From NCBI RefSeq assembly GCF_010091925.1, contig NZ_WVID01000002.1, forward strand, positions 232,867 to 296,866: a stretch of 64,000 nt of DNA. The letters run 5' to 3'. The notes under the pieces were generated by a model. It was not told the DNA's origin. It did no database searches and saw nothing but the letters and a program-made list of their open reading frames with translations. A program made the translations under genes and the position numbers. Positions 1 through 64,000 of this stretch are shown piece after piece (positions within the stretch are counted from its first letter, which is position 1; each line of letters begins with the position of its first letter). The DNA is from Nostoc sp. B(2019) (lineage in GTDB: Bacteria > Cyanobacteriota > Cyanobacteriia > Cyanobacteriales > Nostocaceae).

Positions 1-107
1 GATACTCATTAATCCACCTTTGAACTCCGTTAACGAGCCTTTGATACTCGTTAACAAGCATAAAAACTCCGCCCCTCCGCCCCCCTGCTCCTCCGTACTC
101 AGAATAC

Positions 108-806
108 TCAACGCTGAACCGTATTTACTGACTGGTTAAATAACAAATCCCGTGATTTTTCGATATCTAGCGTCTGATTTTTGAAAGCTTCTGCCTTCTC
201 ATAAGCGCGAATTGTTGCTGGACGCGCCTTAATTGTCTCAAACCAGCGCTTCAGGTTGGGAAAATCTTCTAGCTTCTGGCTTTGGGTTTCATAAGGCACA
301 ATCCAGGGGTAAGCGGCAATATCGGCGATGGAATAATCGCCAGCCACAAACTCTCTATCTGCTAGGCGCTTATTTAGGACTGCATATAAGCGTCCCGTCT
401 CCTTCACATAGCGGTTAATAGCATAGTCAATCTTTTCGGGAGCATACTTACTAAAGTGATGGTTTTGTCCCGCCATTGGCCCTAAACCCCCCATTTGCCA
501 GAATAACCACTCTAAGGTTGCAACGCGATCGCGCAAATCTTGAGAGATCAATTTCCCGGTTTTTTCTGCCAAATACAGCAAGATTGCACCCGACTCAAAG
601 ACGGAAATCGGCGCACCCCCTGTTGCTGGTTCATGGTCAACGATCGCCGGAATGCGATTATTGGGAGAAATTTGGAGAAATTCCGGCTTAAATTGATCCC
701 CAGCGCCAATATTCACAGGAATAATCGTGTATGGTAAGCCGACTTCTTCCAGGAACATCGTGATTTTATGACCGTTTGGAGTTGTCCAATAGTAAAGCTC
801 AATCAT
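108..806 (-). CDS. Glutathione S-transferase, nu-class (YfcG/YghU-like)
   Basis: Cytosolic GST of 232 residues. The N-terminal thioredoxin fold has the T-x-N-G-x-K signature of nu-class enzymes (Thr9, Asn11, Gly12, Lys14), the cis-proline in R-I-P-A-I (Pro53) and the glutathione-contacting Glu71-Ser72; an all-helical C-terminal domain follows. Nu-class members bind glutathione or its disulfide and act as disulfide-bond reductases or peroxidases rather than classical conjugating enzymes. It is the last gene of a minus-strand run of redox genes (SDR, nitroreductase, Old Yellow Enzyme, thioredoxin), so a role in electrophile or peroxide defence is likely. The ATG at 806 gives the full family length. 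The in vivo substrate cannot be told from sequence. Confidence 0.88.
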   Translation of the reverse strand: MIELYYWTTPNGHKITMFLEEVGLPYTIIPVNIGAGDQFKPEFLQISPNNRIPAIVDHEPATGGAPISVFESGAILLYLAEKTGKLISQDLRDRVATLEWLFWQMGGLGPMAGQNHHFSKYAPEKIDYAINRYVKETGRLYAVLNKRLADREFVAGDYSIADIAAYPWIVPYETQSQKLEDFPNLKRWFETIKARPATIRAYEKAEAFKNQTLDIEKSRDLLFNQSVNTVQR

Positions 807-1079
807 GGGTTGTTTCTCCTATTGTATTTTATTCAGTATTAGCACGGATAGCCGAGTTGAATTATAACGTCTCTGCTTCTGATGTTTCTTTGCTCAGCAG
901 CGATCGCTAATGAAAAAAATTACGATAAATGGAGGCTCATGGAACAATATGGTTCAGCTAGACACCAAAACATCAATCTGCATAAGTAGTAATTACGACT
1001 TTGATGATTTTGCTATCGCCATCTAAACTCGATGAAGAACCTGAAGAATCAGCGTTGGATATTTTACATAGTTCTACAT

Positions 1080-1769
1080 CTAAAATTTCTCGACCCACGG
1101 ACGTAGTTCAATTTCCCATGTCCAAGCACTGCGGGGTTGACGTAGAATGCTGAGATAAGTTTGAGCGATTGCATCGGGATCAAGGGTGCTATCAGGATTG
1201 TCTACTGAGTCTTGGCGTTCTGCTGAACGAATTGCGCCATCAATCACGAAATGCGCCACATGAATATTTTTTGGTGCTAATTCCCTAGCAATGCTCTGTG
1301 CCAAACCACGTAGCGCAAATTTACCCATTGCAAAGGGAGCAGACTGAGGATAACCTTTGACGCCCGCTGAGGCTCCGGTAAAAAGGATAGCACCACTTCC
1401 TTGGTGTAACATCCTTTTCGCAGCAGCTTGAGCAACCAAAAAGCCACCATAGGCAGTAATGTCTAGAGTTTTCGCCACCTCACTGGGATCTAGATCAATA
1501 AGAGGCCCACGGACTCGAAAGCTGGGATTGTAAACGACGACATTCAAAGAACCCAATTTATTGTCAACATCAATAAATAACTGCTTCACCTCATCCGGTT
1601 TTGAGACATCCGCGGCGAAGTTGACTGCTCCAATCTCACTACTGAGCTGAGTGAGTTTCTCAATTTGGCGAGCAACTAAACCTACAGTCATTCCCTCTTT
1701 GGCAAACAGGCGAGCTAACGAGGCACTTAGTCCACTACCCGCTCCAACTATTAAAGCTGTTGTTGACAT
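1080..1769 (-). CDS. Short-chain dehydrogenase/reductase family protein with Phe in place of the catalytic Tyr
   Basis: Classical SDR-size protein of 229 residues. The Rossmann glycine motif G-A-G-S-G-L-S lies at residues 9-15. The catalytic Ser134 and Lys150 can be placed, but the Y-x-x-x-K tyrosine is replaced by Phe (F146-A-M-G-K150), and the usual N-N-A-G motif reads Y-N-P-S. I recall related SDRs with the same S-A-P-F-A-M-x-K string, so this is probably a family trait and not a fresh mutation. Activity may be reduced or atypical. The gene lies in the detoxification run downstream of the nitroreductase, 130 bp away. Substrate unknown. Confidence 0.82.
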   Translation of the reverse strand: MSTTALIVGAGSGLSASLARLFAKEGMTVGLVARQIEKLTQLSSEIGAVNFAADVSKPDEVKQLFIDVDNKLGSLNVVVYNPSFRVRGPLIDLDPSEVAKTLDITAYGGFLVAQAAAKRMLHQGSGAILFTGASAGVKGYPQSAPFAMGKFALRGLAQSIARELAPKNIHVAHFVIDGAIRSAERQDSVDNPDSTLDPDAIAQTYLSILRQPRSAWTWEIELRPWVEKF

Positions 1770-1793
1770 ACGTGTTCATGTTGTAAGTAATTG

Positions 1794-1884
1794 GGGACTG
1801 GGGAAAAAGGGAAAAGGTTAATGGGGAAAGGGTAAAGGGATGATTTTTACTTTTCTCCTTTCCCCCTTTCCCTTTCCCCAATGC
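1794..1884. repeat. G/C-rich low-complexity intergenic tract
   Basis: Between the SDR and the nitroreductase the DNA is built of short units such as GGGGAAAAGGG and, on the other side, CCCTTTCCCC, which can pair into a long imperfect hairpin. Tracts of the same kind recur near 3860-3900, 6590-6660, 12500-12550 and 53671-53735. They look like degenerate short repeats common in Nostocales intergenic DNA. No function is evident; the hairpin could attenuate read-through. Confidence 0.5.
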
Positions 1885-1899
1885 CACATGTCCTATACC

Positions 1900-2565
1900 C
1901 TATGCCCCATAAGGATTACCTATTCTGTCTACAGAGACGTTGTGGGAGAATGGTAAACGACCAGGATTCAAGCGTGGTTCTGCTGCATAGCCTACAGGGA
2001 CTAAAACAGCGATCGCTAAATCTGGATTCTCAGTTGCACCAATGACTTCTTTAACTTTGTCTTCAATCCAGCCATTCATAAAGCAGGTTGACAATCCCAA
2101 ACTTTCTGCTGCTAATACCAAATGGGTAGCAGCAATCATGGCATCTTTGATAGCATATTCCCGCCGCTTATCTCCCAGTGCTGCTTGGAATTGCGGAACG
2201 GCGGTTTGAAAATAGTTCACTGTACCTTCATTCCATGCGCCTGTTTGGAGTCCTCGCTCTAGGATTGGGGTCAAGTCTTTTTCGCCTGCTGTTGAATCAG
2301 CAGCAAAGACGAATGTAACAGGTGCTTGGATAATTTGCTGTTGATTCCAAGATGCTGCTGCTAGTGCTGCCTTTTGTGCTTCATCTTGGACAAGGATGAT
2401 TTGCCAATCCTGAATGTTATAACTGCTGGGTGCAGCGACGGTCAACTCTACTAGTTGCTTAAGCAGTTCTGGGGCAATGGGGTCTGTTTTAAAAGTTTTG
2501 ATTGAACGACGCTTGAGTATAGCACTGGGTACATCCAGAGCTTGAGTTTGGGTAATAGGACTCAT
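1900..2565 (-). CDS. Nitroreductase family protein (FMN/NAD(P)H)
   Basis: Protein of 221 residues of the NfsB/nitroreductase fold. It opens with the family R-R-S-I-K-x-F segment that contacts the FMN phosphate, has A-P-S-S-Y-N near residues 45-50, and a C-terminal glycine-rich P-V-G-Y segment. These flavoenzymes reduce nitroaromatics, quinones or activated alkenes using NAD(P)H. It sits between an Old Yellow Enzyme and an SDR on the same strand, which supports a shared electrophile-reduction role. Start ATG at 2565 matches the normal family length. The native substrate is unknown. Confidence 0.88.
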   Translation of the reverse strand: MSPITQTQALDVPSAILKRRSIKTFKTDPIAPELLKQLVELTVAAPSSYNIQDWQIILVQDEAQKAALAAASWNQQQIIQAPVTFVFAADSTAGEKDLTPILERGLQTGAWNEGTVNYFQTAVPQFQAALGDKRREYAIKDAMIAATHLVLAAESLGLSTCFMNGWIEDKVKEVIGATENPDLAIAVLVPVGYAAEPRLNPGRLPFSHNVSVDRIGNPYGA

Positions 2566-2672
2566 GATCTTCCCTTACGTAATTTATGACATTGCTGTAG
2601 CGCTTTTTATTATCGGACTTAATGTCCTGTAGGTGTAAAAAGAAAAAGTCGCCGAAAAGCAGATTACAGGGA

Positions 2673-3782
2673 TTAATGATTGGCTACCTTGCTAGCAACC
2701 GACCAAAATGGATAGTCTGTATATCCCTTCTCAGTACCACCATAAAAGGTTGTCGGATCTGCTTGATTCAATGGTGCATTTAAAGCCAAGCGTCGGGGTA
2801 AATCTGGATTTGATATAAATAGAGTGCCAAAGGCAACTAAATCTGCTTCGCCTTTTGCCAATACAGCATTACCTCTTTCGCGAGTATAGCCGCCATTGAC
2901 GATGAGTGTACCTGTAAAGCGATCGCGTAGATGACTAGTTGGTACAATCGTCCCACCATGTCTTATGTCTGCGTCTGTGGCCTCAAAAAGATGTAAATAT
3001 GCTAAATCAAACCTGTTCAACGCTTGAGCCGCATAGCCAAAAGTTTCTAGGGGATTGGAGTCACGCATATCATTAAAGGTTCCACTAGGAGAAAGGCGCA
3101 CTCCTACTCGGTTAGAATCCCACACACTAGTTACCGCCTTTGTCACCTCCAACAGGAATCGAGCACGGTTCTCAATCGCACCCCCATACTTATCTGTGCG
3201 CTGATTAGTACCATCCCGGAGAAACTGGTCAATTAAATAACCATTAGCTGCATGAATTTCTACCCCATCAAACCCAGCTGCTAGGGCATTTGCCGCACCC
3301 TGACGGTACTGTTCCACGATTCCCGGTATTTCCGAAGTTTCCAAAGCACGGGGAGTAACAAAGGGTTTGGGCCCTTCATAGGTTGATGCCTCACCTTTAG
3401 GAGCAATGGCAGATGGGGCCACTGGTAATGCTCCATCTGGTTGCAAGTTAGGGTGAGAAATCCTGCCTACATGCCATAGTTGCAGAAAAATTTTCCCTCC
3501 CTCCTGATGTACAGCATCCGTTACCAACCTCCAACCCGCGACTTGCTCAGGTGAATGAATTCCTGGTGTAAAAGGATACCCTTGTCCTTGAGGAGCAACC
3601 TGAGTTGCTTCCGCGATAATCAGCCCAGCCGAAGCGCGTTGGACGTAGTAAGTAGCGTTAAGTTGGTGTGGAACGTTTCCCTCACCTGCTCTGTTTCGAG
3701 TTAAGGGAGCCATCACTATCCGGTTGGATAGTTCCAGATTACCCAACTGGTAGGGAGAAAATAAGTTGATATCAGTATTCAT
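2673..3782 (-). CDS. Old Yellow Enzyme family alkene reductase (NemA/XenB-like)
   Basis: FMN-dependent TIM-barrel alkene reductase of 369 residues, the usual length of classical OYEs. Key positions are visible: Thr28 in M-A-P-L-T-R (flavin tuning), Q-L-W-H near 101-104, and the substrate-binding His177/Asn180 pair in H-A-A-N, followed by G-Y-L-I-D-Q-F. The family uses NADPH to reduce the C=C bond of enones, N-ethylmaleimide and nitrate esters. It lies 130 bp downstream of thioredoxin trxA2 on the same strand and 108 bp upstream of the nitroreductase. Co-expression in response to oxidative or electrophilic stress is plausible but the sequence does not prove a single transcript. Confidence 0.92.
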   Translation of the reverse strand: MNTDINLFSPYQLGNLELSNRIVMAPLTRNRAGEGNVPHQLNATYYVQRASAGLIIAEATQVAPQGQGYPFTPGIHSPEQVAGWRLVTDAVHQEGGKIFLQLWHVGRISHPNLQPDGALPVAPSAIAPKGEASTYEGPKPFVTPRALETSEIPGIVEQYRQGAANALAAGFDGVEIHAANGYLIDQFLRDGTNQRTDKYGGAIENRARFLLEVTKAVTSVWDSNRVGVRLSPSGTFNDMRDSNPLETFGYAAQALNRFDLAYLHLFEATDADIRHGGTIVPTSHLRDRFTGTLIVNGGYTRERGNAVLAKGEADLVAFGTLFISNPDLPRRLALNAPLNQADPTTFYGGTEKGYTDYPFWSVASKVANH

Positions 3783-3912
3783 TGGTTATATCTCCAAATA
3801 TGTCTAAAAAGCTTGTAGGAGAAAGGAGTCAAAGGTCAAGAGTCAAGAGCCAGTATTTATCCACCCCTGCCCCTCTGCCCCTCTGCTCCCCTGCTCCCCC
3901 ACATCAGCCCTA

Positions 3913-4239
3913 TTATGAAATATGCTGTGCTAATGTCTTATTTAAGGTGGTCTTTGGCACTGCCCCCACGACAGTATCGACTTGCCGACCACCCTTAAAT
4001 ACCATCAGTGTGGGTATGCTGCGAATCCCATAATGGCTGGCGACAGTAGGATTTTGATCTGTGTTCAGCTTCACAAATTTCACCTGTCCTTCGTATTCCG
4101 CAGCAACTTCATCGACGACTGGGCCCACCATCCGACAAGGGCCACACCAAGGCGCCCAAAAGTCCACTAAGACTGGAATCTCACTTTCTAGAACTTCTTG
4201 CTTGAACGTGGCTTCTGTGACATTTGTGATGGATGACAT
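3913..4239 (-). CDS. trxA2: Thioredoxin TrxA2-type
   Basis: Thioredoxin of 108 residues with the canonical W-C-G-P-C active site at 31-35 and the cis-proline at Pro76 (S-I-P-T). It reduces protein disulfides in the cytosol. Its gene is divergent from an ArsR-type regulator whose Cys40-Cys41 pair matches RexT, and in Anabaena PCC 7120 RexT represses the adjacent divergent trxA2. The arrangement here is the same, hence the symbol. The 81-bp intergenic region contains a perfect palindrome, a likely RexT operator. Induction by hydrogen peroxide is expected from that known circuit, not shown by the sequence. Confidence 0.9.
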
Positions 4240-4266
4240 AAATCGTCCTTCTGATTTAATTCTATA

Positions 4267-4283
4267 ATTCGATAATATCGAAT
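4267..4283. promoter_or_regulatory. Candidate RexT operator palindrome
   Basis: ATTCGAT-AAT-ATCGAAT is a perfect 7-3-7 inverted repeat midway between the divergent starts of trxA2 (4239) and rexT (4321). Dimeric ArsR-family repressors bind such palindromes across promoters, so one site could control both genes. I did not see another copy upstream of the other redox genes in this run. Confidence 0.6.
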
Positions 4284-4320
4284 AACAAAAATATATGCCA
4301 CTTTAAGAGATAATGCAACT

Positions 4321-4668
4321 ATGAAATTCTTATATCACCCAGATAGAAAAGACATATCTTTACCAGGAGTGCTGTACGCATTAGGCGATCCAGTACGGCT
4401 AGAGATTGTGCGGCTGCTGGCCACTGAGGGGGAACAGTGCTGTGCTGGATTCGATTTTGCGATCGCTAAATCAACTATGTCCAATCACTTCAAGATTTTG
4501 CGGGAGTCGGGGATAGTCTTGACACGCAAAGAAGGGACGCAGCATATCAACAGGCTGCGGCATGAAGATTTAGAAGCGTTGTTTCCAGGGTTGCTAGAGG
4601 CGGTGTTGCAATCGGCTCAACCGTTGCCTATTTGCTCAGCAACTAAACAAAGAGCATCACAGATCTAA
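4321..4668 (+). CDS. rexT: Redox-sensing ArsR-family repressor RexT
   Basis: ArsR/SmtB winged-helix regulator of 115 residues. The recognition region lies around residues 49-66 (A-K-S-T-M-S-N-H-F-K-I-L-R). It lacks the metal-site C-V-C of SmtB but has vicinal cysteines Cys40-Cys41 directly before the recognition helix; RexT of Anabaena PCC 7120 senses hydrogen peroxide through a disulfide between such a pair and then leaves DNA. The divergent neighbour is trxA2, the known RexT target. It probably represses itself and trxA2 through the 4267-4283 palindrome. Whether it also controls the downstream OYE, nitroreductase, SDR and GST genes is open. Confidence 0.88.
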   Translation: MKFLYHPDRKDISLPGVLYALGDPVRLEIVRLLATEGEQCCAGFDFAIAKSTMSNHFKILRESGIVLTRKEGTQHINRLRHEDLEALFPGLLEAVLQSAQPLPICSATKQRASQI

Positions 4669-5002
4669 GCTTGGCCTTACCAAACACAGGCAAGTTGATT
4701 AAGTTTAATCCTGGTAAAGTTTTCTTCTGTGAATAGTAGTCTTTGTAGATGAGTGTCGTAAAATACAAAAAAAATGCATTTTCTATCTTAGGGTAGATGA
4801 AAAAATTATTTTGTTTATAAAAGTAAGTTATGGATAATTTTTAGCCATGTAATTTTAAGAGAAAATCAGGTAAGCATTAGTTAGCCAAAACCTGTTGCTT
4901 GATGAATTCACGACAAATCTAGTTTTGCTATTTGAGGTACAATCAGCTACTTTCCCGAAAGAAGAATGAGATGTTAAGACGCACAAATTGCTATCAGCAA
5001 AG
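4669..5002. other. Intergenic region without recognised gene
   Basis: About 330 bp of AT-rich DNA between rexT and the metallophosphoesterase gene. I see no ORF worth calling, no strong hairpin with a T-tract and no repeat family member. Confidence 0.5.
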
Positions 5003-5770
5003 ATGAATCAAGTGTCTCCCGTATCAATTGCTCAGTTAACAGATACGCATCTGTTTGCTTTGGAAAAACACCAACTGCTAGGAATGCCCACTACGGAGTC
5101 TTTCCAAGCGGTTATAGAGCGGTTAAAGAATCTACAACCTGAACTTGATTTACTACTGCTAACAGGAGATTTGTCTAGTGATGGTACACCTGAATCCTAT
5201 GAAAATCTCCAAAACCTGCTGAGTCCACTACAAATACCAAGTTACTGGTTGCCAGGAAATCATGACTGTGCGATCGCAATGGATGAAATCTTAAATCTAG
5301 GGATGGTTTCCCGGCGTAAGTCTTTTAAACGCGGCAGTTGGAATTTTATCTTACTCAACTCTTGTGTACCTGGGTGCGTGCATGGTCATCTTTCAGCTAA
5401 AAACCTGGATTGGCTAGATTCCGAGTTAAAAATGTTGGGTGACAACCCGACTGTGGTAGCGCTACACCATTCGCCTCTGATCATAAATTCTCAATGGTTA
5501 GATGCAAGTACCCTAAAAAATTCAGAAGAACTTTTTGTTATCTTAGATAGCCACCCACAAGTCAAATTAGTTTTGTTCGGGCACATTCACCAGGAATTTC
5601 ATCACCAGCGCTACGGCGTCCATTATCTGGGTACTCCCTCAACTTGCATTCAGTTCCAACCAGAAAGCTCAACTTTTGCGATCGACCAAAGACCCCCTGG
5701 ATTTCGTTTATTGAAACTATATCCTAATGGTGATTGGAAAAGCTGGATTGAGCGAGTTCCTTATTCGTAA
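5003..5770 (+). CDS. Calcineurin-like metallophosphoesterase (cAMP phosphodiesterase CpdA type)
   Basis: Class III cyclic-nucleotide-phosphodiesterase-like protein, 255 residues from the ATG at 5003; an upstream in-frame TTG at 4988 adds only five residues and is less likely. The dinuclear metal ligands are all present in order: D14-T-H16, G-D-L-S, G-N-H-D, H-H-S-P and G-H-I-H. This set is typical of CpdA/Icc enzymes that hydrolyse 3',5'-cAMP, though many relatives act on other phosphodiesters. Single gene with no obvious operon partner. Its stop codon lies inside a heptanucleotide repeat (5763-5790). Confidence 0.85.
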   Translation: MNQVSPVSIAQLTDTHLFALEKHQLLGMPTTESFQAVIERLKNLQPELDLLLLTGDLSSDGTPESYENLQNLLSPLQIPSYWLPGNHDCAIAMDEILNLGMVSRRKSFKRGSWNFILLNSCVPGCVHGHLSAKNLDWLDSELKMLGDNPTVVALHHSPLIINSQWLDASTLKNSEELFVILDSHPQVKLVLFGHIHQEFHHQRYGVHYLGTPSTCIQFQPESSTFAIDQRPPGFRLLKLYPNGDWKSWIERVPYS

Positions 5771-5790
5771 TTCGTAATTCGTAATTCGTA
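5763..5790 (+). repeat. Heptanucleotide tandem repeat (ATTCGTA)x4
   Basis: Four perfect copies of ATTCGTA. The TAA stop of the metallophosphoesterase gene (5768-5770) is made from the repeat. Short tandemly repeated heptamers of this type are characteristic of heterocystous cyanobacteria. Confidence 0.85.
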
Positions 5791-5896
5791 ATGGGCTATG
5801 CCCCGGTGCTAAGACAGTAATTCTTTAAGAGTCAGGAGATAGGAGTTTTGAATAAACAACTTTCTTTAACTCATCACTCCTAACTCAGAACTCATT

Positions 5897-5945
5897 ACTC
5901 AGCACGGGCTAAACGCCCCGCTACCGCTAACATTACTCAGCACTC
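5897..5945. repeat. Interspersed repeat, intergenic copy (second copy inside hglE)
   Basis: A 49-nt segment containing GGGCTAAACGCCCCGCTACC that matches 23257-23305 at 47 of 49 positions. The second copy lies inside the hglE reading frame. It is flanked by ACTCAGCACTC-type units. The left part can form a small hairpin through GGGC/GCCC. It ends at the stop of cpcT. Confidence 0.85.
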
Positions 5946-6532
5946 ACTTTCACTTCATCAGCAAAATTGCCCCAACGGACAAAGTGAAATGGGCCGGCGA
6001 TGGAACCCCAGAGATGCTCATCGTTTTCTATATCCCGTCCCCGATCGAGACTGAAAAATTTCTCAGCGTCAATCTCAAATTCATTATCAAGATAAGTGTT
6101 TTTGCCGTCGCGAACCACGATACAGCATTTCCCAGGTTCAACTCTGCCTTTGAAGCTTGTGCCTGTCCACTCTACAATCATGTTACAACCTGGCATTCTC
6201 TCCAGTTGGTCAACAGATAAGTCTTGAAGGCGTTCAGGGTTCCGAGACGCGCCGTAAAACTTTTGTTCTTCTTTAATTGTGTAGTGTTCGATGAGAATAT
6301 GGTTTTCTGCCTTAATCAAATTCATTACCCGCATTCGATAGGGTTGAGTGAGCATAAAATCATACGCTTGTTCGAGAAACAAGCTAACCCCTGAGAACAA
6401 TTCCAAGGGTAGGGGACGGATACACACACGAATATGGGCATATAAAGGCGGATTTTCAAAAGCTTGTTCTTGATTGCTAAAATCAGCAGCCATCCAACGA
6501 GCTAAAGTAGCAATATCCGTAGAATGAGTCAT
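5933..6532 (-). CDS. cpcT: Phycobiliprotein chromophore lyase CpcT/CpeT family
   Basis: Protein of 199 residues of the CpcT/CpeT family, lipocalin-like lyases that attach phycocyanobilin to Cys-153/155 of the phycocyanin (and phycoerythrocyanin) beta subunits. The family hallmarks are visible: N-terminal L-A-R-W-M-A-A-D-F-S-N-Q-E-Q, the P-L-Y-A-H-I-R-V stretch, R-M-R-V-M-N, and the basic/aromatic core near G-C-N-M-I-V-E-W. In Anabaena PCC 7120 the T1 lyase gene (all5339) sits next to the HGL island just as here, which supports CpcT over the CpeT paralogues. It acts in the cytosol during phycobilisome assembly. Monocistronic. Confidence 0.88.
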   Translation of the reverse strand: MTHSTDIATLARWMAADFSNQEQAFENPPLYAHIRVCIRPLPLELFSGVSLFLEQAYDFMLTQPYRMRVMNLIKAENHILIEHYTIKEEQKFYGASRNPERLQDLSVDQLERMPGCNMIVEWTGTSFKGRVEPGKCCIVVRDGKNTYLDNEFEIDAEKFFSLDRGRDIENDEHLWGSIAGPFHFVRWGNFADEVKVSAE

Positions 6533-6587
6533 TAGAGATGATCAACCAGTTGCTTAAAAATTATCTGGGAGTATTGTAGAGCTGAGG

Positions 6588-6685
6588 AATAGGAACTGGG
6601 AACTAGGGGCTGGGGAATGGGGACTGGGGAGCAGGGAAGCAGAGGGGCAGGGGAGATAAATACTGGCTCTTGACTCTTGACCATT
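6588..6685. repeat. G-rich short-repeat tract plus TGACTCTTGACC units
   Basis: Degenerate units such as GGGGAATGGGGACTGGGG followed by TGACTCTTGACCATTGAC. The second motif recurs near 16970-16997, 43560-43577 and 55005-55020. These are low-complexity intergenic repeats with no visible coding role; the real start of the following gene lies downstream of them. Confidence 0.6.
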
Positions 6686-6722
6686 GACAAATAAAAATAA
6701 CTCAAAGCAAGGTAAAGTATTC

Positions 6723-7967
6723 ATGCTAAAGTATTTAATTGTTATCGTTACTGCCGCTACATTCTTTAGCAGCTCCTTGACACTGGCACAGAGTAAAAAG
6801 CCCAAGGAGCCTGATAAATTTCCTCCAAGTCCGCTAGAAATTACAACACCCGATCCACTGCTACCACCTTCGCGTGATAAACAGCCGTTAACTCAGGCCG
6901 AGATGCAAAAGTTGAAGGTGGCGCTGGATGAGTTAAATCAAGAAGCTGCGGCAAAACTGCAAGCAGGGGATAAGGTAGGAGCGTTTGAAATTTGGAATCG
7001 GGAATTGCGCTTGCGGCGGTTTTTGGGTGCATTAGCAGAAGTGCAAGCACTATCACGAGTAGGTGCGATCGCCTGGAATCAAAACGATCGCCAAGAATTA
7101 CAATATATTACTCAGCGGTTGCAAGCAATTCAAAAGCAGGCACAACCCAAAAAAACAGATTCTCAAAAAAATATTGTCCAAAAAAATATTGATGTAGAAC
7201 TTTTGCGATCGCTAGGTGATGCTTACCAAAATGTGCGATTGCCTAAACTAGCCGTGGAAGTTTATGAGCAAGTTTTGGCAGGAGTGCGACAACAAAATCC
7301 AGCAGCATTAGTAGAAACTCTTAAGACGATTGGGGAACTGAATTTGAGTTGGTTTGATTATCCCAAAGCCGCGACTACCTACGAGGAATTGTTAGGTTTG
7401 GCTACTTCTAGAGGCGATCGCTTGAATGAGTTAGCATACTTGAAACAACTAGCTTATATTTACAAGCAAGCAAAACAACCCCAGCAGGCAATTAATGTAC
7501 AGAATAAGCTAGCTGAAATTTACGTTAATGAAAATAATCTGACTGAAATCCCAGAATTGAAGTTAGCGATCGGCTCAGAATATGAATCCCTAGCAAAAGA
7601 GAATCCTAGTTTATTGCAACAAGCTTTTCAAAACTATCAAGAAGCTTACACTACAGCTTGGCAATTGCAGCAGTACGTTCGTGCTGGAGAAGCTTTGCAG
7701 AAGTTAATTACACTGTACCGTTCTCAAGGGCAAACAGACGAGGCTTTGCAAGCTAGCCAAATTCTCGTGGAAATACAGGAGCGAGCTGTCAACTTTTACG
7801 GAATGATGCAAGCGTATGACCAAATTGGTCAATTGCATTTAGAACGCAAAGAGTATCCTCAAGCACTAACAGCTTTTCAAAAAGGGTTAGAACTAGCGAA
7901 ACAGATCAAACATCAGGAAACATACTTCACTGGGCAAATTGAAAAACTGCCGAAACAAAATTTTTAA
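6723..7967 (+). CDS. Exported TPR-repeat protein
   Basis: Starting at the ATG at 6723 the product is 414 residues with a clear signal peptide (M-L-K-Y-L-I-V-I-V-T-A-A-T core, likely cleavage after L-A-Q at residues 21-23). The in-frame TTG at 6684 would put 13 charged residues before it and is unlikely. A proline-rich linker follows, then helical repeats of TPR type through the C terminus, for example L-G-D-A-Y-Q-N-V-R-L-P-K-L-A-V-E-V-Y and Y-D-Q-I-G-Q-L-H-L-E-R-K-E-Y-P-Q-A-L. Such proteins act as periplasmic or membrane-associated scaffolds. Partner unknown. It is 44 bp upstream of the epimerase-like gene and may be cotranscribed with it. Confidence 0.8.
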   Translation: MLKYLIVIVTAATFFSSSLTLAQSKKPKEPDKFPPSPLEITTPDPLLPPSRDKQPLTQAEMQKLKVALDELNQEAAAKLQAGDKVGAFEIWNRELRLRRFLGALAEVQALSRVGAIAWNQNDRQELQYITQRLQAIQKQAQPKKTDSQKNIVQKNIDVELLRSLGDAYQNVRLPKLAVEVYEQVLAGVRQQNPAALVETLKTIGELNLSWFDYPKAATTYEELLGLATSRGDRLNELAYLKQLAYIYKQAKQPQQAINVQNKLAEIYVNENNLTEIPELKLAIGSEYESLAKENPSLLQQAFQNYQEAYTTAWQLQQYVRAGEALQKLITLYRSQGQTDEALQASQILVEIQERAVNFYGMMQAYDQIGQLHLERKEYPQALTAFQKGLELAKQIKHQETYFTGQIEKLPKQNF

Positions 7968-8011
7968 TTGATGCTATCCAGTATAAAGTTTGAGTAGCTA
8001 TAACTTAAAAT

Positions 8012-9004
8012 ATGTTAGAAAACAAAGATTTTTCAGACGACAAAAACTCTTTAGTTAAAAATATCTTGCTCATAGGCGCAACTGGCTATATTGGTGGAGC
8101 GTTGTGCCGCAAGCTTCATCAAACGCCAGATTTTGCCGTATTCGCGCTTGTACGACCGAGCAGTGACATTGAGGCTATTAAGCCATTTTGTAAGGAAATA
8201 ATCTGCTCAGAAGGAGTGGAAATTGCTAAAAATGATGTCGAAGAAGCAATTCGCAAACATGATGTTAAAACGATAATTAATTTGGCGTGGCACATGCCTC
8301 CAGAATTAACTAAAGAAGCTCAATTGGAGAAAGATCGTATAGCATTAGAAGCAGCTTTACACGGTGCTAGAGCAGTTTCACCAGATATTCACGTAATTGC
8401 AACCAGTGGGAATTTCTCTTTGATAACCGCTGATGGAGGACGAATAACAGAAACACCTCCGCACGAAGGTTTCGCAAAGCCTGACTATGCAGCATGGATT
8501 GATTTAATAGTAAGTGTCAATTTGATGAAGGATGGACTAGTAGAGGAATATATAAGCAATGGAGGTAACGCCTCTATTGTTTATCCCTCATCAGTGTATG
8601 GTTCATCGCCAACCCGTGGGAGTTTCTGGGATTTTGCAATTCAGCAGTTTATTACGGGGAAACCACACCAGGGTTATCAACCGTTTCCACCAGACTTTAT
8701 GACGGCGTGGATTCACGTTGAAGATTTGGCAGATTGCTATATCTCTGCTGCACGAAGAAGTTGCAAAGGAGAGCATTATCTCGCAGCAGGTGAAAATTTA
8801 AGTATTAGCCAGATGGCAACTTTGTTTGCGGAAGCCGCTCAGATAAAATTCCAGTCGCCAATATTTGAAAATAAATACAACGTGGTATTTGATGATTTTA
8901 ATACCAGAACAATACTTCAACTTGAATGGAAGTATAAAGTGGCTGATCAGGTTAAGTCTTGGGTAGAGCGAATCAAAGAGTTAGGGACTTATTTCTTAGA
9001 GTAG
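8012..9004 (+). CDS. NAD-dependent epimerase/dehydratase-like protein (extended SDR)
   Basis: Protein of 330 residues with an N-terminal Rossmann motif G-A-T-G-Y-I-G (residues 22-28) and the later S-V-Y-G-S-S-P-T-R-G and I-H-V-E-D-L-A segments of extended SDRs. The canonical Y-x-x-x-K pair is not visible: at the expected place the sequence reads Y159-A-A-W-I163. It may therefore be a binding protein or an atypical reductase rather than a true sugar epimerase. It lies on the plus strand next to the divergent HGL glycosyltransferase block, but no motif ties it to glycolipid synthesis. Confidence 0.75.
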   Translation: MLENKDFSDDKNSLVKNILLIGATGYIGGALCRKLHQTPDFAVFALVRPSSDIEAIKPFCKEIICSEGVEIAKNDVEEAIRKHDVKTIINLAWHMPPELTKEAQLEKDRIALEAALHGARAVSPDIHVIATSGNFSLITADGGRITETPPHEGFAKPDYAAWIDLIVSVNLMKDGLVEEYISNGGNASIVYPSSVYGSSPTRGSFWDFAIQQFITGKPHQGYQPFPPDFMTAWIHVEDLADCYISAARRSCKGEHYLAAGENLSISQMATLFAEAAQIKFQSPIFENKYNVVFDDFNTRTILQLEWKYKVADQVKSWVERIKELGTYFLE

Positions 9005-9109
9005 ATATGAGCAAGAGACTTGGCAAATCTTGTAGTTTTTACAGTTAAGTCAAAGATTTATCACAGTACAAAGTAATGCTGACAAAGAAGACTTGAGGCG
9101 AAATAAATA

Positions 9110-9129
9110 AAGTCCGCTTTCGCGGACTT
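9110..9129. repeat. 8-bp palindromic hairpin (AGTCCGC family)
   Basis: AAGTCCGC, a 4-nt TTTC loop, then GCGGACTT. It lies downstream of the epimerase-like gene and could act as a terminator on either strand, but there is no following T-run. AGTCC/GGACT arms of the same type recur at 41465-41550. Confidence 0.6.
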
Positions 9130-9615
9130 CGGACATTGGATAAGGTTAAGTTGTCACCAAGAGCGTCTATCAAGATGGTAGACCTAATGTTTATTATTCA
9201 TGACTAAACTTTAAAAATCAAGCTTTGACAATAAAGCATTAGGACTTAACTCCTTAATTTATGTCTTTTAATAATGTTAGTTTAAAATAAATTTCACTGA
9301 GTTTGTATTCCGTATTTAGTTAGGCTAAAAGCCTTTGATAATATAAGCATTAGCAAAATACTGAGCACTATAAACTATTTAAAAACTAGTAATTTATGTT
9401 ACTAAATTTTCAGACATAACTAAGAGATTTATGTCGTTTTTTAAATAAAAATATTTTTGTTCTCTCTGCTGCACTAAAACTTGCAGCATAAAAATTTAAG
9501 CGATCGCCAACTAAAAATCAAGTAATATAATTTTGTCCGTAGTGTTCGCGTAGCGTCTCGGAGAGAGCGATTTATCGCTCTGTTTCAGTCCACCAAGCGT
9601 GAAATTTAGCTATTA

Positions 9616-9634
9616 GCCCGGAAATAATCCGGGC
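9616..9634 (-). terminator. Possible hairpin downstream of hglT
   Basis: GCCCGG-AAATAAT-CCGGGC, a 6-bp all-GC stem about 50 bp downstream of the hglT stop on the minus strand. No clear T-tract follows, so this is a weak terminator candidate or a repeat remnant. Confidence 0.35.
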
Positions 9635-9685
9635 CGGATATGAAGCTAATTAAGAATGGTGCAAGTTTTCAGTTGAATGAAACTC

Positions 9686-10945
9686 TCACACTGCCTCAAC
9701 CTTCTTTGATGTTTCAACAATCTGGTAAAGTTTGTCTTCAAACTTTTGCATACATGCCGACCAATCGAATTCGAGTATAGAAGGACGAGCTTGCCGAGTC
9801 AAATCTGCTTTCAGGTCGGGATTTTCCAGAATTGCAATCACCTTTTGGGCGAAATCTGCCGGGTTGTTGGGTTCAGCAAGGAAGCCGTTGTGTCCAGGGA
9901 ATACCTGCTCTGAAGTTGAGGGAGCAAGCGCAGCAACTACAGGGGTTCCAGACGCCAACGCTTCGTTGTTTGTAGTGCAGAAGTTCTCGGTAACGGATGG
10001 ATTAACAAATACATCCGCTCTAGCGAACCAACCTAAAAGTTCTGCGCCATGAGATTCACCCCACATAGTGATTCCAGATTTAAACTTTTGAGCACGCTCA
10101 CGAATTTCTTCATCTTGGGGGCCGCTACCAACAATAACTAGATGGACATCAGGAATTTTAGCAGCGATCAGCGGATATGCATCTAGAAGTTGGCTAACAT
10201 TCTTTTCCGCAGTAATGCGTCCAACAAACAACAGAGTTGGTCGATTGTCATTGGGAATCGGGTTGTAACAGATATTTCGCGGGTGAAATTTTTCGCAATC
10301 GATACCTTGATAGGGAAGATATTCGGCGCGTTGGCATTTCATTTCCCTGTACTTAATCAATTGTTCTTGAGAAGAAAAGTAATTGAAATCGTAAGACTCA
10401 CTAAATTGCTTGATTAAAGCCGGAATGATTGGACGTACCAAGCTGAAGAACTGATCTCCCAAATAATATTTGATATATGCAACGATATCAGTATGGAAAA
10501 GTGATATTATTGGTGTGCTCGTTCGCCTTGCGTATTCAGTGCCAACAGGGCGACCATAACCTTGCAACAAAAGTGAGTACAATCCTCTCATTTGTGCCGC
10601 TTCTTCAACCACTACAACATCAGGCTGAAAGTTCTCAAGTAACTTGGTATCACTCCAATGTCGATAGTTCAACGGTTGGGGAAGAGATTTGTAGAAAATT
10701 AGCGGCTTGGTGGGGAATGCATAAGCAGAAAAGTTGGGGAAGGGCTGTAGTTCATCCAGTCCTTGCATCGGACGTTTGCCAACTTTTTCGGGGTATTGGC
10801 CGTTGATTTGAGGGTGGACAAGTAAGACTTCATGTCCCTGTTGTAATAACCAGCGAACTCGTTGGTGTACTGCGACCGAAACCCCTGTTAAGAACGGCGC
10901 ATATAATCCTGTAAACAGCGCAATCCGAAGAGGTGGTGTTTTCAT
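9686..10945 (-). CDS. hglT: Heterocyst glycolipid glycosyltransferase HglT (GT4)
   Basis: GT-B glycosyltransferase of family 4, 419 residues. The N-terminal acceptor domain begins R-I-A-L-F-T-G-L-Y-A-P and keeps the G-V-S-V-A-V loop; the C-terminal donor domain has L-L-F-V-G-R-I-T-A-E-K-N and the E-x7-E motif (E-N-F-C-T-T-N-N-E). In Anabaena PCC 7120 the homologous GT4 gene all5341 (hglT) glycosylates the C26 polyol to make the heterocyst glycolipid; here it has the same position between cpcT and the hgd genes. It probably works at the cytoplasmic membrane with UDP-glucose. Last gene of the minus-strand block hgdB-hgdC-hgdA-GT2-DUF2141-GT2-hglT. Confidence 0.85.
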   Translation of the reverse strand: MKTPPLRIALFTGLYAPFLTGVSVAVHQRVRWLLQQGHEVLLVHPQINGQYPEKVGKRPMQGLDELQPFPNFSAYAFPTKPLIFYKSLPQPLNYRHWSDTKLLENFQPDVVVVEEAAQMRGLYSLLLQGYGRPVGTEYARRTSTPIISLFHTDIVAYIKYYLGDQFFSLVRPIIPALIKQFSESYDFNYFSSQEQLIKYREMKCQRAEYLPYQGIDCEKFHPRNICYNPIPNDNRPTLLFVGRITAEKNVSQLLDAYPLIAAKIPDVHLVIVGSGPQDEEIRERAQKFKSGITMWGESHGAELLGWFARADVFVNPSVTENFCTTNNEALASGTPVVAALAPSTSEQVFPGHNGFLAEPNNPADFAQKVIAILENPDLKADLTRQARPSILEFDWSACMQKFEDKLYQIVETSKKVEAV

Positions 10946-11009
10946 GGTGCAAGATAATGTTTTTTAATTTGTCATTTGTCCTCTCTTACAAAGTTCTGAT
11001 CGGAGGAAG

Positions 11010-11034
11010 CCTCTCTACGAGACGCTCCGCGAAC
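11010..11034. repeat. Interspersed GAGACGCT repeat
   Basis: A 25-nt segment containing CTACGAGACGCTCCGCGAAC; the reverse complement of 9544-9568 matches it at most positions. Related units are at 18960-19000 and 58868-58905. Short TTTGTCATTTGTCA units follow to about 11075. Confidence 0.6.
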
Positions 11035-11203
11035 CGCTCAGACTTTGCGCTTTGTCATTTGTCACTTGTCATTTGTCTTTATACCAATTCTTTAAATTAA
11101 GGCTAGAAATGATTTCCTTAAGAAACTACGAATTACAAATTGGTATTAGTTGGTTGTAGCGATAAACTAATGACCAATAACTAATGACTAATGACCAATG
11201 ACG

Positions 11204-12463
11204 TTAAAGAGAAACCTTACTATCAACAGGTTGATCCAACCATTGATAAGGGCGGTATTCAACTAGCCGGATATTCCAAGGCCCTTTGACTCGATAGCTG
11301 ACACCGCGCCAGGTGACTGTTGATATCCACAGTGATGATACTAGGGCTAACCCATAAACCCACTGTGTGAGGGGAATCCCAATCAACATTTTGATGATTG
11401 TGACAGCTGATAATTCTGTCATCGGCTGATCATTTAAGCGAATTACTTGCTGTATACCACGCTCTACAATGAGCATTAGCAACAGTAATCCGATGGTGTA
11501 GATGCTATAGCTTTGAAATAAAAGAGCCGCTGTTTCCCATTGTGTCTCTAACAACGACTCTAAAAATAACACTACGACTGTAGTAGGAAACAGGATGCTA
11601 GAAACCGCTTCACTAACTAAAGCTAACCATTGTGGGTGATAAAGTCGAGAACAAACCATCAGGCGCTTGAGATGGTCTAGTAAGCTCGATAAATCACTCT
11701 CTTCACGATTGACTATCAATAGAGAAGGCACAAATTTTACTTGTAAACCTTGTTTTTTCAAGGCTTTGTGAATCATGAGATCTTCGCCTAAAGCTTGCGC
11801 CCATTTATCTAGTAGTCCTGTTTGGTGAAGCACTTCTGTTTTTACAGCCAAAGTCCCACCCCAAGGAATTTGGAAGAGGAACATTTGCACTACTGTAGAT
11901 ACGTTACCTATGTACCGTACTAAAGATCCCCAATGCTTACCTGTTGGCACATACCAACGATTACCAGTTGTTGCCCCAACTTTGGCATCAGCTAGAGGAC
12001 TGATTAATTCTCGCAGCCAATTGGGATGGACTATTGTATCGGCATCTACTAAAGCAATCACTTTGTAAGAATCGTCTAACTCACGGACAGCTTGCACTAG
12101 GGAACTGCATTTGAGGCTACAATTGTTGCGTACGATTCTCAGAGGACTAATTTGAACGTTAGTTGCTCCTTGCTCTGTGATGGTATTGCTGGCGATTTTC
12201 CAAGCAGGATCTTCGTGACTATCAACAATCAGCTTTAAATGATAGTTTGGATAGTTCTGCTTGAGGAGCGATCGCAAACAGTTTGGTAAAAAAGGATCGG
12301 CTCCACGTAAGCAAAGAATCACTGCTGTTTTAGGTAACTGGTCATCTGGCAATAAGTTTTTTTGAGACAAGCGCAGATACCATATAAAGACAAGTGTTAA
12401 AAACACTTGAATAGCCAGCCAACCTAGCAAAGACTTAGACAGAAATATCGTCAAATCTTTCAT
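11204..12463 (-). CDS. Membrane-bound family-2 glycosyltransferase (ceramide glucosyltransferase-like)
   Basis: GT2 enzyme of 419 residues with an N-terminal membrane anchor (about residues 10-31), a cytosolic GT-A domain and hydrophobic C-terminal segments (roughly 285-310, 320-335 and 360-390). Visible motifs are V-D-A-D-T (DxD, nucleotide sugar/metal) and G-E-D-L-M-I-H (the ED acid motif). The layout resembles GT21/HpnI-type enzymes that glycosylate lipids on the cytoplasmic face. It is the counterpart of all5342 in the HGL island of PCC 7120. A second sugar transfer onto a lipid is plausible, but the acceptor is unproven. Confidence 0.8.
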   Translation of the reverse strand: MKDLTIFLSKSLLGWLAIQVFLTLVFIWYLRLSQKNLLPDDQLPKTAVILCLRGADPFLPNCLRSLLKQNYPNYHLKLIVDSHEDPAWKIASNTITEQGATNVQISPLRIVRNNCSLKCSSLVQAVRELDDSYKVIALVDADTIVHPNWLRELISPLADAKVGATTGNRWYVPTGKHWGSLVRYIGNVSTVVQMFLFQIPWGGTLAVKTEVLHQTGLLDKWAQALGEDLMIHKALKKQGLQVKFVPSLLIVNREESDLSSLLDHLKRLMVCSRLYHPQWLALVSEAVSSILFPTTVVVLFLESLLETQWETAALLFQSYSIYTIGLLLLMLIVERGIQQVIRLNDQPMTELSAVTIIKMLIGIPLTQWVYGLALVSSLWISTVTWRGVSYRVKGPWNIRLVEYRPYQWLDQPVDSKVSL

Positions 12464-12643
12464 TAAATTTGAGTCTCCGGCAGAATATCGGCTTGTTTAT
12501 TAAGAAGGGGAAGGGGGAAGGTGAAGGGGAAGGGGAAGGGGGAAGGGTAAAAAGCTTTTTGGTATTGCAGAGCCACTGCGGGAACAGGGGGTTTACCCCG
12601 TGAGCAAGTGGCATGGCTGTTCAATCCCTTTTACCTTTAACCC

Positions 12644-12727
12644 TTCGGGTGACGCTCCTACGTCGCTAACGCTTCGCTAACGCCAGTTGCCTGCGGAGGG
12701 AAACCCTCCCGCAGCACTGGTCTCACC
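12644..12727. repeat. Palindromic interspersed repeat (CGCCAGT...ACTGG type)
   Basis: Contains CGCCAGTTGCCTGCGGAGGG and its pairing half CCCTCCCGCAGCACTGG, with CTAACGCTTCGCTAACG ahead of it. The same family, in reverse orientation, is translated in frame inside the GH116 gene at 63297-63340, and looser relatives lie at 57462-57595. Lies downstream of the DUF2141 gene on the minus strand. Confidence 0.7.
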
Positions 12728-12741
12728 TTTTCCCCTCCTAT

Positions 12742-13209
12742 TTATGGATCAAGCGAATATTTCATGACAATGTTGAGTGTTGTATTTTTGTTGACTGCAA
12801 CACTAGCATCACGAAACTTTGGTGTTCCTGTTTGGATTGAGACAGTGGGATTTTTGGAAATGCCAAAACCTTCTTGGGGAATACCGAAAAAGTCTGTATT
12901 GAGTTTGCGATCGCCATTTTGATCGTCAACTACGGCGACAGCATAAGCCCCAGGTTTCAAGCCAGAGAATACTTTTTTGACAGAATTTCCGGTAATTTTA
13001 GCGCAGCCGCTTTGAACTTCGCTGGTATCACTCAGAGGAAAACCTCGCTCATTTGCGAAAACTCTAAAACAAATCTCACCTTTTTGGTGACGGATGCCAT
13101 TTACCGCAATAGTCAGTGTTGCAGTCTGCTCAGCATTTACGGTTTCAGCAAGGCTGAGGCTCATTAAAGTAGCAAGCAAAAAATGATGGAAGCAAGATAT
13201 TTTCAGCAT
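12742..13209 (-). CDS. DUF2141 secreted protein
   Basis: Protein of 155 residues with a signal peptide (hydrophobic segment about 8-22, probable cleavage near A-E-Q at 25-27). The mature part is a predicted beta-sandwich with the DUF2141 signature G-x-I-C-F-R-V-F, the loop L-K-P-G-A-Y-A-V-A-V-V-D-D-Q-N-G-D and F-G-I-P-Q-E-G-F-G. Two cysteines (in I-C-F-R and S-G-C-A) could form a disulfide. The function of DUF2141 is unknown. Its position between two GT2 genes of the HGL island, as in PCC 7120, suggests a periplasmic accessory role in envelope glycolipid deposition; this is inference from location only. Confidence 0.82.
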   Translation of the reverse strand: MLKISCFHHFLLATLMSLSLAETVNAEQTATLTIAVNGIRHQKGEICFRVFANERGFPLSDTSEVQSGCAKITGNSVKKVFSGLKPGAYAVAVVDDQNGDRKLNTDFFGIPQEGFGISKNPTVSIQTGTPKFRDASVAVNKNTTLNIVMKYSLDP

Positions 13210-13298
13210 AATATGATGATGAAAAAAGTGATTTTGGGTTTTAGATTGGCGTTTAACAAAAGCTGTGAATGCAAGCTTTTATTCTTCGCGCTATTAGT

Positions 13299-14282
13299 TC
13301 AAAGCGTGATTTGCGGTTCTTGAATTGCTACTCGTTGCCAATTTTTCCAAAGTCCTTGCAGCACTTTCAGAAAATCTTTCAGCAGAAGAGACTCTGTACC
13401 TTTTAACTGCTGATATATACTTATATGGCAACATAGCCGCTCATATAAACTCAATTTGAACAGCCATACAGAGAGCGCGTACTCCCATAAAATTCTCCAA
13501 TGAGGAAACAAAACTTGCCCATTTTTGGCTGAATCAAACCAGACTGTATATGAATAGAAATCCGGCAGCATCTTCAATGAATATTTGGGATTATTGTTAG
13601 TAAACGACAAATAATCAGGAAAAAACATACTCATTGATTGTTGGGGATGGCTTCTTGCAAAGAATAGGTATTCAGGGATTTCATAAAATCGACCAAGAAG
13701 ACCTAGCCTTGACAATAAAATTCCATCTGCAAGACCATAACTCCCCATAGGTGGTATCGCCTTGATAGCACTAGCTCGAATTACTCCGTAACATTGATAA
13801 CATAAATGTTTAGTAAGCAATTCGTGAAAACGCTTGTGTGGTTGTACTAAATCTGTCTTGAGCTTAATGTTGTAGTTTTGGAGAAATTTACCCTGTTCAT
13901 CAATGAAAGATACCTGGGAGTGGCACAAAATTACAGTAGGGTCTTTATCAAGTACCTCCACACATTTCATGAGAAAATCAGGCGCATGTAGGTCATCATA
14001 AGCTGCCCATTTAAAGTATTCACCCGCAGACAATTCAAAGGTACGATTGAAGTTACGAGCGCAACCGATATTCTTTTGATTGCGGTAGTAACGTATACGT
14101 TGGTCTTGAACAGCATAAGCTCTACAAATTTCCTCAGTTTTGTCTGTAGATGCATTATCTGAAATAATTAGCTCAAAATCTTCAAAGGTCTGAACCAAGA
14201 GTGAATCTATGGCTTCTTTGAGAAATTTTTCGCCATTGTATACAGGTAATCCAATACTCAATCGCGGCTGACTACTGCTCAT
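13299..14282 (-). CDS. Family-2 glycosyltransferase
   Basis: Soluble-type GT-A glycosyltransferase, about 327 residues from the ATG at 14282 (a TTG three codons upstream is also in frame). N-terminal motifs: L-S-I-G-L-P-V-Y-N-G, I-I-S-D-N-A-S-T-D-K-T and the metal-binding A-A-Y-D-D (D-D in place of DxD). The C-terminal third is unlike the common Rhamnosyl/WcaA enzymes and rich in aromatic residues. It corresponds to all5344 in the PCC 7120 island, between the DUF2141 gene and hgdA. The sugar and acceptor are unknown; a role in envelope glycolipid or polysaccharide is a location-based guess. Confidence 0.8.
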   Translation of the reverse strand: MSSSQPRLSIGLPVYNGEKFLKEAIDSLLVQTFEDFELIISDNASTDKTEEICRAYAVQDQRIRYYRNQKNIGCARNFNRTFELSAGEYFKWAAYDDLHAPDFLMKCVEVLDKDPTVILCHSQVSFIDEQGKFLQNYNIKLKTDLVQPHKRFHELLTKHLCYQCYGVIRASAIKAIPPMGSYGLADGILLSRLGLLGRFYEIPEYLFFARSHPQQSMSMFFPDYLSFTNNNPKYSLKMLPDFYSYTVWFDSAKNGQVLFPHWRILWEYALSVWLFKLSLYERLCCHISIYQQLKGTESLLLKDFLKVLQGLWKNWQRVAIQEPQITL

Positions 14283-14588
14283 AGTAAACAAGGTTTTGGA
14301 AAATCCCTAGCTTATTTTATCAATTTGTGAATATCCGGTTTTTCAGCCATTAATATATTCACTAAAATCTCGGTTTTCTATAAATTATTGCTCTCTAGTT
14401 AAATAAACTTTGTGCTTTATTGATGTAATAAATATATGCAAAAGACATAAAATCTATCACTAGAAAGATGGTATTAATCAAATGATCATTTTTGGTCTAT
14501 TAAAATAAATTTTGGTAAAGTTATTTTAATAGACCATAGTTCGTAGTTGGCGCTTCAGCGCTAAAGCGCTAACTACTAACTCATCTCA
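14283..14588. other. AT-rich intergenic region with a 12-bp palindromic repeat
   Basis: About 306 bp between hgdA and the GT2 gene. The only structure is the hairpin at 14543-14576. The gap is long enough to hold a separate promoter for the GT2 gene. Confidence 0.5.
14543..14576. repeat. Hairpin repeat (TTCAGCGCTAAAGCGCT family)
   Basis: GTAGTTGGCGCT pairs with AGCGCTAACTAC across a 10-nt loop. A relative at 27610-27653 reads TTCAGCACTAAAGTGCTTAC where this one reads TTCAGCGCTAAAGCGCTAAC: the A/G and T/C differences keep the inner AGCRCT/AGYGCT stem paired. Confidence 0.7.
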
Positions 14589-15593
14589 TTACTGAAGCAA
14601 CCTTTGAATATCTGTTTTTTGCAGCCATTCATGTGTTAGCTGCATTCCTTCTTCTAAATCAATTGTTGGTTTGAAATTTAACAGACTTTGTGCTTTGGCA
14701 ATAGAACAGGCATAGGGACGAGTCATAAAATCTATAGACTCCGGTAGAATATCTACTTTTTTCCGAAAAAGTTTTTGTCCTTGGACGCGCAACCGCAAAA
14801 ACAATTTGATTTCATCTTTTGGTAATGAAAGCGGTGCAGGTAAACTTTCCATTGCCGCTAAGCGCATAAAATACTCTTTCCAGGAAGTTTCTTGTCCGTC
14901 GGTGATATTAAAAATTTCACCATAAGTTTCTTTTTCTATTGCCAGAAAGATGCCATCAATTAGGTTGTCTATATACACATGATTTATAACTCCTTTGCCA
15001 TCGTTAGCATAAGCAAATAATTTTTGGCGCATCATGTGAATTGGTCGGACTATCCAGGGAATACTCCCAGGGCCGTAAATATCTCCGGCTCGAATAATAA
15101 TAATGCCAAAATCTGGTGAAGCATTTAGTTCTAAAAGTGCTATTTCAGCTTCTATTTTTGTTTGGCAATAGGGATTATTTTCGCTAGAGATTGGCTCGGA
15201 TTCTGTGACGCCATCAGGATAATCAAAACCGTAGACCATCACACTGGAGAGATGCACAAATGTTTTAACACCGGCATCTTTAGCAGCTTTAGCCATGTTG
15301 ACACTACCGCCAACATTGATTTCTCGAAAATGATTGATTGAGCCTGCTTCTTGGGCAATTTGGGCTGTATGTAAAACAATGTCTACTCCCTGACAAGCCT
15401 TTTTTGCAGTGGTGGGATCTGTAATGTTGCCAACAATTACATCAATACCTAAACTCTGCGCTTGTTTGTTTTGTTCTGTGGAATTTTGTAGACCACGAAC
15501 TTTCATTCCCTGCGCTATGGCTAACTCGGCTGTACGTAAACCGATAAATTCGTCAATATCGGTAATCAGGAGAGTTTTATTTTTGAGGTTCAT
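14589..15593 (-). CDS. hgdA: UDP-galactose 4-epimerase-like HgdA
   Basis: Extended SDR of 334 residues. S-S-V-M-V-Y-G and the catalytic Y-C-Q-T-K pair are present, followed by R-A-G-D-I-Y-G-P-G and V-Y-I-D-N-L. The N-terminal glycine motif is degenerate: I-T-D-I-D-E-F-I-G instead of T-G-A-T-G-F-I-G, so the first two glycines are Asp residues. In PCC 7120 the gene in this position (all5345, hgdA) encodes a UDP-galactose 4-epimerase needed for normal heterocyst glycolipid composition. It lies 135 bp downstream of hgdC on the same strand. NAD binding may be adapted around the altered loop. Confidence 0.8.
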   Translation of the reverse strand: MNLKNKTLLITDIDEFIGLRTAELAIAQGMKVRGLQNSTEQNKQAQSLGIDVIVGNITDPTTAKKACQGVDIVLHTAQIAQEAGSINHFREINVGGSVNMAKAAKDAGVKTFVHLSSVMVYGFDYPDGVTESEPISSENNPYCQTKIEAEIALLELNASPDFGIIIIRAGDIYGPGSIPWIVRPIHMMRQKLFAYANDGKGVINHVYIDNLIDGIFLAIEKETYGEIFNITDGQETSWKEYFMRLAAMESLPAPLSLPKDEIKLFLRLRVQGQKLFRKKVDILPESIDFMTRPYACSIAKAQSLLNFKPTIDLEEGMQLTHEWLQKTDIQRLLQ

Positions 15594-15728
15594 ATTGCAG
15601 GCTTTTTTGGTAGATTGATTTGTGTTTAATTTGTCGGTTATAAGACTGTGATCCGCCGTAGGAGTTAGTACAGCGATCGCTTGCTTAGTTGCATATATAA
15701 TTGGATGAGTTTGATTGCTATGAATTCG

Positions 15729-16907
15729 CTAGAAAATATCTCCCGGATCTGCGGAACGGAGTTTATTAATCGCCAGCGCTCCAGAAGTAATGCACATGAG
15801 GATTGTTGATGTGAGGACAATTACTGCATTATTAACAGTCATGATTATTGGCAATTTTGTAGCTTTCATGGCAAAGTCATATAAACCTACAGAAGCAATA
15901 AAGCCTGGTATATAACTTAAGATTGCCAAGATTAAAGCCTGTTGAAAAACCACATTCAATAAATAATTATTTGCATAACCTATCGCTTTTAAAGTTGCGT
16001 AAGCAATGAACTGCGTAGTAATGTTGCTGTAAAGAATTTGATAGACAATGACTACACCAACTACAGCAGCCATTGTCAGCATCAAATTGAGAATAAAACC
16101 AATAGGTGTTCTGACAGACCAATATTTTTTCTCAAAATCAATAAAGCCTTGACGAGTAAAAACTTGGATATCATTAGGTAAGCTGGCTTGCAAATTTTTC
16201 AGCACTTGTTCTGGATCAGCACCAGGTTTAAGGACAATCACACCGACATCGATCATTTCTGCCGGACGGCTATTTGGATTTATTCTTAAGAAAGTAGAGT
16301 CACTGACAATTAAATTGCCATCTACTCCAAAGGAAGGGCCTAAGCTAAATAAGCCACCAACTCTCACCCTATAGCCAATTAATGAATTAAAGGGGAATAT
16401 TTCAATTGTCTGCTCAGTATCTCCCACATTAAATTGTTCAGCAATTGGCCCAAACTCTGTACGCGAATCCCGGTCAAAAAGCATGACATCGGGAATTTTT
16501 AGTTTATCTAAATTTCTATCAACCTCTGGAATATTCATCACAGGGTTTCCTGGATCGAAACCAATCACATATATTGAATATTTCTCTCCAGTTGCAGGAT
16601 TTTTTAATTTTGCAAACTGTAAATACATGGGGCTAACTGACTCTACACCATCAAACCCCAGAGCTTGGTACAAACGAGTTCGTGAAAAACTTTGATTTGA
16701 GGTCAAAGATTTATATTGCGAACTGACTAAAAATAGATCTCCTCGCAGATTTTGATGCACTGCGGTAGCGCTAGAATAAAGAGCATCTTGGAAACCAAGT
16801 TGCACAAACATTAGCAGCACAATAAAAGCAATACCCGCTACAGCTACTACAAAACGCACTTTTTGTTGAGCTAGCTGTAGCCATGCCAAAGGAATCTTAA
16901 AATTCAT
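15729..16907 (-). CDS. hgdC: ABC exporter permease HgdC (DevC family)
   Basis: DevC-family permease of 392 residues with MacB/FtsX-like topology: one N-terminal membrane helix (about 18-40), a large periplasmic domain (about 45-270), and three C-terminal helices (about 275-300, 320-345, 360-385). It follows hgdB with an 87-bp gap, matching all5347-all5346 in PCC 7120, where hgdB and hgdC affect the glycolipid layer. No DevA-type ATPase gene is present in the window, so an ATPase encoded elsewhere must energise it. DevC family versus HgdC identity is based on synteny. Confidence 0.85.
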   Translation of the reverse strand: MNFKIPLAWLQLAQQKVRFVVAVAGIAFIVLLMFVQLGFQDALYSSATAVHQNLRGDLFLVSSQYKSLTSNQSFSRTRLYQALGFDGVESVSPMYLQFAKLKNPATGEKYSIYVIGFDPGNPVMNIPEVDRNLDKLKIPDVMLFDRDSRTEFGPIAEQFNVGDTEQTIEIFPFNSLIGYRVRVGGLFSLGPSFGVDGNLIVSDSTFLRINPNSRPAEMIDVGVIVLKPGADPEQVLKNLQASLPNDIQVFTRQGFIDFEKKYWSVRTPIGFILNLMLTMAAVVGVVIVYQILYSNITTQFIAYATLKAIGYANNYLLNVVFQQALILAILSYIPGFIASVGLYDFAMKATKLPIIMTVNNAVIVLTSTILMCITSGALAINKLRSADPGDIF

Positions 16908-16994
16908 GGATTTACTTGTTATTTGTTATTTGTCAGTTGTCATTAGTTGTAACCGCTAACTACTAACCTATGACCCTTGACTCTTGACCCTTGA

Positions 16995-18200
16995 CTATAT
17001 TTGAATCGCAACATCTACCTGCAAGTTAGTTAGACGAGCCACTCGTTCACTATCTGCGGGATTATCGATGGAGATTTTTACCTCAACTATTCTGCGGTCT
17101 GTGTCTGAGCCGGGGTTGAGGCTGAAGATACTTTGTTTGTCAACTTGCCAACCAATCTCTTTTACAGTTCCTCGTAATACTCCAGTAAATGCAGTGCTGG
17201 TAATGGTGGCTTTTTGTCCTGCACGCACCTTTTGAACATCGGTTTGGTACACCTCTGCAATCACGTACATTTGAGAGGTTTTACCTATCTCAGCAAATCC
17301 CGTATTAGTGATGACTTCTCCGGTTTTGGCATGAATTTTCAAAACTTTGCCATTTATGGGAGATTTGATGTAGGTTAACTCTTGGTCTGCTTTTGCTTGT
17401 CTGATACTTGTTACAGCACTGTTGACATCGGCTTGTGCTGCTTCAACATCTACAGTACGTACTTCGCTAATACTGTTGAGTTGAGCTTGTGCTTGCTTTT
17501 GCTGTTGTTGGAAAGTGTCCTGAGTTCGCTTGAGACTGGCTTGAGCCTCTGTTAATTGCTGTTGTGCAGTTTTCAATTCCAAAGCTTTAGTATCTGCTAC
17601 GGAAGCTGCGATCGCACCTTGTTTGTATAACTGCTGATATCGATCATTCTCGGCTTGAGCGTTGTCTACCTGAGCCTGGATACGAGCAATTGTCGCTTCC
17701 TGCGTTGCAATGTCTCCTCTGAATTGAGAGCCTAAAGTAGCGATCGCAGCTTTTTGAGCATTGATGTCTCCGGTTTTCGCCCCAGATTTGACTTGCGCTA
17801 GTTTAGCTTTAGCAACTTGCAGTTTATCTAAAGCTTGTTGTAGAGCTGCTGTCGAGCGACTATAACCTTCCAGATACGCCAATACTTGCCCGGCTCTAAC
17901 TTCGTCTCCTTCCTTAACCAAAAGTCTGTCTACTCGTACACCACTATTAGAACTAGGAGCAGATAAAGAAGTAATTTCGCCTTCTGGCTGCAAACGTCCT
18001 AGTGCAGTTACAGCAACTTTTACCGGAGTCACAGCCTTTGGTGGATTCGCCGGGGGTGTCTGAACTTTAGGTTTAGGCCAAAATGGTGAAAAACTGTAAA
18101 AAGATATTAGTCCGGTAGCTAAAATGATAGAAGTTGCCAATATTACTCGCCACCGACCTACGTGTTTTGTGAATAATCGGCTTTCTTTATTTACTGCCAT
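16995..18200 (-). CDS. hgdB: Membrane fusion protein HgdB (DevB family)
   Basis: HlyD-family periplasmic adaptor of about 401 residues from the ATG at 18200; an in-frame TTG at 18227 would add nine residues. It has an N-terminal membrane anchor (about residues 18-38), a proline-rich linker, a split lipoyl domain (G-R-L-Q-P-E-G ... V-K-E-G-D-E-V and I-K-S-P-I-N-G-K-V), and a long coiled-coil hairpin (about 120-275) that would reach a TolC-type outer-membrane channel. It heads the minus-strand block hgdB-hgdC-hgdA. In heterocyst formers DevB-type adaptors export glycolipids with DevC/DevA and HgdD (TolC). Confidence 0.86.
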   Translation of the reverse strand: MAVNKESRLFTKHVGRWRVILATSIILATGLISFYSFSPFWPKPKVQTPPANPPKAVTPVKVAVTALGRLQPEGEITSLSAPSSNSGVRVDRLLVKEGDEVRAGQVLAYLEGYSRSTAALQQALDKLQVAKAKLAQVKSGAKTGDINAQKAAIATLGSQFRGDIATQEATIARIQAQVDNAQAENDRYQQLYKQGAIAASVADTKALELKTAQQQLTEAQASLKRTQDTFQQQQKQAQAQLNSISEVRTVDVEAAQADVNSAVTSIRQAKADQELTYIKSPINGKVLKIHAKTGEVITNTGFAEIGKTSQMYVIAEVYQTDVQKVRAGQKATITSTAFTGVLRGTVKEIGWQVDKQSIFSLNPGSDTDRRIVEVKISIDNPADSERVARLTNLQVDVAIQI

Positions 18201-19632
18201 ATTTTTATTCCAATTCTGCTTTACCAAGGGATAGCCTAAATAGCTACATCAGTCGATTAGAACAGACTCATTCGATTAACTAAGAGGGCTTTTCCTCTAC
18301 GGTTTTACCTGAAGACATCAAAGAAGTCTAATTGGTTTTATATGAATTGTTGTACACCTTTACAGCCGCCATAAAGCACTAGGTTGGCGTCAAAATTAAT
18401 AGTGGCGTTACTCCAAAGCTTCCTAAGTTTTATCCTAATTTGACCTTGAATCCAGTAGCGTAAAATACAATAGCGCTAGCTAAAAAAATTAAATCTCAAA
18501 AAGAATGAAGCGCTGGTAAAACTCGGATAAACTTGTGTTCAAGTATGGCAAAAAAATTGTAATTTGTCAATCGTCTAACTCTATCTAAATTGTACTGAAA
18601 TTACTATAATATCTGTCATGGAATAATTAGATAATGAGAAAAATTACTCATCTACTAATTACAATCACAACAGATTATTAATTATCAATCGGATTTAATA
18701 TTATTAGCAGATTGTTGTTACCACAGTTGTGTAGCATAAGACATTATCATCAGTTTTGCTAATAGTAATAAAAGATATAAGCATGGGGCGGGGTGTACTT
18801 GTTTTGTTGGGGATGAAAATCTAAAGTTAGTCAGTCATGGTATTCTGTGGTGGCAGAAGTGGACTAGAGAGCAGCCCCCAAAGACACGCTCGTCAAGTTA
18901 TTAACATTACTGAAAAGGATTTCTCAGATTATCCTTGCAAATCTCGTTTCTAGATTTTACTGCGTCTCTACTGCGAGTAAGAGAGGCGGAGCCTTACTAT
19001 AGGCATTCCCAGCCTTCGACTGGAAAATGAAATCATTATTATGTTTATCATGCAACATATTAAAAATTAATATTTGCTTTATAAACAACCGCTTCAGTTC
19101 TTAAATTGATTTAAATTAAAAATTCATCAAAAATCTTAGCTCAATTATGATGTTCCTCTGAGAAAAAGACACTTATGGCTATTGAATTTATCTATGTATT
19201 CATTGGATTGTTACTTGTTAGACAATATGTTTGCGTTGTTAACTTAATCAAGAGAAAATTTATGAATTACCCGCAAAAAACAAAATTATTTACGAGATTC
19301 AAGGTCATAAATTATACTTTCCTCTTTAAACTTATTCAACAATTGCATCAGCGAGAAGTTATTTTATTTATAAAATAAATTTAAAGTAATGATTTAGTTT
19401 CTATAAAGTATGCTAGGGTTTTTATTAATTCAATGCTTCAAAGCGGTCAGATAAATTAGTTATTTAATTAAGGTTTTAAAAGCATAAATAACTAAATCTA
19501 ACTGCTTTGTCATTACCTTTAGACCGTTTATGTAGTTGTTCATATTGCACAAATTCTGATTATAGGTAATGTCTTTTCTGTAACGAACTTGTCTTCTTTT
19601 TGCGGTCAAATTCCATAAGATAATTATCCTGG
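18201..19632. other. Long divergent regulatory region between hgdB and hglE
   Basis: About 1.4 kb of AT-rich DNA lying between divergent glycolipid export and synthesis genes. It must contain the hgdB promoter and probably developmental control sites. Around 18960-19000 there is a remnant of the GAGACGCT repeat family. An ORF at 19175-19378 has composition like its surroundings and no recognisable similarity, and I do not call it. I could not find a GTA-N8-TAC NtcA box by eye. Confidence 0.5.
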
Positions 19633-19647
19633 ATGTCGAAACTGGCT

Positions 19648-19926
19648 ATGACATTTTTCAAGATACAGAACGTTGTCATTAATACCAGCTATGTTGCTGC
19701 AATTAGGCTAGATAATCAAACTAGTTCAGGAGAAAAAAGCGTTTCTGTTCTAATAGCTGCTCCTAAGTTTCCATTGCTCCAGTGGCATACCATTTATCAA
19801 AATATGTGTGATTACGAATGGATTGAATTCATTGGTCAAGCAGCTAACTTACTCCAAGACTATTTTACCAGTTTCAACAACGTCATCGGTCTATTGCCAC
19901 AATACCAAGAATCAAGCTCTGTATAA
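19648..19926 (+). CDS. Conserved-type small protein, function unknown
   Basis: Product of 92 residues from the ATG at 19648 (97 if the ATG at 19633 is used). It begins T-F-F-K-I-Q-N-V-V-I-N-T-S-Y-V-A-A-I-R-L, continues with S-V-L-I-A-A-P-K-F-P-L-L-Q and ends L-Q-D-Y-F-T-S-F-N-N-V-I. The pattern (beta-strand-rich N half, amphipathic helix at the C end) looks like a folded small cytosolic protein and I believe similar proteins occur in cyanobacteria, but I cannot name a family. It is plus-strand, about 230 bp upstream of hglE. Confidence 0.6.
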   Translation: MTFFKIQNVVINTSYVAAIRLDNQTSSGEKSVSVLIAAPKFPLLQWHTIYQNMCDYEWIEFIGQAANLLQDYFTSFNNVIGLLPQYQESSSV

Positions 19927-20159
19927 CATTCTGACGCGATCGCTGTATGCCATGCCTATAAATCTGTGGCTCTATGAGGGCAGTATGTATCGTGTGGTGT
20001 TGATTTGGAGAAAAGCATTTAGTCTTACCTGCGCCACGCTACGCAAACGTAGATAAGATAGCTAGCTGCTTGCAAAAAAAAGTAGCTCCTCATTGTTCGT
20101 AAGCAACAGCAATTACTGTAGCTGAACAATCCACAGTACTCAAGATTAGTCTATGTCCT

Positions 20160-23100
20160 ATGCCTGCTTATTCAATTGATACTGCCTTGGCAGAGTTAGA
20201 GAGCCTTGTCAACAATTGTGAAAAGGATTTGATTAGGTTTATAGAGGAAAAAAACATGAAGTCAGAAAAATCAGTGTCAATCAACAAAATTAACAGACAA
20301 CTGCAACATAATCCTATAGCGATCGTTGGGATGGCATCTCTATTACCCAAAGCCAGAAACTTGCGGGAATACTGGCAAAATATAGTCAACAAAATTGACT
20401 GTATTACTGATGTTCCATCCACACACTGGAGCGTAGAAGATTACTACGATCCAAATCCGAGAACTTCTGAAGATAAAACCTATTGTAAAAGAGGCGGGTT
20501 TATCCCAGAGGTGGATTTTAACCCGATGGAATTTGGTATACCACCAAGCATTTTGGAAGTTACAGACGTATCGCAACTATTGAGTTTAGTAGTTGCGAAA
20601 GAAGCGATGGAAGACGCAGGTTACGGCGAACAACGTGACTTTAATCGTGAGATGGTTGGCGTCATCTTAGGTGTGGCAATGGCCAAGCAATTGGGAATGC
20701 CACTTTCTGCCAGATTAGAGTATCCAATTTGGGAAAAAGCTCTCAAAAGCAGCGGCTTATCTGATGAAGATACGCAAAAAATCGTCGAGAAAATCAAAAG
20801 CGCTTATGTGAAGTGGGATGAGAATGCTTTCCCCGGAATGTTGGCTAACGTAGTTGCCGGCAGAATTGCTAATCGTCTGAATTTTGGCGGGATGAACTGC
20901 GTAGTTGATGCTGCTTGTGCGAGTTCCTTCGGTGCTTTAAAGATGGCAATTAGCGAGCTAGTTGAACATCGCTCTGACATGATGCTAACTGGTGGTGTTG
21001 ACACCGACAACACAATCATGGCTTATATATCGTTTAGCAAAACACCGGCTGTCTCTCCTAGTGAGAATGTCAAACCTTTCGATGCTAAATCGGATGGGAT
21101 GATGCTAGGTGAAGGTATAGGCATGATTGTACTCAAACGCCTAGAAGATGCGGAACGCGACAACGACAAAATCTATGCAGTCATCAAGGGGATTGGCACT
21201 TCTAGTGATGGGCGTTACAAGAGTATTTATGCCCCTCGCAAAGAAGGTCAAGTTAAAGCCTTAGAACGTGCTTATGAGGATGCCGGCTTTTCTCCCGCCA
21301 CAGTTGGTTTGATGGAAGCGCATGGTACAGGCACAATGGCTGGAGATCCCACAGAATTCGGCTCTTTGAGTGACTTCTTTGGCTTACATGACTCAAAAAG
21401 ACAGCACATTGCTCTAGGCAGTGTGAAATCCCAAATCGGACATACAAAAGCAGCTGCGGGTGCGGCAAGTTTGATTAAAACTGCTTTGGCGCTACATCAC
21501 AAAGTATTACCACCCACAATTAACATCACCGAGCCGAACCCCAAACTTAATATCAAAAATTCGGCATTTTATTTGAATACAGAAACCAGACCTTGGATTC
21601 GTGCAGAAGGCGAAGCACCAAGACGCGCGGGTGTCAGTTCTTTCGGCTTTGGCGGCACTAACTATCACGTCGTCTTAGAAGAATATGGGGAAGAACAGAA
21701 CCACGCCTATCGCTTAAATAATGCTGCTAGTGAAGTGCTGTTGTTTGCTGCAACTCCAGCCCAATTGTTGGCTAAATCTGAAGAGATTTTAGCTAAGTTG
21801 CAATCGGATGGAGGTGACAGACACTATGCAGAATTAGTCAAAGAGTGCAAATCACAAGAAATTCCTCTCTCTAATGCCAGAGTTGGGTTTGTTGCCGAAA
21901 ATCTGCAAGAAGCTTGCAAATTCCTGCAAGTTAGCATCGATTGGCTAAAACACAAAGGCTCAGTAGCATCCTGGGAGCATCCCCAAGGAATTTACTATCG
22001 TTCCTCTGGGATGAATCTGGGCGGAAAAGTAGTCGCGCTATTTTCTGGACAAGGTTCGCAATACTTGGAAATGGGCCGGGAAGCGGTGATGAATTTTCCT
22101 GCTCTGCGGCGTCTTTATGGGCAGATGGATAGCCTGTTACTCAAGGATAATTTGCAGCCAATCTCAGAGATAGTTTTTCCTCATCCTGTGTTTGAAGAGT
22201 CAGAAAAGAATGCCCAAATTGCTGCTCTACAACGCACAGAATATGCTCAACCTGCCATCGGGGTGTTTAGCGCTGGGCTTTATTCCATACTGCAACAAGC
22301 TGGATTCAAATCAGATTTTGTAGCGGGACACAGCTTTGGTGAACTTACAGCTTTGTGGGCTGCGGGCGTTTTGAGTGAGGAAGATTACTTGTTCCTAGTG
22401 AAGGCTAGGGGTCAAGCAATGGCGGCTCCAGAAGACCCTGATCATGATGCGGGAAGTATGCTGGCTGTCAAAGAAGATATCAGCAAAGTAGAAGTAGTGC
22501 TGAGGCATTTTCCACAAGTCACGATCGCAAACCAAAACTCCCCAACTCAATTTGTCTTAGCAGGGCCTACCGCAGAAATCGCTAGAGTGCGTCAGGCTTT
22601 ACACGACAAAGGATATACGGCTGTTTTATTGCCTGTATCAGCAGCTTTTCATACACCGTTAATCGCCTTTGCTCAGAAATCCTTTGCGATCGCCACTAAA
22701 GCCGTCACCTTCCAAAATCCTCAAATTCCTGTTTACAGCAACGTCACCAGCAAGCAGTATCCCAAAGAACCGCAAACCATTCAAAAAATCCTGGAAACCC
22801 ACCTCTCCAACTCGGTGCTGTTTAAGCAGGAGATTGAAAATATCTATGCGGCGGGTGGTTATTGCTTTGTGGAATTTGGCCCGAGGAGAATTCTCACCAA
22901 CTTAGTCAAAGAAACCCTCGGCGATCGCCCACATCTTACCGTATCTCTGAACCCCAGCACCCAAAAGAATAGCGATCGCTCTCTGCGAGAAGCGGTAGTA
23001 CAGTTGCGCGTAATGGGTTTGGCTTTGAATAACCTCGATCCTTACCACCTTCCCCAAACACTACCCGCAGTTGAGAACAAGAAGGCGTTAAATGTACGTT

Positions 23101-25658
23101 TAAACGGTATCAACCATAGATCCGAAAAAACGAAAAATGCCTTTGCTCTAGCTTTGCAGAATGGACACAAAGTAACGTTACCTGCTGTCAGTGCTGAGTC
23201 AAAAGTGCCCACTGAGCTACAAGAAAATACTCCTAATTCAACACTCCTAACTCAGCACTCAGCACGGGCTAAACGCCCCGCTACCGCTAACAGCACTCAG
23301 CACTCTCCTGAGAGTAACGGACATAAAAAAACACCCCCTATCACAACCCCATCAGTGAGCAGTGTGATTAACTCCCCCACTATCGCTACTCAACCAGAGC
23401 AACAGATGAATCCTGCAACCCTTGCACATCAAACAGCCCAGGAGTCTTACGCCCAGCATCCCGGAGAGAAGATGCAACCAACACCAGAAAAACTTGCAAA
23501 TTATCAACAGCTTTTAGAAAGTTTAGAATACCTGCTGACACAGTTTCAGCAAAATCAAGCAGAGAATTTACAAGTTCACGGAACTTATCTCAACCATCAA
23601 ATGGAATACGCCAAAACGTTTTTCCAATTGATGCAACAGCAAAATTCTTTGTTGAGTAACACTAAACCTTCAATGGAAACTGCCAAACTCAAGCAAGTTG
23701 TCATGGAAAGCTTAGAGCGTAGCATGATGCAATTTCACTCTCAACAAGGTGAAACCCTACGCATCCATGAACAATATCTTCAAGAGCAGGTAGAACATAC
23801 CAAAAACTTTTTCCAACTCATTCAACAAGAATATTCTCAGCTAATTGCTGGTGATGAAATAACTCAATCTGTGGTGTCCGCTCAACCGCAAGAGACACTC
23901 AGCAACGGAGTAAGCGAACGCCATCATTTCGTACCTTTCACCACCGAAGCAACCGTTACAGAAGCACCTGTATCCCCTACTACCGAGATTGTAGAAAGCC
24001 AGTCTTTACCTGCGATCGCGCCTGTGGCTAAAAATGACGTAACTTTTACTCAAACACCTCTCCCCGCCATTTCCAAGGTAGTTGAGCCGATAGTTGAGAC
24101 ACCTATCCCCGCAGTAGAGCCTGTAGCTGAAGCACCTGTTCCCGTAGCAGAACCCCATACCGAGTTAGTAGCCATTAGCTCACCTCCAGTCAACGAAGTT
24201 GTTGCATTTACTCCAGAACCAGCACCAGGCGCAACCATTGATATTGTTGACTTGGATAAAAACCTGTTAGCCATCACCAGCGACAAAACTGGCTACCCAG
24301 TAGAGATGCTGGAAATGGATATGGACATGGAAGCAGACTTAGGAATTGACTCCATCAAACGAGTGGAAATCCTAGGGGCGCTACAGGAGATGTATCCCGA
24401 CTTACCCAAACCAAACATGGAAGATTTGGGAGAACTACGCACCATCGGCCAAGTTGTAGAGTATCTGCAATCCCATGCTTCTAGAAGTGTTTCTGTAGAA
24501 ATCGCCATTCATGAAGTACAACACGCAAACGAGACTCCAGAGGTAACAACCCCTGTGGCTGAGGTAATCACTTCACCTGAGCCAAGCGTAGTTGTTGAAA
24601 TCAACACAGCACCGGAACCTACAGTAAGTAATGAATTTGCAGACTTAGGTCAAACTCTGTTAGCCATTACCAGTGATAAAACTGGTTATCCAGTAGAAAT
24701 GCTCGAACTGGAAATGGACATGGAAGCAGACTTAGGAATTGACTCCATCAAACGTGTGGAAATCTTGGGGGCGATGCAAGAAATGTACCCCAATCTACCC
24801 AAGCCAGATATGGAAGACTTGGGAGAACTACGCACCATCGGTCAAATAGTCGATTATCTCCAGCAGTTGGTTGGAGGTGAAAAAAAAAAGTCTGAGCATG
24901 AGTTTGAGCAGCAGCCACCTCAAATAATCCACAGTATCCCCCGCCGTCCAGCCAAACTCAAACCCTTAGCGCAGCCAGATTATTTGGATTTCAATTTACC
25001 AGAGGGACACATCGGCTTAATCACCGATGATGGTTCCCTCGCCACTTCTAAATTAGCTGAGTCGCTAATTGAACAAGGCTGGAAGGTAGTAGTTGTTAAT
25101 TTCCCCCAATCGCTAATTCCCCAACAATCACCTTTACCCGCAGGCGTGACTCGCGTGACACTAGCAAACTTGAGTGAAGAACATCTTCAACAACAATTGC
25201 AAGCGATCGCATCTCACTGCGGGGCGATTGGGGCCTTTATCCACCTACATCCTGTATTTACAGCAGACAGCGGAAGCATCTCTTATCTAGAACAGGAAAA
25301 GGCGATCGTCAAACACGTGTTTTTGATGGCGAAACATCTCAAACCATCCCTAAATCAAGCAGCGCATCAAGGACGTAGTTGCTTCTGCACAGTAGCACAT
25401 CTCGACGGAGCCTTTGGCTTAGAACATCAAGTCAACTTTGGTGCGATCGGCGCTGGTTTATTCGGATTAACCAAAACTCTCAGATGGGAATGGCCAAAAG
25501 TATTTGCGCGGGCGATCGACCTAAGTCCAGCTATAGATGCTCAACAATCAGCACAACACATCATAGCCGAGCTTCACGATCCCAATAACTACATTAGCGA
25601 AGTTGGCTACAGTTCACAAGGACGAGTCACCCTCATCGCCGATTTCAACGCACGTTAA
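20160..25658 (+). CDS. hglE: Heterocyst glycolipid polyketide synthase HglE (KS-MAT-ACP-ACP-psiKR)
   Basis: Type I iterative PKS of 1832 residues resembling PfaA of PUFA synthases. Ketosynthase about 50-490 with Cys253, His388 and His428; malonyl-transferase about 625-930 with G-Q-G-S-Q at 630-634 and Ser725 in G-H-S-F-G; linker with two helical repeats (about 1115-1225); two nearly identical ACPs with phosphopantetheine serines Ser1398 and Ser1529 (L-G-I-D-S-I-K-R); then a C-terminal half-ketoreductase (structural, non-catalytic) from about 1590. The catalytic KR half is on HglD. A 49-nt intergenic repeat is translated in frame around residues 1033-1049. Two starts are possible: ATG 20160, or ATG 20256, which has AGAGG nine bases upstream and looks better for translation. 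First gene of hglE-D-C-A-B. Confidence 0.9.
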   Translation: MPAYSIDTALAELESLVNNCEKDLIRFIEEKNMKSEKSVSINKINRQLQHNPIAIVGMASLLPKARNLREYWQNIVNKIDCITDVPSTHWSVEDYYDPNPRTSEDKTYCKRGGFIPEVDFNPMEFGIPPSILEVTDVSQLLSLVVAKEAMEDAGYGEQRDFNREMVGVILGVAMAKQLGMPLSARLEYPIWEKALKSSGLSDEDTQKIVEKIKSAYVKWDENAFPGMLANVVAGRIANRLNFGGMNCVVDAACASSFGALKMAISELVEHRSDMMLTGGVDTDNTIMAYISFSKTPAVSPSENVKPFDAKSDGMMLGEGIGMIVLKRLEDAERDNDKIYAVIKGIGTSSDGRYKSIYAPRKEGQVKALERAYEDAGFSPATVGLMEAHGTGTMAGDPTEFGSLSDFFGLHDSKRQHIALGSVKSQIGHTKAAAGAASLIKTALALHHKVLPPTINITEPNPKLNIKNSAFYLNTETRPWIRAEGEAPRRAGVSSFGFGGTNYHVVLEEYGEEQNHAYRLNNAASEVLLFAATPAQLLAKSEEILAKLQSDGGDRHYAELVKECKSQEIPLSNARVGFVAENLQEACKFLQVSIDWLKHKGSVASWEHPQGIYYRSSGMNLGGKVVALFSGQGSQYLEMGREAVMNFPALRRLYGQMDSLLLKDNLQPISEIVFPHPVFEESEKNAQIAALQRTEYAQPAIGVFSAGLYSILQQAGFKSDFVAGHSFGELTALWAAGVLSEEDYLFLVKARGQAMAAPEDPDHDAGSMLAVKEDISKVEVVLRHFPQVTIANQNSPTQFVLAGPTAEIARVRQALHDKGYTAVLLPVSAAFHTPLIAFAQKSFAIATKAVTFQNPQIPVYSNVTSKQYPKEPQTIQKILETHLSNSVLFKQEIENIYAAGGYCFVEFGPRRILTNLVKETLGDRPHLTVSLNPSTQKNSDRSLREAVVQLRVMGLALNNLDPYHLPQTLPAVENKKALNVRLNGINHRSEKTKNAFALALQNGHKVTLPAVSAESKVPTELQENTPNSTLLTQHSARAKRPATANSTQHSPESNGHKKTPPITTPSVSSVINSPTIATQPEQQMNPATLAHQTAQESYAQHPGEKMQPTPEKLANYQQLLESLEYLLTQFQQNQAENLQVHGTYLNHQMEYAKTFFQLMQQQNSLLSNTKPSMETAKLKQVVMESLERSMMQFHSQQGETLRIHEQYLQEQVEHTKNFFQLIQQEYSQLIAGDEITQSVVSAQPQETLSNGVSERHHFVPFTTEATVTEAPVSPTTEIVESQSLPAIAPVAKNDVTFTQTPLPAISKVVEPIVETPIPAVEPVAEAPVPVAEPHTELVAISSPPVNEVVAFTPEPAPGATIDIVDLDKNLLAITSDKTGYPVEMLEMDMDMEADLGIDSIKRVEILGALQEMYPDLPKPNMEDLGELRTIGQVVEYLQSHASRSVSVEIAIHEVQHANETPEVTTPVAEVITSPEPSVVVEINTAPEPTVSNEFADLGQTLLAITSDKTGYPVEMLELEMDMEADLGIDSIKRVEILGAMQEMYPNLPKPDMEDLGELRTIGQIVDYLQQLVGGEKKKSEHEFEQQPPQIIHSIPRRPAKLKPLAQPDYLDFNLPEGHIGLITDDGSLATSKLAESLIEQGWKVVVVNFPQSLIPQQSPLPAGVTRVTLANLSEEHLQQQLQAIASHCGAIGAFIHLHPVFTADSGSISYLEQEKAIVKHVFLMAKHLKPSLNQAAHQGRSCFCTVAHLDGAFGLEHQVNFGAIGAGLFGLTKTLRWEWPKVFARAIDLSPAIDAQQSAQHIIAELHDPNNYISEVGYSSQGRVTLIADFNAR
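23257..23305 (+). repeat. Interspersed repeat inside hglE coding sequence
   Basis: Matches intergenic 5897-5945 at 47 of 49 positions, including GGGCTAAACGCCCCGCTACC. It is read in frame as T-Q-H-S-A-R-A-K-R-P-A-T-A-N-S-T-Q-H-S in the linker between the MAT and ACP domains of HglE, a region that tolerates inserts. Confidence 0.85.
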
Positions 25659-25717
25659 TTACTCCATTGATAGTGGGTTTTTCCTACTCCTTTCCTACTA
25701 CAAAATTACCTCCTTCT

Positions 25718-25752
25718 CCACCTTGGCGTCCTTGGCGTCCTTGGCGGTTCGT
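25718..25752 (+). repeat. Tandem TTGGCGTCC repeat between hglE and hglD
   Basis: CCTTGGCGTCCTTGGCGTCC followed by TTGGCGGTTCG, a 9-nt unit in about three copies, in the 204-bp gap between hglE and hglD. This unit is widespread in cyanobacterial intergenic DNA. No function evident. Confidence 0.65.
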
Positions 25753-25862
25753 AAAAATAATTAGATATTCTCCTAGTGGGAAAGGAGTAGTTATTGCTCA
25801 GTTCATAACCGAACAATAACCACTAATAAAAAGTAGATTTACGCAGATATTCCAGAGGATTT

Positions 25863-27593
25863 ATGACACAAACAGCCCAGCTTAACCCATCATCAGTCTT
25901 TGTTGTAAGCGGCGGTGCAAAAGGGATTACGGCTGAGTGTACTATCAAATTAGCACAACACCAACCCTGCAAATTCATCCTCCTCGGTCGCTCAGAACTA
26001 TTAGAAACCGAACCTGATTTTGCTCAAAATTGTTTAGAAGATTCCGCATTGAAAAAACGCATCATGGAGAATCTGCTTGCTCAAGGTGAAAAACCCACAC
26101 CCATGAGTGTGCAAAAAATCTATAACAAAATTACCTCCAGCCGTGAAATCAAAAAAACCCTCTCTTCAATTCAACAAACTGGAGCGCAAGCAGAATATAT
26201 TAGTGTCGATGTTACAGATACAGCGGCTTTACAAGAAAAATTGGCTGCTGCTGTGCAACGTTTGGGTACGATTACAGGAATTATTCACGGTGCAGGAAAT
26301 TTAGCTGATAAGTTAATTGAAAAGAAAACAGAACAGGATTTTGAAAAGGTTTACACCGCCAAAGTTCAGGGTTTAGAGAATCTGTTAGCTTGCATTAATC
26401 CTAATCAACTTCAGCACTTAGTTTTGTTTTCTTCCGTAACTGGATTTTACGGGAATATTGGTCAAACTGATTATGCGATCGCTAACGAAATTCTCAATAA
26501 ATCAGCCCATTTAATCAAACAAAACTATCCCGCTTGTCATGTAGTAGCGATCAATTGGGGAGCTTGGGATAGTGGGATGGTGTCGCCGGAACTCAAAAAA
26601 GCTTTTGCGGAAAGAGGAATTGAGGTGATTCCTGTAGAAGTTGGGGCACAAATGCTAGTTAATGAACTGCATCCCGCTCATCATGATAATACACAAGTTG
26701 TGATTGGTAGTCCACTAACTCCGCCTGCAATGGAGTTAGATACTGAACTACGAACCTATCGTATTCGTCGCCAAATGACATTGGAAGCAAATCCATTTTT
26801 GCGGGATCATGTCATTGCTGGGTATCCAGTTTTACCAGCCACTTGTGCAATGACATGGATTATTAATGCTTGTGAGCAACTTTATCCAGGTTATAGGTTG
26901 TTTAGTTACAAAGATTTCAAAGTTTTGAAGGGAATTACTTTCAATGAAAAACTAGCAAAAGAACATATTTTAGAAATTCAAGAAATTTCTAAAGTTAATT
27001 ATCAGAACATCGAAATTAAAGCTCAAATATCGAGCAAAAACCCTGAAGGAAAAGTTCATTACAACTTTAGCGCTCAACTCAATCTCCAGCGAGAAATCCC
27101 CATTGTTCCCACTTATGAATCAATCAATCTTGAACCTGATAATATTATCACCGCTACAGGACAAGATTTTTATCAGAAAGGAGGAGCAACATTATTTCAC
27201 GGCCCAGCTTTTCAGGAAGTTAAACGAGTTTTAAATATTAGCCCTGAAAAGATAACTACAGAATGTCTTTGGCAAGGAATCAGCGAACAGGAACAAGGAC
27301 AATTTCCAGTTCAATGGGTGAATCCATATACAACTGATTTGAGTATGCACGCTTTATGGATTTGGACACAGCATTTCCATCAAGAAGGTTGTTTACCTGG
27401 AAAAGTAGAGAAATTTGAACAGTTTGCAGCTATACCATGCAATGAAACTTTTTATGTTTCTTGTGAAGTAAAAGCCAAAACAGCAAGTAGCGCGATCGCA
27501 AACTTTATCATACACGATGCTCAAGGGCAAATCTACTCACAAATGCTCGGAGCTAATGCGATTATTTGGTCTATGAAATTACTCAAAAGTTAG
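25863..27593 (+). CDS. hglD: HGL synthase subunit, ketoreductase-dehydratase (HglD)
   Basis: Protein of 576 residues in two domains. The N-terminal catalytic ketoreductase (about 10-285) has S-G-G-A-K-G-I-T for NADPH and the SDR Ser191/Tyr204 pair (S-S-V-T-G-F-Y-G ... T-D-Y-A-I-A-N). The C-terminal double-hotdog dehydratase (about 290-576) has His316 in the H-x3-G-x4-P motif and a matching Asp492 in T-D-L-S-M-H. The KR lacks its structural subdomain, which instead ends HglE; the two presumably assemble. AGAGG stands 6-10 bases before the ATG. The symbol follows the hglEGDCAB order of PCC 7120; assignment of letters D or G to this gene is less certain than its function. Confidence 0.82.
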   Translation: MTQTAQLNPSSVFVVSGGAKGITAECTIKLAQHQPCKFILLGRSELLETEPDFAQNCLEDSALKKRIMENLLAQGEKPTPMSVQKIYNKITSSREIKKTLSSIQQTGAQAEYISVDVTDTAALQEKLAAAVQRLGTITGIIHGAGNLADKLIEKKTEQDFEKVYTAKVQGLENLLACINPNQLQHLVLFSSVTGFYGNIGQTDYAIANEILNKSAHLIKQNYPACHVVAINWGAWDSGMVSPELKKAFAERGIEVIPVEVGAQMLVNELHPAHHDNTQVVIGSPLTPPAMELDTELRTYRIRRQMTLEANPFLRDHVIAGYPVLPATCAMTWIINACEQLYPGYRLFSYKDFKVLKGITFNEKLAKEHILEIQEISKVNYQNIEIKAQISSKNPEGKVHYNFSAQLNLQREIPIVPTYESINLEPDNIITATGQDFYQKGGATLFHGPAFQEVKRVLNISPEKITTECLWQGISEQEQGQFPVQWVNPYTTDLSMHALWIWTQHFHQEGCLPGKVEKFEQFAAIPCNETFYVSCEVKAKTASSAIANFIIHDAQGQIYSQMLGANAIIWSMKLLKS

Positions 27594-27609
27594 TAATTTT
27601 CCAGGTTCA

Positions 27610-27653
27610 TAGTGAGCACTTGAGCGCTCAATTCAGCACTAAAGTGCTTACTA
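27610..27653. repeat. Hairpin repeat (TTCAGCACTAAAGTGCT family)
   Basis: TAGTGAGCACTT pairs with AAGTGCTTACTA, enclosing AGCGCT and AGCACT-AA-AGTGCT sub-hairpins. Relative of 14543-14576 with base-pair-preserving changes. It lies just after the hglD stop and could form a structure in the hgl transcript. Confidence 0.65.
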
Positions 27654-27819
27654 CAAACAGTCATTTTCCTTTAACACTCAGTTAGCAAGCTTTCATTGCA
27701 TCTTGACTTGCATTTATTAAGTTTGGGGAACAGCGTAAATCCTACCGTCTCTTAGTTACTTCTTGCCTAATACCCAAACAGGTAAGTTAAATGCCTAGCG
27801 GCTGATGAGGATATAAACA

Positions 27820-30800
27820 GTGGAAAAAATAGCTATCATCGGATTATCTTGTCTATTCCCCGATGCTCAAAATCCTGAAGAATTTTGGCAGAATCTTATT
27901 GCTCAAAAAGATTCGACATCATCTGCAACTTCTGCGGAAATGGGGGTAGACCCGACAATCTTTTACCACCCAGTTAAAGGTACACCAGATAAAACATATT
28001 CCCTCAAAGGCGGATACATCCGCAACTTTCAATTTGATCCATCCGAATACAATCTACCAGCAGAACTTGCAGAAAGCTTGGATGATACCTTTAAATGGTC
28101 ACTCTATGCTGCTAAACAAGCAATTGTCCAAAGTGGTTATTGGGGTAATCAAAATGTTCTCTCCAAATGTGGCGTAATTTTGGGAAATCTCTCATTCCCG
28201 ACAAAATTTTCTAATCAATTATTCTCTCCGATTTACCAGCAAACTATTGCGCCTGCTGTTAGAGAACTTTTGCAGTTTGAAGACTTCGATTTGGCTGGAG
28301 CAACTACAGGTAAAGCATCTTTATACAATGCCATGATATCTGGCTTACCAGCCGCCGTAGTTGCCAGAGCTTTTGAACTATCGCAGATTCATCTATGTCT
28401 AGATGCTGCTTGTTCTTCATCATTTTATGCTATAAAGCTGGCGTCTCATTATTTGCGATCGCACAAAGCTGACGTGATGTTAGCGGGAGCAATTAGTTGT
28501 GCAGATTCTCTATTTGTGCGGATGTTATTTTCTGGTGTTCAAGGATATCCAGAAAATGGTATTAGTTCTCCATTTGATAAGTCATCTAGAGGACTAACTC
28601 CCGCAGATGGTATTGGCATGGTAATGCTGAAAAGATATTCTGATGCTGTGAGAGATGGCGATAATATTCTCGCCACAATCTGCGGTAATGGACTATCAAA
28701 TGATGGCAAAGGTAAACATTTACTTAGTCCAAATTCTAAAGGGCAAACTTTGGCTTTTGAGAGAGCCTATAATGAGGCACAAATTAGCCCTCAAAGTATC
28801 GATTATCTAGAGTGCCATGCCACTGGTACATTACTAGGAGATACCACCGAAGTTAAATCCATAGAAACCTTTTTTGGTCAACATCATGCTACCCCGCAAC
28901 TGGGTTCTGTGAAAGCTAATGTTGGTCACTTGTTAACCGCCGCTGGGATGGTTGGCTTGACTAAGGTGGTTTTGAGTATGGCTCATGGCGTAATTCCGCC
29001 AACTATTAATGTTTCAGATCCTTTAACATCTGAAAGTGGTGTAATTTCCGCCGACAAAATTATCAGGAAGGCTACAGCATGGCCACACAAGAATACATCA
29101 ATTAAACGAGCTGCTGTAAGTGCTTTTGGTTTTGGTGGTACAAATTCCCACCTAATTGTTGAGCAAGGAACTACAACACCAGTTGACTCAATTGCACCGC
29201 TTCCACCAGCCAAAATCGCCATTGTCGGTATGGATGCCTTTTTTGGTGGTTGCAATGGATTAGATGCTTTTGAACGCAGTATTTATGACGGAAAACAGCA
29301 TTTTATTCCCCTACCGCCAAACAGATGGCACGGAATTGAACAGCAAGAAAACTTACTCAAAGAATACGGATTAGCTGAGGGTAAAGCACCAGTAGGGGCA
29401 TATATCAAAGATTTTGATATTGATACTTTAGCTTACAAAATCCCTCCGAATGAAGTTGAAAAGCTGAATCCGCAACAACTGTTATTACTGAAGGTGAGCG
29501 ATCGCGCCCTCAAAGATGCCAAAATTCAAGAAGGTAGTAATGTCGCGGTTATCATTGCCGCAGAAGCAGAATTTTCAGTACATCAGTTACAGCAAAGATG
29601 GAATTCATCTTGGCAAATTCAAGATGGCTTGAACGATGCACAAATTACTTTGCCAGAGGAAAAAATTGCTCAACTAGAAAGTATTGTCAAAGACAGTGTT
29701 CATAATCCAGTAGAACTTGGTGAATATCTCAGTTACATCGCCAACATTATGGCGAGTCGGATTTCCGCACTGTGGAATTTCACCGGGCCGGCGTTCACAG
29801 TCGCGGCGGTGGAAACCTCTGTCCTCAAAGCGTTGGAAGTGGCGCAAATGCTACTAACAACTGGGGAAGTTGATGCTGTAGTTGTTGGTGCTGTTGATTT
29901 AGCAGGCGGTGTGGAAAATGTCTTACTGCGAAACCAATATTCACAAATTAACACTGGTGTCAATACCTTGAGTTATGACCAGAAAGCCGATGGCTGGATG
30001 GTTGGCGAAGGTGCGGGTGCAGTGGTGCTAAAGCGTCACGAAACCGCTCAAGAAAATAATGAACGCATCTATGCAGTCATTGATGCCATTAGCTTTGGAC
30101 AAGCCGATTCAACTTCTATAGATGCGGGAACTGTTAACCAAGTTTGCAACCAAGCTTTCCAAATGGCGGGTATTGACCCCACAGAGGTGAACTATGTAGA
30201 AGTTTGTGGTAGTGGTATTCCCCAAGAAGATGCAGCCGAAATTACAGGTTTACTGCAAGCTTATCCGCCGGTGGGAGATGGTTTACACTGTGCGTTAGGT
30301 AGCGTCAAAGCTAATATCGGTCATACCTATGTAGCTTCGGGAATTGCCAGCCTCATCAAAACCGCTTTGTGTCTGCATTACAGATACATTCCTGCGACTC
30401 CCAACTGGTCTGGCGTCAAAACACCCCAAATTTGGGAAGGTAGTCCTTTCTATGTCGCCACGGAATCAAGACCCTGGTTTCTTCGCAAAGATGGCATACG
30501 CAGAGTCGCAGCAATTAACGGTATGGGCATAGATGGGACTTACGCCCATTTAATCTTGTCAGAAGAACCCGTCCAAGAGGAGCGCAGCAGCAAGTATTTA
30601 CAGCAAATGCCTTTCCATCTCTTCCCCATAGCAGCACAAGATAAATCAGATTTACCTGAGCTGCTGAACAGTCTTCAACATACTATCGAGGATAGTTCTT
30701 CTTTAGCAGCTACAGCTAGTCAAACATTTGCGACTTTTGGACAACATCCTGAAGCAAAATATGCTCTAGCAATTACAGGACGCAACAAAAAAGAATTACT

Positions 30801-32583
30801 CAAAGAAATTGAATCGGCTCGCAAAGGTGTAAACAATGCTTTTGAAAGTGGGACAGATTGGCAAACACCTCTAGGTAGTTATTTTACAGCTAAACCATTA
30901 GGTAAAACTGGAGCTTTAGCTTACGTTTATCCAGCGGCAGTCAATTCTTATATCGGCATTGGTCGCACTGTCTTCCGCTTATTTCCCAAAGTCTTTGAGG
31001 ACTTGAAAAGCAACAATCTTTACAACCGTGCTGCTGATGTTGAGAAACTGGTTTATCCCAGAAGTTTGAATAAATTGTCAACTAGACAATTAGAAACTCT
31101 CGAAAAGCAATTGTTAGATGATTCTCTAGCAATGTTTGAAAGTGAAATAGCTTTCGCCAGATACATGACAGCTATTTTTCGAGATGATTTTCAAGTCAAG
31201 CCACAATGCGTTTTTGGCTATAGCTTGGGTGAAACTAGTATGATGGTTGCCCAAGGAGTTTGGAGTGATTTTGAGGGCGGAAGTAACACTTTAAATTCAT
31301 CTCCGTTGTTTGGAGATAAGTTATCTGGGCCGAAAAATGCTGTACGTGAATATTGGGGATTGACGCCAAACTCACAAAATAATGATTTTTGGAGTACTTA
31401 TGTTCTCATGGCTACTCCATCACAAATCAGGGAATGTATTCAACATGAGAAGCATGTTTATTTAACTCAGATTAATACACCAGAAGAAGTATTAATTGCT
31501 GGGGAGACAGCAGCTTGTAAGCGAGTGATTGAAACTCTGGGTTGCAATTCTTTCCCCGCTCCTTTCGACCATGTGATCCATTGTGAGGCCATGCGATCGC
31601 AATATGAGGAAATTAAGAAGGTAAACACTCTACCATCGCAAAATCTTCCAGGTATTGTATTCTATTCGGCGGCTGATTATCAACCCATAGCACTGGATAG
31701 TGAGGTTATTGCTCACAACATTGCTACAGGATTGTGCCAAGAACTGGATTTTCCCCGATTAGTTAACCGTGTCTACGATGATGGTGTCCGAATATTTCTC
31801 GAAGCGGGTGCTGGTAGTGTTTGTTCTCGATGGATTGATAAAACCCTCGGCAATCAAGAACATATCACAATATCCCTAAATCGTAGAGGTATGGATGATC
31901 ATACTTCGATGGTTAAAGCTTTAGCAAAACTACTCAGCCATCAGGTGAATGTGGATTTATCACCACTGTACAGTCTCACACCACAAACTAGTAACCATAA
32001 AGCAACCTTGAGAACAATTACTCTGGGTGGCAACCCAATTACTCACGCAATTTTAAGTGAAGGAAACCGAAAACTTTTTCAAGATATAGGTGAACAAATT
32101 AGACGCGATTCTCCTTTGGAGAAGCTGCGCCAACGCACCCAAAAACAGCAGCTAAATATACCTAATTTCCGAGAGTTGGAAAAAAATTCTGTGAATGCTG
32201 GTGGGGCGATCGTTCAAGAGAAAAGTAATTCCCATCACATTTTATCATCCAATACTCAACCAGAAGAAGTCAAAACGAAAAATATCATTGATAACGGTTT
32301 TGAACTTAAAGAACAATTACAATCTTCTGAGTTAAGCACAATTGAGCAGCAAATTCCTCAACCTGTTTTTTCTCCACCTGCCATAACCCAAAAACTTGGT
32401 AAATCCATCAGTATGTCCGATTTAAATAAGTCCCAGTATCAAAAGCTAAACTCGAATAATTCAAAGTTAACTAGAGCACATACTGTTTTCTTACAGGCGA
32501 GACAAGACTTTAGTCAGCAAATGAGTGAAATCATTCAATTGCAATTAGCTTGCGCCGAAAATCTGCTTAACGAAAACTCCTAA
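27820..32583 (+). CDS. hglC: HGL synthase subunit HglC (KS - chain length factor - AT)
   Basis: Protein of 1587 residues with PfaC/PUFA-synthase-like order. KS about 1-445 is complete (Cys198 in D-A-A-C-S-S, His333, His370). A second KS fold (about 465-930) is a chain length factor: the active Cys position is Val664 (V-A-A-V-E-T-S), and H-G-T-G-T is replaced by C-G-S-G-I. An acyltransferase fold (about 1030-1360) carries Ser1135 in G-Y-S-L-G-E. The C-terminal 35 residues form a helix (A-R-Q-D-F-S-Q-Q-M-S-E-I-I) that may dock to a partner subunit. KS/CLF pairs set chain length, consistent with C26-C28 products. Start GTG 27820 has GATGAGG upstream. Confidence 0.88.
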   Translation: MEKIAIIGLSCLFPDAQNPEEFWQNLIAQKDSTSSATSAEMGVDPTIFYHPVKGTPDKTYSLKGGYIRNFQFDPSEYNLPAELAESLDDTFKWSLYAAKQAIVQSGYWGNQNVLSKCGVILGNLSFPTKFSNQLFSPIYQQTIAPAVRELLQFEDFDLAGATTGKASLYNAMISGLPAAVVARAFELSQIHLCLDAACSSSFYAIKLASHYLRSHKADVMLAGAISCADSLFVRMLFSGVQGYPENGISSPFDKSSRGLTPADGIGMVMLKRYSDAVRDGDNILATICGNGLSNDGKGKHLLSPNSKGQTLAFERAYNEAQISPQSIDYLECHATGTLLGDTTEVKSIETFFGQHHATPQLGSVKANVGHLLTAAGMVGLTKVVLSMAHGVIPPTINVSDPLTSESGVISADKIIRKATAWPHKNTSIKRAAVSAFGFGGTNSHLIVEQGTTTPVDSIAPLPPAKIAIVGMDAFFGGCNGLDAFERSIYDGKQHFIPLPPNRWHGIEQQENLLKEYGLAEGKAPVGAYIKDFDIDTLAYKIPPNEVEKLNPQQLLLLKVSDRALKDAKIQEGSNVAVIIAAEAEFSVHQLQQRWNSSWQIQDGLNDAQITLPEEKIAQLESIVKDSVHNPVELGEYLSYIANIMASRISALWNFTGPAFTVAAVETSVLKALEVAQMLLTTGEVDAVVVGAVDLAGGVENVLLRNQYSQINTGVNTLSYDQKADGWMVGEGAGAVVLKRHETAQENNERIYAVIDAISFGQADSTSIDAGTVNQVCNQAFQMAGIDPTEVNYVEVCGSGIPQEDAAEITGLLQAYPPVGDGLHCALGSVKANIGHTYVASGIASLIKTALCLHYRYIPATPNWSGVKTPQIWEGSPFYVATESRPWFLRKDGIRRVAAINGMGIDGTYAHLILSEEPVQEERSSKYLQQMPFHLFPIAAQDKSDLPELLNSLQHTIEDSSSLAATASQTFATFGQHPEAKYALAITGRNKKELLKEIESARKGVNNAFESGTDWQTPLGSYFTAKPLGKTGALAYVYPAAVNSYIGIGRTVFRLFPKVFEDLKSNNLYNRAADVEKLVYPRSLNKLSTRQLETLEKQLLDDSLAMFESEIAFARYMTAIFRDDFQVKPQCVFGYSLGETSMMVAQGVWSDFEGGSNTLNSSPLFGDKLSGPKNAVREYWGLTPNSQNNDFWSTYVLMATPSQIRECIQHEKHVYLTQINTPEEVLIAGETAACKRVIETLGCNSFPAPFDHVIHCEAMRSQYEEIKKVNTLPSQNLPGIVFYSAADYQPIALDSEVIAHNIATGLCQELDFPRLVNRVYDDGVRIFLEAGAGSVCSRWIDKTLGNQEHITISLNRRGMDDHTSMVKALAKLLSHQVNVDLSPLYSLTPQTSNHKATLRTITLGGNPITHAILSEGNRKLFQDIGEQIRRDSPLEKLRQRTQKQQLNIPNFRELEKNSVNAGGAIVQEKSNSHHILSSNTQPEEVKTKNIIDNGFELKEQLQSSELSTIEQQIPQPVFSPPAITQKLGKSISMSDLNKSQYQKLNSNNSKLTRAHTVFLQARQDFSQQMSEIIQLQLACAENLLNENS

Positions 32584-32633
32584 AAATGAAGTGTGTATAG
32601 CGTTTCCTGATCTGCTGAGGTACGAATTTATTT

Positions 32634-32665
32634 ATCTGTGTTCATCTGTGTTCATCTGTGGTTAA
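32634..32665. repeat. CATCTGTG short repeats
   Basis: Copies of GTTCATCTGTG in tandem followed by GTTAATCAC, between hglC and hglA. The same unit builds the 21-bp inverted repeat at 36104-36159. Low-complexity cyanobacterial intergenic repeat. Confidence 0.6.
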
Positions 32666-32836
32666 TCACTTCTTTTTGTACCTCACTGAGGTGAGAAACG
32701 CTCTACATCTTTCAGCTTTTATTAGGTATTAGGGACTGGAAAAGAAGCAGAGGAGCAGGAAAAAAATAACAATGCCCAATCCCCAATCCCTAATACCCAA
32801 TACCCAGTCCTGCTTATAATTTGAGGGATAACTGCC

Positions 32837-34507
32837 GTGACAACCGTAGATGCGGTACTCAGTAAACACAATAATGGTCTTGGATTCTCTGCCTATTCTC
32901 ATCACCAAAACCAAGTTTGGAAAGGTTCTTTAGAATCTATATCTTTTGAACAATCAGCCATCAAAGAGAAATTGATGGTATTAGATAAACCTTGCTACAT
33001 CGTGAAAGTTGCCGGAAAAATTGGTGTCACCAACGAAGGCTATTTATCTCCTGTTGAGAATAGCACAACAGCACAAGTAGAACTGTTGACATTTGTACCA
33101 CCAATTCATATTCAACAGCTAGGAGATCCTAATTTTCTCTCCTTTCATGGCGTCAAATATGCTTATGTCACTGGCGCAATGGCTGGCGGTATTGCTTCTG
33201 AAGAAATGGTGATTGCACTCGGTAAAGAGCAAATTTTAAGTTCCTTTGGTGCAGGTGGTTTAACTCCTGAGCGTTTAGAAGCAGCGATTAATCGCATTCA
33301 ACAAGCTTTACCTCAAGGCCCATACACTTTTAATTTAATTCATAGTCCCAATGAACCTGCAATTGAACGACGTGCGGTAGGTTTATACCTCAAATATCAA
33401 GTAAGAACAGTAGAAGCTTCAGCATTTCTCGACTTGACTCCCAACATCGTTTATTACCGTGCTGCTGGACTTAGTTTAAATGACGCTAATCAAATTGAAA
33501 TCAAAAATAAAGTCATTGCTAAAATTTCTCGCCGAGAAGTAGCGACTAAATTTCTCCAGCCAGCACCAGCTAGAATCCTTAAGGAACTTGTTGAGCAAAA
33601 ACTAATTACTGAGTTACAAGCAACTCTTGCAACTAAAGTTCCGATGGCTGATGATATTACCGTCGAGGCTGATTCTGGTGGCCATACAGACAATCGTCCC
33701 TTGGTTTGTTTGTTACCTTCTATTATTTCTTTGCGTGATGAAATTCAAGAACAATATCATTACGAAACACCCGTGAGAATTGGCGTAGCAGGAGGTATTG
33801 CTACACCACAATCAGCTTTAGCAGCTTTTATGATGGGTGCTGCTTATATTATGACTGGCTCAATTAATCAATCATGCGTTGAATCTGGAGCTTGTGAACA
33901 TACTAAGAAATTACTAGCTCAAGCAGAAATGGCTGATGTGATGATGGCTCCAGCCGCAGATATGTTTGAAATGGGTGTAAAACTCCAAGTCCTCAAACGG
34001 GGTACGATGTTCCCCATGCGAGCGCAGAAACTATTTGAATTATATCGAACTTATGACTCGATTGAAGATATTCCTTTACCAGAAAGAGAGAAATTAGAGA
34101 AACAAGTTTTCCGCAAAAGTATTGCTGAAGTATGGGAAGGAACTGCGGCTTATTTGTCGCAAAAAAATCCTGAAAAGCTGGGTAAGGCGGTAAACAATTC
34201 TAAGCTCAAAATGGCTTTAATTTTCCGCTGGTATTTAGGATTATCTTCTCGCTGGTCTAGTTCTGGTGAAAAAGGTCGAGAAGTCGATTATCAAATTTGG
34301 TGTGGCCCGGCGATGGGTAGTTTCAATGACTGGGTGCGTGGTTCTTATCTATCTGAACCCAAAAATCGCCACGTCGTTGATGTCGCTGACCAAATTATGA
34401 CTGGTGCAGTCTTTTTATACCGCATCCAAAGTTTAAAAATTCAAGGACTGCAAATACCTAATTATTACAGTCAGTATCACCCTCGTTCCACACTATTGGA
34501 GAGCTAA
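32837..34507 (+). CDS. hglA: HGL synthase enoyl reductase HglA (PfaD family)
   Basis: FMN-dependent TIM-barrel protein of 556 residues in the 2-nitropropane dioxygenase/PfaD family, the stand-alone enoyl reductase of PUFA synthases. Visible motifs: M-A-G-G-I-A-S near the barrel start, D279-S-G-G-H283 with T-D-N-R-P, V-A-G-G-I-A-T-P at 317-324 (phosphate binding) and A-Y-I-M-T-G-S-I-N-Q. Its task is to reduce the enoyl intermediate at each cycle so the chain is saturated. The start is GTG 32837 with GAGGG 11 bases upstream. Three bases separate its stop from hglB, so the two are tightly coupled. Confidence 0.88.
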   Translation: MTTVDAVLSKHNNGLGFSAYSHHQNQVWKGSLESISFEQSAIKEKLMVLDKPCYIVKVAGKIGVTNEGYLSPVENSTTAQVELLTFVPPIHIQQLGDPNFLSFHGVKYAYVTGAMAGGIASEEMVIALGKEQILSSFGAGGLTPERLEAAINRIQQALPQGPYTFNLIHSPNEPAIERRAVGLYLKYQVRTVEASAFLDLTPNIVYYRAAGLSLNDANQIEIKNKVIAKISRREVATKFLQPAPARILKELVEQKLITELQATLATKVPMADDITVEADSGGHTDNRPLVCLLPSIISLRDEIQEQYHYETPVRIGVAGGIATPQSALAAFMMGAAYIMTGSINQSCVESGACEHTKKLLAQAEMADVMMAPAADMFEMGVKLQVLKRGTMFPMRAQKLFELYRTYDSIEDIPLPEREKLEKQVFRKSIAEVWEGTAAYLSQKNPEKLGKAVNNSKLKMALIFRWYLGLSSRWSSSGEKGREVDYQIWCGPAMGSFNDWVRGSYLSEPKNRHVVDVADQIMTGAVFLYRIQSLKIQGLQIPNYYSQYHPRSTLLES

Positions 34508-34510
34508 AAA

Positions 34511-36013
34511 ATGAGTATAAAACAGAATTGTACCGCAGCAGATATTCAAGTTTTCTTAGTGTCTAACTTAGCAGCTTTGCTAGAGTTAGAAACTAATGAG
34601 ATAGATGTCAAAGAGCATTTAGAAAGCTATGGGTTGGATTCAGCCCAGGCAATGATTCTAGTGAGTAAATTAGAGAAATTGCTGGGATTTCAACCGTCTC
34701 CGCTTCTATTGTGGCATTACCCAAATATTGAAGCTCTTTCGCAGCGTTTAGCTGAAGAATTGCAAGAGAAATCAGAGGTTCAAGACACAGGGAGTGTCAA
34801 CACTGCTGCTCCTGTTCTGAATTTAAAAGCCGAAGCTGTTCTTGACCCTACCATTCATCCTGGTGCTTTAACTAATGTGCCTTTCGGTGAACCCAAGAAA
34901 ATCTTTCTCACTGGAGGAACAGGTTTTTTAGGAGCTTTTTTAATCCAGGGACTACTACAGGAAACTAATGCAGATATATATTGCTTAGTGCGTGCTGCTG
35001 ATGCAGAAGAAGGCAAGAGCAAACTCCAAAAGAATCTGCAACAGTATGCAGTTTGGCAGGAACAGTTTAATTCCAGAATTATCCCCGTTGTCGGCGATTT
35101 ATCTCAGCCACTTTTAGGAATTGGCTCTGAACAGTTTCAAATCTTGGCTGCTAATGTTGATACTATTTATCATAGTGCGGCTTTGCTGAATTATGTTTAT
35201 CCATATTCAGCATTGAAAACAGCTAACGTTCTGGGAACTCAAGAAGTTTTACGATTGGCATGTCTAGTTAAAGTCAAGCCAGTACATTACGTTTCTAGTG
35301 TTGCTGTTTTTGAATCACCTGCTTATGCTGGTAAGGTAGTTAAAGAAGACGATGAATTCAGTCATTGGGAAGGAATTTATCTTGGTTACTCTCAGACTAA
35401 ATGGGTGGCTGAAAAGTTAGTCAAAATTGCGGGTGAACGAGGACTTCCTGTAACTATCTATAGACCGCCATTGATTTCAGGAGATAGCAAAACAGGTATT
35501 TGTAACACCCATGACTTTATCAATCTCATGACCAAAGGCTGTCTGCAAATGGGAAGTTTTCCCGATGTAGACTATATGTTAGATATGTCTCCTGTGGACT
35601 ATGTTAGCAAAGCCATTGTATATCTATCAAAGCAGAAATCATCCATAAACAAGGCTTTTCATTTGCAACATCCTCAACCTATTTCTTTGAAGAACTTAGT
35701 TGAGTGGATACGCTCTTTTGGTTATCCAGTTGAGATGATTCCTTATGAACAATGGCAAGCAGAGTTAATCAATAATGTGTCTTCTGTGGACAATCCTTTA
35801 TATACTCTGCGACCTTTTTTGTTGGAACGTTGGTCTGATGAGCAACTGACCATTCCTGATTTGTACTTGCAAGCCAGAAGACCCCACATTAGCTGTCAAG
35901 ATACTCTTCATGCATTAGCTGGTAGCTCTATTGTTTGTCCAACTATTGACTCTAAATTGTTGATGACTTATACCGCCTATTTGATTCAAAGCGGCTTTTT
36001 GAATGTCGCATAG
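34511..36013 (+). CDS. hglB: HGL acyl carrier protein-thioester reductase HglB (HetM)
   Basis: Protein of 500 residues: an N-terminal ACP (Ser44 in Y-G-L-D-S-A-Q-A carries phosphopantetheine) and a C-terminal thioester reductase of extended-SDR type (G-G-T-G-F-L-G at 135-141; catalytic Tyr293/Lys297 in Y-S-Q-T-K; R-P-P-L-I-S-G). It accepts the finished long acyl chain and releases it reductively, giving the aldehyde or fatty alcohol core of the heterocyst glycolipid. Known as hglB/hetM upstream of hetN in PCC 7120. GGAG precedes the ATG by 9 bases and overlaps the end of hglA. Final gene of the hgl operon, followed by a strong terminator. Confidence 0.9.
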
Positions 36014-36103
36014 TTCATCAAAAGTTGGTCGGAAACTCCATTATCTCATGGACAAGGGATAGCCACCCACCGACTTGGGCATTAGGTCGAGATTTGTTGA
36101 ATC

Positions 36104-36159
36104 AAACCACAGATAAACACAGATGAACACCGATATTTATCTGTGTTCATCTGTGGTTT
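36104..36159. repeat. 21-bp inverted repeat (ACAGATGAACACAGAT type)
   Basis: AAACCACAGATAAACACAGA(T) at 36104-36124 and its reverse complement at 36139-36159, one mismatch, 14-nt loop. It lies between hglB and the bidirectional terminator and could itself form a transcript hairpin. Confidence 0.75.
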
Positions 36160-36251
36160 ATTTTGGTCTTATTCCAATCTTTACAAGAAGTCTATTGAGC
36201 ATTGAGTATCGGTAAAAGTTACCAATGCCCTATGCCCCATCTCCCATGCCT

Positions 36252-36285
36252 AAAAACTTCACGCCACAAGTGGCATGAAGTTTTT
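36252..36285. terminator. Bidirectional terminator between hglB and the RND gene
   Basis: AAAAACTTCACGCCAC-AA-GTGG... forms a 16-bp stem with one G-T pair and a 2-nt loop; a run of five A on the left and five T on the right make it a good rho-independent terminator on both strands. It ends four bases before the stop of the RND gene and lies about 240 bp after hglB. Confidence 0.88.
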
Positions 36286-36288
36286 CAT

Positions 36289-39200
36289 TCAACGACGACT
36301 TTCAACGTGAGCTTTTTCTTGAGAAGTAGTGTTTGGCTTCTTAGAGTTATTAGATTGATTAGATTTGCGGTTTTTATTGAAGAAACGATCGCTCAGTGTT
36401 TGAATTACGATATATAAAACTGGTACTACAAACAGAGTCAAGAAGGTAGCAACAAGCATCCCGCCAAATACTGTTGTACCAAGTGATTGTCGGCTACCTG
36501 CTCCTGCTCCCGTGGCAATTACCAGCGGAAAAATCCCTAACAACGTAGAAATAGCAGTCATGAGAATTGGGCGCAAACGCTGTTTTGAGGCTTCAAGAGC
36601 AGCTTTGGTAATTGAATAACCGCGATCGCGCAACTGATTAGCAAATTCTACAATCAAAATCGCGTTTTTACTCGCCAATCCAATCAGCATTACCAGACCA
36701 ATTTGACAGTAAACATCGTTGGGCAAACCACGCAACAATTGAGCCGCCAGCGCCCCCAAGATAGCTAAGGGAACAGCTAGAAGGATAATAAAAGGATCAA
36801 CGTAGTTCTCGTATTGGGCAGCCAAAACCAAGAAGACGAAAACAAGCCCAAGACTAAAAATAATCGGTGCTTGACCGCCAGACTCTTGTTCTTCGGCAGA
36901 AATACCAGACCATTCATAGCCTAAAGTCGGTGGCAAAATCTCTTGAGCTAGCCCCTCCATTACCTGAATTGCTTCTCCAGAACTAGAACCCGAAGCTGCT
37001 GAGCCAGAGATTTCAATCGAGCGAAACAGGTTATAGCGATTTATTGTTTGCGCTCCAGTGGTAGGAGTAATTTTCACTAAGTTGCTCAGAGGAATCATCC
37101 TATCTTGTTCGTTCCGAACATACAGTTTACCGATATCATCAGGGTTAGCTCGGTATTGTGCATCTGCTTGCACATATACGCGGTAATTTCGCTGCTGTAA
37201 TGTAAAGTCATTCACATATTGAGATCCCAACAGAGTTTGTAGTGTATTAAAGACATCTGCTATGGGAACTTGTAACGCCTTAGCTTGGTTACGATTCACT
37301 TCTACAAGCACCTGTGGCGTATCTGCTGAAAAAGTGGTGTACACACTTTGCAATCCTGGTGTTTGATTGGCTTTTGCAATCAACTGGTTTGCCACTTGAA
37401 CTAAAGTATCAAGACCCACATTTCCCCGGTCTTGTAGCTGAAATTGGAAACCACCAGTAGAGCCTAAACCCGGAATTGCTGGGGGATTACTTGGAAGGAC
37501 TCTGGCTTCGGATATTGCTGAAAGCCCTCCTCTTAATTTATTGATAATTGCCTGTACTGACTGCTCTGCTCCAGTGCGGTCTTCCCAAGGGTTGAGGGAA
37601 GTAAAAACCACACCATTGTTAGCAGTATTACCAGAGAAACCAAAACCACCAATTGCAAAAGTACTTCTGACTTCGGGCAATTTCAAGATTTCTTGTTCTA
37701 CTTTAGCTATTACCTCATCGGTATATTCTAGCGATACTCCTGCTGGCCCTTGGATCAGGGTGATAAAGTAGCCTTGGTCTTCTTCAGGTAAAAATGCTGT
37801 TGGGACACTGAAGAACAGCCAAGCTGTCAACCCTAGGCTGGCAACAAACACCGCCAGAATGATGTATTTAATCTTGACTATCTGAGTAAGGACTCGCTCA
37901 TAACCTCGGCCCAACCAGTCAAGAAATCCATTAATGCGGTCAAAAATCCACCCCAGCCAACCACCAGTTCTTTGCCTTCGACGTAGTAATAGACCTGAGA
38001 GTGATGGAGTAATTGTCAAGGCTAAAAAGGTAGAAATAGCAATAGAAAAGGCGATCGTCAAGGCAAACTGTTGATAAAGCGCTCCCGTCGTTCCTGGAAA
38101 GAAAGCAACCGGGACAAACACAGCCATCAGTACAAGTGAAGTTGCAATCACTGCGCCAAATAGCTCGTGCATTGCTGTGGAAGCAGCTTCACGCGGCTCC
38201 ATGCCTTCTTCTTGAATGAGACGCGAGATATCCTCAACCACAACGATCGCATCATCAACGACCATCCCAGTTGCTAGGGTCAAACCGAACAAGGTCAAGC
38301 TATTAATCGTAAAACCAAAAACCTTGATAAACGCAAAAGTCCCAATTAAAGCAACCGGAATTGTCAGGGACGGGATGATTGTGGTGCGCCAGTCTTGCAA
38401 AAAGACAAAGATGATCAATACAACTAAAGCGATCGCAATCAATAAAGTCACGACCACTTCTGTAAGTGAAGCTTGCACAAACAAAGTTGTGTCAAACCCG
38501 ATATCATATTTGATTCCTGGGGGAAAATTAAGAGCTAGCCTTTGCATTTCGGCTTTAGCTGCATTAGCAACATCCAAAGCATTACTACCAGGAAGTTGAT
38601 AAATCCCCAACCCTACAGCATCTTTGCCCCGAAATCGCAGGAAGGAATCGTAGTTTTCTGCTCCTAGTTCCACCCTCCCAACATCTTTCAGCCTAACCAG
38701 CGTGCCATTTTCCCCTGTTTTGATGATAATATTCTCAAATTCTGTAGCATCTTGTAGTTGGCTCTGGGCCTGCACGTCAAGTTGATACCTTTGCCCGTCC
38801 GGCGCTGGCTGCTGTCCGAGTCGCCCCGCACCTACTTGTAAATTCTGTTCTTGGAGTGCTGCGGTTACATCCTCAGCAGTCAGGCTGCGGCTAGCAAGCT
38901 GGCTTGGCTCTAGCCACACACGCATCGAATACCTACGTTCACCAAAAATAGTGACATCACCAACGCCCTCTACACGTTTGAGGGCATCTACTAGATAGAT
39001 GTCAGCGTAGTTACTTAAAAAGATGGTGTCATACTCGTTGTTGTCTGTATACAGACCAAAACCCATGAGAATGGAGCTAGATCTTTTAGTAACAGTAACT
39101 CCCGTCTGCTGCACCACTTCTGGTAACTGAGCTTCGGCCGCAGACACACGGTTTTGGACATCAACAGCTGCAATATCTTGGTTACGGTTGGCGTCAAATG

Positions 39201-39480
39201 TAACTGATATTGAACTACTACCAGAGTTACTACTGCTAGAACTGATATACCTTTGACCGGGGATACCGTTAATTTCTCTTTCTAAAACAGTCGTAACTGT
39301 ATTTTCGACAACCTCAGCATTCGCTCCAGTGTAGTTGGCACTAACGTTAACTTGAGGAGGACTAATTTCAGGATATTGAGCAATTGATAGCGTGGGAATA
39401 CTAATTGCTCCAACTAGCAAGATAAGTATAGTGCAGACGCTAGCAAAGACAGGTCGCTTAATAAAAAAGTCAACAAACAT
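36289..39480 (-). CDS. RND efflux pump, HAE1/AcrB family
   Basis: Inner-membrane proton-driven exporter of 1063 residues, the standard length. It begins M-F-V-D-F-F-I-K-R-P-V-F-A, has the duplicated 6-helix bundle (helices near 335-500 and 870-1030), the proton-relay aspartates in G-M-V-V-D-D-A-I-V-V-V-E-D and the periplasmic pore/porter domains (for example Y-P-E-I-S-P-P, F-L-P-E-E-D-Q-G). The C-terminal 25 residues are polar and Asn/Lys-rich. Its adaptor gene follows directly upstream on the same strand; no TolC-type channel gene is present. Such pumps export drugs, lipophilic metabolites or siderophores. Its location inside the HGL island is unusual. Confidence 0.92.
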   Translation of the reverse strand: MFVDFFIKRPVFASVCTILILLVGAISIPTLSIAQYPEISPPQVNVSANYTGANAEVVENTVTTVLEREINGIPGQRYISSSSSNSGSSSISVTFDANRNQDIAAVDVQNRVSAAEAQLPEVVQQTGVTVTKRSSSILMGFGLYTDNNEYDTIFLSNYADIYLVDALKRVEGVGDVTIFGERRYSMRVWLEPSQLASRSLTAEDVTAALQEQNLQVGAGRLGQQPAPDGQRYQLDVQAQSQLQDATEFENIIIKTGENGTLVRLKDVGRVELGAENYDSFLRFRGKDAVGLGIYQLPGSNALDVANAAKAEMQRLALNFPPGIKYDIGFDTTLFVQASLTEVVVTLLIAIALVVLIIFVFLQDWRTTIIPSLTIPVALIGTFAFIKVFGFTINSLTLFGLTLATGMVVDDAIVVVEDISRLIQEEGMEPREAASTAMHELFGAVIATSLVLMAVFVPVAFFPGTTGALYQQFALTIAFSIAISTFLALTITPSLSGLLLRRRQRTGGWLGWIFDRINGFLDWLGRGYERVLTQIVKIKYIILAVFVASLGLTAWLFFSVPTAFLPEEDQGYFITLIQGPAGVSLEYTDEVIAKVEQEILKLPEVRSTFAIGGFGFSGNTANNGVVFTSLNPWEDRTGAEQSVQAIINKLRGGLSAISEARVLPSNPPAIPGLGSTGGFQFQLQDRGNVGLDTLVQVANQLIAKANQTPGLQSVYTTFSADTPQVLVEVNRNQAKALQVPIADVFNTLQTLLGSQYVNDFTLQQRNYRVYVQADAQYRANPDDIGKLYVRNEQDRMIPLSNLVKITPTTGAQTINRYNLFRSIEISGSAASGSSSGEAIQVMEGLAQEILPPTLGYEWSGISAEEQESGGQAPIIFSLGLVFVFLVLAAQYENYVDPFIILLAVPLAILGALAAQLLRGLPNDVYCQIGLVMLIGLASKNAILIVEFANQLRDRGYSITKAALEASKQRLRPILMTAISTLLGIFPLVIATGAGAGSRQSLGTTVFGGMLVATFLTLFVVPVLYIVIQTLSDRFFNKNRKSNQSNNSKKPNTTSQEKAHVESRR

Positions 39481-39615
39481 AGGTAGATTGGCAGTAGGAC
39501 TATTGAATTAAAAAGGCAGCAGTCAGAAGCCAGAAAATTCTGTTTACTGACTGCTGAATTCGGACTTTTTCTTCACGAAAAATCGATTTTTGCAAGAAGT
39601 CTGATACTGTTTCCC

Positions 39616-41028
39616 CTACGATTGTGGGGTAATCGGAGCATTATTTCTCAGGTTAAGCAAACCTGTAACGATGATTCTTTCTCCTGGTTTTAATCCTTCT
39701 AGCACTTGATAACTATTACCTTGGATGTTGCCTAACTTAACTGGCTTTTGTCTAGCTACCAGTTGAGCTTGTTCTTGTTGGTTTTCGGCTTGTTCTGCCA
39801 CATAAACAAAAGTTTGTCCTCCCACGCGAGAGACTGCCTCAGTTGGGATGAGAACCCCAGGACGCTCTTGCCAAACGACTCTTGCTTGCAGATATGAATT
39901 AGCCCGCAGTTGACCTTTACTATTATCAAATAGGGCTTTAATTAGCACAGATTGAGTTTCATCAGCAGTTTGAGGAGAAATGAAGAATACTTTACTAGTA
40001 CCAACTACCTGATCCTGAGAGTTAATTAGCTCTACTGGAGTACCTACGCGCACTCTTGTAGCCTGCTGTAAAGGCAAAGAGATATTAACTTCTAAGGGTT
40101 GATTTTGAGTAATGGTTGTCAGTTGAGTAGAAGTATTAACAAAGTCTCCAAGCTTAACTGGAATATTACCAACAGTACCCGCAAAAGGTGCTTTCAATTG
40201 AAAGTACTGAAGTTGAACTTGTGCTTGCTGAGTATTCGCTTGTGCTTGCTGCACAGCTTTTTCAGCCTGGGCTACAACGGCTCGCTGAGCTTCAATCCGC
40301 TGATTGATCGCACCAAGGCTAGAGCGAGCTGCTTGGAGTTGATTGAAATATTGATCTCTAGTATCTCGTGATACTGCTCCTTCTGTAGCTAGACGAGAGT
40401 ATCTTTCGTATTGCTGCTGGCTTAATGTTGACTGAGATTGGTTGGAAAGCCGCTCGGCTTCTAGAGAACTGAGTGTTGCTCTAGCATTTTTGACTTCAGC
40501 TTGTGCAGCGGCAATACTGGCACTAGCACTACTAACTGCTGCTTGTTGTTCATCAGGATTGATTTGGAGAATCGGCGTACCAGTTTTCACCTCATCCCCT
40601 GGTCTAACAAAAATTTGGGATACTCGACCCTGGATTTGAGGTACAAGAGTGATTGCTCGGCGTGACTCTAAGTTGGCGACAAACTCCGAGCTTTCTCTAA
40701 TTGTTCCTGTCTGCACTGGAGATATTTTCACAGGTATTGCTTGGGTTTGGCCTTGACCTGGTGGTGTTTGGGTTTGAGCATTGCTGGTTTCCCACCAACG
40801 CCAACCAATACCCCCGCCAACTACTAGCGCGATCGCCCCTAAAATCAGCAGCCACTTCCGTTTTCGTGATGATGAGTATTTTTGTTTGGATTCTTGCGAA
40901 TCAGTATTAGTTTTATCCACCGTGTCAGTATCTTCCGATATCACTGCCACGTTAGAGCGCTGATCATCGCTGTTATCCTTATCCGCTCTTATCTGCTTTG
41001 TTTCCTCGAAAGATTCTGAGTTCTTCAT
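39616..41028 (-). CDS. RND periplasmic adaptor (AcrA/MexA family membrane fusion protein)
   Basis: Adaptor of 470 residues: polar cytoplasmic N terminus of about 50 residues, one membrane helix (W-L-L-I-L-G-A-I-A-L-V-V-G-G, about 54-72), split lipoyl halves (V-R-P-G-D-E-V-K-T-G and K-A-P-F-A-G-T-V-G), coiled-coil hairpin (about 160-275), and beta-barrel/membrane-proximal domains ending G-E-R-I-I-V-T-G-L. The order adaptor then pump, 135 bp apart, is the usual AcrAB layout. It should link the RND trimer to a TolC/HgdD-type channel encoded elsewhere. The long soluble N-terminal extension (50 residues before the helix) is longer than in AcrA, which is a lipoprotein. Confidence 0.9.
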   Translation of the reverse strand: MKNSESFEETKQIRADKDNSDDQRSNVAVISEDTDTVDKTNTDSQESKQKYSSSRKRKWLLILGAIALVVGGGIGWRWWETSNAQTQTPPGQGQTQAIPVKISPVQTGTIRESSEFVANLESRRAITLVPQIQGRVSQIFVRPGDEVKTGTPILQINPDEQQAAVSSASASIAAAQAEVKNARATLSSLEAERLSNQSQSTLSQQQYERYSRLATEGAVSRDTRDQYFNQLQAARSSLGAINQRIEAQRAVVAQAEKAVQQAQANTQQAQVQLQYFQLKAPFAGTVGNIPVKLGDFVNTSTQLTTITQNQPLEVNISLPLQQATRVRVGTPVELINSQDQVVGTSKVFFISPQTADETQSVLIKALFDNSKGQLRANSYLQARVVWQERPGVLIPTEAVSRVGGQTFVYVAEQAENQQEQAQLVARQKPVKLGNIQGNSYQVLEGLKPGERIIVTGLLNLRNNAPITPQS

Positions 41029-41655
41029 ATACCTAACTACCTAATTGGATAATCTCTTTGAAGCAGAAAAAATTAGCAATCAACACATACTTTTAATGGC
41101 ATTGGAATTTCACTTTATTTGTCCTCTCCATACAAAATCAGTATAAAAATCTAATAACTATTAGATTTTTATATAGGCGTTTTAGATTGATACTCAATTG
41201 TTTTTATATCTCATTAAAGTATTTTTACTTGTGCTTTGTAACTTCTCCTATAGGTAGATATTTTAAATTTTCATAATCATTTTTAATCTTTACAACAATG
41301 TATTTGAGAAGTTTTTAAATCAAGACCAATTTTACTAAGTCATAACTATATAAAGGAGTCTTTGGTCAGGTAAAGCAATACCCTTAAATACTCCTCAAAT
41401 CAATTTTTTAACTTTTCTTGGTATAGCTAGTGTTTATACACTCAATATCTTGCACCTGGTTTTTAGTCCGCCAAGAAATAAATTCTTGGCTCATAGCTCT
41501 AAGTCAGCTTTAACTGACTTAATATGTATTTCAGTGCGTTTTAGCGGACTTTGGCTATGAAGCCCTGAACTAAAGTTCAAGGTGTACTCACGGTTAGGCG
41601 CAAAATGTAACTACAAATTAATATAATACTATATAGATACATCAGTTTGATATAA
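41029..41655. other. Divergent promoter region of the RND operon and padR gene, with a branched repeat
   Basis: About 630 bp of AT-rich DNA. The left part should hold the adaptor promoter and the right end the padR promoter. It includes the multi-hairpin element at 41465-41550. No gene seen. Confidence 0.5.
41465..41550. repeat. Element able to fold into two hairpins closed by outer arms
   Basis: Outer arms AGTCC(GC) 41465-41471 and (GC)GGACT 41544-41550; inside, GCCAAGAA-ATAAA-TTCTTGGC (41470-41490) and AAGTCAG-CTTTAA-CTGACTT (41501-41520). The outer and first inner stems share two bases. It could be a structured RNA or a nested repeat; it lies 100 bp upstream of the padR start. Confidence 0.5.
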
Positions 41656-42189
41656 ATGCTTGAGTTAGCAACTTTAGGTCTACTGCTACGTGAACCCCTA
41701 CATGGATATCGCCTGAAGCAGCAAATAGAACTGTTCATGAGCGGTTGCATCAGCGTCAACTATGGTGCGATTTACCCTCTGTTGAAGCGACTGGAAGAAC
41801 AAGGAGCCATTTCTGTGCTAGTTGAGGGTGCAGATGGGGGCCAAACTCGTAAGGTTTACAGAATTACCGAGCTAGGGCGAGAGCGTTGGAAAAAAGAGAT
41901 GCTGGAACACCCCCATGAAAGCTGGGTACACGCTCGTTCTCGTTTTATGATCAAGTTTTTCTTTTTTAGTTCCCTAGAAGCCAAAGAAAGGCTGAAGTTA
42001 CTGGAACATCGTTTAATGGTTTGTCGGCTGCGCTTGGAAAGCCAAGAAATGGAACCACTCCCACACGACCCCTATCAGACGGCGGCGTGGCAAAGGTATA
42101 CAGCGTTTCTTGAAAGTGAAATAGAGTGGCTAACCGAACAATTTGCTACAGAGCAAACAAACTCCATTACGCAAATAGTAAGTGGATAG
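41656..42189 (+). CDS. PadR-family transcriptional regulator
   Basis: PadR-like regulator of 177 residues. The winged helix occupies residues 1-85 (L-E-L-A-T-L-G-L-L ... P-L-H-G-Y-R-L ... Y-G-A-I-Y-P-L-L-K-R-L-E-E-Q-G-A-I), and a C-terminal helical pair (about 110-165) provides dimerisation and ligand contact. PadR proteins usually repress adjacent transporter or detoxification genes and release on binding small aromatics or drugs. It is divergent from the RND adaptor-pump pair, so local control of that pump is likely. Starts at ATG 41656. Confidence 0.85.
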   Translation: MLELATLGLLLREPLHGYRLKQQIELFMSGCISVNYGAIYPLLKRLEEQGAISVLVEGADGGQTRKVYRITELGRERWKKEMLEHPHESWVHARSRFMIKFFFFSSLEAKERLKLLEHRLMVCRLRLESQEMEPLPHDPYQTAAWQRYTAFLESEIEWLTEQFATEQTNSITQIVSG

Positions 42190-42748
42190 TACAAGAGTGT
42201 CAATCGATATTTTAGTTAGATTATTTAGGTATAAGTGCTGAATACTAAGTAATCAAAAAATATATCCAACATTTCTTCATTCTTTACTCAGAAATCAGTA
42301 ACTCAGAAATCAGCTAAAAACACCAAAACCAGCAGCGGCAATATAATTACCCTAATTTACCGTCGTTTTAAAAATAAATTTTTAGAACTTACAGATTGAT
42401 ATAAAAAATCGAGTATACAATGGTAGTTGTTAGACACAAAAGTTTGACTTTTCTATGCTTTTGTGGATAACATACTACATGTGTTATAGAGTAGTCAATT
42501 AGCAGTTTGAAAGGAACTAAGTGCATTGATGCTTAATTTTTGCAATGCGTAAGTCCTAAATCTAGCTTTTCACTGCTACACTTATCAAGCTCTCTACCAA
42601 TGCACTACACAAGCATTTAAAAAGCTAAAGATTCAAGATGTTTCTTGTAGCTTTAGTGATTAAATTTACTTGATTTTAGGCAAGCGATCGCCACTGTAAA
42701 TGTCAATGCAACACAGCTTAATCAAGTTGAATTCACCAACTTTATGAC
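42190..42748. other. Intergenic region upstream of the SDR gene
   Basis: About 560 bp, AT-rich, with one HIP1-like site near 42684. No ORF, repeat family member or clear terminator seen. It probably carries the promoter of the SDR gene. Confidence 0.45.
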
Positions 42749-43552
42749 ATGAATACAATACACCAAAGTCAGTGTAAACCAATTGCTCTTATTACTGGGG
42801 CAGCTAGTGGCATTGGCTACCAATTAGCACGCATTTTTGCCGCTCATGATTATGATCTTGTAGTAGTAGACAGAAACGAACTAAAACTCGTAGAGATGGT
42901 GTCTAAATTCCAAGAAGAATTTGGCATTTTCATCAAACCTATGATCAAGGATTTATCTATATCAACATCTCCCGAAGAAATTTTCACTGAGTTACAAAAA
43001 GCAACTATCAAAATTGATGTGCTAGTGAATAATGCTGGATTTGGGACTTACGGATTATTTAATGAAACAAATCTGACCACTGAATTGGAAATGCTCCAGG
43101 TAAATTTGGTGTGTCTGACTCATTTAACAAAGTTATTTCTCAAAGATATGGTAAAGCAAGGCGATGGTAAAATCTTAAACGTTGCCTCCGCTGCTGCTTT
43201 TCAACCAGGGCCTTTAATGGCAGTTTATTTTGCAACTAAAGCCTATATTTTATCGTTTTCAGAAGCGATCGCAAATGAGTTAGAAGGTACAGGCGTCACC
43301 GTAACAGTGCTTTGTCCAGGCTCAACCGAATCTGCCTTTCATGAAAGAACAGGAATGGCAGGCTCTAAGCTGCTCAAGGGTAAGAAGATGATGGATGCAG
43401 AAACAGTAGCTAAGATTGGTTATCAAGCTTTAATGCGTGGTAAAACAGTTGTTATTCCTGGTTTTTTAAATAAAATACTGGCCAAAAGTGTCAGATTTAT
43501 ACCCAGAAAACAGGTGACAAAAATTGTGAGAAGTATGCAGGAAAATAAATAG
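42749..43552 (+). CDS. Short-chain dehydrogenase in the hetN position
   Basis: Classical SDR of 267 residues: G-A-A-S-G-I-G at 17-23, N-N-A-G at 94-97, catalytic Ser147, Tyr160 and Lys164 (Y-F-A-T-K), P-G-S-T-E at 190-194. It lies between hglB and hetI where PCC 7120 has hetN, the ketoacyl-reductase-like inhibitor of heterocyst formation. HetN carries E-R-G-S-G-R; the matching stretch here is V-K-Q-G-D-G-K (135-141), so the RGSGR pentapeptide is absent. It is best treated as a DltE/YqjQ-like SDR, perhaps acting on lipid chains, not as a functional HetN. The 559-bp upstream gap means its own promoter. Confidence 0.85.
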   Translation: MNTIHQSQCKPIALITGAASGIGYQLARIFAAHDYDLVVVDRNELKLVEMVSKFQEEFGIFIKPMIKDLSISTSPEEIFTELQKATIKIDVLVNNAGFGTYGLFNETNLTTELEMLQVNLVCLTHLTKLFLKDMVKQGDGKILNVASAAAFQPGPLMAVYFATKAYILSFSEAIANELEGTGVTVTVLCPGSTESAFHERTGMAGSKLLKGKKMMDAETVAKIGYQALMRGKTVVIPGFLNKILAKSVRFIPRKQVTKIVRSMQENK

Positions 43553-43653
43553 TGTATTGTCAAGGGTCAAGGGTCAAGAGGTAGGAGGTAGGAGATAATA
43601 TTTCTTCTTCCCCATTCCCCATTCCCCATTCCCTATTTTCAAGACAAGTCTAA

Positions 43654-44373
43654 TCAATACTGCCAGCATTTTAAATGCCAACCTAAACCTGCAACAGCTA
43701 CCGCTGCAACATAATCTTTAGCAGGCACTAGTTCAACAAGACCCCAGTCTTCAGATGTCTGTAATGTGGCTGGTTCTGTGGGAGTTAGTGATATTTCAAT
43801 GTGCTCTAGCCCAACTAATCCATCTCCAGTTGCCTTTAAATAAGCTTCCTTGCAAGTCCAGTAGCGAAAAAATACCTCTTGCTGTTGGTTGGGAGATAGC
43901 GATCGCAATACAGCATATTCTGTAGCTAAAAAGAACCGTTTGGCAAGAGATTCTAAGTCAGAAACCGGGCGAATGTACTCTAAATCCACACCAATCTGGC
44001 GAGTGCAATTCACCCCAAACAAACCTAAGTTCTGAGAGTGAGACAAATTAAACACCAATCCACTGTCAGCAAATGCATCTGCTAAGACTGGTTTACCTCG
44101 CAATTGATAATCAAATCGGATTTTTTGCGGCTCGATACCCAAGTAGCGACCTAATATAGTTCGGAGGATACCACGACCAGCGATGAAACGTTGCCGATGC
44201 TTTTGAAAATAGAACCGCTCAGCTCTAGCAATTTCGTCACTGGACAGGGTTGCAGCCAAATATTGCAGCTGTTGTTCTGGTTGGTCGAGGTCTATTTGCC
44301 AGACATGGACATCATCTGGTAGCAAAGTTAAATCTGTCGGTGCAGGTAGCCAGAGATGATTAAGTGCAGTCAT
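43654..44373 (-). CDS. hetI: 4'-phosphopantetheinyl transferase HetI (Sfp type)
   Basis: Sfp-type PPTase of 239 residues. The magnesium/CoA motif G-V-D-L-E (Asp130, Glu132) and W-T-C-K-E-A (Trp172, Lys175, Glu176) are intact, as is F-N-L-S-H-S at 109-113. It transfers phosphopantetheine from CoA to ACP serines; in heterocystous cyanobacteria HetI serves both the fatty-acid ACP and PKS carriers, so here the HglE and HglB ACPs are expected substrates. It is convergent with the SDR gene, in the hetI position of the PCC 7120 island. Confidence 0.92.
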   Translation of the reverse strand: MTALNHLWLPAPTDLTLLPDDVHVWQIDLDQPEQQLQYLAATLSSDEIARAERFYFQKHRQRFIAGRGILRTILGRYLGIEPQKIRFDYQLRGKPVLADAFADSGLVFNLSHSQNLGLFGVNCTRQIGVDLEYIRPVSDLESLAKRFFLATEYAVLRSLSPNQQQEVFFRYWTCKEAYLKATGDGLVGLEHIEISLTPTEPATLQTSEDWGLVELVPAKDYVAAVAVAGLGWHLKCWQY

Positions 44374-44749
44374 TAAGTCAGAAACTCAAAACAGAGGTAA
44401 ATAGAAGCAGCTGTTATTAGCTAACGCGCCTACATCTTGCATTTTCTCTTAAAGACAGTCATTAGTCATTTGTGTTTACAAAGGACTAATGACTAATTGT
44501 TAAGTTGAAGTGTAAACATTACTACTTAGTATTGGGTTATAATTAGCCGCGATCGCTTCAGTAGGTCTAATGCCGTAATTTATTACTCTATAAATATACG
44601 TGCCTCCTTTATGACTCTGGATGTACGATCCCCAATTCGATGTTGAAACCTCTGAAAGAGAGTACGTTGAAACTCTTGACAGAGAATAGCAAATTTTCTT
44701 TTAGCTACAACATTAGTTGTGATTGTATTACTCGGAGGAATTACCAGAA
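44374..44749. other. Divergent intergenic region upstream of hetI and the 89-residue gene
   Basis: About 376 bp holding the hetI promoter on the minus strand and the promoter of the following plus-strand gene. A 22-codon ORF at 44621-44689 lacks a ribosome-binding site. GTTGAAAC occurs twice (44642 and 44666), not enough for an array. Confidence 0.5.
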
Positions 44750-45019
44750 ATGTCTGCAAGTTTTTTGGCAGTACCTAAATTTCGTGAAGGTCAGATAGTA
44801 AGCTTTATCGGTGGGGAAGGCGTCATCAAAAACTACCGATTTGAGGCAGATAGCTGGGACTATTTAGTGGAAATGCCTATGGGGCCAGAGCCAGAAATGG
44901 GCCGGGTTGGTTGTGAAACTATGATCTGGTTATCTGAAGTCGATATTTCTTCACTGCTCAATAGTTTTTCTGCGAAAGTGCTAAATCTGCAACAAAAAAC
45001 CCTTGCCAAAGCTTGCTAA
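44750..45019 (+). CDS. Small cytosolic protein of unknown function
   Basis: Product of 89 residues from ATG 44750, which has a strong GGAGGA 10 bases upstream; the upstream in-frame TTG at 44723 is unlikely. The core F-R-E-G-Q-I-V-S-F-I-G-G-E-G-V-I-K-N-Y and W-D-Y-L-V-E-M looks like a small beta-barrel (SH3/Tudor-like) fold, followed by a helix. I think it is conserved in cyanobacteria but know no function. It is 45 bp upstream of a 54-residue membrane protein and may be cotranscribed with it. Confidence 0.75.
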   Translation: MSASFLAVPKFREGQIVSFIGGEGVIKNYRFEADSWDYLVEMPMGPEPEMGRVGCETMIWLSEVDISSLLNSFSAKVLNLQQKTLAKAC

Positions 45020-45064
45020 AAACCTATTAGGACTACCTACTTGTAAAGATAGTGAGGATAAATA

Positions 45065-45229
45065 ATGATTAATTTGGGCTATGCTGCCTTCTTTGTGCTG
45101 CTACTTGCAGCGCTGCTATTAGCAATTAAGCAAATGAGTATTGCCCTAGATGAAGTAGATATTGAGGGCTTTACTCTCTGGACAAGTATTGCTTCTGTCA
45201 TTGCTGGTTTACCAATAATGTTGTGGTAA
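45065..45229 (+). CDS. Very small membrane protein (54 residues)
   Basis: ATG 45065 to TAA 45229 with GTGAGGA about 10 bases upstream. The N-terminal half is one hydrophobic helix (M-I-N-L-G-Y-A-A-F-F-V-L-L-L-A-A), then an acidic loop (D-E-V-D-I-E) and a second hydrophobic segment (S-I-A-S-V-I-A-G-L-P). A short two-helix membrane protein of this shape could be a subunit of a membrane complex. No family recognised. It follows the 89-residue gene with 45 bp between. Confidence 0.7.
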   Translation: MINLGYAAFFVLLLAALLLAIKQMSIALDEVDIEGFTLWTSIASVIAGLPIMLW

Positions 45230-45297
45230 TATTTCAATCAATGCCATCCTCATCTTTGCAACGATAGCTGCATATAGTTGGATGGTTGAATTGAACT

Positions 45298-46350
45298 TTA
45301 CTTCTCCTCCAGCCATTGTAAAACTCGATTCCATGCCCACCAAGGGTCAGGGTCTTTTGCTTGACGTTGGCAATCTTTGCTGCTCAAATAACCAACATGG
45401 CCCCCGTAACGAGTCAGCAGCAAATCTATTACAGGATTGTTAGCACAGGCAGCTTCTAAATCAGGTATGATAGCTGGGTGAAAAAGTGGGTCATCAGCAG
45501 CGTATACAATCAAGGTCGGTTTTGCAAGCTGCGGCAATATTTGCAGGGCGCTGCTGGCTTCATAATATGCCTCTACAGAAGGAAAGCCTAGTCGGCTAAT
45601 TACCAATTCCTTATCAAAATCCCAAATACTGTTTGCTCTTTCAATTGCCGCTGGGTCAATGGTTCCAGGATGAGCATCATGGATTCGCCATGCTAGTTTT
45701 TTCAAATTCCGTGCAATCCCAGCTTCTAAATATTTGCCAAAAGGCCTTTTGACTAAATAAGATAGCGATCGCAAAGAATCCAAACTTGGGCAAATCACCG
45801 CACCACCAGCAATATCGCTGTTTTTTAGCCCTAAATACTCATCGTTTCTAGTTAGTAAATCCGCAGCAGTTTTCACCCCCCACAACGCTAATTGCCCCCC
45901 CAAAGAAAACCCTGTGAACCAAAATTTCTTCGGACATCCCATTTCAGCCGCAGCCGCAGCAATGCGAACAAAATCTTCTCCCTCGTACAACCCATCAGAA
46001 GTCAAAGTTGGAGATAGTTCAGCAGTTTTGCCGTGAGCACGCCAATCAAATAACACTACAGCGTAGCCTTGAGCGTATGCTTTTTGTCCTAAAAGCTTCA
46101 AAGACCATTCTGTCTCTAGCTCACCTGTGATGCCATAAGTACCCACAATTGTGCTATGAGCATTTTCAGGGATGGCAACCCAACCAAAAATTGGTACATC
46201 TTGCCCACCCATAAAGATTTTTTTATGGTATAACGGCTCAGGATATTGATTAATGTCCCAGGATCTTTTTCCCCACAAAGCCGTGTAAACAGTCATTGCC
46301 ACCCCGTTTTGCAAAAACTTGGGTGGTTTGTAGGGAGGGTGACACATCAT
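45298..46350 (-). CDS. Alpha/beta hydrolase, YheT family
   Basis: Protein of 350 residues (332 if started at Met19). Nucleophile elbow G-F-S-L-G-G with Ser149; the Asp and His partners are probably in Y-A-A-D-D-P and Y-G-G-H-V-G-Y. YheT/ABHD1-3-like hydrolases act on lipid or acyl esters; physiological substrates are not known for cyanobacteria. N terminus P-P-Y-K-P-P is typical of the family (P-P-x-x-P-P). It is convergent with nothing and divergent from rpaA, 154 bp away. Confidence 0.85.
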   Translation of the reverse strand: MMCHPPYKPPKFLQNGVAMTVYTALWGKRSWDINQYPEPLYHKKIFMGGQDVPIFGWVAIPENAHSTIVGTYGITGELETEWSLKLLGQKAYAQGYAVVLFDWRAHGKTAELSPTLTSDGLYEGEDFVRIAAAAAEMGCPKKFWFTGFSLGGQLALWGVKTAADLLTRNDEYLGLKNSDIAGGAVICPSLDSLRSLSYLVKRPFGKYLEAGIARNLKKLAWRIHDAHPGTIDPAAIERANSIWDFDKELVISRLGFPSVEAYYEASSALQILPQLAKPTLIVYAADDPLFHPAIIPDLEAACANNPVIDLLLTRYGGHVGYLSSKDCQRQAKDPDPWWAWNRVLQWLEEK

Positions 46351-46504
46351 AGCTAGATTTTCCTGTAATTTAGTCTTGATTTCACAATTCTTTCATCTTA
46401 AGATTTATGTTAGATTTTAAAACTTTTTTATAATCTGTGCAGAAATCTTTGTATCTACCAAAGGTTCTTCTTTATCCTTAATAAGTAGTAATAATTTTTT
46501 AAGA

Positions 46505-47248
46505 ATGCCGAGGATTCTAGTCATAGACGATGACCCAGCAATTTCAGAACTCGTTGCCGTCAACTTGGAAATGGCCGGCTACGATGTAAGTCAAGCTGAG
46601 GACGGCATCAAAGGTCAGGCATTGGCTCTCCAGCTACAACCAGACTTGATCATGCTCGATCTGATGTTGCCAAGAGTAGATGGATTTACCGTTTGTCAAC
46701 GCTTGCGTCGGGACGATCGCACCGCAGAAATTCCCGTGTTAATGTTGACGGCTCTAAGCCAAACTCAGGATAAGGTAGAAGGCTTCAATGCTGGCGCAGA
46801 TGACTACCTTACCAAACCCTTTGAAGTTGAAGAAATGCTGGCGCGGGTAAGGGCACTATTGCGGCGTACTGACCGCATTCCCCAAGCAGCGAAGCATAGC
46901 GAAATTCTCAACTATGGATCACTCACCCTAGTTCCTGAAAGATTTGAGGCGATATGGTTCAATGAAACAGTGAAACTAACTCACTTGGAATTTGAGCTAC
47001 TTCACTGCTTGCTTCAACGCCACGGTCAGACAGTTTCCCCCAGCGAAATCCTTAGAGAAGTCTGGGGCTACGATCCAGATGATGACATTGAAACAATTCG
47101 AGTGCATATCCGCCACTTGAGAACCAAGCTAGAACCAGACCCTCGCCATCCTCGTTATATTAAGACTGTATATGGCGCGGGATATTGTCTGGAATTACCC
47201 GGTGTACCTCCATCAGTTGAGGGAGCTTCCACATCAGTGGTTGAATGA
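46505..47248 (+). CDS. rpaA: Response regulator RpaA (OmpR family)
   Basis: Protein of 247 residues. The receiver domain has the acidic pocket Asp8-Asp10, phosphorylation site Asp52 (I-M-L-D-L-M), Thr82 and Lys104 (T-K-P-F); the winged-helix DNA-binding domain lies about 135-235 with [14 protein letters not shown]. The wording of both domains (for example [12 protein letters not shown] and R-F-E-A-I-W-F) is that of RpaA, the cyanobacterial master output regulator of the clock and of phycobilisome-photosystem coupling, phosphorylated by SasA. RpaB has a different N terminus. The C-terminal 15 residues are a variable tail. Confidence 0.85.
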
Positions 47249-47275
47249 TATATCGTTAAATCCCCTTAACTAAGC

Positions 47276-47317
47276 GATTTGGCACTCTGTTCTGGAACAA
47301 TTCCCGGAGTGCCAATC
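47276..47317. terminator. Hairpin between convergent rpaA and pepP
   Basis: GGCACTC (47281-47287) pairs with GAGTGCC (47307-47313), extended by GATT/AATC outside, and contains a smaller TGTTC/GGAACA palindrome. Between convergent genes it is well placed as a shared terminator, though T-tracts are poor. Confidence 0.5.
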
Positions 47318-47342
47318 AATTGGTAACAGGTCGTGAGCTACT

Positions 47343-48653
47343 TTATCGTTGCACTTCATCCACTGCTTTGGGAACTCCGGCAGTTAATACCTCGTGTCCA
47401 CTAGGTGTAACTAACACATCATCCTCAATGCGAATGCCAATACCAATCCATCGCGGGTTAGTTTCTGGCTGGTCTTCTGCTAATTTCGTATCTGGGACGA
47501 TATAAAGTCCTGGTTCCACTGTGAGAATTTGACCTGGTTGTAAAATCTGCGGTTTATCGTCACCATGTTGATAAACACCCACATCATGGACATCTAAGCC
47601 TAACCAATGACTGGTGCGGTGCATATAATATGGCTTGTATTTCTCTTCCTCGATTAACTTGTCAATTTCGCCTTTGAGGATGCCAAGCTCTACCAAGCCT
47701 TCGGTCAGGACGCGCACGGCGGTATCATGAACTAATTTGTGGGGATTACCTGGTTGTATTTGGGCGATCGCTTGTTTTTGCGCTTCTAAAACAATCTCAT
47801 ACAGCGTCTTTTGTTCTGGTGTAAACTTACCACCTACCGGAAATGTCCGGGTAATATCAGAGTTGTAATAACCATAAGCGCAACCAGCATCAATTAAGAG
47901 CAATTCCCCATCTTGCATCTGGCGCACATTCTCGATGTAGTGAAGTACGCAAGCATTCGCGCCGGAAGCCACAATTGAGGGATAAGCTGGCCCCATTCCC
48001 CCCCGTAGCCGAAAGATGCGTTCCATCTCAGCCTGGATCTCATACTCATAACGTCCGGGTGCGCTAATTTCTAATGCGTAATTGTGTGCTTCAACTGCGA
48101 TCGCCGCAGCTTGACGCATCAATTCTAACTCGGTTTCACTTTTAACAAGTCTCATGCTGTGGAGAACAGGCCCAGTATCTTCAATGGCAATTGGCCCTGT
48201 GCCGCGCTTGGGATAAGTCCGCAGTAAACTTTGGTAATGTCGCAGAATTGTGTCATTAAAGCTGCGATCGCGTCCTAAGTGGTAGTAAATGCGATCGGCT
48301 TTTTCCAAATACTGCGGTAACTTTTCATCCAGTTCGCTAATCGGATAAGCTTCATCTGCACCATAAATTTCCTTCGCTGCATCAACCCCACAGCGATAAC
48401 CACTCCAAACTTCCTTTTCTCGATCTTTCGGTTGAACAAACAGCACAAACCGATGTTCTGCATGATGCGGCGCTAACACCGCTACTGCTTGCGCTTCGTT
48501 AAAGCCAGTCAGATAGAAAAAATCACTATCTTGGCGATAAGCGTATTCGACATCGTTGTGCATTACTGCCATTGGCGCACTACGGAAAATGGCAGTACCA
48601 GTACCAATTTTTGCCATTAACTGCTCGCGACGCTGCCGATATTCTGCTTGCAT
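47343..48653 (-). CDS. pepP: Xaa-Pro aminopeptidase (aminopeptidase P)
   Basis: M24B metallopeptidase of 436 residues with the N-terminal creatinase-like domain (about 1-170) and the pita-bread catalytic domain. All five metal ligands are visible: Asp255 (L-L-I-D-A-G), Asp266 (N-S-D-I-T-R), His349 (T-S-H-W-L-G), Glu380 (T-V-E-P-G) and Glu410 (I-R-I-E-D-D). It removes N-terminal residues preceding proline in cytosolic peptides. Normal length and start. Convergent with rpaA. Confidence 0.93.
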   Translation of the reverse strand: MQAEYRQRREQLMAKIGTGTAIFRSAPMAVMHNDVEYAYRQDSDFFYLTGFNEAQAVAVLAPHHAEHRFVLFVQPKDREKEVWSGYRCGVDAAKEIYGADEAYPISELDEKLPQYLEKADRIYYHLGRDRSFNDTILRHYQSLLRTYPKRGTGPIAIEDTGPVLHSMRLVKSETELELMRQAAAIAVEAHNYALEISAPGRYEYEIQAEMERIFRLRGGMGPAYPSIVASGANACVLHYIENVRQMQDGELLLIDAGCAYGYYNSDITRTFPVGGKFTPEQKTLYEIVLEAQKQAIAQIQPGNPHKLVHDTAVRVLTEGLVELGILKGEIDKLIEEEKYKPYYMHRTSHWLGLDVHDVGVYQHGDDKPQILQPGQILTVEPGLYIVPDTKLAEDQPETNPRWIGIGIRIEDDVLVTPSGHEVLTAGVPKAVDEVQR

Positions 48654-48938
48654 AACTGAATCAATTTATAAATTTATCGTGTTATTCTACACCTTTAGCA
48701 ACTATAGACTCTACAAATAGTGCCTTTTGGTAGTTGCTAATTTCAGTTATTCTAGCCAATATTTATTTCCAATCGAATCATAAACCGTCTTGTGAATTTG
48801 GCTAAGATATTTCAAATCAAAGCGAACCACTACTTGTATGTATATAGTTGAAGAATTAAAATAGCATATAAGTATCCTACTAGGTTGAGGATGATATCGT
48901 CTGTTTGAGTTTAACAATCGCCTTCATCATGAAAGAGA

Positions 48939-49565
48939 ATGAGCATGGTTCAATCAGTTTCAAAACTTTTAACTGTTGATGAATTCATTACCTACTATGG
49001 TGACAATGAACGCTATGAGCTAATTGATAGTGAATTAATCGAAATGGAACCAACGGGGCCGCATGAACAAGTATCTGCCTTAATTGGGCGAAAACTAAAT
49101 GTAGAAATTGACCGTCAGGATCTACGCTATTTTATTCCCCATCGATGTTTGATTAAACTGCTAGGGACAAATACAGCTTTTCGTCCCGATGTAATTGTGT
49201 TAGATAAAACTCAACTGATTAATGAACCATTGTGGCAACAAGAACCTGTAATTACATCAGGAAACTCAATTAAATTAATTGCTGAGGTCATTAGCACAAA
49301 CTGGCAGAACGACTACGCCCGCAAGGTTGAAGATTATGCCCTGTTAGGAGTGCCTGAGTATTGGATCATTGATTACCTGGGCATTGGTGGTAGAGAATAT
49401 ATTGGCAAACCTAAACAGCCAACAATTACAATTTGCACACTCGTAGAAGACGAGTATCAAAAAAAGTTGTTTCAAAACAACGATCAACTGATTTCCTCGA
49501 TTTTTCCTAGCTTGCAACTAACGGCAAAACAAATCTTTGCGGCTGGGCTATCTGTTGACGTGTAG
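48939..49565 (+). CDS. Uma2-family (DUF820) nuclease-fold protein
   Basis: Protein of 208 residues with the restriction-endonuclease-like PD-(D/E)xK arrangement of Uma2 proteins: R-P-D84-V-I-V-L-D, then E116-V-I-S and R-K-V-E-D-Y-A-L-L-G-V-P-E-Y-W-I-I-D. The family is hugely expanded in filamentous cyanobacteria and its biological role is unknown; some members ride with mobile elements. The conserved catalytic residues suggest an active or recently active fold. Monocistronic. Confidence 0.88.
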   Translation: MSMVQSVSKLLTVDEFITYYGDNERYELIDSELIEMEPTGPHEQVSALIGRKLNVEIDRQDLRYFIPHRCLIKLLGTNTAFRPDVIVLDKTQLINEPLWQQEPVITSGNSIKLIAEVISTNWQNDYARKVEDYALLGVPEYWIIDYLGIGGREYIGKPKQPTITICTLVEDEYQKKLFQNNDQLISSIFPSLQLTAKQIFAAGLSVDV

Positions 49566-49586
49566 TTTATAAATAAATTCAATCTT

Positions 49587-51131
49587 CTAGTTTTGTATTT
49601 TAGTACCGATACCTGCATAGTTAGTTTGATAAATAGGAAGCATCTCTTTAGCCTGTATAAAGACAGATGTCCCCTCTGGAATAGTTTCTAATAAATTGAT
49701 TGCTTGCTCCAATTTGGCTTTTACTTGTTGCTCTGAATCAGGCGAATTTTGAACAATAAAAGTAGCTTCTGTTGCTAGTTTTTGGGCTGATTCCAAGTTT
49801 GCTACTGCTTGCTGTTCAGTCAATAGTCTTTTACTGATGACGTTATAATTAACACGATAGCTAGCTAGTTGCTTCTTTGCTTGGAGAGAAATCACTGTTG
49901 TTTCAGGAATACTCTCTAATAGTTTTATTGCCTGTTGCCATTTAGTTGCTGCTTGTTGCCAGACTGTAAGAGGATGAGGCGGATTTTGAACTAGAGCCGC
50001 AGCTTCCATACCAAGGTTTTGAGCAGATTTAAAATTAGCGATGGCTCGGCCATCGTCTGCGACGAACGCACTTTCTTCTTGAGTGATCAGATTCATTTGC
50101 TGAAGTCGTTGACTTTGGTTATTGATTATCTGACTACCAAAACCTAAGACTACTAAACTTGAAGCTATCACCAAAGTTAAGCCTAAGACTTTTTGTGTTG
50201 AAAACTTCGGTACTTCTTCTGATTGAAGATTAATAACTGCTTCTTTTTCTAATTGAGGATTGATAACTGTTTTTTTACTAATTTTTTGTTCAATTTTGAT
50301 CAGCGCTTTTTCTGCCTGTTCTTTTAAAGAATTACTATGTATAACTAAACTAGATACTTTTTCTTTAAAAGAATCACAAGTATTGAGAATATCTGTTAAC
50401 TCTTGTAAACTACCTTCACTAGATATAATTAATTCCTGATCATCATCCAACCATTCTAAGGCAAAGCCAGATTTACCACAGAAACAGGATACTCCCAGTA
50501 ATATTGTTAACATATTCTGGCTATTTTGAATAGTATCAACTATGTAATTAAGTCTTTTTTGAATTTGTAATAATTCCTCTTGAGCATAGTTTATTTTATT
50601 AATTTGCTGCTGCAAAAGTTTAGAATTCCCAAAGCCTAAACTAATATTTAAACTTGCATCAATAGCTTGGATTTCAGTGGACAAGCTTAAATAGTTAATA
50701 TGAGAATCCAATTGAGATACCAACTGAGAATCACTTAAAATATCTGTGGCTATAGCCTGAATCAGATAACCCCATTCAATCCAAGAATCAATTTTTGTTT
50801 GTAAATCAGTTAATGATATTTTGGTTTCTGGATTGCCAAACTTGGCAAAAATAAATTCTCTTTTATTATTAACGAATTCATCTAACAAATAAATGTCAGG
50901 AATAACTAAACTCGCGGTTGAAACTAAACGCGAAAGTGTGCTAACTGCGGTATTACTAGCTTTGGTAAATTTTAGTTCCTGAGTAATCAATTTTTTGATA
51001 TTTCGTAGCTGCTCCTGAACACTGTTTATCAGGATAATTTCTTCCATGATTTTATGAGAATTACCAATAGTTAGCTTCAAGCTATGAACAAGTTTTGGTA
51101 GCTCATTGACAAGCATTTCTAGGTCAGCCAT
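49587..51131 (-). CDS. Membrane-anchored coiled-coil protein with C-terminal helical repeats
   Basis: Protein of 514 residues, not recognised by name. Residues 1-290 are mostly alpha-helical and probably coiled coil; one membrane helix lies near 315-338 (L-G-L-T-L-V-I-A-S-S-L-V-V-L). The C-terminal part has two similar segments, each with A-x-A-N-x-x-S-A-Q-x-L, W/K-x-Q-A-I-x-L-L-E-x-I-P and Q-A-K-x-x-L-x-x-Y-x-x-N-Y, about 85 residues apart, a helical-repeat module seen in other cyanobacterial proteins. The C-terminal module is probably periplasmic. Monocistronic, divergent from the amidase gene by 215 bp. Confidence 0.7.
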   Translation of the reverse strand: MADLEMLVNELPKLVHSLKLTIGNSHKIMEEIILINSVQEQLRNIKKLITQELKFTKASNTAVSTLSRLVSTASLVIPDIYLLDEFVNNKREFIFAKFGNPETKISLTDLQTKIDSWIEWGYLIQAIATDILSDSQLVSQLDSHINYLSLSTEIQAIDASLNISLGFGNSKLLQQQINKINYAQEELLQIQKRLNYIVDTIQNSQNMLTILLGVSCFCGKSGFALEWLDDDQELIISSEGSLQELTDILNTCDSFKEKVSSLVIHSNSLKEQAEKALIKIEQKISKKTVINPQLEKEAVINLQSEEVPKFSTQKVLGLTLVIASSLVVLGFGSQIINNQSQRLQQMNLITQEESAFVADDGRAIANFKSAQNLGMEAAALVQNPPHPLTVWQQAATKWQQAIKLLESIPETTVISLQAKKQLASYRVNYNVISKRLLTEQQAVANLESAQKLATEATFIVQNSPDSEQQVKAKLEQAINLLETIPEGTSVFIQAKEMLPIYQTNYAGIGTKIQN

Positions 51132-51346
51132 AAATATCCCTTGGGGATTTGTTGAAAGTTTATGCGAAACAATTAAAATGTCTATGCAGCGAGGTTATAG
51201 CGTAACCACGCCTGTTGAAGCTAAGCATCCTAGTTAGTTAATAAATCTCAGGAGCGATAGATTTATAGTTCCCGGAAATCCTGCTAAAGTAACAATTCCA
51301 GTTGCAAAGTTGTAGAGGAAGACAAAACTACCTATTTAGCTAACTT

Positions 51347-52744
51347 ATGAATGAAATTGATTTAGCTTTTACCCCAGCACTGGAGTTGGCGCAATTAATC
51401 CGTCGTCGGGAAGTGTCGCCATTAGAGTTGGTGGAAATATATTTAGAAAGAATTAAGCGCTTAAATCCCCAACTGGGAAGTTATTTTACGGTGATGGCAG
51501 AATTGGCGATCGCAGATGCCAAAGCCAAAACAGAAATTCTCACGACTACCTCAGAACTACCGCCATTTTTTGGTGTACCGATTTCCATTAAAGACCTCAA
51601 CGCTGTGGAGGGTGTGCCTTGTACCTACGGAAATCCAGTACTACTAAACAATATCCCTAACTATAATGACGGGATTGTAGAGCGGATTAAGCAAGCTGGG
51701 TTTACTATTCTCGGTAAAACTGCAACTTCAGAAATCGGTTCGCTTCCTTACAGCGAACCGATAGGATTTCCCCCAGCCAGGAATCCGTGGAATTTGGAAT
51801 ACACACCCGGTGGTTCTAGTGGTGGCGCAGCCGCAGCCGTAGCCGCCGGATTATGTGCGATCGCTCAAGGTTCTGATGGTGGTGGTTCGATTCGGGGGCC
51901 TGCGGCTTGTTGTGGTTTGGTGGGAATCAAGCCATCGCGGGGAAGAGTCAGTAAAGCACCCGTAGGCGATCGCCTTGCCGGAATTGCTACCAATGGGCCC
52001 ATAGCTCGTACTGTTGCTGATGCTGCTGCGCTTTTGGATGCGATATCTGGTTATGTCACCGGAGATCCTTACTGGTTGCCAGATCCAGAACCATCATTTT
52101 TGTCTGCCACACAGCAAAAACCCAATGCTCTGCAAATTGCCTTTGCTACTAGCATCCCTCCCTTGGGTGAAGCTGATGCCAACTGTCAGCAAGGTGTTTT
52201 GCAAACAGTCCAGTTATTAGAACAACTTGGTCATAAAGTTGAGGCGAAATGTCCAGATTTTAGCGGTTTAGTTGAGCCGTTTCAAATCGTTTGGCAAGCT
52301 GGGGTAGCTGCATCAGGAATTCCAGTTGAGATATTACAGCCGATGAATCGTTGGCTTTTGGCAAGAACAGGTTCGGTTGCTGAATATCTCCAGGCGGTTT
52401 CTCAAATGCAGGTAGTGGCACGACAAATTGTGGCGTTTTTTGATACCGTAGATGTGCTGGTCTTGCCAGTTTATTTACATTCACCGATCCGGGTGGGAGA
52501 ATGGGCTTCTCTAAGTCTAGAAGAAACATTCCAAAATATTATTCACTGGGTTGCTCCTTGTCCGCCGACTAATGCAACTGGACAACCTGCGATCGCACTT
52601 CCTGTAGATTTTGATAGTAATGGTTTACCTATTAGTGTGCAGCTAATTGGCAAACCAGCCGCCGAAGCTACCTTGATCAGCCTAGCAGCGCAAATTGAAG
52701 CAGCTAAACCTTGGATTCAACATCGTCCGGCATTTGCAACATAA
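51347..52744 (+). CDS. Amidase signature family hydrolase
   Basis: Protein of 465 residues with the complete amidase triad: Lys82 (S-I-K-D), cis-Ser157 (G-G-S-S-G-G) and nucleophile Ser181 (D-G-G-G-S-I-R). It hydrolyses a linear or aryl amide; the closest uses are general amidases or GatA-like enzymes. No gatB or gatC lies nearby, and the C-terminal half differs from GatA, so glutamyl-tRNA amidotransferase is unlikely. Start ATG 51347 gives the family length. Confidence 0.88.
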   Translation: MNEIDLAFTPALELAQLIRRREVSPLELVEIYLERIKRLNPQLGSYFTVMAELAIADAKAKTEILTTTSELPPFFGVPISIKDLNAVEGVPCTYGNPVLLNNIPNYNDGIVERIKQAGFTILGKTATSEIGSLPYSEPIGFPPARNPWNLEYTPGGSSGGAAAAVAAGLCAIAQGSDGGGSIRGPAACCGLVGIKPSRGRVSKAPVGDRLAGIATNGPIARTVADAAALLDAISGYVTGDPYWLPDPEPSFLSATQQKPNALQIAFATSIPPLGEADANCQQGVLQTVQLLEQLGHKVEAKCPDFSGLVEPFQIVWQAGVAASGIPVEILQPMNRWLLARTGSVAEYLQAVSQMQVVARQIVAFFDTVDVLVLPVYLHSPIRVGEWASLSLEETFQNIIHWVAPCPPTNATGQPAIALPVDFDSNGLPISVQLIGKPAAEATLISLAAQIEAAKPWIQHRPAFAT

Positions 52745-52904
52745 TGCTACTCGTACAATTCTCCAAAAAAGAGGAGCATAATACGTTATGCTCCACAAAT
52801 TAAAACCTGAAAACCTAAATTAAATCTCATGCCTCTTATACTAAATTACCCAAAATAAGACTACAGATGAAAACCTCAAAACCCAGATAAAATATGACTT
52901 TCAT

Positions 52905-52939
52905 AATTATGAATTATGAATTATGAATTATGAATTATG
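52905..52939 (+). repeat. Heptanucleotide repeat (AATTATG)x5 ending in the start codon of the Crp/Fnr gene
   Basis: Five perfect tandem copies of AATTATG. The last copy provides the ATG at 52937-52939. The repeat occupies the ribosome-binding-site region, and every unit carries an ATG, each in a different phase. Confidence 0.88.
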
Positions 52940-53635
52940 CAAGCATCTCTTGAACAACTTTCACAAATTATCGTGTTTGCAGGTTTAGAAACGGCAGATC
53001 AAATAAGTTTGCAACCTCATACCTTGGTGCAACATTATCTCAAAGGAGAGATTATTCTGCACGAGGGCGATCGCCTACCAGCAAAGCTATATGCTGTTGT
53101 CAGCGGCTCAATTCAAGTTACCAAAACAGCAACAACAGGAAAAGAAACGATTCTCCGTACCCTGGCGGCTGGTGAAATTTTTGCTGCACCTGCTCTATTA
53201 GGCAATGGAATTTCTCCGGCGACTGTAACTGCTGAATCTGATTGTGAAATTCTCACTATCCAGCGAGATGCTTTATTAAAAGCTATTCAACAGAATCCTG
53301 AAATTGCCCTACGGATGCTGATGATTTTTAACACTCGGATTCAGCTACTTCATGAAACAGTCCACGGATTAGTTTCTGAAAGAGCTATTGTTCGTCTTGC
53401 TAGATTAATACAGTATTTTGCTACCGAATCTGGAACTGAATCCAGTCCCCAAGGTACATCTTTAAAAGCCAAACTATCTTACTACCGGATGGCTCGGAGT
53501 AGCGGGATTACTTATGAAGAATGCGTGCGTTTAATTAAAAGTATTAACTCGGTAGTTGCTTATAGTCGGGGTGGTCAGATTACGATACTTGATGCACAGA
53601 AATTAGATGCGATCGCTTCTGGAGATGTAGAGTAA
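52937..53635 (+). CDS. Crp/Fnr-family transcriptional regulator
   Basis: Protein of 232 residues: N-terminal cyclic-nucleotide-binding-like beta roll (about 10-125; G-E-I-I-L-H-E-G-D and L-A-A-G-E-I-F), long dimerisation helix (about 125-150) and a C-terminal winged helix (about 165-232). The cAMP-contacting R-S/T pair of the phosphate cassette is not seen (A-A-P-A-L-L-G-N), and the recognition helix M-A-R-S-S-G-I-T-Y-E-E-C-V-R-L-I is unlike Crp or NtcA. Ligand unknown. Its start codon belongs to a heptamer repeat with no Shine-Dalgarno in view, so translation could depend on repeat length. Confidence 0.82.
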   Translation: MQASLEQLSQIIVFAGLETADQISLQPHTLVQHYLKGEIILHEGDRLPAKLYAVVSGSIQVTKTATTGKETILRTLAAGEIFAAPALLGNGISPATVTAESDCEILTIQRDALLKAIQQNPEIALRMLMIFNTRIQLLHETVHGLVSERAIVRLARLIQYFATESGTESSPQGTSLKAKLSYYRMARSSGITYEECVRLIKSINSVVAYSRGGQITILDAQKLDAIASGDVE

Positions 53636-53657
53636 GCTGAATATTGCCACTGAACCC

Positions 53658-53770
53658 CAATACTTCTCGGTTAAAGGAGAAAGGGGAAAGGGAAAGGTTT
53701 GAATTTACCCTTTTCCCCTTACCCTTTTCCCAAATCCCAAGCAAAGTGAAGAGTGATCCGAGAAGTATTG
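53658..53770. mobile_element. 113-bp MITE-like inverted-repeat element
   Basis: CAATACTTCTCGG at 53658-53670 and its perfect reverse complement CCGAGAAGTATTG at 53758-53770 bound a core of G/A-rich then C/T-rich units that also pair with each other. It has no coding capacity. It lies just after the Crp/Fnr gene. The 13-bp termini suggest a non-autonomous element or a repeat-derived terminator. Confidence 0.6.
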
Positions 53771-53904
53771 CAATGAACCCTACAAGCTTTTTCGGTGTTT
53801 TTAGCTTAATCAAAAGAATGAGATAACTTCTTTCTTACGATAGTTGCGAACACTACCCTAAATAAGTCAAAGTAAATATACCTAACGTACGTGAGGTTCA
53901 AAGC

Positions 53905-54129
53905 ATGGACTCGACAGGTAAGGTTCAAATTATGGACTCATCCTGGCATATTCCACTGCCGATGGAAGAGTCTGCAATGAGCCGAGTGACAGTCTATTTT
54001 TATAATGACGGATGGGTTCCAATTAAATATTGTTACTTGGGAAAGGCAATTTTGCTACATCACCAAGCAAGGTCAGCAGGCAAGGAAATTTTTTTATTTC
54101 CTGTTAATTTAGACCCAAATAGTTTTTAA
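53905..54129 (+). CDS. Small protein of unknown function (74 residues)
   Basis: ATG 53905 preceded by GTGAGG at a spacing of 8. The product has no membrane segment; the middle R-V-T-V-Y-F-Y-N-D-G-W-V-P-I-K-Y-C-Y-L-G looks like two beta strands. Asp/Ser-rich at the N terminus. I do not recognise a family. It stands alone, convergent with the NarL-type regulator. Confidence 0.6.
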   Translation: MDSTGKVQIMDSSWHIPLPMEESAMSRVTVYFYNDGWVPIKYCYLGKAILLHHQARSAGKEIFLFPVNLDPNSF

Positions 54130-54244
54130 ATCTCTTTCATGCATCTTTTTCAAAAAACTTTGCAACAAATAAATCGGCTTTAGCAGGGGTGCACATCTGT
54201 GCGCCCTTAACTATGTAGACGTGCTTGAGATTACATAAGTCTAA

Positions 54245-54922
54245 TCAAACCAAACCAGAACGGAGCGCGACAACTGCTGCTTGTACGCGATCGTCAACTG
54301 CTAGTTTATTCATAATCCCTCGGACGTGAGTTTTAACAGTATTGGGACTGAGATAGAGTTTTTGGGCTATCTCTGGATTGCTCAACCCGTCTACCATGAG
54401 TTTTAATACTTCTAATTCACGCCCTGACAAGTTAGCAGCGTTGCTGGTAGGTGAAGGCGGTTTGAGATTGTCAATTACTCGCCGAGCAATCTGAGGATCG
54501 AGATAGGCTGCTCCATCAACTGCGGCGGCGATCGCACTCAATAATCTCTCTACACTCGCACCTTTGATACAATATGCATCTGCACCGCTAGATAGTGCAG
54601 CGATAATTTCTGTCTCCGTTGTGTGGGATGTTAGCATCACTACATGAGTTCCTGGTAGCGCTGCCTTAATTTGCTGTGTTGCTGCAATCCCATCGAGTCG
54701 CGGTAATCCAATATCCATAACAACTAAATCAGGCTTCAGTCGTAGTGCTGCTTGGACTCCCAAATAACCATCTTCTGCTTGTCCAACAATCTCTAATTGG
54801 GGATGGGCCATTAGCGATTGCTCTAATCCCAACTGCATCATCGGATCATCCTCGACAATCAACACCCGCAAAGGAGGAGCATTAGCAGGCAAATTTAAAG
54901 GATAACCAGTATTTGGAGACAT
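54245..54922 (-). CDS. NarL/FixJ-family response regulator
   Basis: Protein of 225 residues: receiver domain with E-D-D acidic pocket (Glu24-Asp26) and phosphorylation site Asp70 (V-V-M-D-I-G-L-P), K in Y-C-I-K-G, then a LuxR-type helix-turn-helix (about 165-215; L-S-G-R-E-L-E-V-L-K ... L-S-P-N-T-V-K-T-H-V). A 16-residue Pro/Asn-rich N-terminal extension precedes the receiver. No histidine kinase gene is adjacent, so it is an orphan and its signal is unknown. Confidence 0.88.
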   Translation of the reverse strand: MSPNTGYPLNLPANAPPLRVLIVEDDPMMQLGLEQSLMAHPQLEIVGQAEDGYLGVQAALRLKPDLVVMDIGLPRLDGIAATQQIKAALPGTHVVMLTSHTTETEIIAALSSGADAYCIKGASVERLLSAIAAAVDGAAYLDPQIARRVIDNLKPPSPTSNAANLSGRELEVLKLMVDGLSNPEIAQKLYLSPNTVKTHVRGIMNKLAVDDRVQAAVVALRSGLV

Positions 54923-55027
54923 TTTATTCAGCTAGGAGTTAGAAATCAGAAGTTAGATGGGATACAGAAGTCATGAGAAAGAAGACAAAAGTGATTAATT
55001 TTGCTTCTTGACTCTTGACTAATTCTC

Positions 55028-56002
55028 CTATTCTTCCACGCGGTAGCCTAACTCGGCTAAACTTATTCTAGAATGCCGCCATTTTGGTTGAACTTTCACA
55101 AATAGTTCCAGATAAACTTTGCCAGCGATTAACTTTTGAATTTGTTCACGAGCTTCGCTACCAATTGCTTTGAGCATCGATCCACCTTTACCAATTAGTA
55201 TTCCTTTTTGGGAATCGCGCTCGACGTTTATAGTTGCGAGTACACGGGTAATGCTGGGAGTTTCTTCTACTAGATCAATAGCGATCGCTACTGAATGAGG
55301 CACTTCTTCACGAGTCAACAATAAAATTTGTTCTCGGATCAATTCGCCCATAATGAAGCGTTCTGGCTGATCAGTTACCAAGTCTGGGGGATAATATAAC
55401 GGCCCTGTTTCTAAATGCCCAATTAATAATTGTTGAAGTTGCGGTAATCCTGCACTAGTCTTGGCAGAAAATTTGACGATTTCCCATTCATGAGACTTAG
55501 CCATTTCAGCGTAAGTATTATCTAGAAGTTGAGAATCTGGAGGTTGTTGATCACTTTTATTTACACCCACAATCAGCGGTGTTTTGCTGCGAGACAGCAA
55601 ATCGGCAATATAGCGATCGCCTGCGCCACAAGCTACTGAGCCATCCACCACAAACAGCACTACATCTACAGATTCAATGGCAATTTTGGCATTTTGTACC
55701 AACACTTCCCCTAATTGATGATGGGGTTTATGAATTCCTGGTGTATCTACAAAAATCAATTGCGCCTCTGGTGTGGTTAAAATACCGCGCAAACGATTAC
55801 GTGTAGTTTGTGCTATTGGTGATGTGATGGCAATTTTTTGACCTACTAATTGATTCATTAAAGTAGATTTACCGACATTAGGACGCCCAATAATGCCGAT
55901 AAAACCTGATCTGAATTCAGGAGGAGCCTGGGGAATTGTGACTTCTCCTGAAAAAGAGAAGTTGTAATTATCAATACTAGTCACCTTTGGCTCCACCCTC
56001 AT
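55028..56002 (-). CDS. era: GTPase Era
   Basis: Ribosome-assembly GTPase of 324 residues. G1 G-R-P-N-V-G-K-S-T (39-47), G3 D-T-P-G-I-H-K-P and G4 N-K-S-D are intact, and the C-terminal KH domain with G-K-G-G-S-M-L-K-A-I-G binds the 3' end of 16S rRNA. A 30-residue N-terminal extension compared with E. coli Era is usual in cyanobacteria. Monocistronic, divergent from the phosphofructokinase gene. Confidence 0.95.
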   Translation of the reverse strand: MRVEPKVTSIDNYNFSFSGEVTIPQAPPEFRSGFIGIIGRPNVGKSTLMNQLVGQKIAITSPIAQTTRNRLRGILTTPEAQLIFVDTPGIHKPHHQLGEVLVQNAKIAIESVDVVLFVVDGSVACGAGDRYIADLLSRSKTPLIVGVNKSDQQPPDSQLLDNTYAEMAKSHEWEIVKFSAKTSAGLPQLQQLLIGHLETGPLYYPPDLVTDQPERFIMGELIREQILLLTREEVPHSVAIAIDLVEETPSITRVLATINVERDSQKGILIGKGGSMLKAIGSEAREQIQKLIAGKVYLELFVKVQPKWRHSRISLAELGYRVEE

Positions 56003-56251
56003 ATTTTACAGTTGGGATAACTTGGTTTTTTCTTATACACAAAACAAGCATAAAATCACCCTATATTTTCGGGGATTACTTTTTGCTTACGTTTAATCTA
56101 CTACTGGTTCTACACTTATATTTTACAGCTGAGATAACTTTGTTTTGTTTTTAGACACAAAACAAACATAAAATTACTTTGGCATTTACAGAGAGAACTT
56201 TTGCTGAGGTTTAATTTACTACTAACCCTGGCTTAAGTTTAATCTACTACT
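56001..56251. repeat. Imperfect direct duplication upstream of pfkA
   Basis: Two copies of a segment of about 117 bp, beginning ATATTTTACAG at 56001 and 56118 and each ending GTTTAATYTACTACT (56091-56105, 56209-56223), plus a third partial end at 56237-56251. It fills the era-pfkA intergenic region and may duplicate promoter or regulatory sites. Confidence 0.75.
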
Positions 56252-56269
56252 AAATATATTTTGATCAAA

Positions 56270-57367
56270 ATGTCAAAAAAAGATATGGGAGAACGCAAAC
56301 GCATTGGAATTCTTACTAGTGGAGGAGATTGCTCTGGCTTGAATGCTGTCATTAGAGCTGTAGTAAATTGTGCTGTGAATACTTACGGCTGGGAAGTTTT
56401 GGGAATCCGTCAAGCTACTCTAGGATTAATGGCACGTCCGCCACAAGCCACAAAACTAGAAATTGATCAAGTTGACTCGCTGTTAACTGCGGGTGGCACA
56501 ATGTTGGGTACAACCAATAAAGGCGATCCTTTTGCCTTTCCGATGCCAGATGGAAGTCTATGCGATCGCTCCGAAGAAATCATCGCAGGCTACCATGAGC
56601 TAGGGTTAGACGCTTTGATTGGTATTGGCGGCGATGGTAGTTTAGCAATTCTTCGCCGCTTAGCGCAACAAGGCGGTATTAACCTAGTTGGTATTCCCAA
56701 AACTATTGATAACGATATTGGTGTGACTGAACATGCTATCGGTTTTGATACAGCGGTCAATATTGCCACAGAAGCCCTAGATCGTTTACATTTTACTGCT
56801 GCTAGTCATAGCCGAGTCATGATTTTGGAAGTCATGGGACGTGACGCCGGACACATAGCAATAGCTGCGGGAATTGCGGGGGGAGCAAATGTAATTTTAA
56901 TTCCCGAAATTCCCTACACAATTGATCACATTTGCCACAAAATCAAAGAACGCCAAGAAAAAGGCAAAAACTATTGTTTGATTATTGTTTCTGAAGCAGT
57001 TCGTACCCAAGATGGCGAAAATGTGACGATTACAAATCGTTTAGGTCAATCTCGATATGGTGGAATTGGTGAATACTTAGCCGATAAAATCATCCAGCAC
57101 ATTGGCGTAGAAACGCGAGTCACAGTTTTAGGACACATTCAACGGGGTGGAACTGCTTCACCGCTAGATAGATTAGTCGCAACTGTGTTTGGCGTTGCGG
57201 CGGTTAATCTGATTGCAGAGGGTAAATACGATCGCATGGTGACATGGCAAAATCGCCGAGTATTAAGTGTACCAATTACAGAAGCGATCGCTCAATATAG
57301 CGCCGTTGATCCCAATGGTACTTTGGTTAAAACCGCTCGCGGTATGGGTATTTATTTAGGCGACTAA
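56270..57367 (+). CDS. pfkA: 6-phosphofructokinase
   Basis: PFK of about 365 residues from ATG 56270; an in-frame TTG at 56261 adds three residues. Motifs: L-T-S-G-G-D-C-S-G-L-N-A-V-I-R, G-G-D-G-S near residue 103, P-K-T-I-D-N-D-I and G-F-D-T-A-V-N. The Gly in G-G-D-G points to ATP as phosphate donor, while the Lys in P-K-T-I-D-N-D is otherwise typical of PPi enzymes; this mix marks group III ATP-PFKs. It phosphorylates fructose 6-phosphate in glycolysis. Cyanobacterial PFKs are not regulated like the E. coli enzyme and one cannot read effectors from the sequence. Confidence 0.9.
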   Translation: MSKKDMGERKRIGILTSGGDCSGLNAVIRAVVNCAVNTYGWEVLGIRQATLGLMARPPQATKLEIDQVDSLLTAGGTMLGTTNKGDPFAFPMPDGSLCDRSEEIIAGYHELGLDALIGIGGDGSLAILRRLAQQGGINLVGIPKTIDNDIGVTEHAIGFDTAVNIATEALDRLHFTAASHSRVMILEVMGRDAGHIAIAAGIAGGANVILIPEIPYTIDHICHKIKERQEKGKNYCLIIVSEAVRTQDGENVTITNRLGQSRYGGIGEYLADKIIQHIGVETRVTVLGHIQRGGTASPLDRLVATVFGVAAVNLIAEGKYDRMVTWQNRRVLSVPITEAIAQYSAVDPNGTLVKTARGMGIYLGD

Positions 57368-57461
57368 ATTTAGTGCCTAGAATTGGTAAATAATTTTACT
57401 TAGTGGCTTGGTGTCTTTGTGGTTGAATTAATTTTTGTCACCACAGAGGCACAAAGACGAG

Positions 57462-57595
57462 GGCAGCCGTGTGGGCGGGTTTCCCACACCACTTGCCACA
57501 ACGGGGAGGCAGCCGCGTGGGCGGGTTTCCCGACTTGAGCGGACTGCCGTGGGAACCCCCGCAAGGCAGTGGCTTGACTTGAACGGACTGCCCGT
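57462..57595. repeat. Cluster of GC-rich palindromic repeats
   Basis: GGCAGCCGTGTGGGCGGGTT(TCCC) at 57462 recurs at 57508 with one change; ACTTGAGCGGACTGCCGT and ACTTGAACGGACTGCCCGT flank it, and CCCACACCACTTGCC pairs back. Much higher GC than its surroundings. Related to the family at 12644-12727 and 63297-63340. Not coding. Confidence 0.7.
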
Positions 57596-57621
57596 ACAAA
57601 GGAAAAGGTTACACCTAATTA

Positions 57622-57816
57622 TTAAGTAACAATGCCTAGTACAAAATCACTTTCATTTACAGATTGATTGGTTGCAACATCATAAACCAAGCCGTCATGT
57701 TGAGTGCAGACATCAATTACAATAGGTAGTTGGCTCTCTTTATTAAAACTGAGAATTTGATATAGTCTTTCTCCAACTTTGACTAAGCTACCTAATTCAA
57801 TTCGAGATTGAATCAT
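57622..57816 (-). CDS. Small hypothetical protein (64 residues)
   Basis: ATG at 57816 on the minus strand with AGGTGG just upstream. The sequence L-G-S-L-V-K-V-G-E-R-L-Y-Q-I-L-S-F and D-V-A-T-N-Q-S-V-N-E-S-D-F suggests a small beta-barrel. It could be a cyanobacterial conserved small protein, but I cannot name it, and a chance ORF is not excluded. Confidence 0.5.
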   Translation of the reverse strand: MIQSRIELGSLVKVGERLYQILSFNKESQLPIVIDVCTQHDGLVYDVATNQSVNESDFVLGIVT

Positions 57817-57964
57817 ACCACCTGCGATCGCATAATATTTTTTCCTGTTGCTGCTAGATGCAAAGCTTCGTAAACCAAGCTCGATGGGAAGCTCTGAAAG
57901 AGAAACATAATCTGTGAAATTGCCTGAAATATTATTTAATTATATATAAATGAGGAGAACCAAT

Positions 57965-58330
57965 ATGCAAGCATACAAGTTAAACGCAACAATTGATGAA
58001 TCCGGTCATTTACAGCGCTTCCAGCTCTTATGAATTACAGTTTTTCGCCTCCCCACTATCTCCTGTAGCTTTTTAGGACTGAGAACGTACCTCACAATAG
58101 CGGGAACTGCTGTAATTATTGACGAACCTCTAAATATTGCTCCTGGCAAAGTGGAAGTTATCATTCTACAGCCAACCGTAACAACTACCACAACTCCCCA
58201 ACAACCCAAAAAACGGGAATACAAAGTTCAAGCCTTAAAAGACTTGTTGGAAAATGCCCCACCCACACCACCAGACTTTGACCCAGACCAAGCCAAGTGG
58301 GAATATTTAAAGGAGAAGCATAACCTGTGA
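57965..58330 (+). pseudogene. Disrupted antitoxin gene upstream of a PIN toxin
   Basis: Both ends of a DUF2281/antitoxin-type protein are readable in one frame: N end M-Q-A-Y-K-L-N-A-T-I-D-E-S-G-H-L-Q and C part I-I-D-E-P-L-N-I-A-P-G-K-V-E-V-I-I-L-Q-P through W-E-Y-L-K-E-K-H-N-L. Between them about 100 bp of unrelated sequence has been added and supplies an in-frame TGA at 58031-58033. Short arms AATTACAG (58033-58041) and CTGTAATT (58110-58117) bracket part of the insert. The stop at 58328-58330 overlaps the GTG start of the PIN gene by the usual four bases. The full antitoxin would not be made unless translation restarts. Confidence 0.7.
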
Positions 58331-58746
58331 AGGTTCTGATAGACACCAACATTATTGTTGATGTAGCACTTGACCGTGATCCTTTCTTCACAGACAGCGA
58401 GCGAGTTTTACGCTTTGTCGAACAGCAAGAGCTTGAGGCTTATATCTCAGCATCCGCTTTTAGCGATTTATATTACATCATCCGCAAAGCCAAGGGTCAT
58501 ATCTGGGCATTGCAATTTGTACAAAGAATGGCGACACTTTGTCAAGTCGCCACAGTAGACAGTGCCACAATCAACATGGCATTAACTGCTAACTTTAAAG
58601 ATTTTGAAGGCACTATTCAATACAGCACTGCGGTACTCAATCACTTAGATGCTATTATTACTCGCAACCCTAGAGATTTTTCAGTTGCTACTCCTAGAAT
58701 TATGACTCCTGAAGAGTTGATTCAGGAATTAACGAGTACTCAATAA
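58327..58746 (+). CDS. PIN-domain ribonuclease (VapC-type toxin)
   Basis: PIN-domain protein of 139 residues starting at GTG 58327. Acidic residues Asp6 (V-L-I-D-T-N), Asp12 and the C-terminal D-F-E-G and R-N-P-R-D-F region form the metal site of VapC-like ribonucleases. It overlaps the end of the broken antitoxin gene as in ordinary type II toxin-antitoxin operons. The toxin reading frame is complete. It may be silent because translational coupling to its partner is lost. Confidence 0.85.
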   Translation: MKVLIDTNIIVDVALDRDPFFTDSERVLRFVEQQELEAYISASAFSDLYYIIRKAKGHIWALQFVQRMATLCQVATVDSATINMALTANFKDFEGTIQYSTAVLNHLDAIITRNPRDFSVATPRIMTPEELIQELTSTQ

Positions 58747-58969
58747 ATAATTAAATCAAATATCAGAGGTAGTTGAAGATAGTCAATGCCTGTATGATGT
58801 TACTACGAATTTATAATATTTTTGATAAATTTAATTATATCGATGAATTACTTTTAAATTTTAGTAAGGGTGCGATCGCGTAGCGTCTCCGTAGGAGAAT
58901 CGCCTAGGGCGGGGCGTAGCCTATCGCAAGATATTGCACCATCTAATTGATACCATCTTCATGAAAAAG

Positions 58970-59000
58970 CTGGAAGCTATTCCAATTTTTTAGCTTCCAG
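58970..59000 (-). terminator. 10-bp hairpin with T-tract on the minus strand
   Basis: CTGGAAGCTA (58970-58979) pairs with TAGCTTCCAG (58991-59000), 11-nt loop. Read on the minus strand the stem is followed by CTTTTTC, giving a terminator-like signal for minus-strand transcription coming from the HetP/peptide region. Confidence 0.55.
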
Positions 59001-59319
59001 TAGTTGTTATATAAATTGCCAATTTACAAAGCAGACATAATCCCGGTTGGGAGGACTAGGATTACGTTAGCCAAAAGAGAAGCGTATTAGCTTTAAGTTC
59101 TACAAGCCACAACAACGATTTCACCGTAACTTTTCTATTTCCGTTCTTAGTGCTGGTGCTAAAAGTAAGTTTTTGTAACTCAAGCAACACCAACCGTAGT
59201 ATAGGAAGTTTTATAAGCTATGCTTTCGCCGTTTGCCACCGACGTAAGACATACAAATGGATTGACCTCTGAAGTTCCGCCCGGACTTCTGGGAAGCAGT
59301 CACTCCAAATTTTATTTGC

Positions 59320-59418
59320 TTAGACTTCCTCGGAAAAAGAACCACCAATAGCAACAGTTAGATCGTCAGTTTTGGTGTAGAAGCTATCTAATCCATGAAA
59401 TACTGAGTGTTTTAGCAA
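59320..59418 (-). CDS. Possible small peptide ending after a Gly-Gly motif
   Basis: A 32-codon frame (TTG at 59418, TAA at 59320) whose C half reads D-S-F-Y-T-K-T-D-D-L-T-V-A-I-G-G then S-F-S-E-E-V. The residue mix looks coding, and the L-x3-x-G-G pattern with an acidic hexapeptide tail resembles double-glycine leader peptides cut by C39 peptidases. There is no good ribosome-binding site and the only start is TTG, so it may equally be the remnant of a longer gene. It lies about 640 bp downstream of the HetP-like gene on the same strand. Confidence 0.3.
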   Translation of the reverse strand: MLKHSVFHGLDSFYTKTDDLTVAIGGSFSEEV

Positions 59419-60058
59419 TCAGTTTGATGTATTTCACAGTCATAACTAGAAAATTAATTTGTTTGCCAAGTACCTCTGTGTTTTTGTTTAAGTTGTTATT
59501 TATAATTTAAAGTATTTAATCAGTATATATTTGCCATTTTGGCAGATTTTTAAAGATAGCCCATGAAATTTATTACATCCCATGCTGATGTGTAATACCC
59601 TGTTTACTAAAATACACTTGTGTCATTAAATGTAACTTTTGCAACATTTTTATCTAAAAGATTAATTCAGCAGTTCTAAAAATCGGGTCTTTTGAGATTG
59701 GAACTATCAAATCTCAGTCTGTCAGTAAAGAAAAACTGGTTTCTTGTTCTCTTTTTTATACTGAGGCATGGTTATAAATAATACTGTTTCTATTAATCAA
59801 AAAATCTAAAATTAGCATAATTAAAAACTAATAAAAAATCTGCCATGCTAGAGATTTTAAATTAGCATGGCAGGCTATGAGATACTCAATCAACTGCAAG
59901 AAATATCTATGGATTTAATATATTTTTTGATTTAATCCATAGAATTATCAGAAAATGAATTGAGTATTTTTAGGTTACAAGTGAGATTTTACTGACTGAT
60001 GTTCATCAATTTGCTTTGCCATTTTCTGATCTGAACTGTCACCGCTGATTGATATTTT

Positions 60059-60397
60059 TTACTTTCCAACTACTTCAAGATAAGCTAGGTCTTTAATTTT
60101 GCTTAAGCAGCTTGGTGAAACATTACTATCAGACCTGGAGTCATTAGAATGTTTGACTATTTTGAGATTTTCATTTTGCTGTTGGTTCGATCTACTAGCT
60201 TGAGTATTTTCTTTAAGCAATCTGTTGTATGTACGGTAGGGAATGTAATGTAGAGGATTATAGCCAGCAAATCGCAGCATTAAAACACATGCCCAGGAAT
60301 ACTTTCCGGCAAGAATTGCTTCAACTACTTTATCAAAATGTTGATTTTTCATTGTCTTGTCTAAGTTGCTACTAATGCCAGGAACGTTTTGATTCAT
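60059..60397 (-). CDS. HetP-family heterocyst commitment regulator
   Basis: Protein of 112 residues with the HetP domain at about 20-64: [20 protein letters not shown]-type start, then [18 protein letters not shown]. In PCC 7120 HetP and its three homologues act with HetR to time commitment to heterocyst formation. The C-terminal tail here is Ser/Asn-rich and divergent, so I cannot say whether this is HetP itself or one of the homologues (Asl1930, Alr2902, Alr3234 types). It stands alone in a gene-poor region, about 1.1 kb downstream of a C39-like gene on the same strand. Confidence 0.85.
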
Positions 60398-61466
60398 AGT
60401 ATTTAGTGGTCTTGCTGTTTTTAATTAAGTTTGTTAGCTGCTCAACCGTAATTCCTCAAATTTCCCTCAATTAATCGAGAAAATTGCTGCTGGTTGCTTC
60501 TCGGCTGTAGCTTTTGCTTGTTAGTGAGTGAAAGGTAAAAATTTACTTCTTGTCTTGTCATGCGACTGGCAAGATCAAAACCTCAGTGTGGCTCTTGATA
60601 GATGCAGTTTTGCCCTATTTAAATTTCTCAACTTCTAATTCAATTAATTTTCCCTAATTCGCCGCCTGCATATAATATTTCTTACTGCTCAAGAAGTTTC
60701 CGGTAAAGCTGCACATTTTTTAGGCTAGTAGAGAAAAATTATTTATCTTTGAATATTAAGAGCAATACTCGTATTTATACTATATTTTCGCCCTTAATTT
60801 CATCTGCTAAATTAGCACGCTCATAAATCAAATTTACTGAACATATTTCAAAATTTCCTTATGTATTGTGCAACTTTTAAGTTTGTCCATTTTCTCTAAT
60901 TCATGGGGGGTGTTACCCCTCGCTTACTATTATTTTGGAACTTTGATTATCTTTAATATACTAGAAAATCTATTATTAACTATGAGGTGTAACACCCTTC
61001 AATTTGGCAGCAAGATAGTTAACACTAGAAAAACTATTACTGGACATACTTATTAAAGTTAATTTGCACATCTCATGAATAAAAAAATATTATGTATGCA
61101 AAAAAAGCCTTTATTGCCAAGGCTTATAGCTATAAATGCTTGATGAAGATACAGTAATGTTATCTGATTATTTCATGAGTGCTAGTCAGTAAAAATAGGT
61201 GATAACTTGTTGATTTTATTAACTTATGATATGGATTATAAATTTTTAATCTAGTGGCAACAAAATATAATAAAACATCTGTAAGTAGATGCTTTAAACA
61301 ATAAAGATATAGGAATTTAAAAATTTCCAGCTTTAGCTAATTTAGCGGCTTATATTGCAACTAAACAATATGAATATTGCCAAGTAAATTTAGTAATAGT
61401 ATTATGCCTATTTCCTAAATCTAAGCGAATGATGAAAGTAAAATCACAGATGCACTTGTAATTGGG
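60398..61466. other. Long upstream region of the HetP-like gene
   Basis: About 1.07 kb, AT-rich, probably a long regulated leader/promoter of the HetP-like gene on the minus strand. It contains an inverted pair GGGTGTTACCCCTC / GAGGTGTAACACCC (60908-60921, 60984-60997) and a minus-strand terminator at 61100-61124. No coding sequence recognised. Confidence 0.5.
61100..61124 (-). terminator. Rho-independent terminator downstream of the C39-like gene
   Basis: On the minus strand AGCCTT-GGCAATA-AAGGCT is followed by seven T. It lies about 340 bp after the stop of the C39-like gene and 700 bp before the HetP-like gene, so the two are probably separate transcripts. Confidence 0.7.
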
Positions 61467-61958
61467 CTAAGTAGTAATAAAAACTGCTAATTGCCAGTGT
61501 GATGTCCAGTAGGTATTGACGCCGTGCTTTAAAAGCAATGCTTCAAATGCTGGACGCGAGAACCATCGCTTACCCATAGCGTGATCACACGATACGCGAT
61601 CGCCTTTAACTCGCCAAACAATTACATAAAAATTTTCTTGCCAATGAGCTATCCAAGGGTTATGATATGAGTCCAGCTTACTCAAGCTTGCCCTTATCGA
61701 TAGCACTTCAAATTCTGTTTGGGCTGCTTCTGCTAAAACCTGGAGAAACGAACCCATACGGTCTACCTGCGTTAAGTTACGCAGAACATTGAGGCTTAAG
61801 CGTGTACCCCAGTACTGTTGGCTAAATTCTGATTTTAGGCTTGTATCCCTTGTAACTAACCTCAAAAATTTGAGGATGGTAATTTTTGGAGTGGGAGACT
61901 GCTGATTACTTGTATATTTCAGCTCTCCCTGAACTCTTAACGACGAACAGGAGTTCAT
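61467..61958 (-). CDS. Stand-alone degenerate peptidase C39-like domain
   Basis: Protein of 163 residues resembling the N-terminal C39 domain of cyanobacterial peptidase-containing ABC exporters: Y-W-G-T-R-L-S-L-N-V-L-R-N-L, then L-A-E-A-A, I-R-A-S-L-S-K-L, N-P-W-I-A-H-W-Q-E-N and G-K-R-W-F-S-R-P-A-F-E. The catalytic D-C-G-A-A-C segment is replaced by D-T-S-L-K (Cys to Thr39), and the active-site His by Phe110 (E-N-F-Y-V-I-V-W); Asp125 remains. No membrane or ATPase domain follows. It is therefore a non-peptidase binding domain or a remnant of an exporter such as HetC. Family call rests on recalled sequence patterns. Confidence 0.6.
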   Translation of the reverse strand: MNSCSSLRVQGELKYTSNQQSPTPKITILKFLRLVTRDTSLKSEFSQQYWGTRLSLNVLRNLTQVDRMGSFLQVLAEAAQTEFEVLSIRASLSKLDSYHNPWIAHWQENFYVIVWRVKGDRVSCDHAMGKRWFSRPAFEALLLKHGVNTYWTSHWQLAVFITT

Positions 61959-62756
61959 GGTTTAATTTCGGTATTTTGGGTAAGTTTCTTAACTTGTGTG
62001 AGGCGAGCAGTTAAAGGAAAAAAGTTGAGAATTATCTGACTAATTGGGTTTTGCACCATTCCAACAGTCTTTGTAAAACGCAATTAATCGTGTTTTTAAT
62101 CACCCATTGCTGAGGTATCATTTCTCAGTGGCTTTCCGTAAGGGAAAGTTTGGAAAACAAAATTTTACTAGCAAAACCAAATTTCTGTTGATACCAGAGT
62201 ATTAATCATCTGCTTTCGACTCTTGTCGTCAATAAACATCTCATATTTTATCCAGTATTCATTCTTTGAATTGTCCTAATTTTTACGTTGAGATTGCTAG
62301 CAAATCAATTTTTTCAGTTGAAAATTGTCAATTGTCAACATAATCTGGGAAATATTAGGAATTTTTAGGGCTAGTTCTAGTGATAGTGGCATTTTTTTAA
62401 CCAGTAGTCTGGAGTTCTAAATCTTTCAACTCTTACCATTACTTAAATTTTCTTTCGTTTCCGGAAACACCCGGAAAATAAAATCTCACATATAATCTCT
62501 GTTTTCTCAGATGAACATCAAGTACATTTTGAAGCGCACATATTAAAACATCTATGTACATCTATTTGTATCTAAAGTTGCAAATTTAAAGTTAGATTAC
62601 CCGGCGATTGAGTACATTAATAACGTAGCCGTCAACCTCAAGAGCATTGTTAGCAAATGCCTAAAACCTCTGCACTACAAGAGTTAGTCAGCAGTGGTTA
62701 GTAGTGATTACAACTGACCACTGTTGATATTTAAAATGCTCTTGGTTGATATCCCA
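61959..62756. other. Intergenic region without recognised gene
   Basis: About 800 bp of AT-rich DNA between the GH116 gene and the C39-like gene, both on the minus strand. Small hairpin CTTTCC-GTAA-GGAAAG near 62134. No ORF worth calling. Confidence 0.45.
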
Positions 62757-64000
62757 TTACTTAATGGCTAAGTAAATTGCCCAAATTGCCATTGCTCGCA
62801 GGTAAGTACTAGCACGGAAAGTACCAGCAGCGGTGATAGCTTCAGGTGTGCGGAATTGCAGCCCATTGTCGTAAATTTGTCTGATCACAGCTTGTGTCAA
62901 CTTAAATGCTTCATCCTTCATTCCCATTTGCACGAGAAAAGCCGCTAGCCCAAAGTTAATTCCTGTCCAGACTTCCAAGGGATGAGTCGCTTTAGGGTTT
63001 TCTGGTGAACCATCGGGACGAACACCATTAGCAGCACCAAACTCACCTTGGCAGAATTTTAGAAAGCAAGCATCATAAACAGTTTTCAGGGCAGAGAGGG
63101 CGCGATCGCTTGGTACAATATCTGGTAATCCCAAAAGACGGGCGTAGAATTGTCCGCATAATTGATCTGCCATTACCACATCGGAACCACTATTACTATC
63201 GAGTTTGTAATATTGACCATTCCAGAGTTTTTCGTCGTAGATGGGGCGAGATTGTTTTAACCAGGTTTCATAGGTGGATTTTTGAACCGCCATCGCGAGC
63301 CAGCGCTGTGCGGGGGTTCCCCCCGTTGAGGCGACTGGCGCGCCGAGGTCGCCAAGATTGAGATTTAATAAAATTTCGCTGATGGCGATCGCTGCTTGTA
63401 GCGCTGCTAACCACAACCCACCACAATAGGCGCTGACACCCTGTAACCGCCAATCATCGAAGGTTTGATCAGGCGCACCGGAATTTTCAGGAATTCCATC
63501 ACCATCTAGGTCAAATGTTTTCAGGTAATCTAGGGTTTGAGCGATCGCATCCCAACAATCTGCTAAAAATTCTACATCGTCAGCACCCGTGAGTAAAAAG
63601 TCTCGGTATACTTGCAATACAAAATCGCTACCTAAATCCTTCCATAAATTACAGTCCTGATAGCTGGTGTAGTTGGTTTTTTCCCAAACGTGTTCATTGG
63701 GTGCGCCTAAATCGTGGGGTGTTGCGCCTGGGACTTTGCGAACTGCGATCGGGCTTTCTGCTTTGATTGTCAAGTAATAGCCAATTATCCGGGGAGTATC
63801 ATCACCTTGAGGAATTGCTCGTGCAAATGCCCGCATCACCGATTTTTCTAGTTCGGGAAACAGCATCAGCAGTGCAAAAGAACCATATAACCGCACATCT
63901 AGGCTTTCGTACCAGCGGTAATCTAAGCATTCCAATACTGCAAATTGACCGATGGGGTCAAGTTTTGATGCAGCACTCCAGAGAGTACCGCCGCTAGTGA
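62757..64000 (-). CDS. GH116 family glycoside hydrolase (GBA2/bile-acid beta-glucosidase-like), C-terminal part
   Basis: The reading frame runs open off the right edge; upstream residues T-S-G-G-T-L-W-S-A-A-S-K-L-D-P are in frame, so the protein starts beyond the window and the visible part is the C-terminal (alpha/alpha)6 barrel. Y-R-W-Y-E-S-L-D-V-R-L-Y-G-S-F-A and G-A-P-D-Q-T-F-D-D-W match GH116; the last Asp region carries the acid/base of the family. The nucleophile Glu lies outside the window. The family hydrolyses beta-glucosides, including glucosylceramides. A repeat (63297-63340) is translated in frame as L-G-A-P-V-A-S-T-G-G-T-P-A-Q-R-W. Confidence 0.85.
   Translation of the reverse strand, partial: TSGGTLWSAASKLDPIGQFAVLECLDYRWYESLDVRLYGSFALLMLFPELEKSVMRAFARAIPQGDDTPRIIGYYLTIKAESPIAVRKVPGATPHDLGAPNEHVWEKTNYTSYQDCNLWKDLGSDFVLQVYRDFLLTGADDVEFLADCWDAIAQTLDYLKTFDLDGDGIPENSGAPDQTFDDWRLQGVSAYCGGLWLAALQAAIAISEILLNLNLGDLGAPVASTGGTPAQRWLAMAVQKSTYETWLKQSRPIYDEKLWNGQYYKLDSNSGSDVVMADQLCGQFYARLLGLPDIVPSDRALSALKTVYDACFLKFCQGEFGAANGVRPDGSPENPKATHPLEVWTGINFGLAAFLVQMGMKDEAFKLTQAVIRQIYDNGLQFRTPEAITAAGTFRASTYLRAMAIWAIYLAIK
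63297..63340. repeat. Interspersed palindromic repeat inside the GH116 gene
   Basis: GAGCCAGCGCTGTGCGGGGG ... CCCCGTTGAGGCGACTGGCG. Its reverse complement aligns with 12681-12722 (CGCCAGTTGCCTGCGG ... GCAGCACTGGTCTC). It keeps the GH116 frame open and adds about 15 residues in a loop. Confidence 0.7.

Follow-up and report, generated by a model that had tools for sequence, protein, structure and literature searches.

A hetC remnant beside an intact hetP in Nostoc sp. B(2019), from a family whose loci point to repeated loss of hetC

On the minus strand of a 64,000-nucleotide stretch of DNA from Nostoc sp. B(2019) (hereafter referred to as the window), a short reading frame for a C39-like protein lies upstream of a hetP-family gene. 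This arrangement raises the question of whether the two are what is left of a hetC-hetP locus, a decayed copy of such a locus or a functional unit of a different kind. In PCC 7120, the hetC-hetP locus corresponds to alr2817-alr2818. The initial annotation of the window listed three ORFs on this strand, of 163 (61958–61467), 112 (60397–60059) and 32 (59418–59320) amino acids, and all three were recovered in that order. The features of the region, in window coordinates, are as follows.

62757–63998, minus strand: 3' part of a GH116 (DUF608) gene, the conserved neighbour upstream of hetC (Pfam PF04685, 452.6 bits; synteny)
61467–61958, minus strand: hetC remnant, 163-codon ORF (Pfam C39 match; HetC homology in two collinear pieces)
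61818–61958, minus strand: piece matching HetC residues 1–46, window residues 1–47 (tblastn, 68% identity)
61539–61817, minus strand: piece matching HetC residues 356–450, window residues 48–140, C39 domain (64% identity)
61807–61826, minus strand: deletion junction (alignment and repeat spacing)
61100–61125, minus strand: terminator-like hairpin followed by a run of T, separating the remnant from the promoter region of hetP (hairpin scan)
60905–60921, minus strand: HetR-type site GAGGGGTAACACCCCCC upstream of hetP, 508 to 524 bases before the gene
60059–60397, minus strand: hetP, intact, 112 amino acids (NCBIfam NF037966; dN/dS 0.02–0.07 within the genus)
59532–59544, minus strand: palindrome TGCCA-N3-TGGCA at the head of the conserved element (ten arm letters identical in 27 of 27 aligned loci)
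59221–59559, minus strand: conserved noncoding element containing the alleged Gly-Gly ORF (profile and alignments)
59320–59418, minus strand: 32-codon ORF with a TTG start, judged not to be a gene (frame intact in 4 of 12 loci)

The family assignments proposed for the two longer ORFs held: the 112-residue product belongs to the HetP family (NCBIfam HetP_family NF037966, 118.1 bits, cut-off 45), and the 163-residue product is C39-like (Pfam Peptidase_C39 PF03412, 48.1 bits, cut-off 22). The frame from 61958 to 61467 is still open over all 163 codons, and the two HetC pieces share one reading frame. The reference for these tblastn matches was the 1045-amino-acid HetC (P0001) of G001, the nearest genome with an intact hetC, which is encoded between GH116 and hetP. 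It has C39 (335–462), ABC_membrane (492–758) and ABC_tran (823–972) domains, and a cNMP_binding match (70–143) that, at 27.2 bits, falls just below the cut-off of 27.5. The name HetC is used here on the basis of domain architecture, position adjacent to hetP and published descriptions, with no direct alignment to the PCC 7120 protein, the architecture and hetP neighbour of which are described in the accessible text of PMC10986499 and PMC4133259. C39 was the sole HetC domain found by Pfam in the window ORF; the rest of the HetC domain set (cNMP-binding, ABC membrane, ABC ATPase) was sought in this ORF and gave no match. The C39 piece lacks the segment bearing the catalytic cysteine, and Phe110 occupies the column of the catalytic histidine; the catalytic residues of the PCC 7120 protein are C347 and H420, according to the accessible text of PMC10986499. 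An AlphaFold2 model of the ORF, built from six sequences, was of low confidence (mean pLDDT 43.4). Within the family sample, nearly all of the best C39 matches outside the genus lay towards the N-terminus of proteins with about 1050 amino acids. Judged by its sequence, the 163-residue ORF is what remains of hetC after the loss of the cNMP domain, catalytic cysteine, membrane domain and ATPase, and its product is predicted neither to cleave nor to export a peptide.

The order GH116-hetC-hetP in the window is the same as that in genomes with a full-length hetC, and the locus was therefore considered orthologous to theirs. Very probably, then, this cyanobacterium, which has HetR and nif genes, carries the orthologous hetC-hetP locus with a dead hetC. 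The GH116 part is 413 codons long in the window and 398 codons long in G105 and G119, and a G+C-rich stretch at about 63290–63345 (minus strand) seems to have been inserted in frame. The window resembles the PCC 7120 locus in gene order, strand, HetP family and the presence of a HetR-type site before hetP, and its remnant resembles HetC in N-terminal and C39 architecture. It differs in that its hetC is reduced to 163 codons, with the loss of the parts listed above, and in the lack of an NtcA-type site upstream of hetC. Within the window alone, hetC is an ordinary pseudogene.

The genus of the window provides the next level of comparison. Remnants of hetC were found in all five genomes examined, no two of them alike; hetP is intact in all five, and HetR and nifK are also present in each. 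In G105, G084 and G119, the N-terminal tail extends to HetC residue 77 and the next piece begins near residue 300; these genomes carry two copies of the 8-bp sequence TTAGCCAA, with starts 264, 264 and 270 bp apart, respectively. At its deletion junction, the window has a single copy of TTAGCCAA, followed by three extra bases. In G046, the HetC start is gone and residues 355–474 and 994–1038 are kept, with frameshifts. The alignment suggests that the ancestor of the genus already had a shortened hetC, and that the window lineage would have gone on to lose about 264 bp more by deletion between two 8-bp repeats, with the addition of three bases. This deletion would have fused the tail and the C39 piece in frame, giving the 163 codons.

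In three congeners, the frame stays open for 204–229 codons from the same start as the window ORF. The dN/dS of the C39 part of the window remnant, in comparisons with four congeners, was 0.58–0.75, and that of the N-terminal tail, with three congeners, was 0.21–0.38, the value for the tail against G046 having been discarded because the aligned stretch was non-homologous. Within the genus, the corresponding values were 0.02–0.07 for hetP and 0.05–0.09 for GH116. The open 163-codon frame, the open runs of the congeners and the values for the N-terminal tail therefore suggest that some constraint lasted beyond the first deletion in hetC, which seems to count against a reading of the gene as simply dead.

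The fate of hetC was examined in a family sample of 145 genomes, 142 of which had a hetP locus at an E value of 1e-20. At these 142 loci, hetC was intact in 67 cases and present as a remnant in 25; 41 loci had GH116 and hetP without hetC, six were unresolved and three ambiguous. G103 is one of the genomes lacking hetC. Of the three genomes that gave no hetP match, two (G085 and G106) carry a full hetC. Forty further loci (39 from genus g7 and one from g4) yielded 36 remnants, three absences, one unresolved case and no intact gene. HetR was found in 144 of the 145 family genomes and nifK in 143. A FastTree phylogeny of 111 GH116 proteins, which gives no direction of change and for which regain at the same place was taken as unlikely, required 13 changes between intact and lost hetC, at least 10 of them on well-supported branches. 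It covers those of the 146 loci with a long enough GH116, leaving out the short row G068 and the loci without GH116; G089 was uncounted, and the contig-split G010 and G037 were scored as intact. Three genomes scored as lost (G108, G044 and G032) encode a HetC-like protein (45–53% identity) elsewhere, and their loss of hetC is therefore less sure. These data point to at least 10 separate losses of hetC in one family that has kept HetR (144/145) and hetP (142/145).

Second HetC-like proteins, about 46–57% identical to HetC over the query, were also seen with a second HetP-family gene on the same contig, within about 6 kb (G127:C12, G137:C11, G012:C53, G019:C634 and G068:C82), a possible duplicated hetC-hetP pair.

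As far as their accessible text goes, two publications describe species without hetC: C. raciborskii CS-505, a producer of functional heterocysts from which hetC is absent (PMC2821919), and N. spumigena CCY9414, in which hetC was not found (PMC3610870). The loss of hetC is therefore, in itself, already known. Like the window organism, both species keep HetR and nitrogen fixation genes, and hetP is listed for N. spumigena (accessible text of PMC3610870), but hetC is reported absent from both, whereas the window is caught part-way, with a remnant in frame. The accessible text of PMC9284123 lists Mastigocladus and Fischerella with a hetC. The extent of the loss within the family was not found in print, and our literature search, made for the most part outside subscription journals, turned up no earlier description of hetC being lost repeatedly, of its remnants or of their kept frames.

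The remnants were surveyed at 65 loci, leaving out G010 (contig-split), G019 (contig-end) and G089 (frame-split). A HetC match was obtained for 63 of these loci, 18 of which keep the HetC start (defined as a match beginning at residue 10 or earlier), whereas 45 do not. At junctions with more than 50 residues lost, the frame was preserved in 25 of 27 cases in start-retaining remnants, but in only 6 of 18 cases, the level expected by chance, in start-less remnants (Fisher p 4e-5); junctions both in frame and free of an intervening stop numbered 22/27 and 3/18, respectively. Many of these loci share ancestry, and merging the 27 start-retaining junctions by hand into 14 events left 12 of 14 in frame (p 8e-5 against 1/3). 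Open runs of at least 150 codons were found in 15 of the 18 start-retaining remnants, versus 3 of the 45 start-less ones. In L151 (G056) and L286 (G145), 339 and 349 codons, respectively, are open from HetC start to HetC end across three large in-frame deletions. For eight pairs chosen because both frames were open, the dN/dS of whole remnant frames was 0.31–1.18, versus 0.05–0.20 for hetP in the same pairs; values for intact hetC were 0.15–0.25 (three pairs). Protein-level constraint on the remnants is thus weak, despite the keeping of the frame. The in-frame excess may reflect a mini-protein that retains some function, a benefit of translation as such or a difference in age between the two groups.

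We tentatively suggest, as a possibility rather than an expectation, that hetC, instead of being lost outright, erodes stepwise in several lineages by large in-frame deletions sparing the start codon and the N-terminal tail, that the resulting mini-protein or its translation is of use beside hetP well after export and proteolysis have gone, and that the 163-codon ORF of the window is a late stage of this process. It is possible, but somewhat doubtful, that the shortened product still has a part to play, mainly through its N-terminal tail, for example in partner binding, with frameshifts selected against and the exporter parts dispensable. The frames of start-retaining remnants at 25/27 junctions (12/14 after merging), the open runs of at least 150 codons in 15/18 of them, the 339 and 349 codons kept open across three junctions in G056 and G145, and the dN/dS of 0.21–0.38 for the N-terminal tail are all consistent with such a role. 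It is harder to reconcile with the whole-remnant dN/dS (0.31–1.18, against 0.05–0.20 for hetP) and with the differences between lineages in the HetC pieces retained, the N-terminal tail alone being common. Some remnants are, moreover, broken despite retaining the start (G189 has 11 stops, and G050 and G003 are out of frame), and remnants without the start may just be the older ones.

The keeping of the frame might instead serve to let translation cross the remnant, sparing the transcription, or the stability of the message, that reaches hetP. We consider this improbable. It would fit the combination of a kept frame with weak amino-acid constraint, and a strict scan of the hetC-hetP interval revealed terminator-like hairpins at only 11 of the 67 loci with an intact hetC (2.1 expected) and 3 of the 18 start-retaining remnants (0.6 expected). 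However, this interval is long (median 1778 bp for intact hetC and 1191 bp for start-retaining remnants), hetP often has a HetR-type site of its own, the window has a terminator-like hairpin between remnant and hetP, and the NtcA-type site upstream is no longer present in the genus. Cyanobacteria are not known to have Rho, and this also counts against such a role of translation.

The site GAGGGGTAACACCCCCC of the window agrees with the site published for hetP, GAGGGGTCTAACCCCTC, and with the rule GGGnnnnnCCC (accessible text of PMC4192349). A HetR-type site precedes hetP in all five genomes of the genus. Across the family, such a site was found within 1.2 kb upstream of hetP at 40 of 69 loci that had lost hetC (G010, G019 and G089 being entered among the 69) and 33 of 67 with an intact hetC, against 0.4 and 1.1 expected, respectively, from simple shuffles; the strict form was missing from 29 hetC-lost and 34 hetC-intact loci. 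The NtcA-type motif GTAN8TAC was enriched within 800 nt upstream of intact hetC (38 of the 66 loci usable out of 67; 14.7 expected), but not upstream of start-retaining remnants (5/18; 4.0 expected). There was no NtcA-type site in the 800 bases before the hetC remnant of the window, and none of the four members of the genus keeping the hetC start had GTAN8TAC before hetC. A terminator-like hairpin similar to that of the window is present in G105 and G084; the stricter family-wide hairpin scan missed the window's own copy. Because this hairpin is present and the NtcA-type site is missing, the case for a polarity effect on hetP is weak for the window. In Anabaena, moderate overexpression of hetP fully rescued a deletion of the hetC peptidase domain (hetC-p; accessible text of PMC4133259), and hetP dosage can therefore replace HetC. 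Commitment to heterocyst formation could proceed without HetC because HetR would drive hetP directly, and the gene content of the window organism suggests that it forms heterocysts. No patC-like protein turned up when the extracted loci were searched by motif.

The third ORF had been proposed as a possible Gly-Gly peptide of a small signalling module, with a non-catalytic C39 domain, standing on its own, that would bind Gly-Gly leader peptides on behalf of another protein acting as exporter. An open-frame C39-like piece does lie near a short ORF ending in A-I-G-G-S-F-S-E-E-V, and other C39 exporters exist in the window's genome, but such a module is very unlikely. The peptide frame is free of stops and indels at only 4 of 12 aligned loci, all in the window's genus; at the other eight, one of them from the congener G119, it is disrupted by an in-frame stop, by an indel or by the two together. 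The TTG start directly follows an in-frame TGA, and the 32 residues match no Pfam or NCBIfam family. The Gly-Gly letters correspond to the DNA string GGTGGTT, which is identical at 12 of 12 loci, and at 25 of 27 in a larger alignment, even where the frame is broken. With its broken frames and a Gly-Gly that is conserved DNA, the peptide was rejected. The C39 piece is itself missing or broken elsewhere and is not tied to the element downstream, its dN/dS is 0.58–0.75, its frame is not conserved, and congeners carry differently broken or truncated versions, the HetC pieces kept differing by lineage. The three-part order is, accordingly, not conserved, although the order GH116-hetP is widely so. 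Degenerate C39-like domains without the catalytic cysteine are known from PCAT and type I exporters, but these are parts of working exporters, needed for substrate interaction (accessible text of PMC10986499), whereas the window fragment has no exporter and lacks the entire cysteine-bearing segment.

The third ORF is, on the evidence of the alignments, part of a conserved noncoding element and should not be an exporter substrate. This element follows hetP, on the same strand, at 58 of the 79 loci whose downstream sequence extends for 1.4 kb or more and in 25 of 39 genera, the 12 loci from which the profile was built matching by construction. It occurs beside intact (22), partial (22) and absent (28) hetC, starts about 120–700 bases after hetP at most loci, and is single-copy in the window's genome. 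Besides the palindrome, it holds an AT-rich block resembling a -10 box. An Rfam identity was rejected: 58800–62700 gave no match at E values up to 1, and neither did the whole window or three loci when gathering cut-offs were applied. A consensus RNA fold was also rejected, the only pairing being the five-pair palindrome at the head, with no covariation. Small RNAs of heterocystous cyanobacteria are listed in PMC4734099, the accessible main text of which does not mention hetP. A promoter together with a leader or small RNA is one possible identity of the element. Further along the window, a PIN-domain protein (PF13470, 73.8 bits; 58151–58746, plus strand) follows a 59-codon ORF, an arrangement like that of a toxin-antitoxin pair; among 25 loci searched, including four congeners, it matched only at the window's own locus.

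The other proposal of the initial annotation, decay of a paralogous hetC-hetP locus, was correct as to decay. Paralogy, which would place the true pair at another site in the genome, is scarcely credible and was rejected: the window's genome does have three HetP-family places, but the other two share only 42 and 47% identity with the window HetP (51 and 57% over shorter stretches), the GH116-hetC-hetP order is that of full-length hetC genomes, and no HetC orthologue was found elsewhere in this genome. Its C39 matches outside the locus are at most 38% identical. Full-length HetC searches of the genus gave 41–50% identity among the best 19 matches listed, with no other HetC orthologue found, and an N-terminal HetC query gave no match at an E value of 1e-50 in any of the five genomes; many other genera have HetC orthologues at 55–67% identity. 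One of the HetP-family paralogues of the window's genome (L007, G000:C15:4462-4785) has three in-frame stops in the matched stretch, and is perhaps a decaying hetP-like gene.

In its accessible text, a 2024 study (PMC10986499) calls hetC essential for heterocysts in PCC 7120 and mentions neither raciborskii nor Nodularia. The family-wide loss of hetC bears on a gene described in these terms. It makes a long-standing question testable: which function of HetC a HetR-driven hetP can take over, and which changes accompany each loss. The remnants of the sister genus offer many natural stages for this purpose, and the keeping of the frame is a sharp, countable anomaly.
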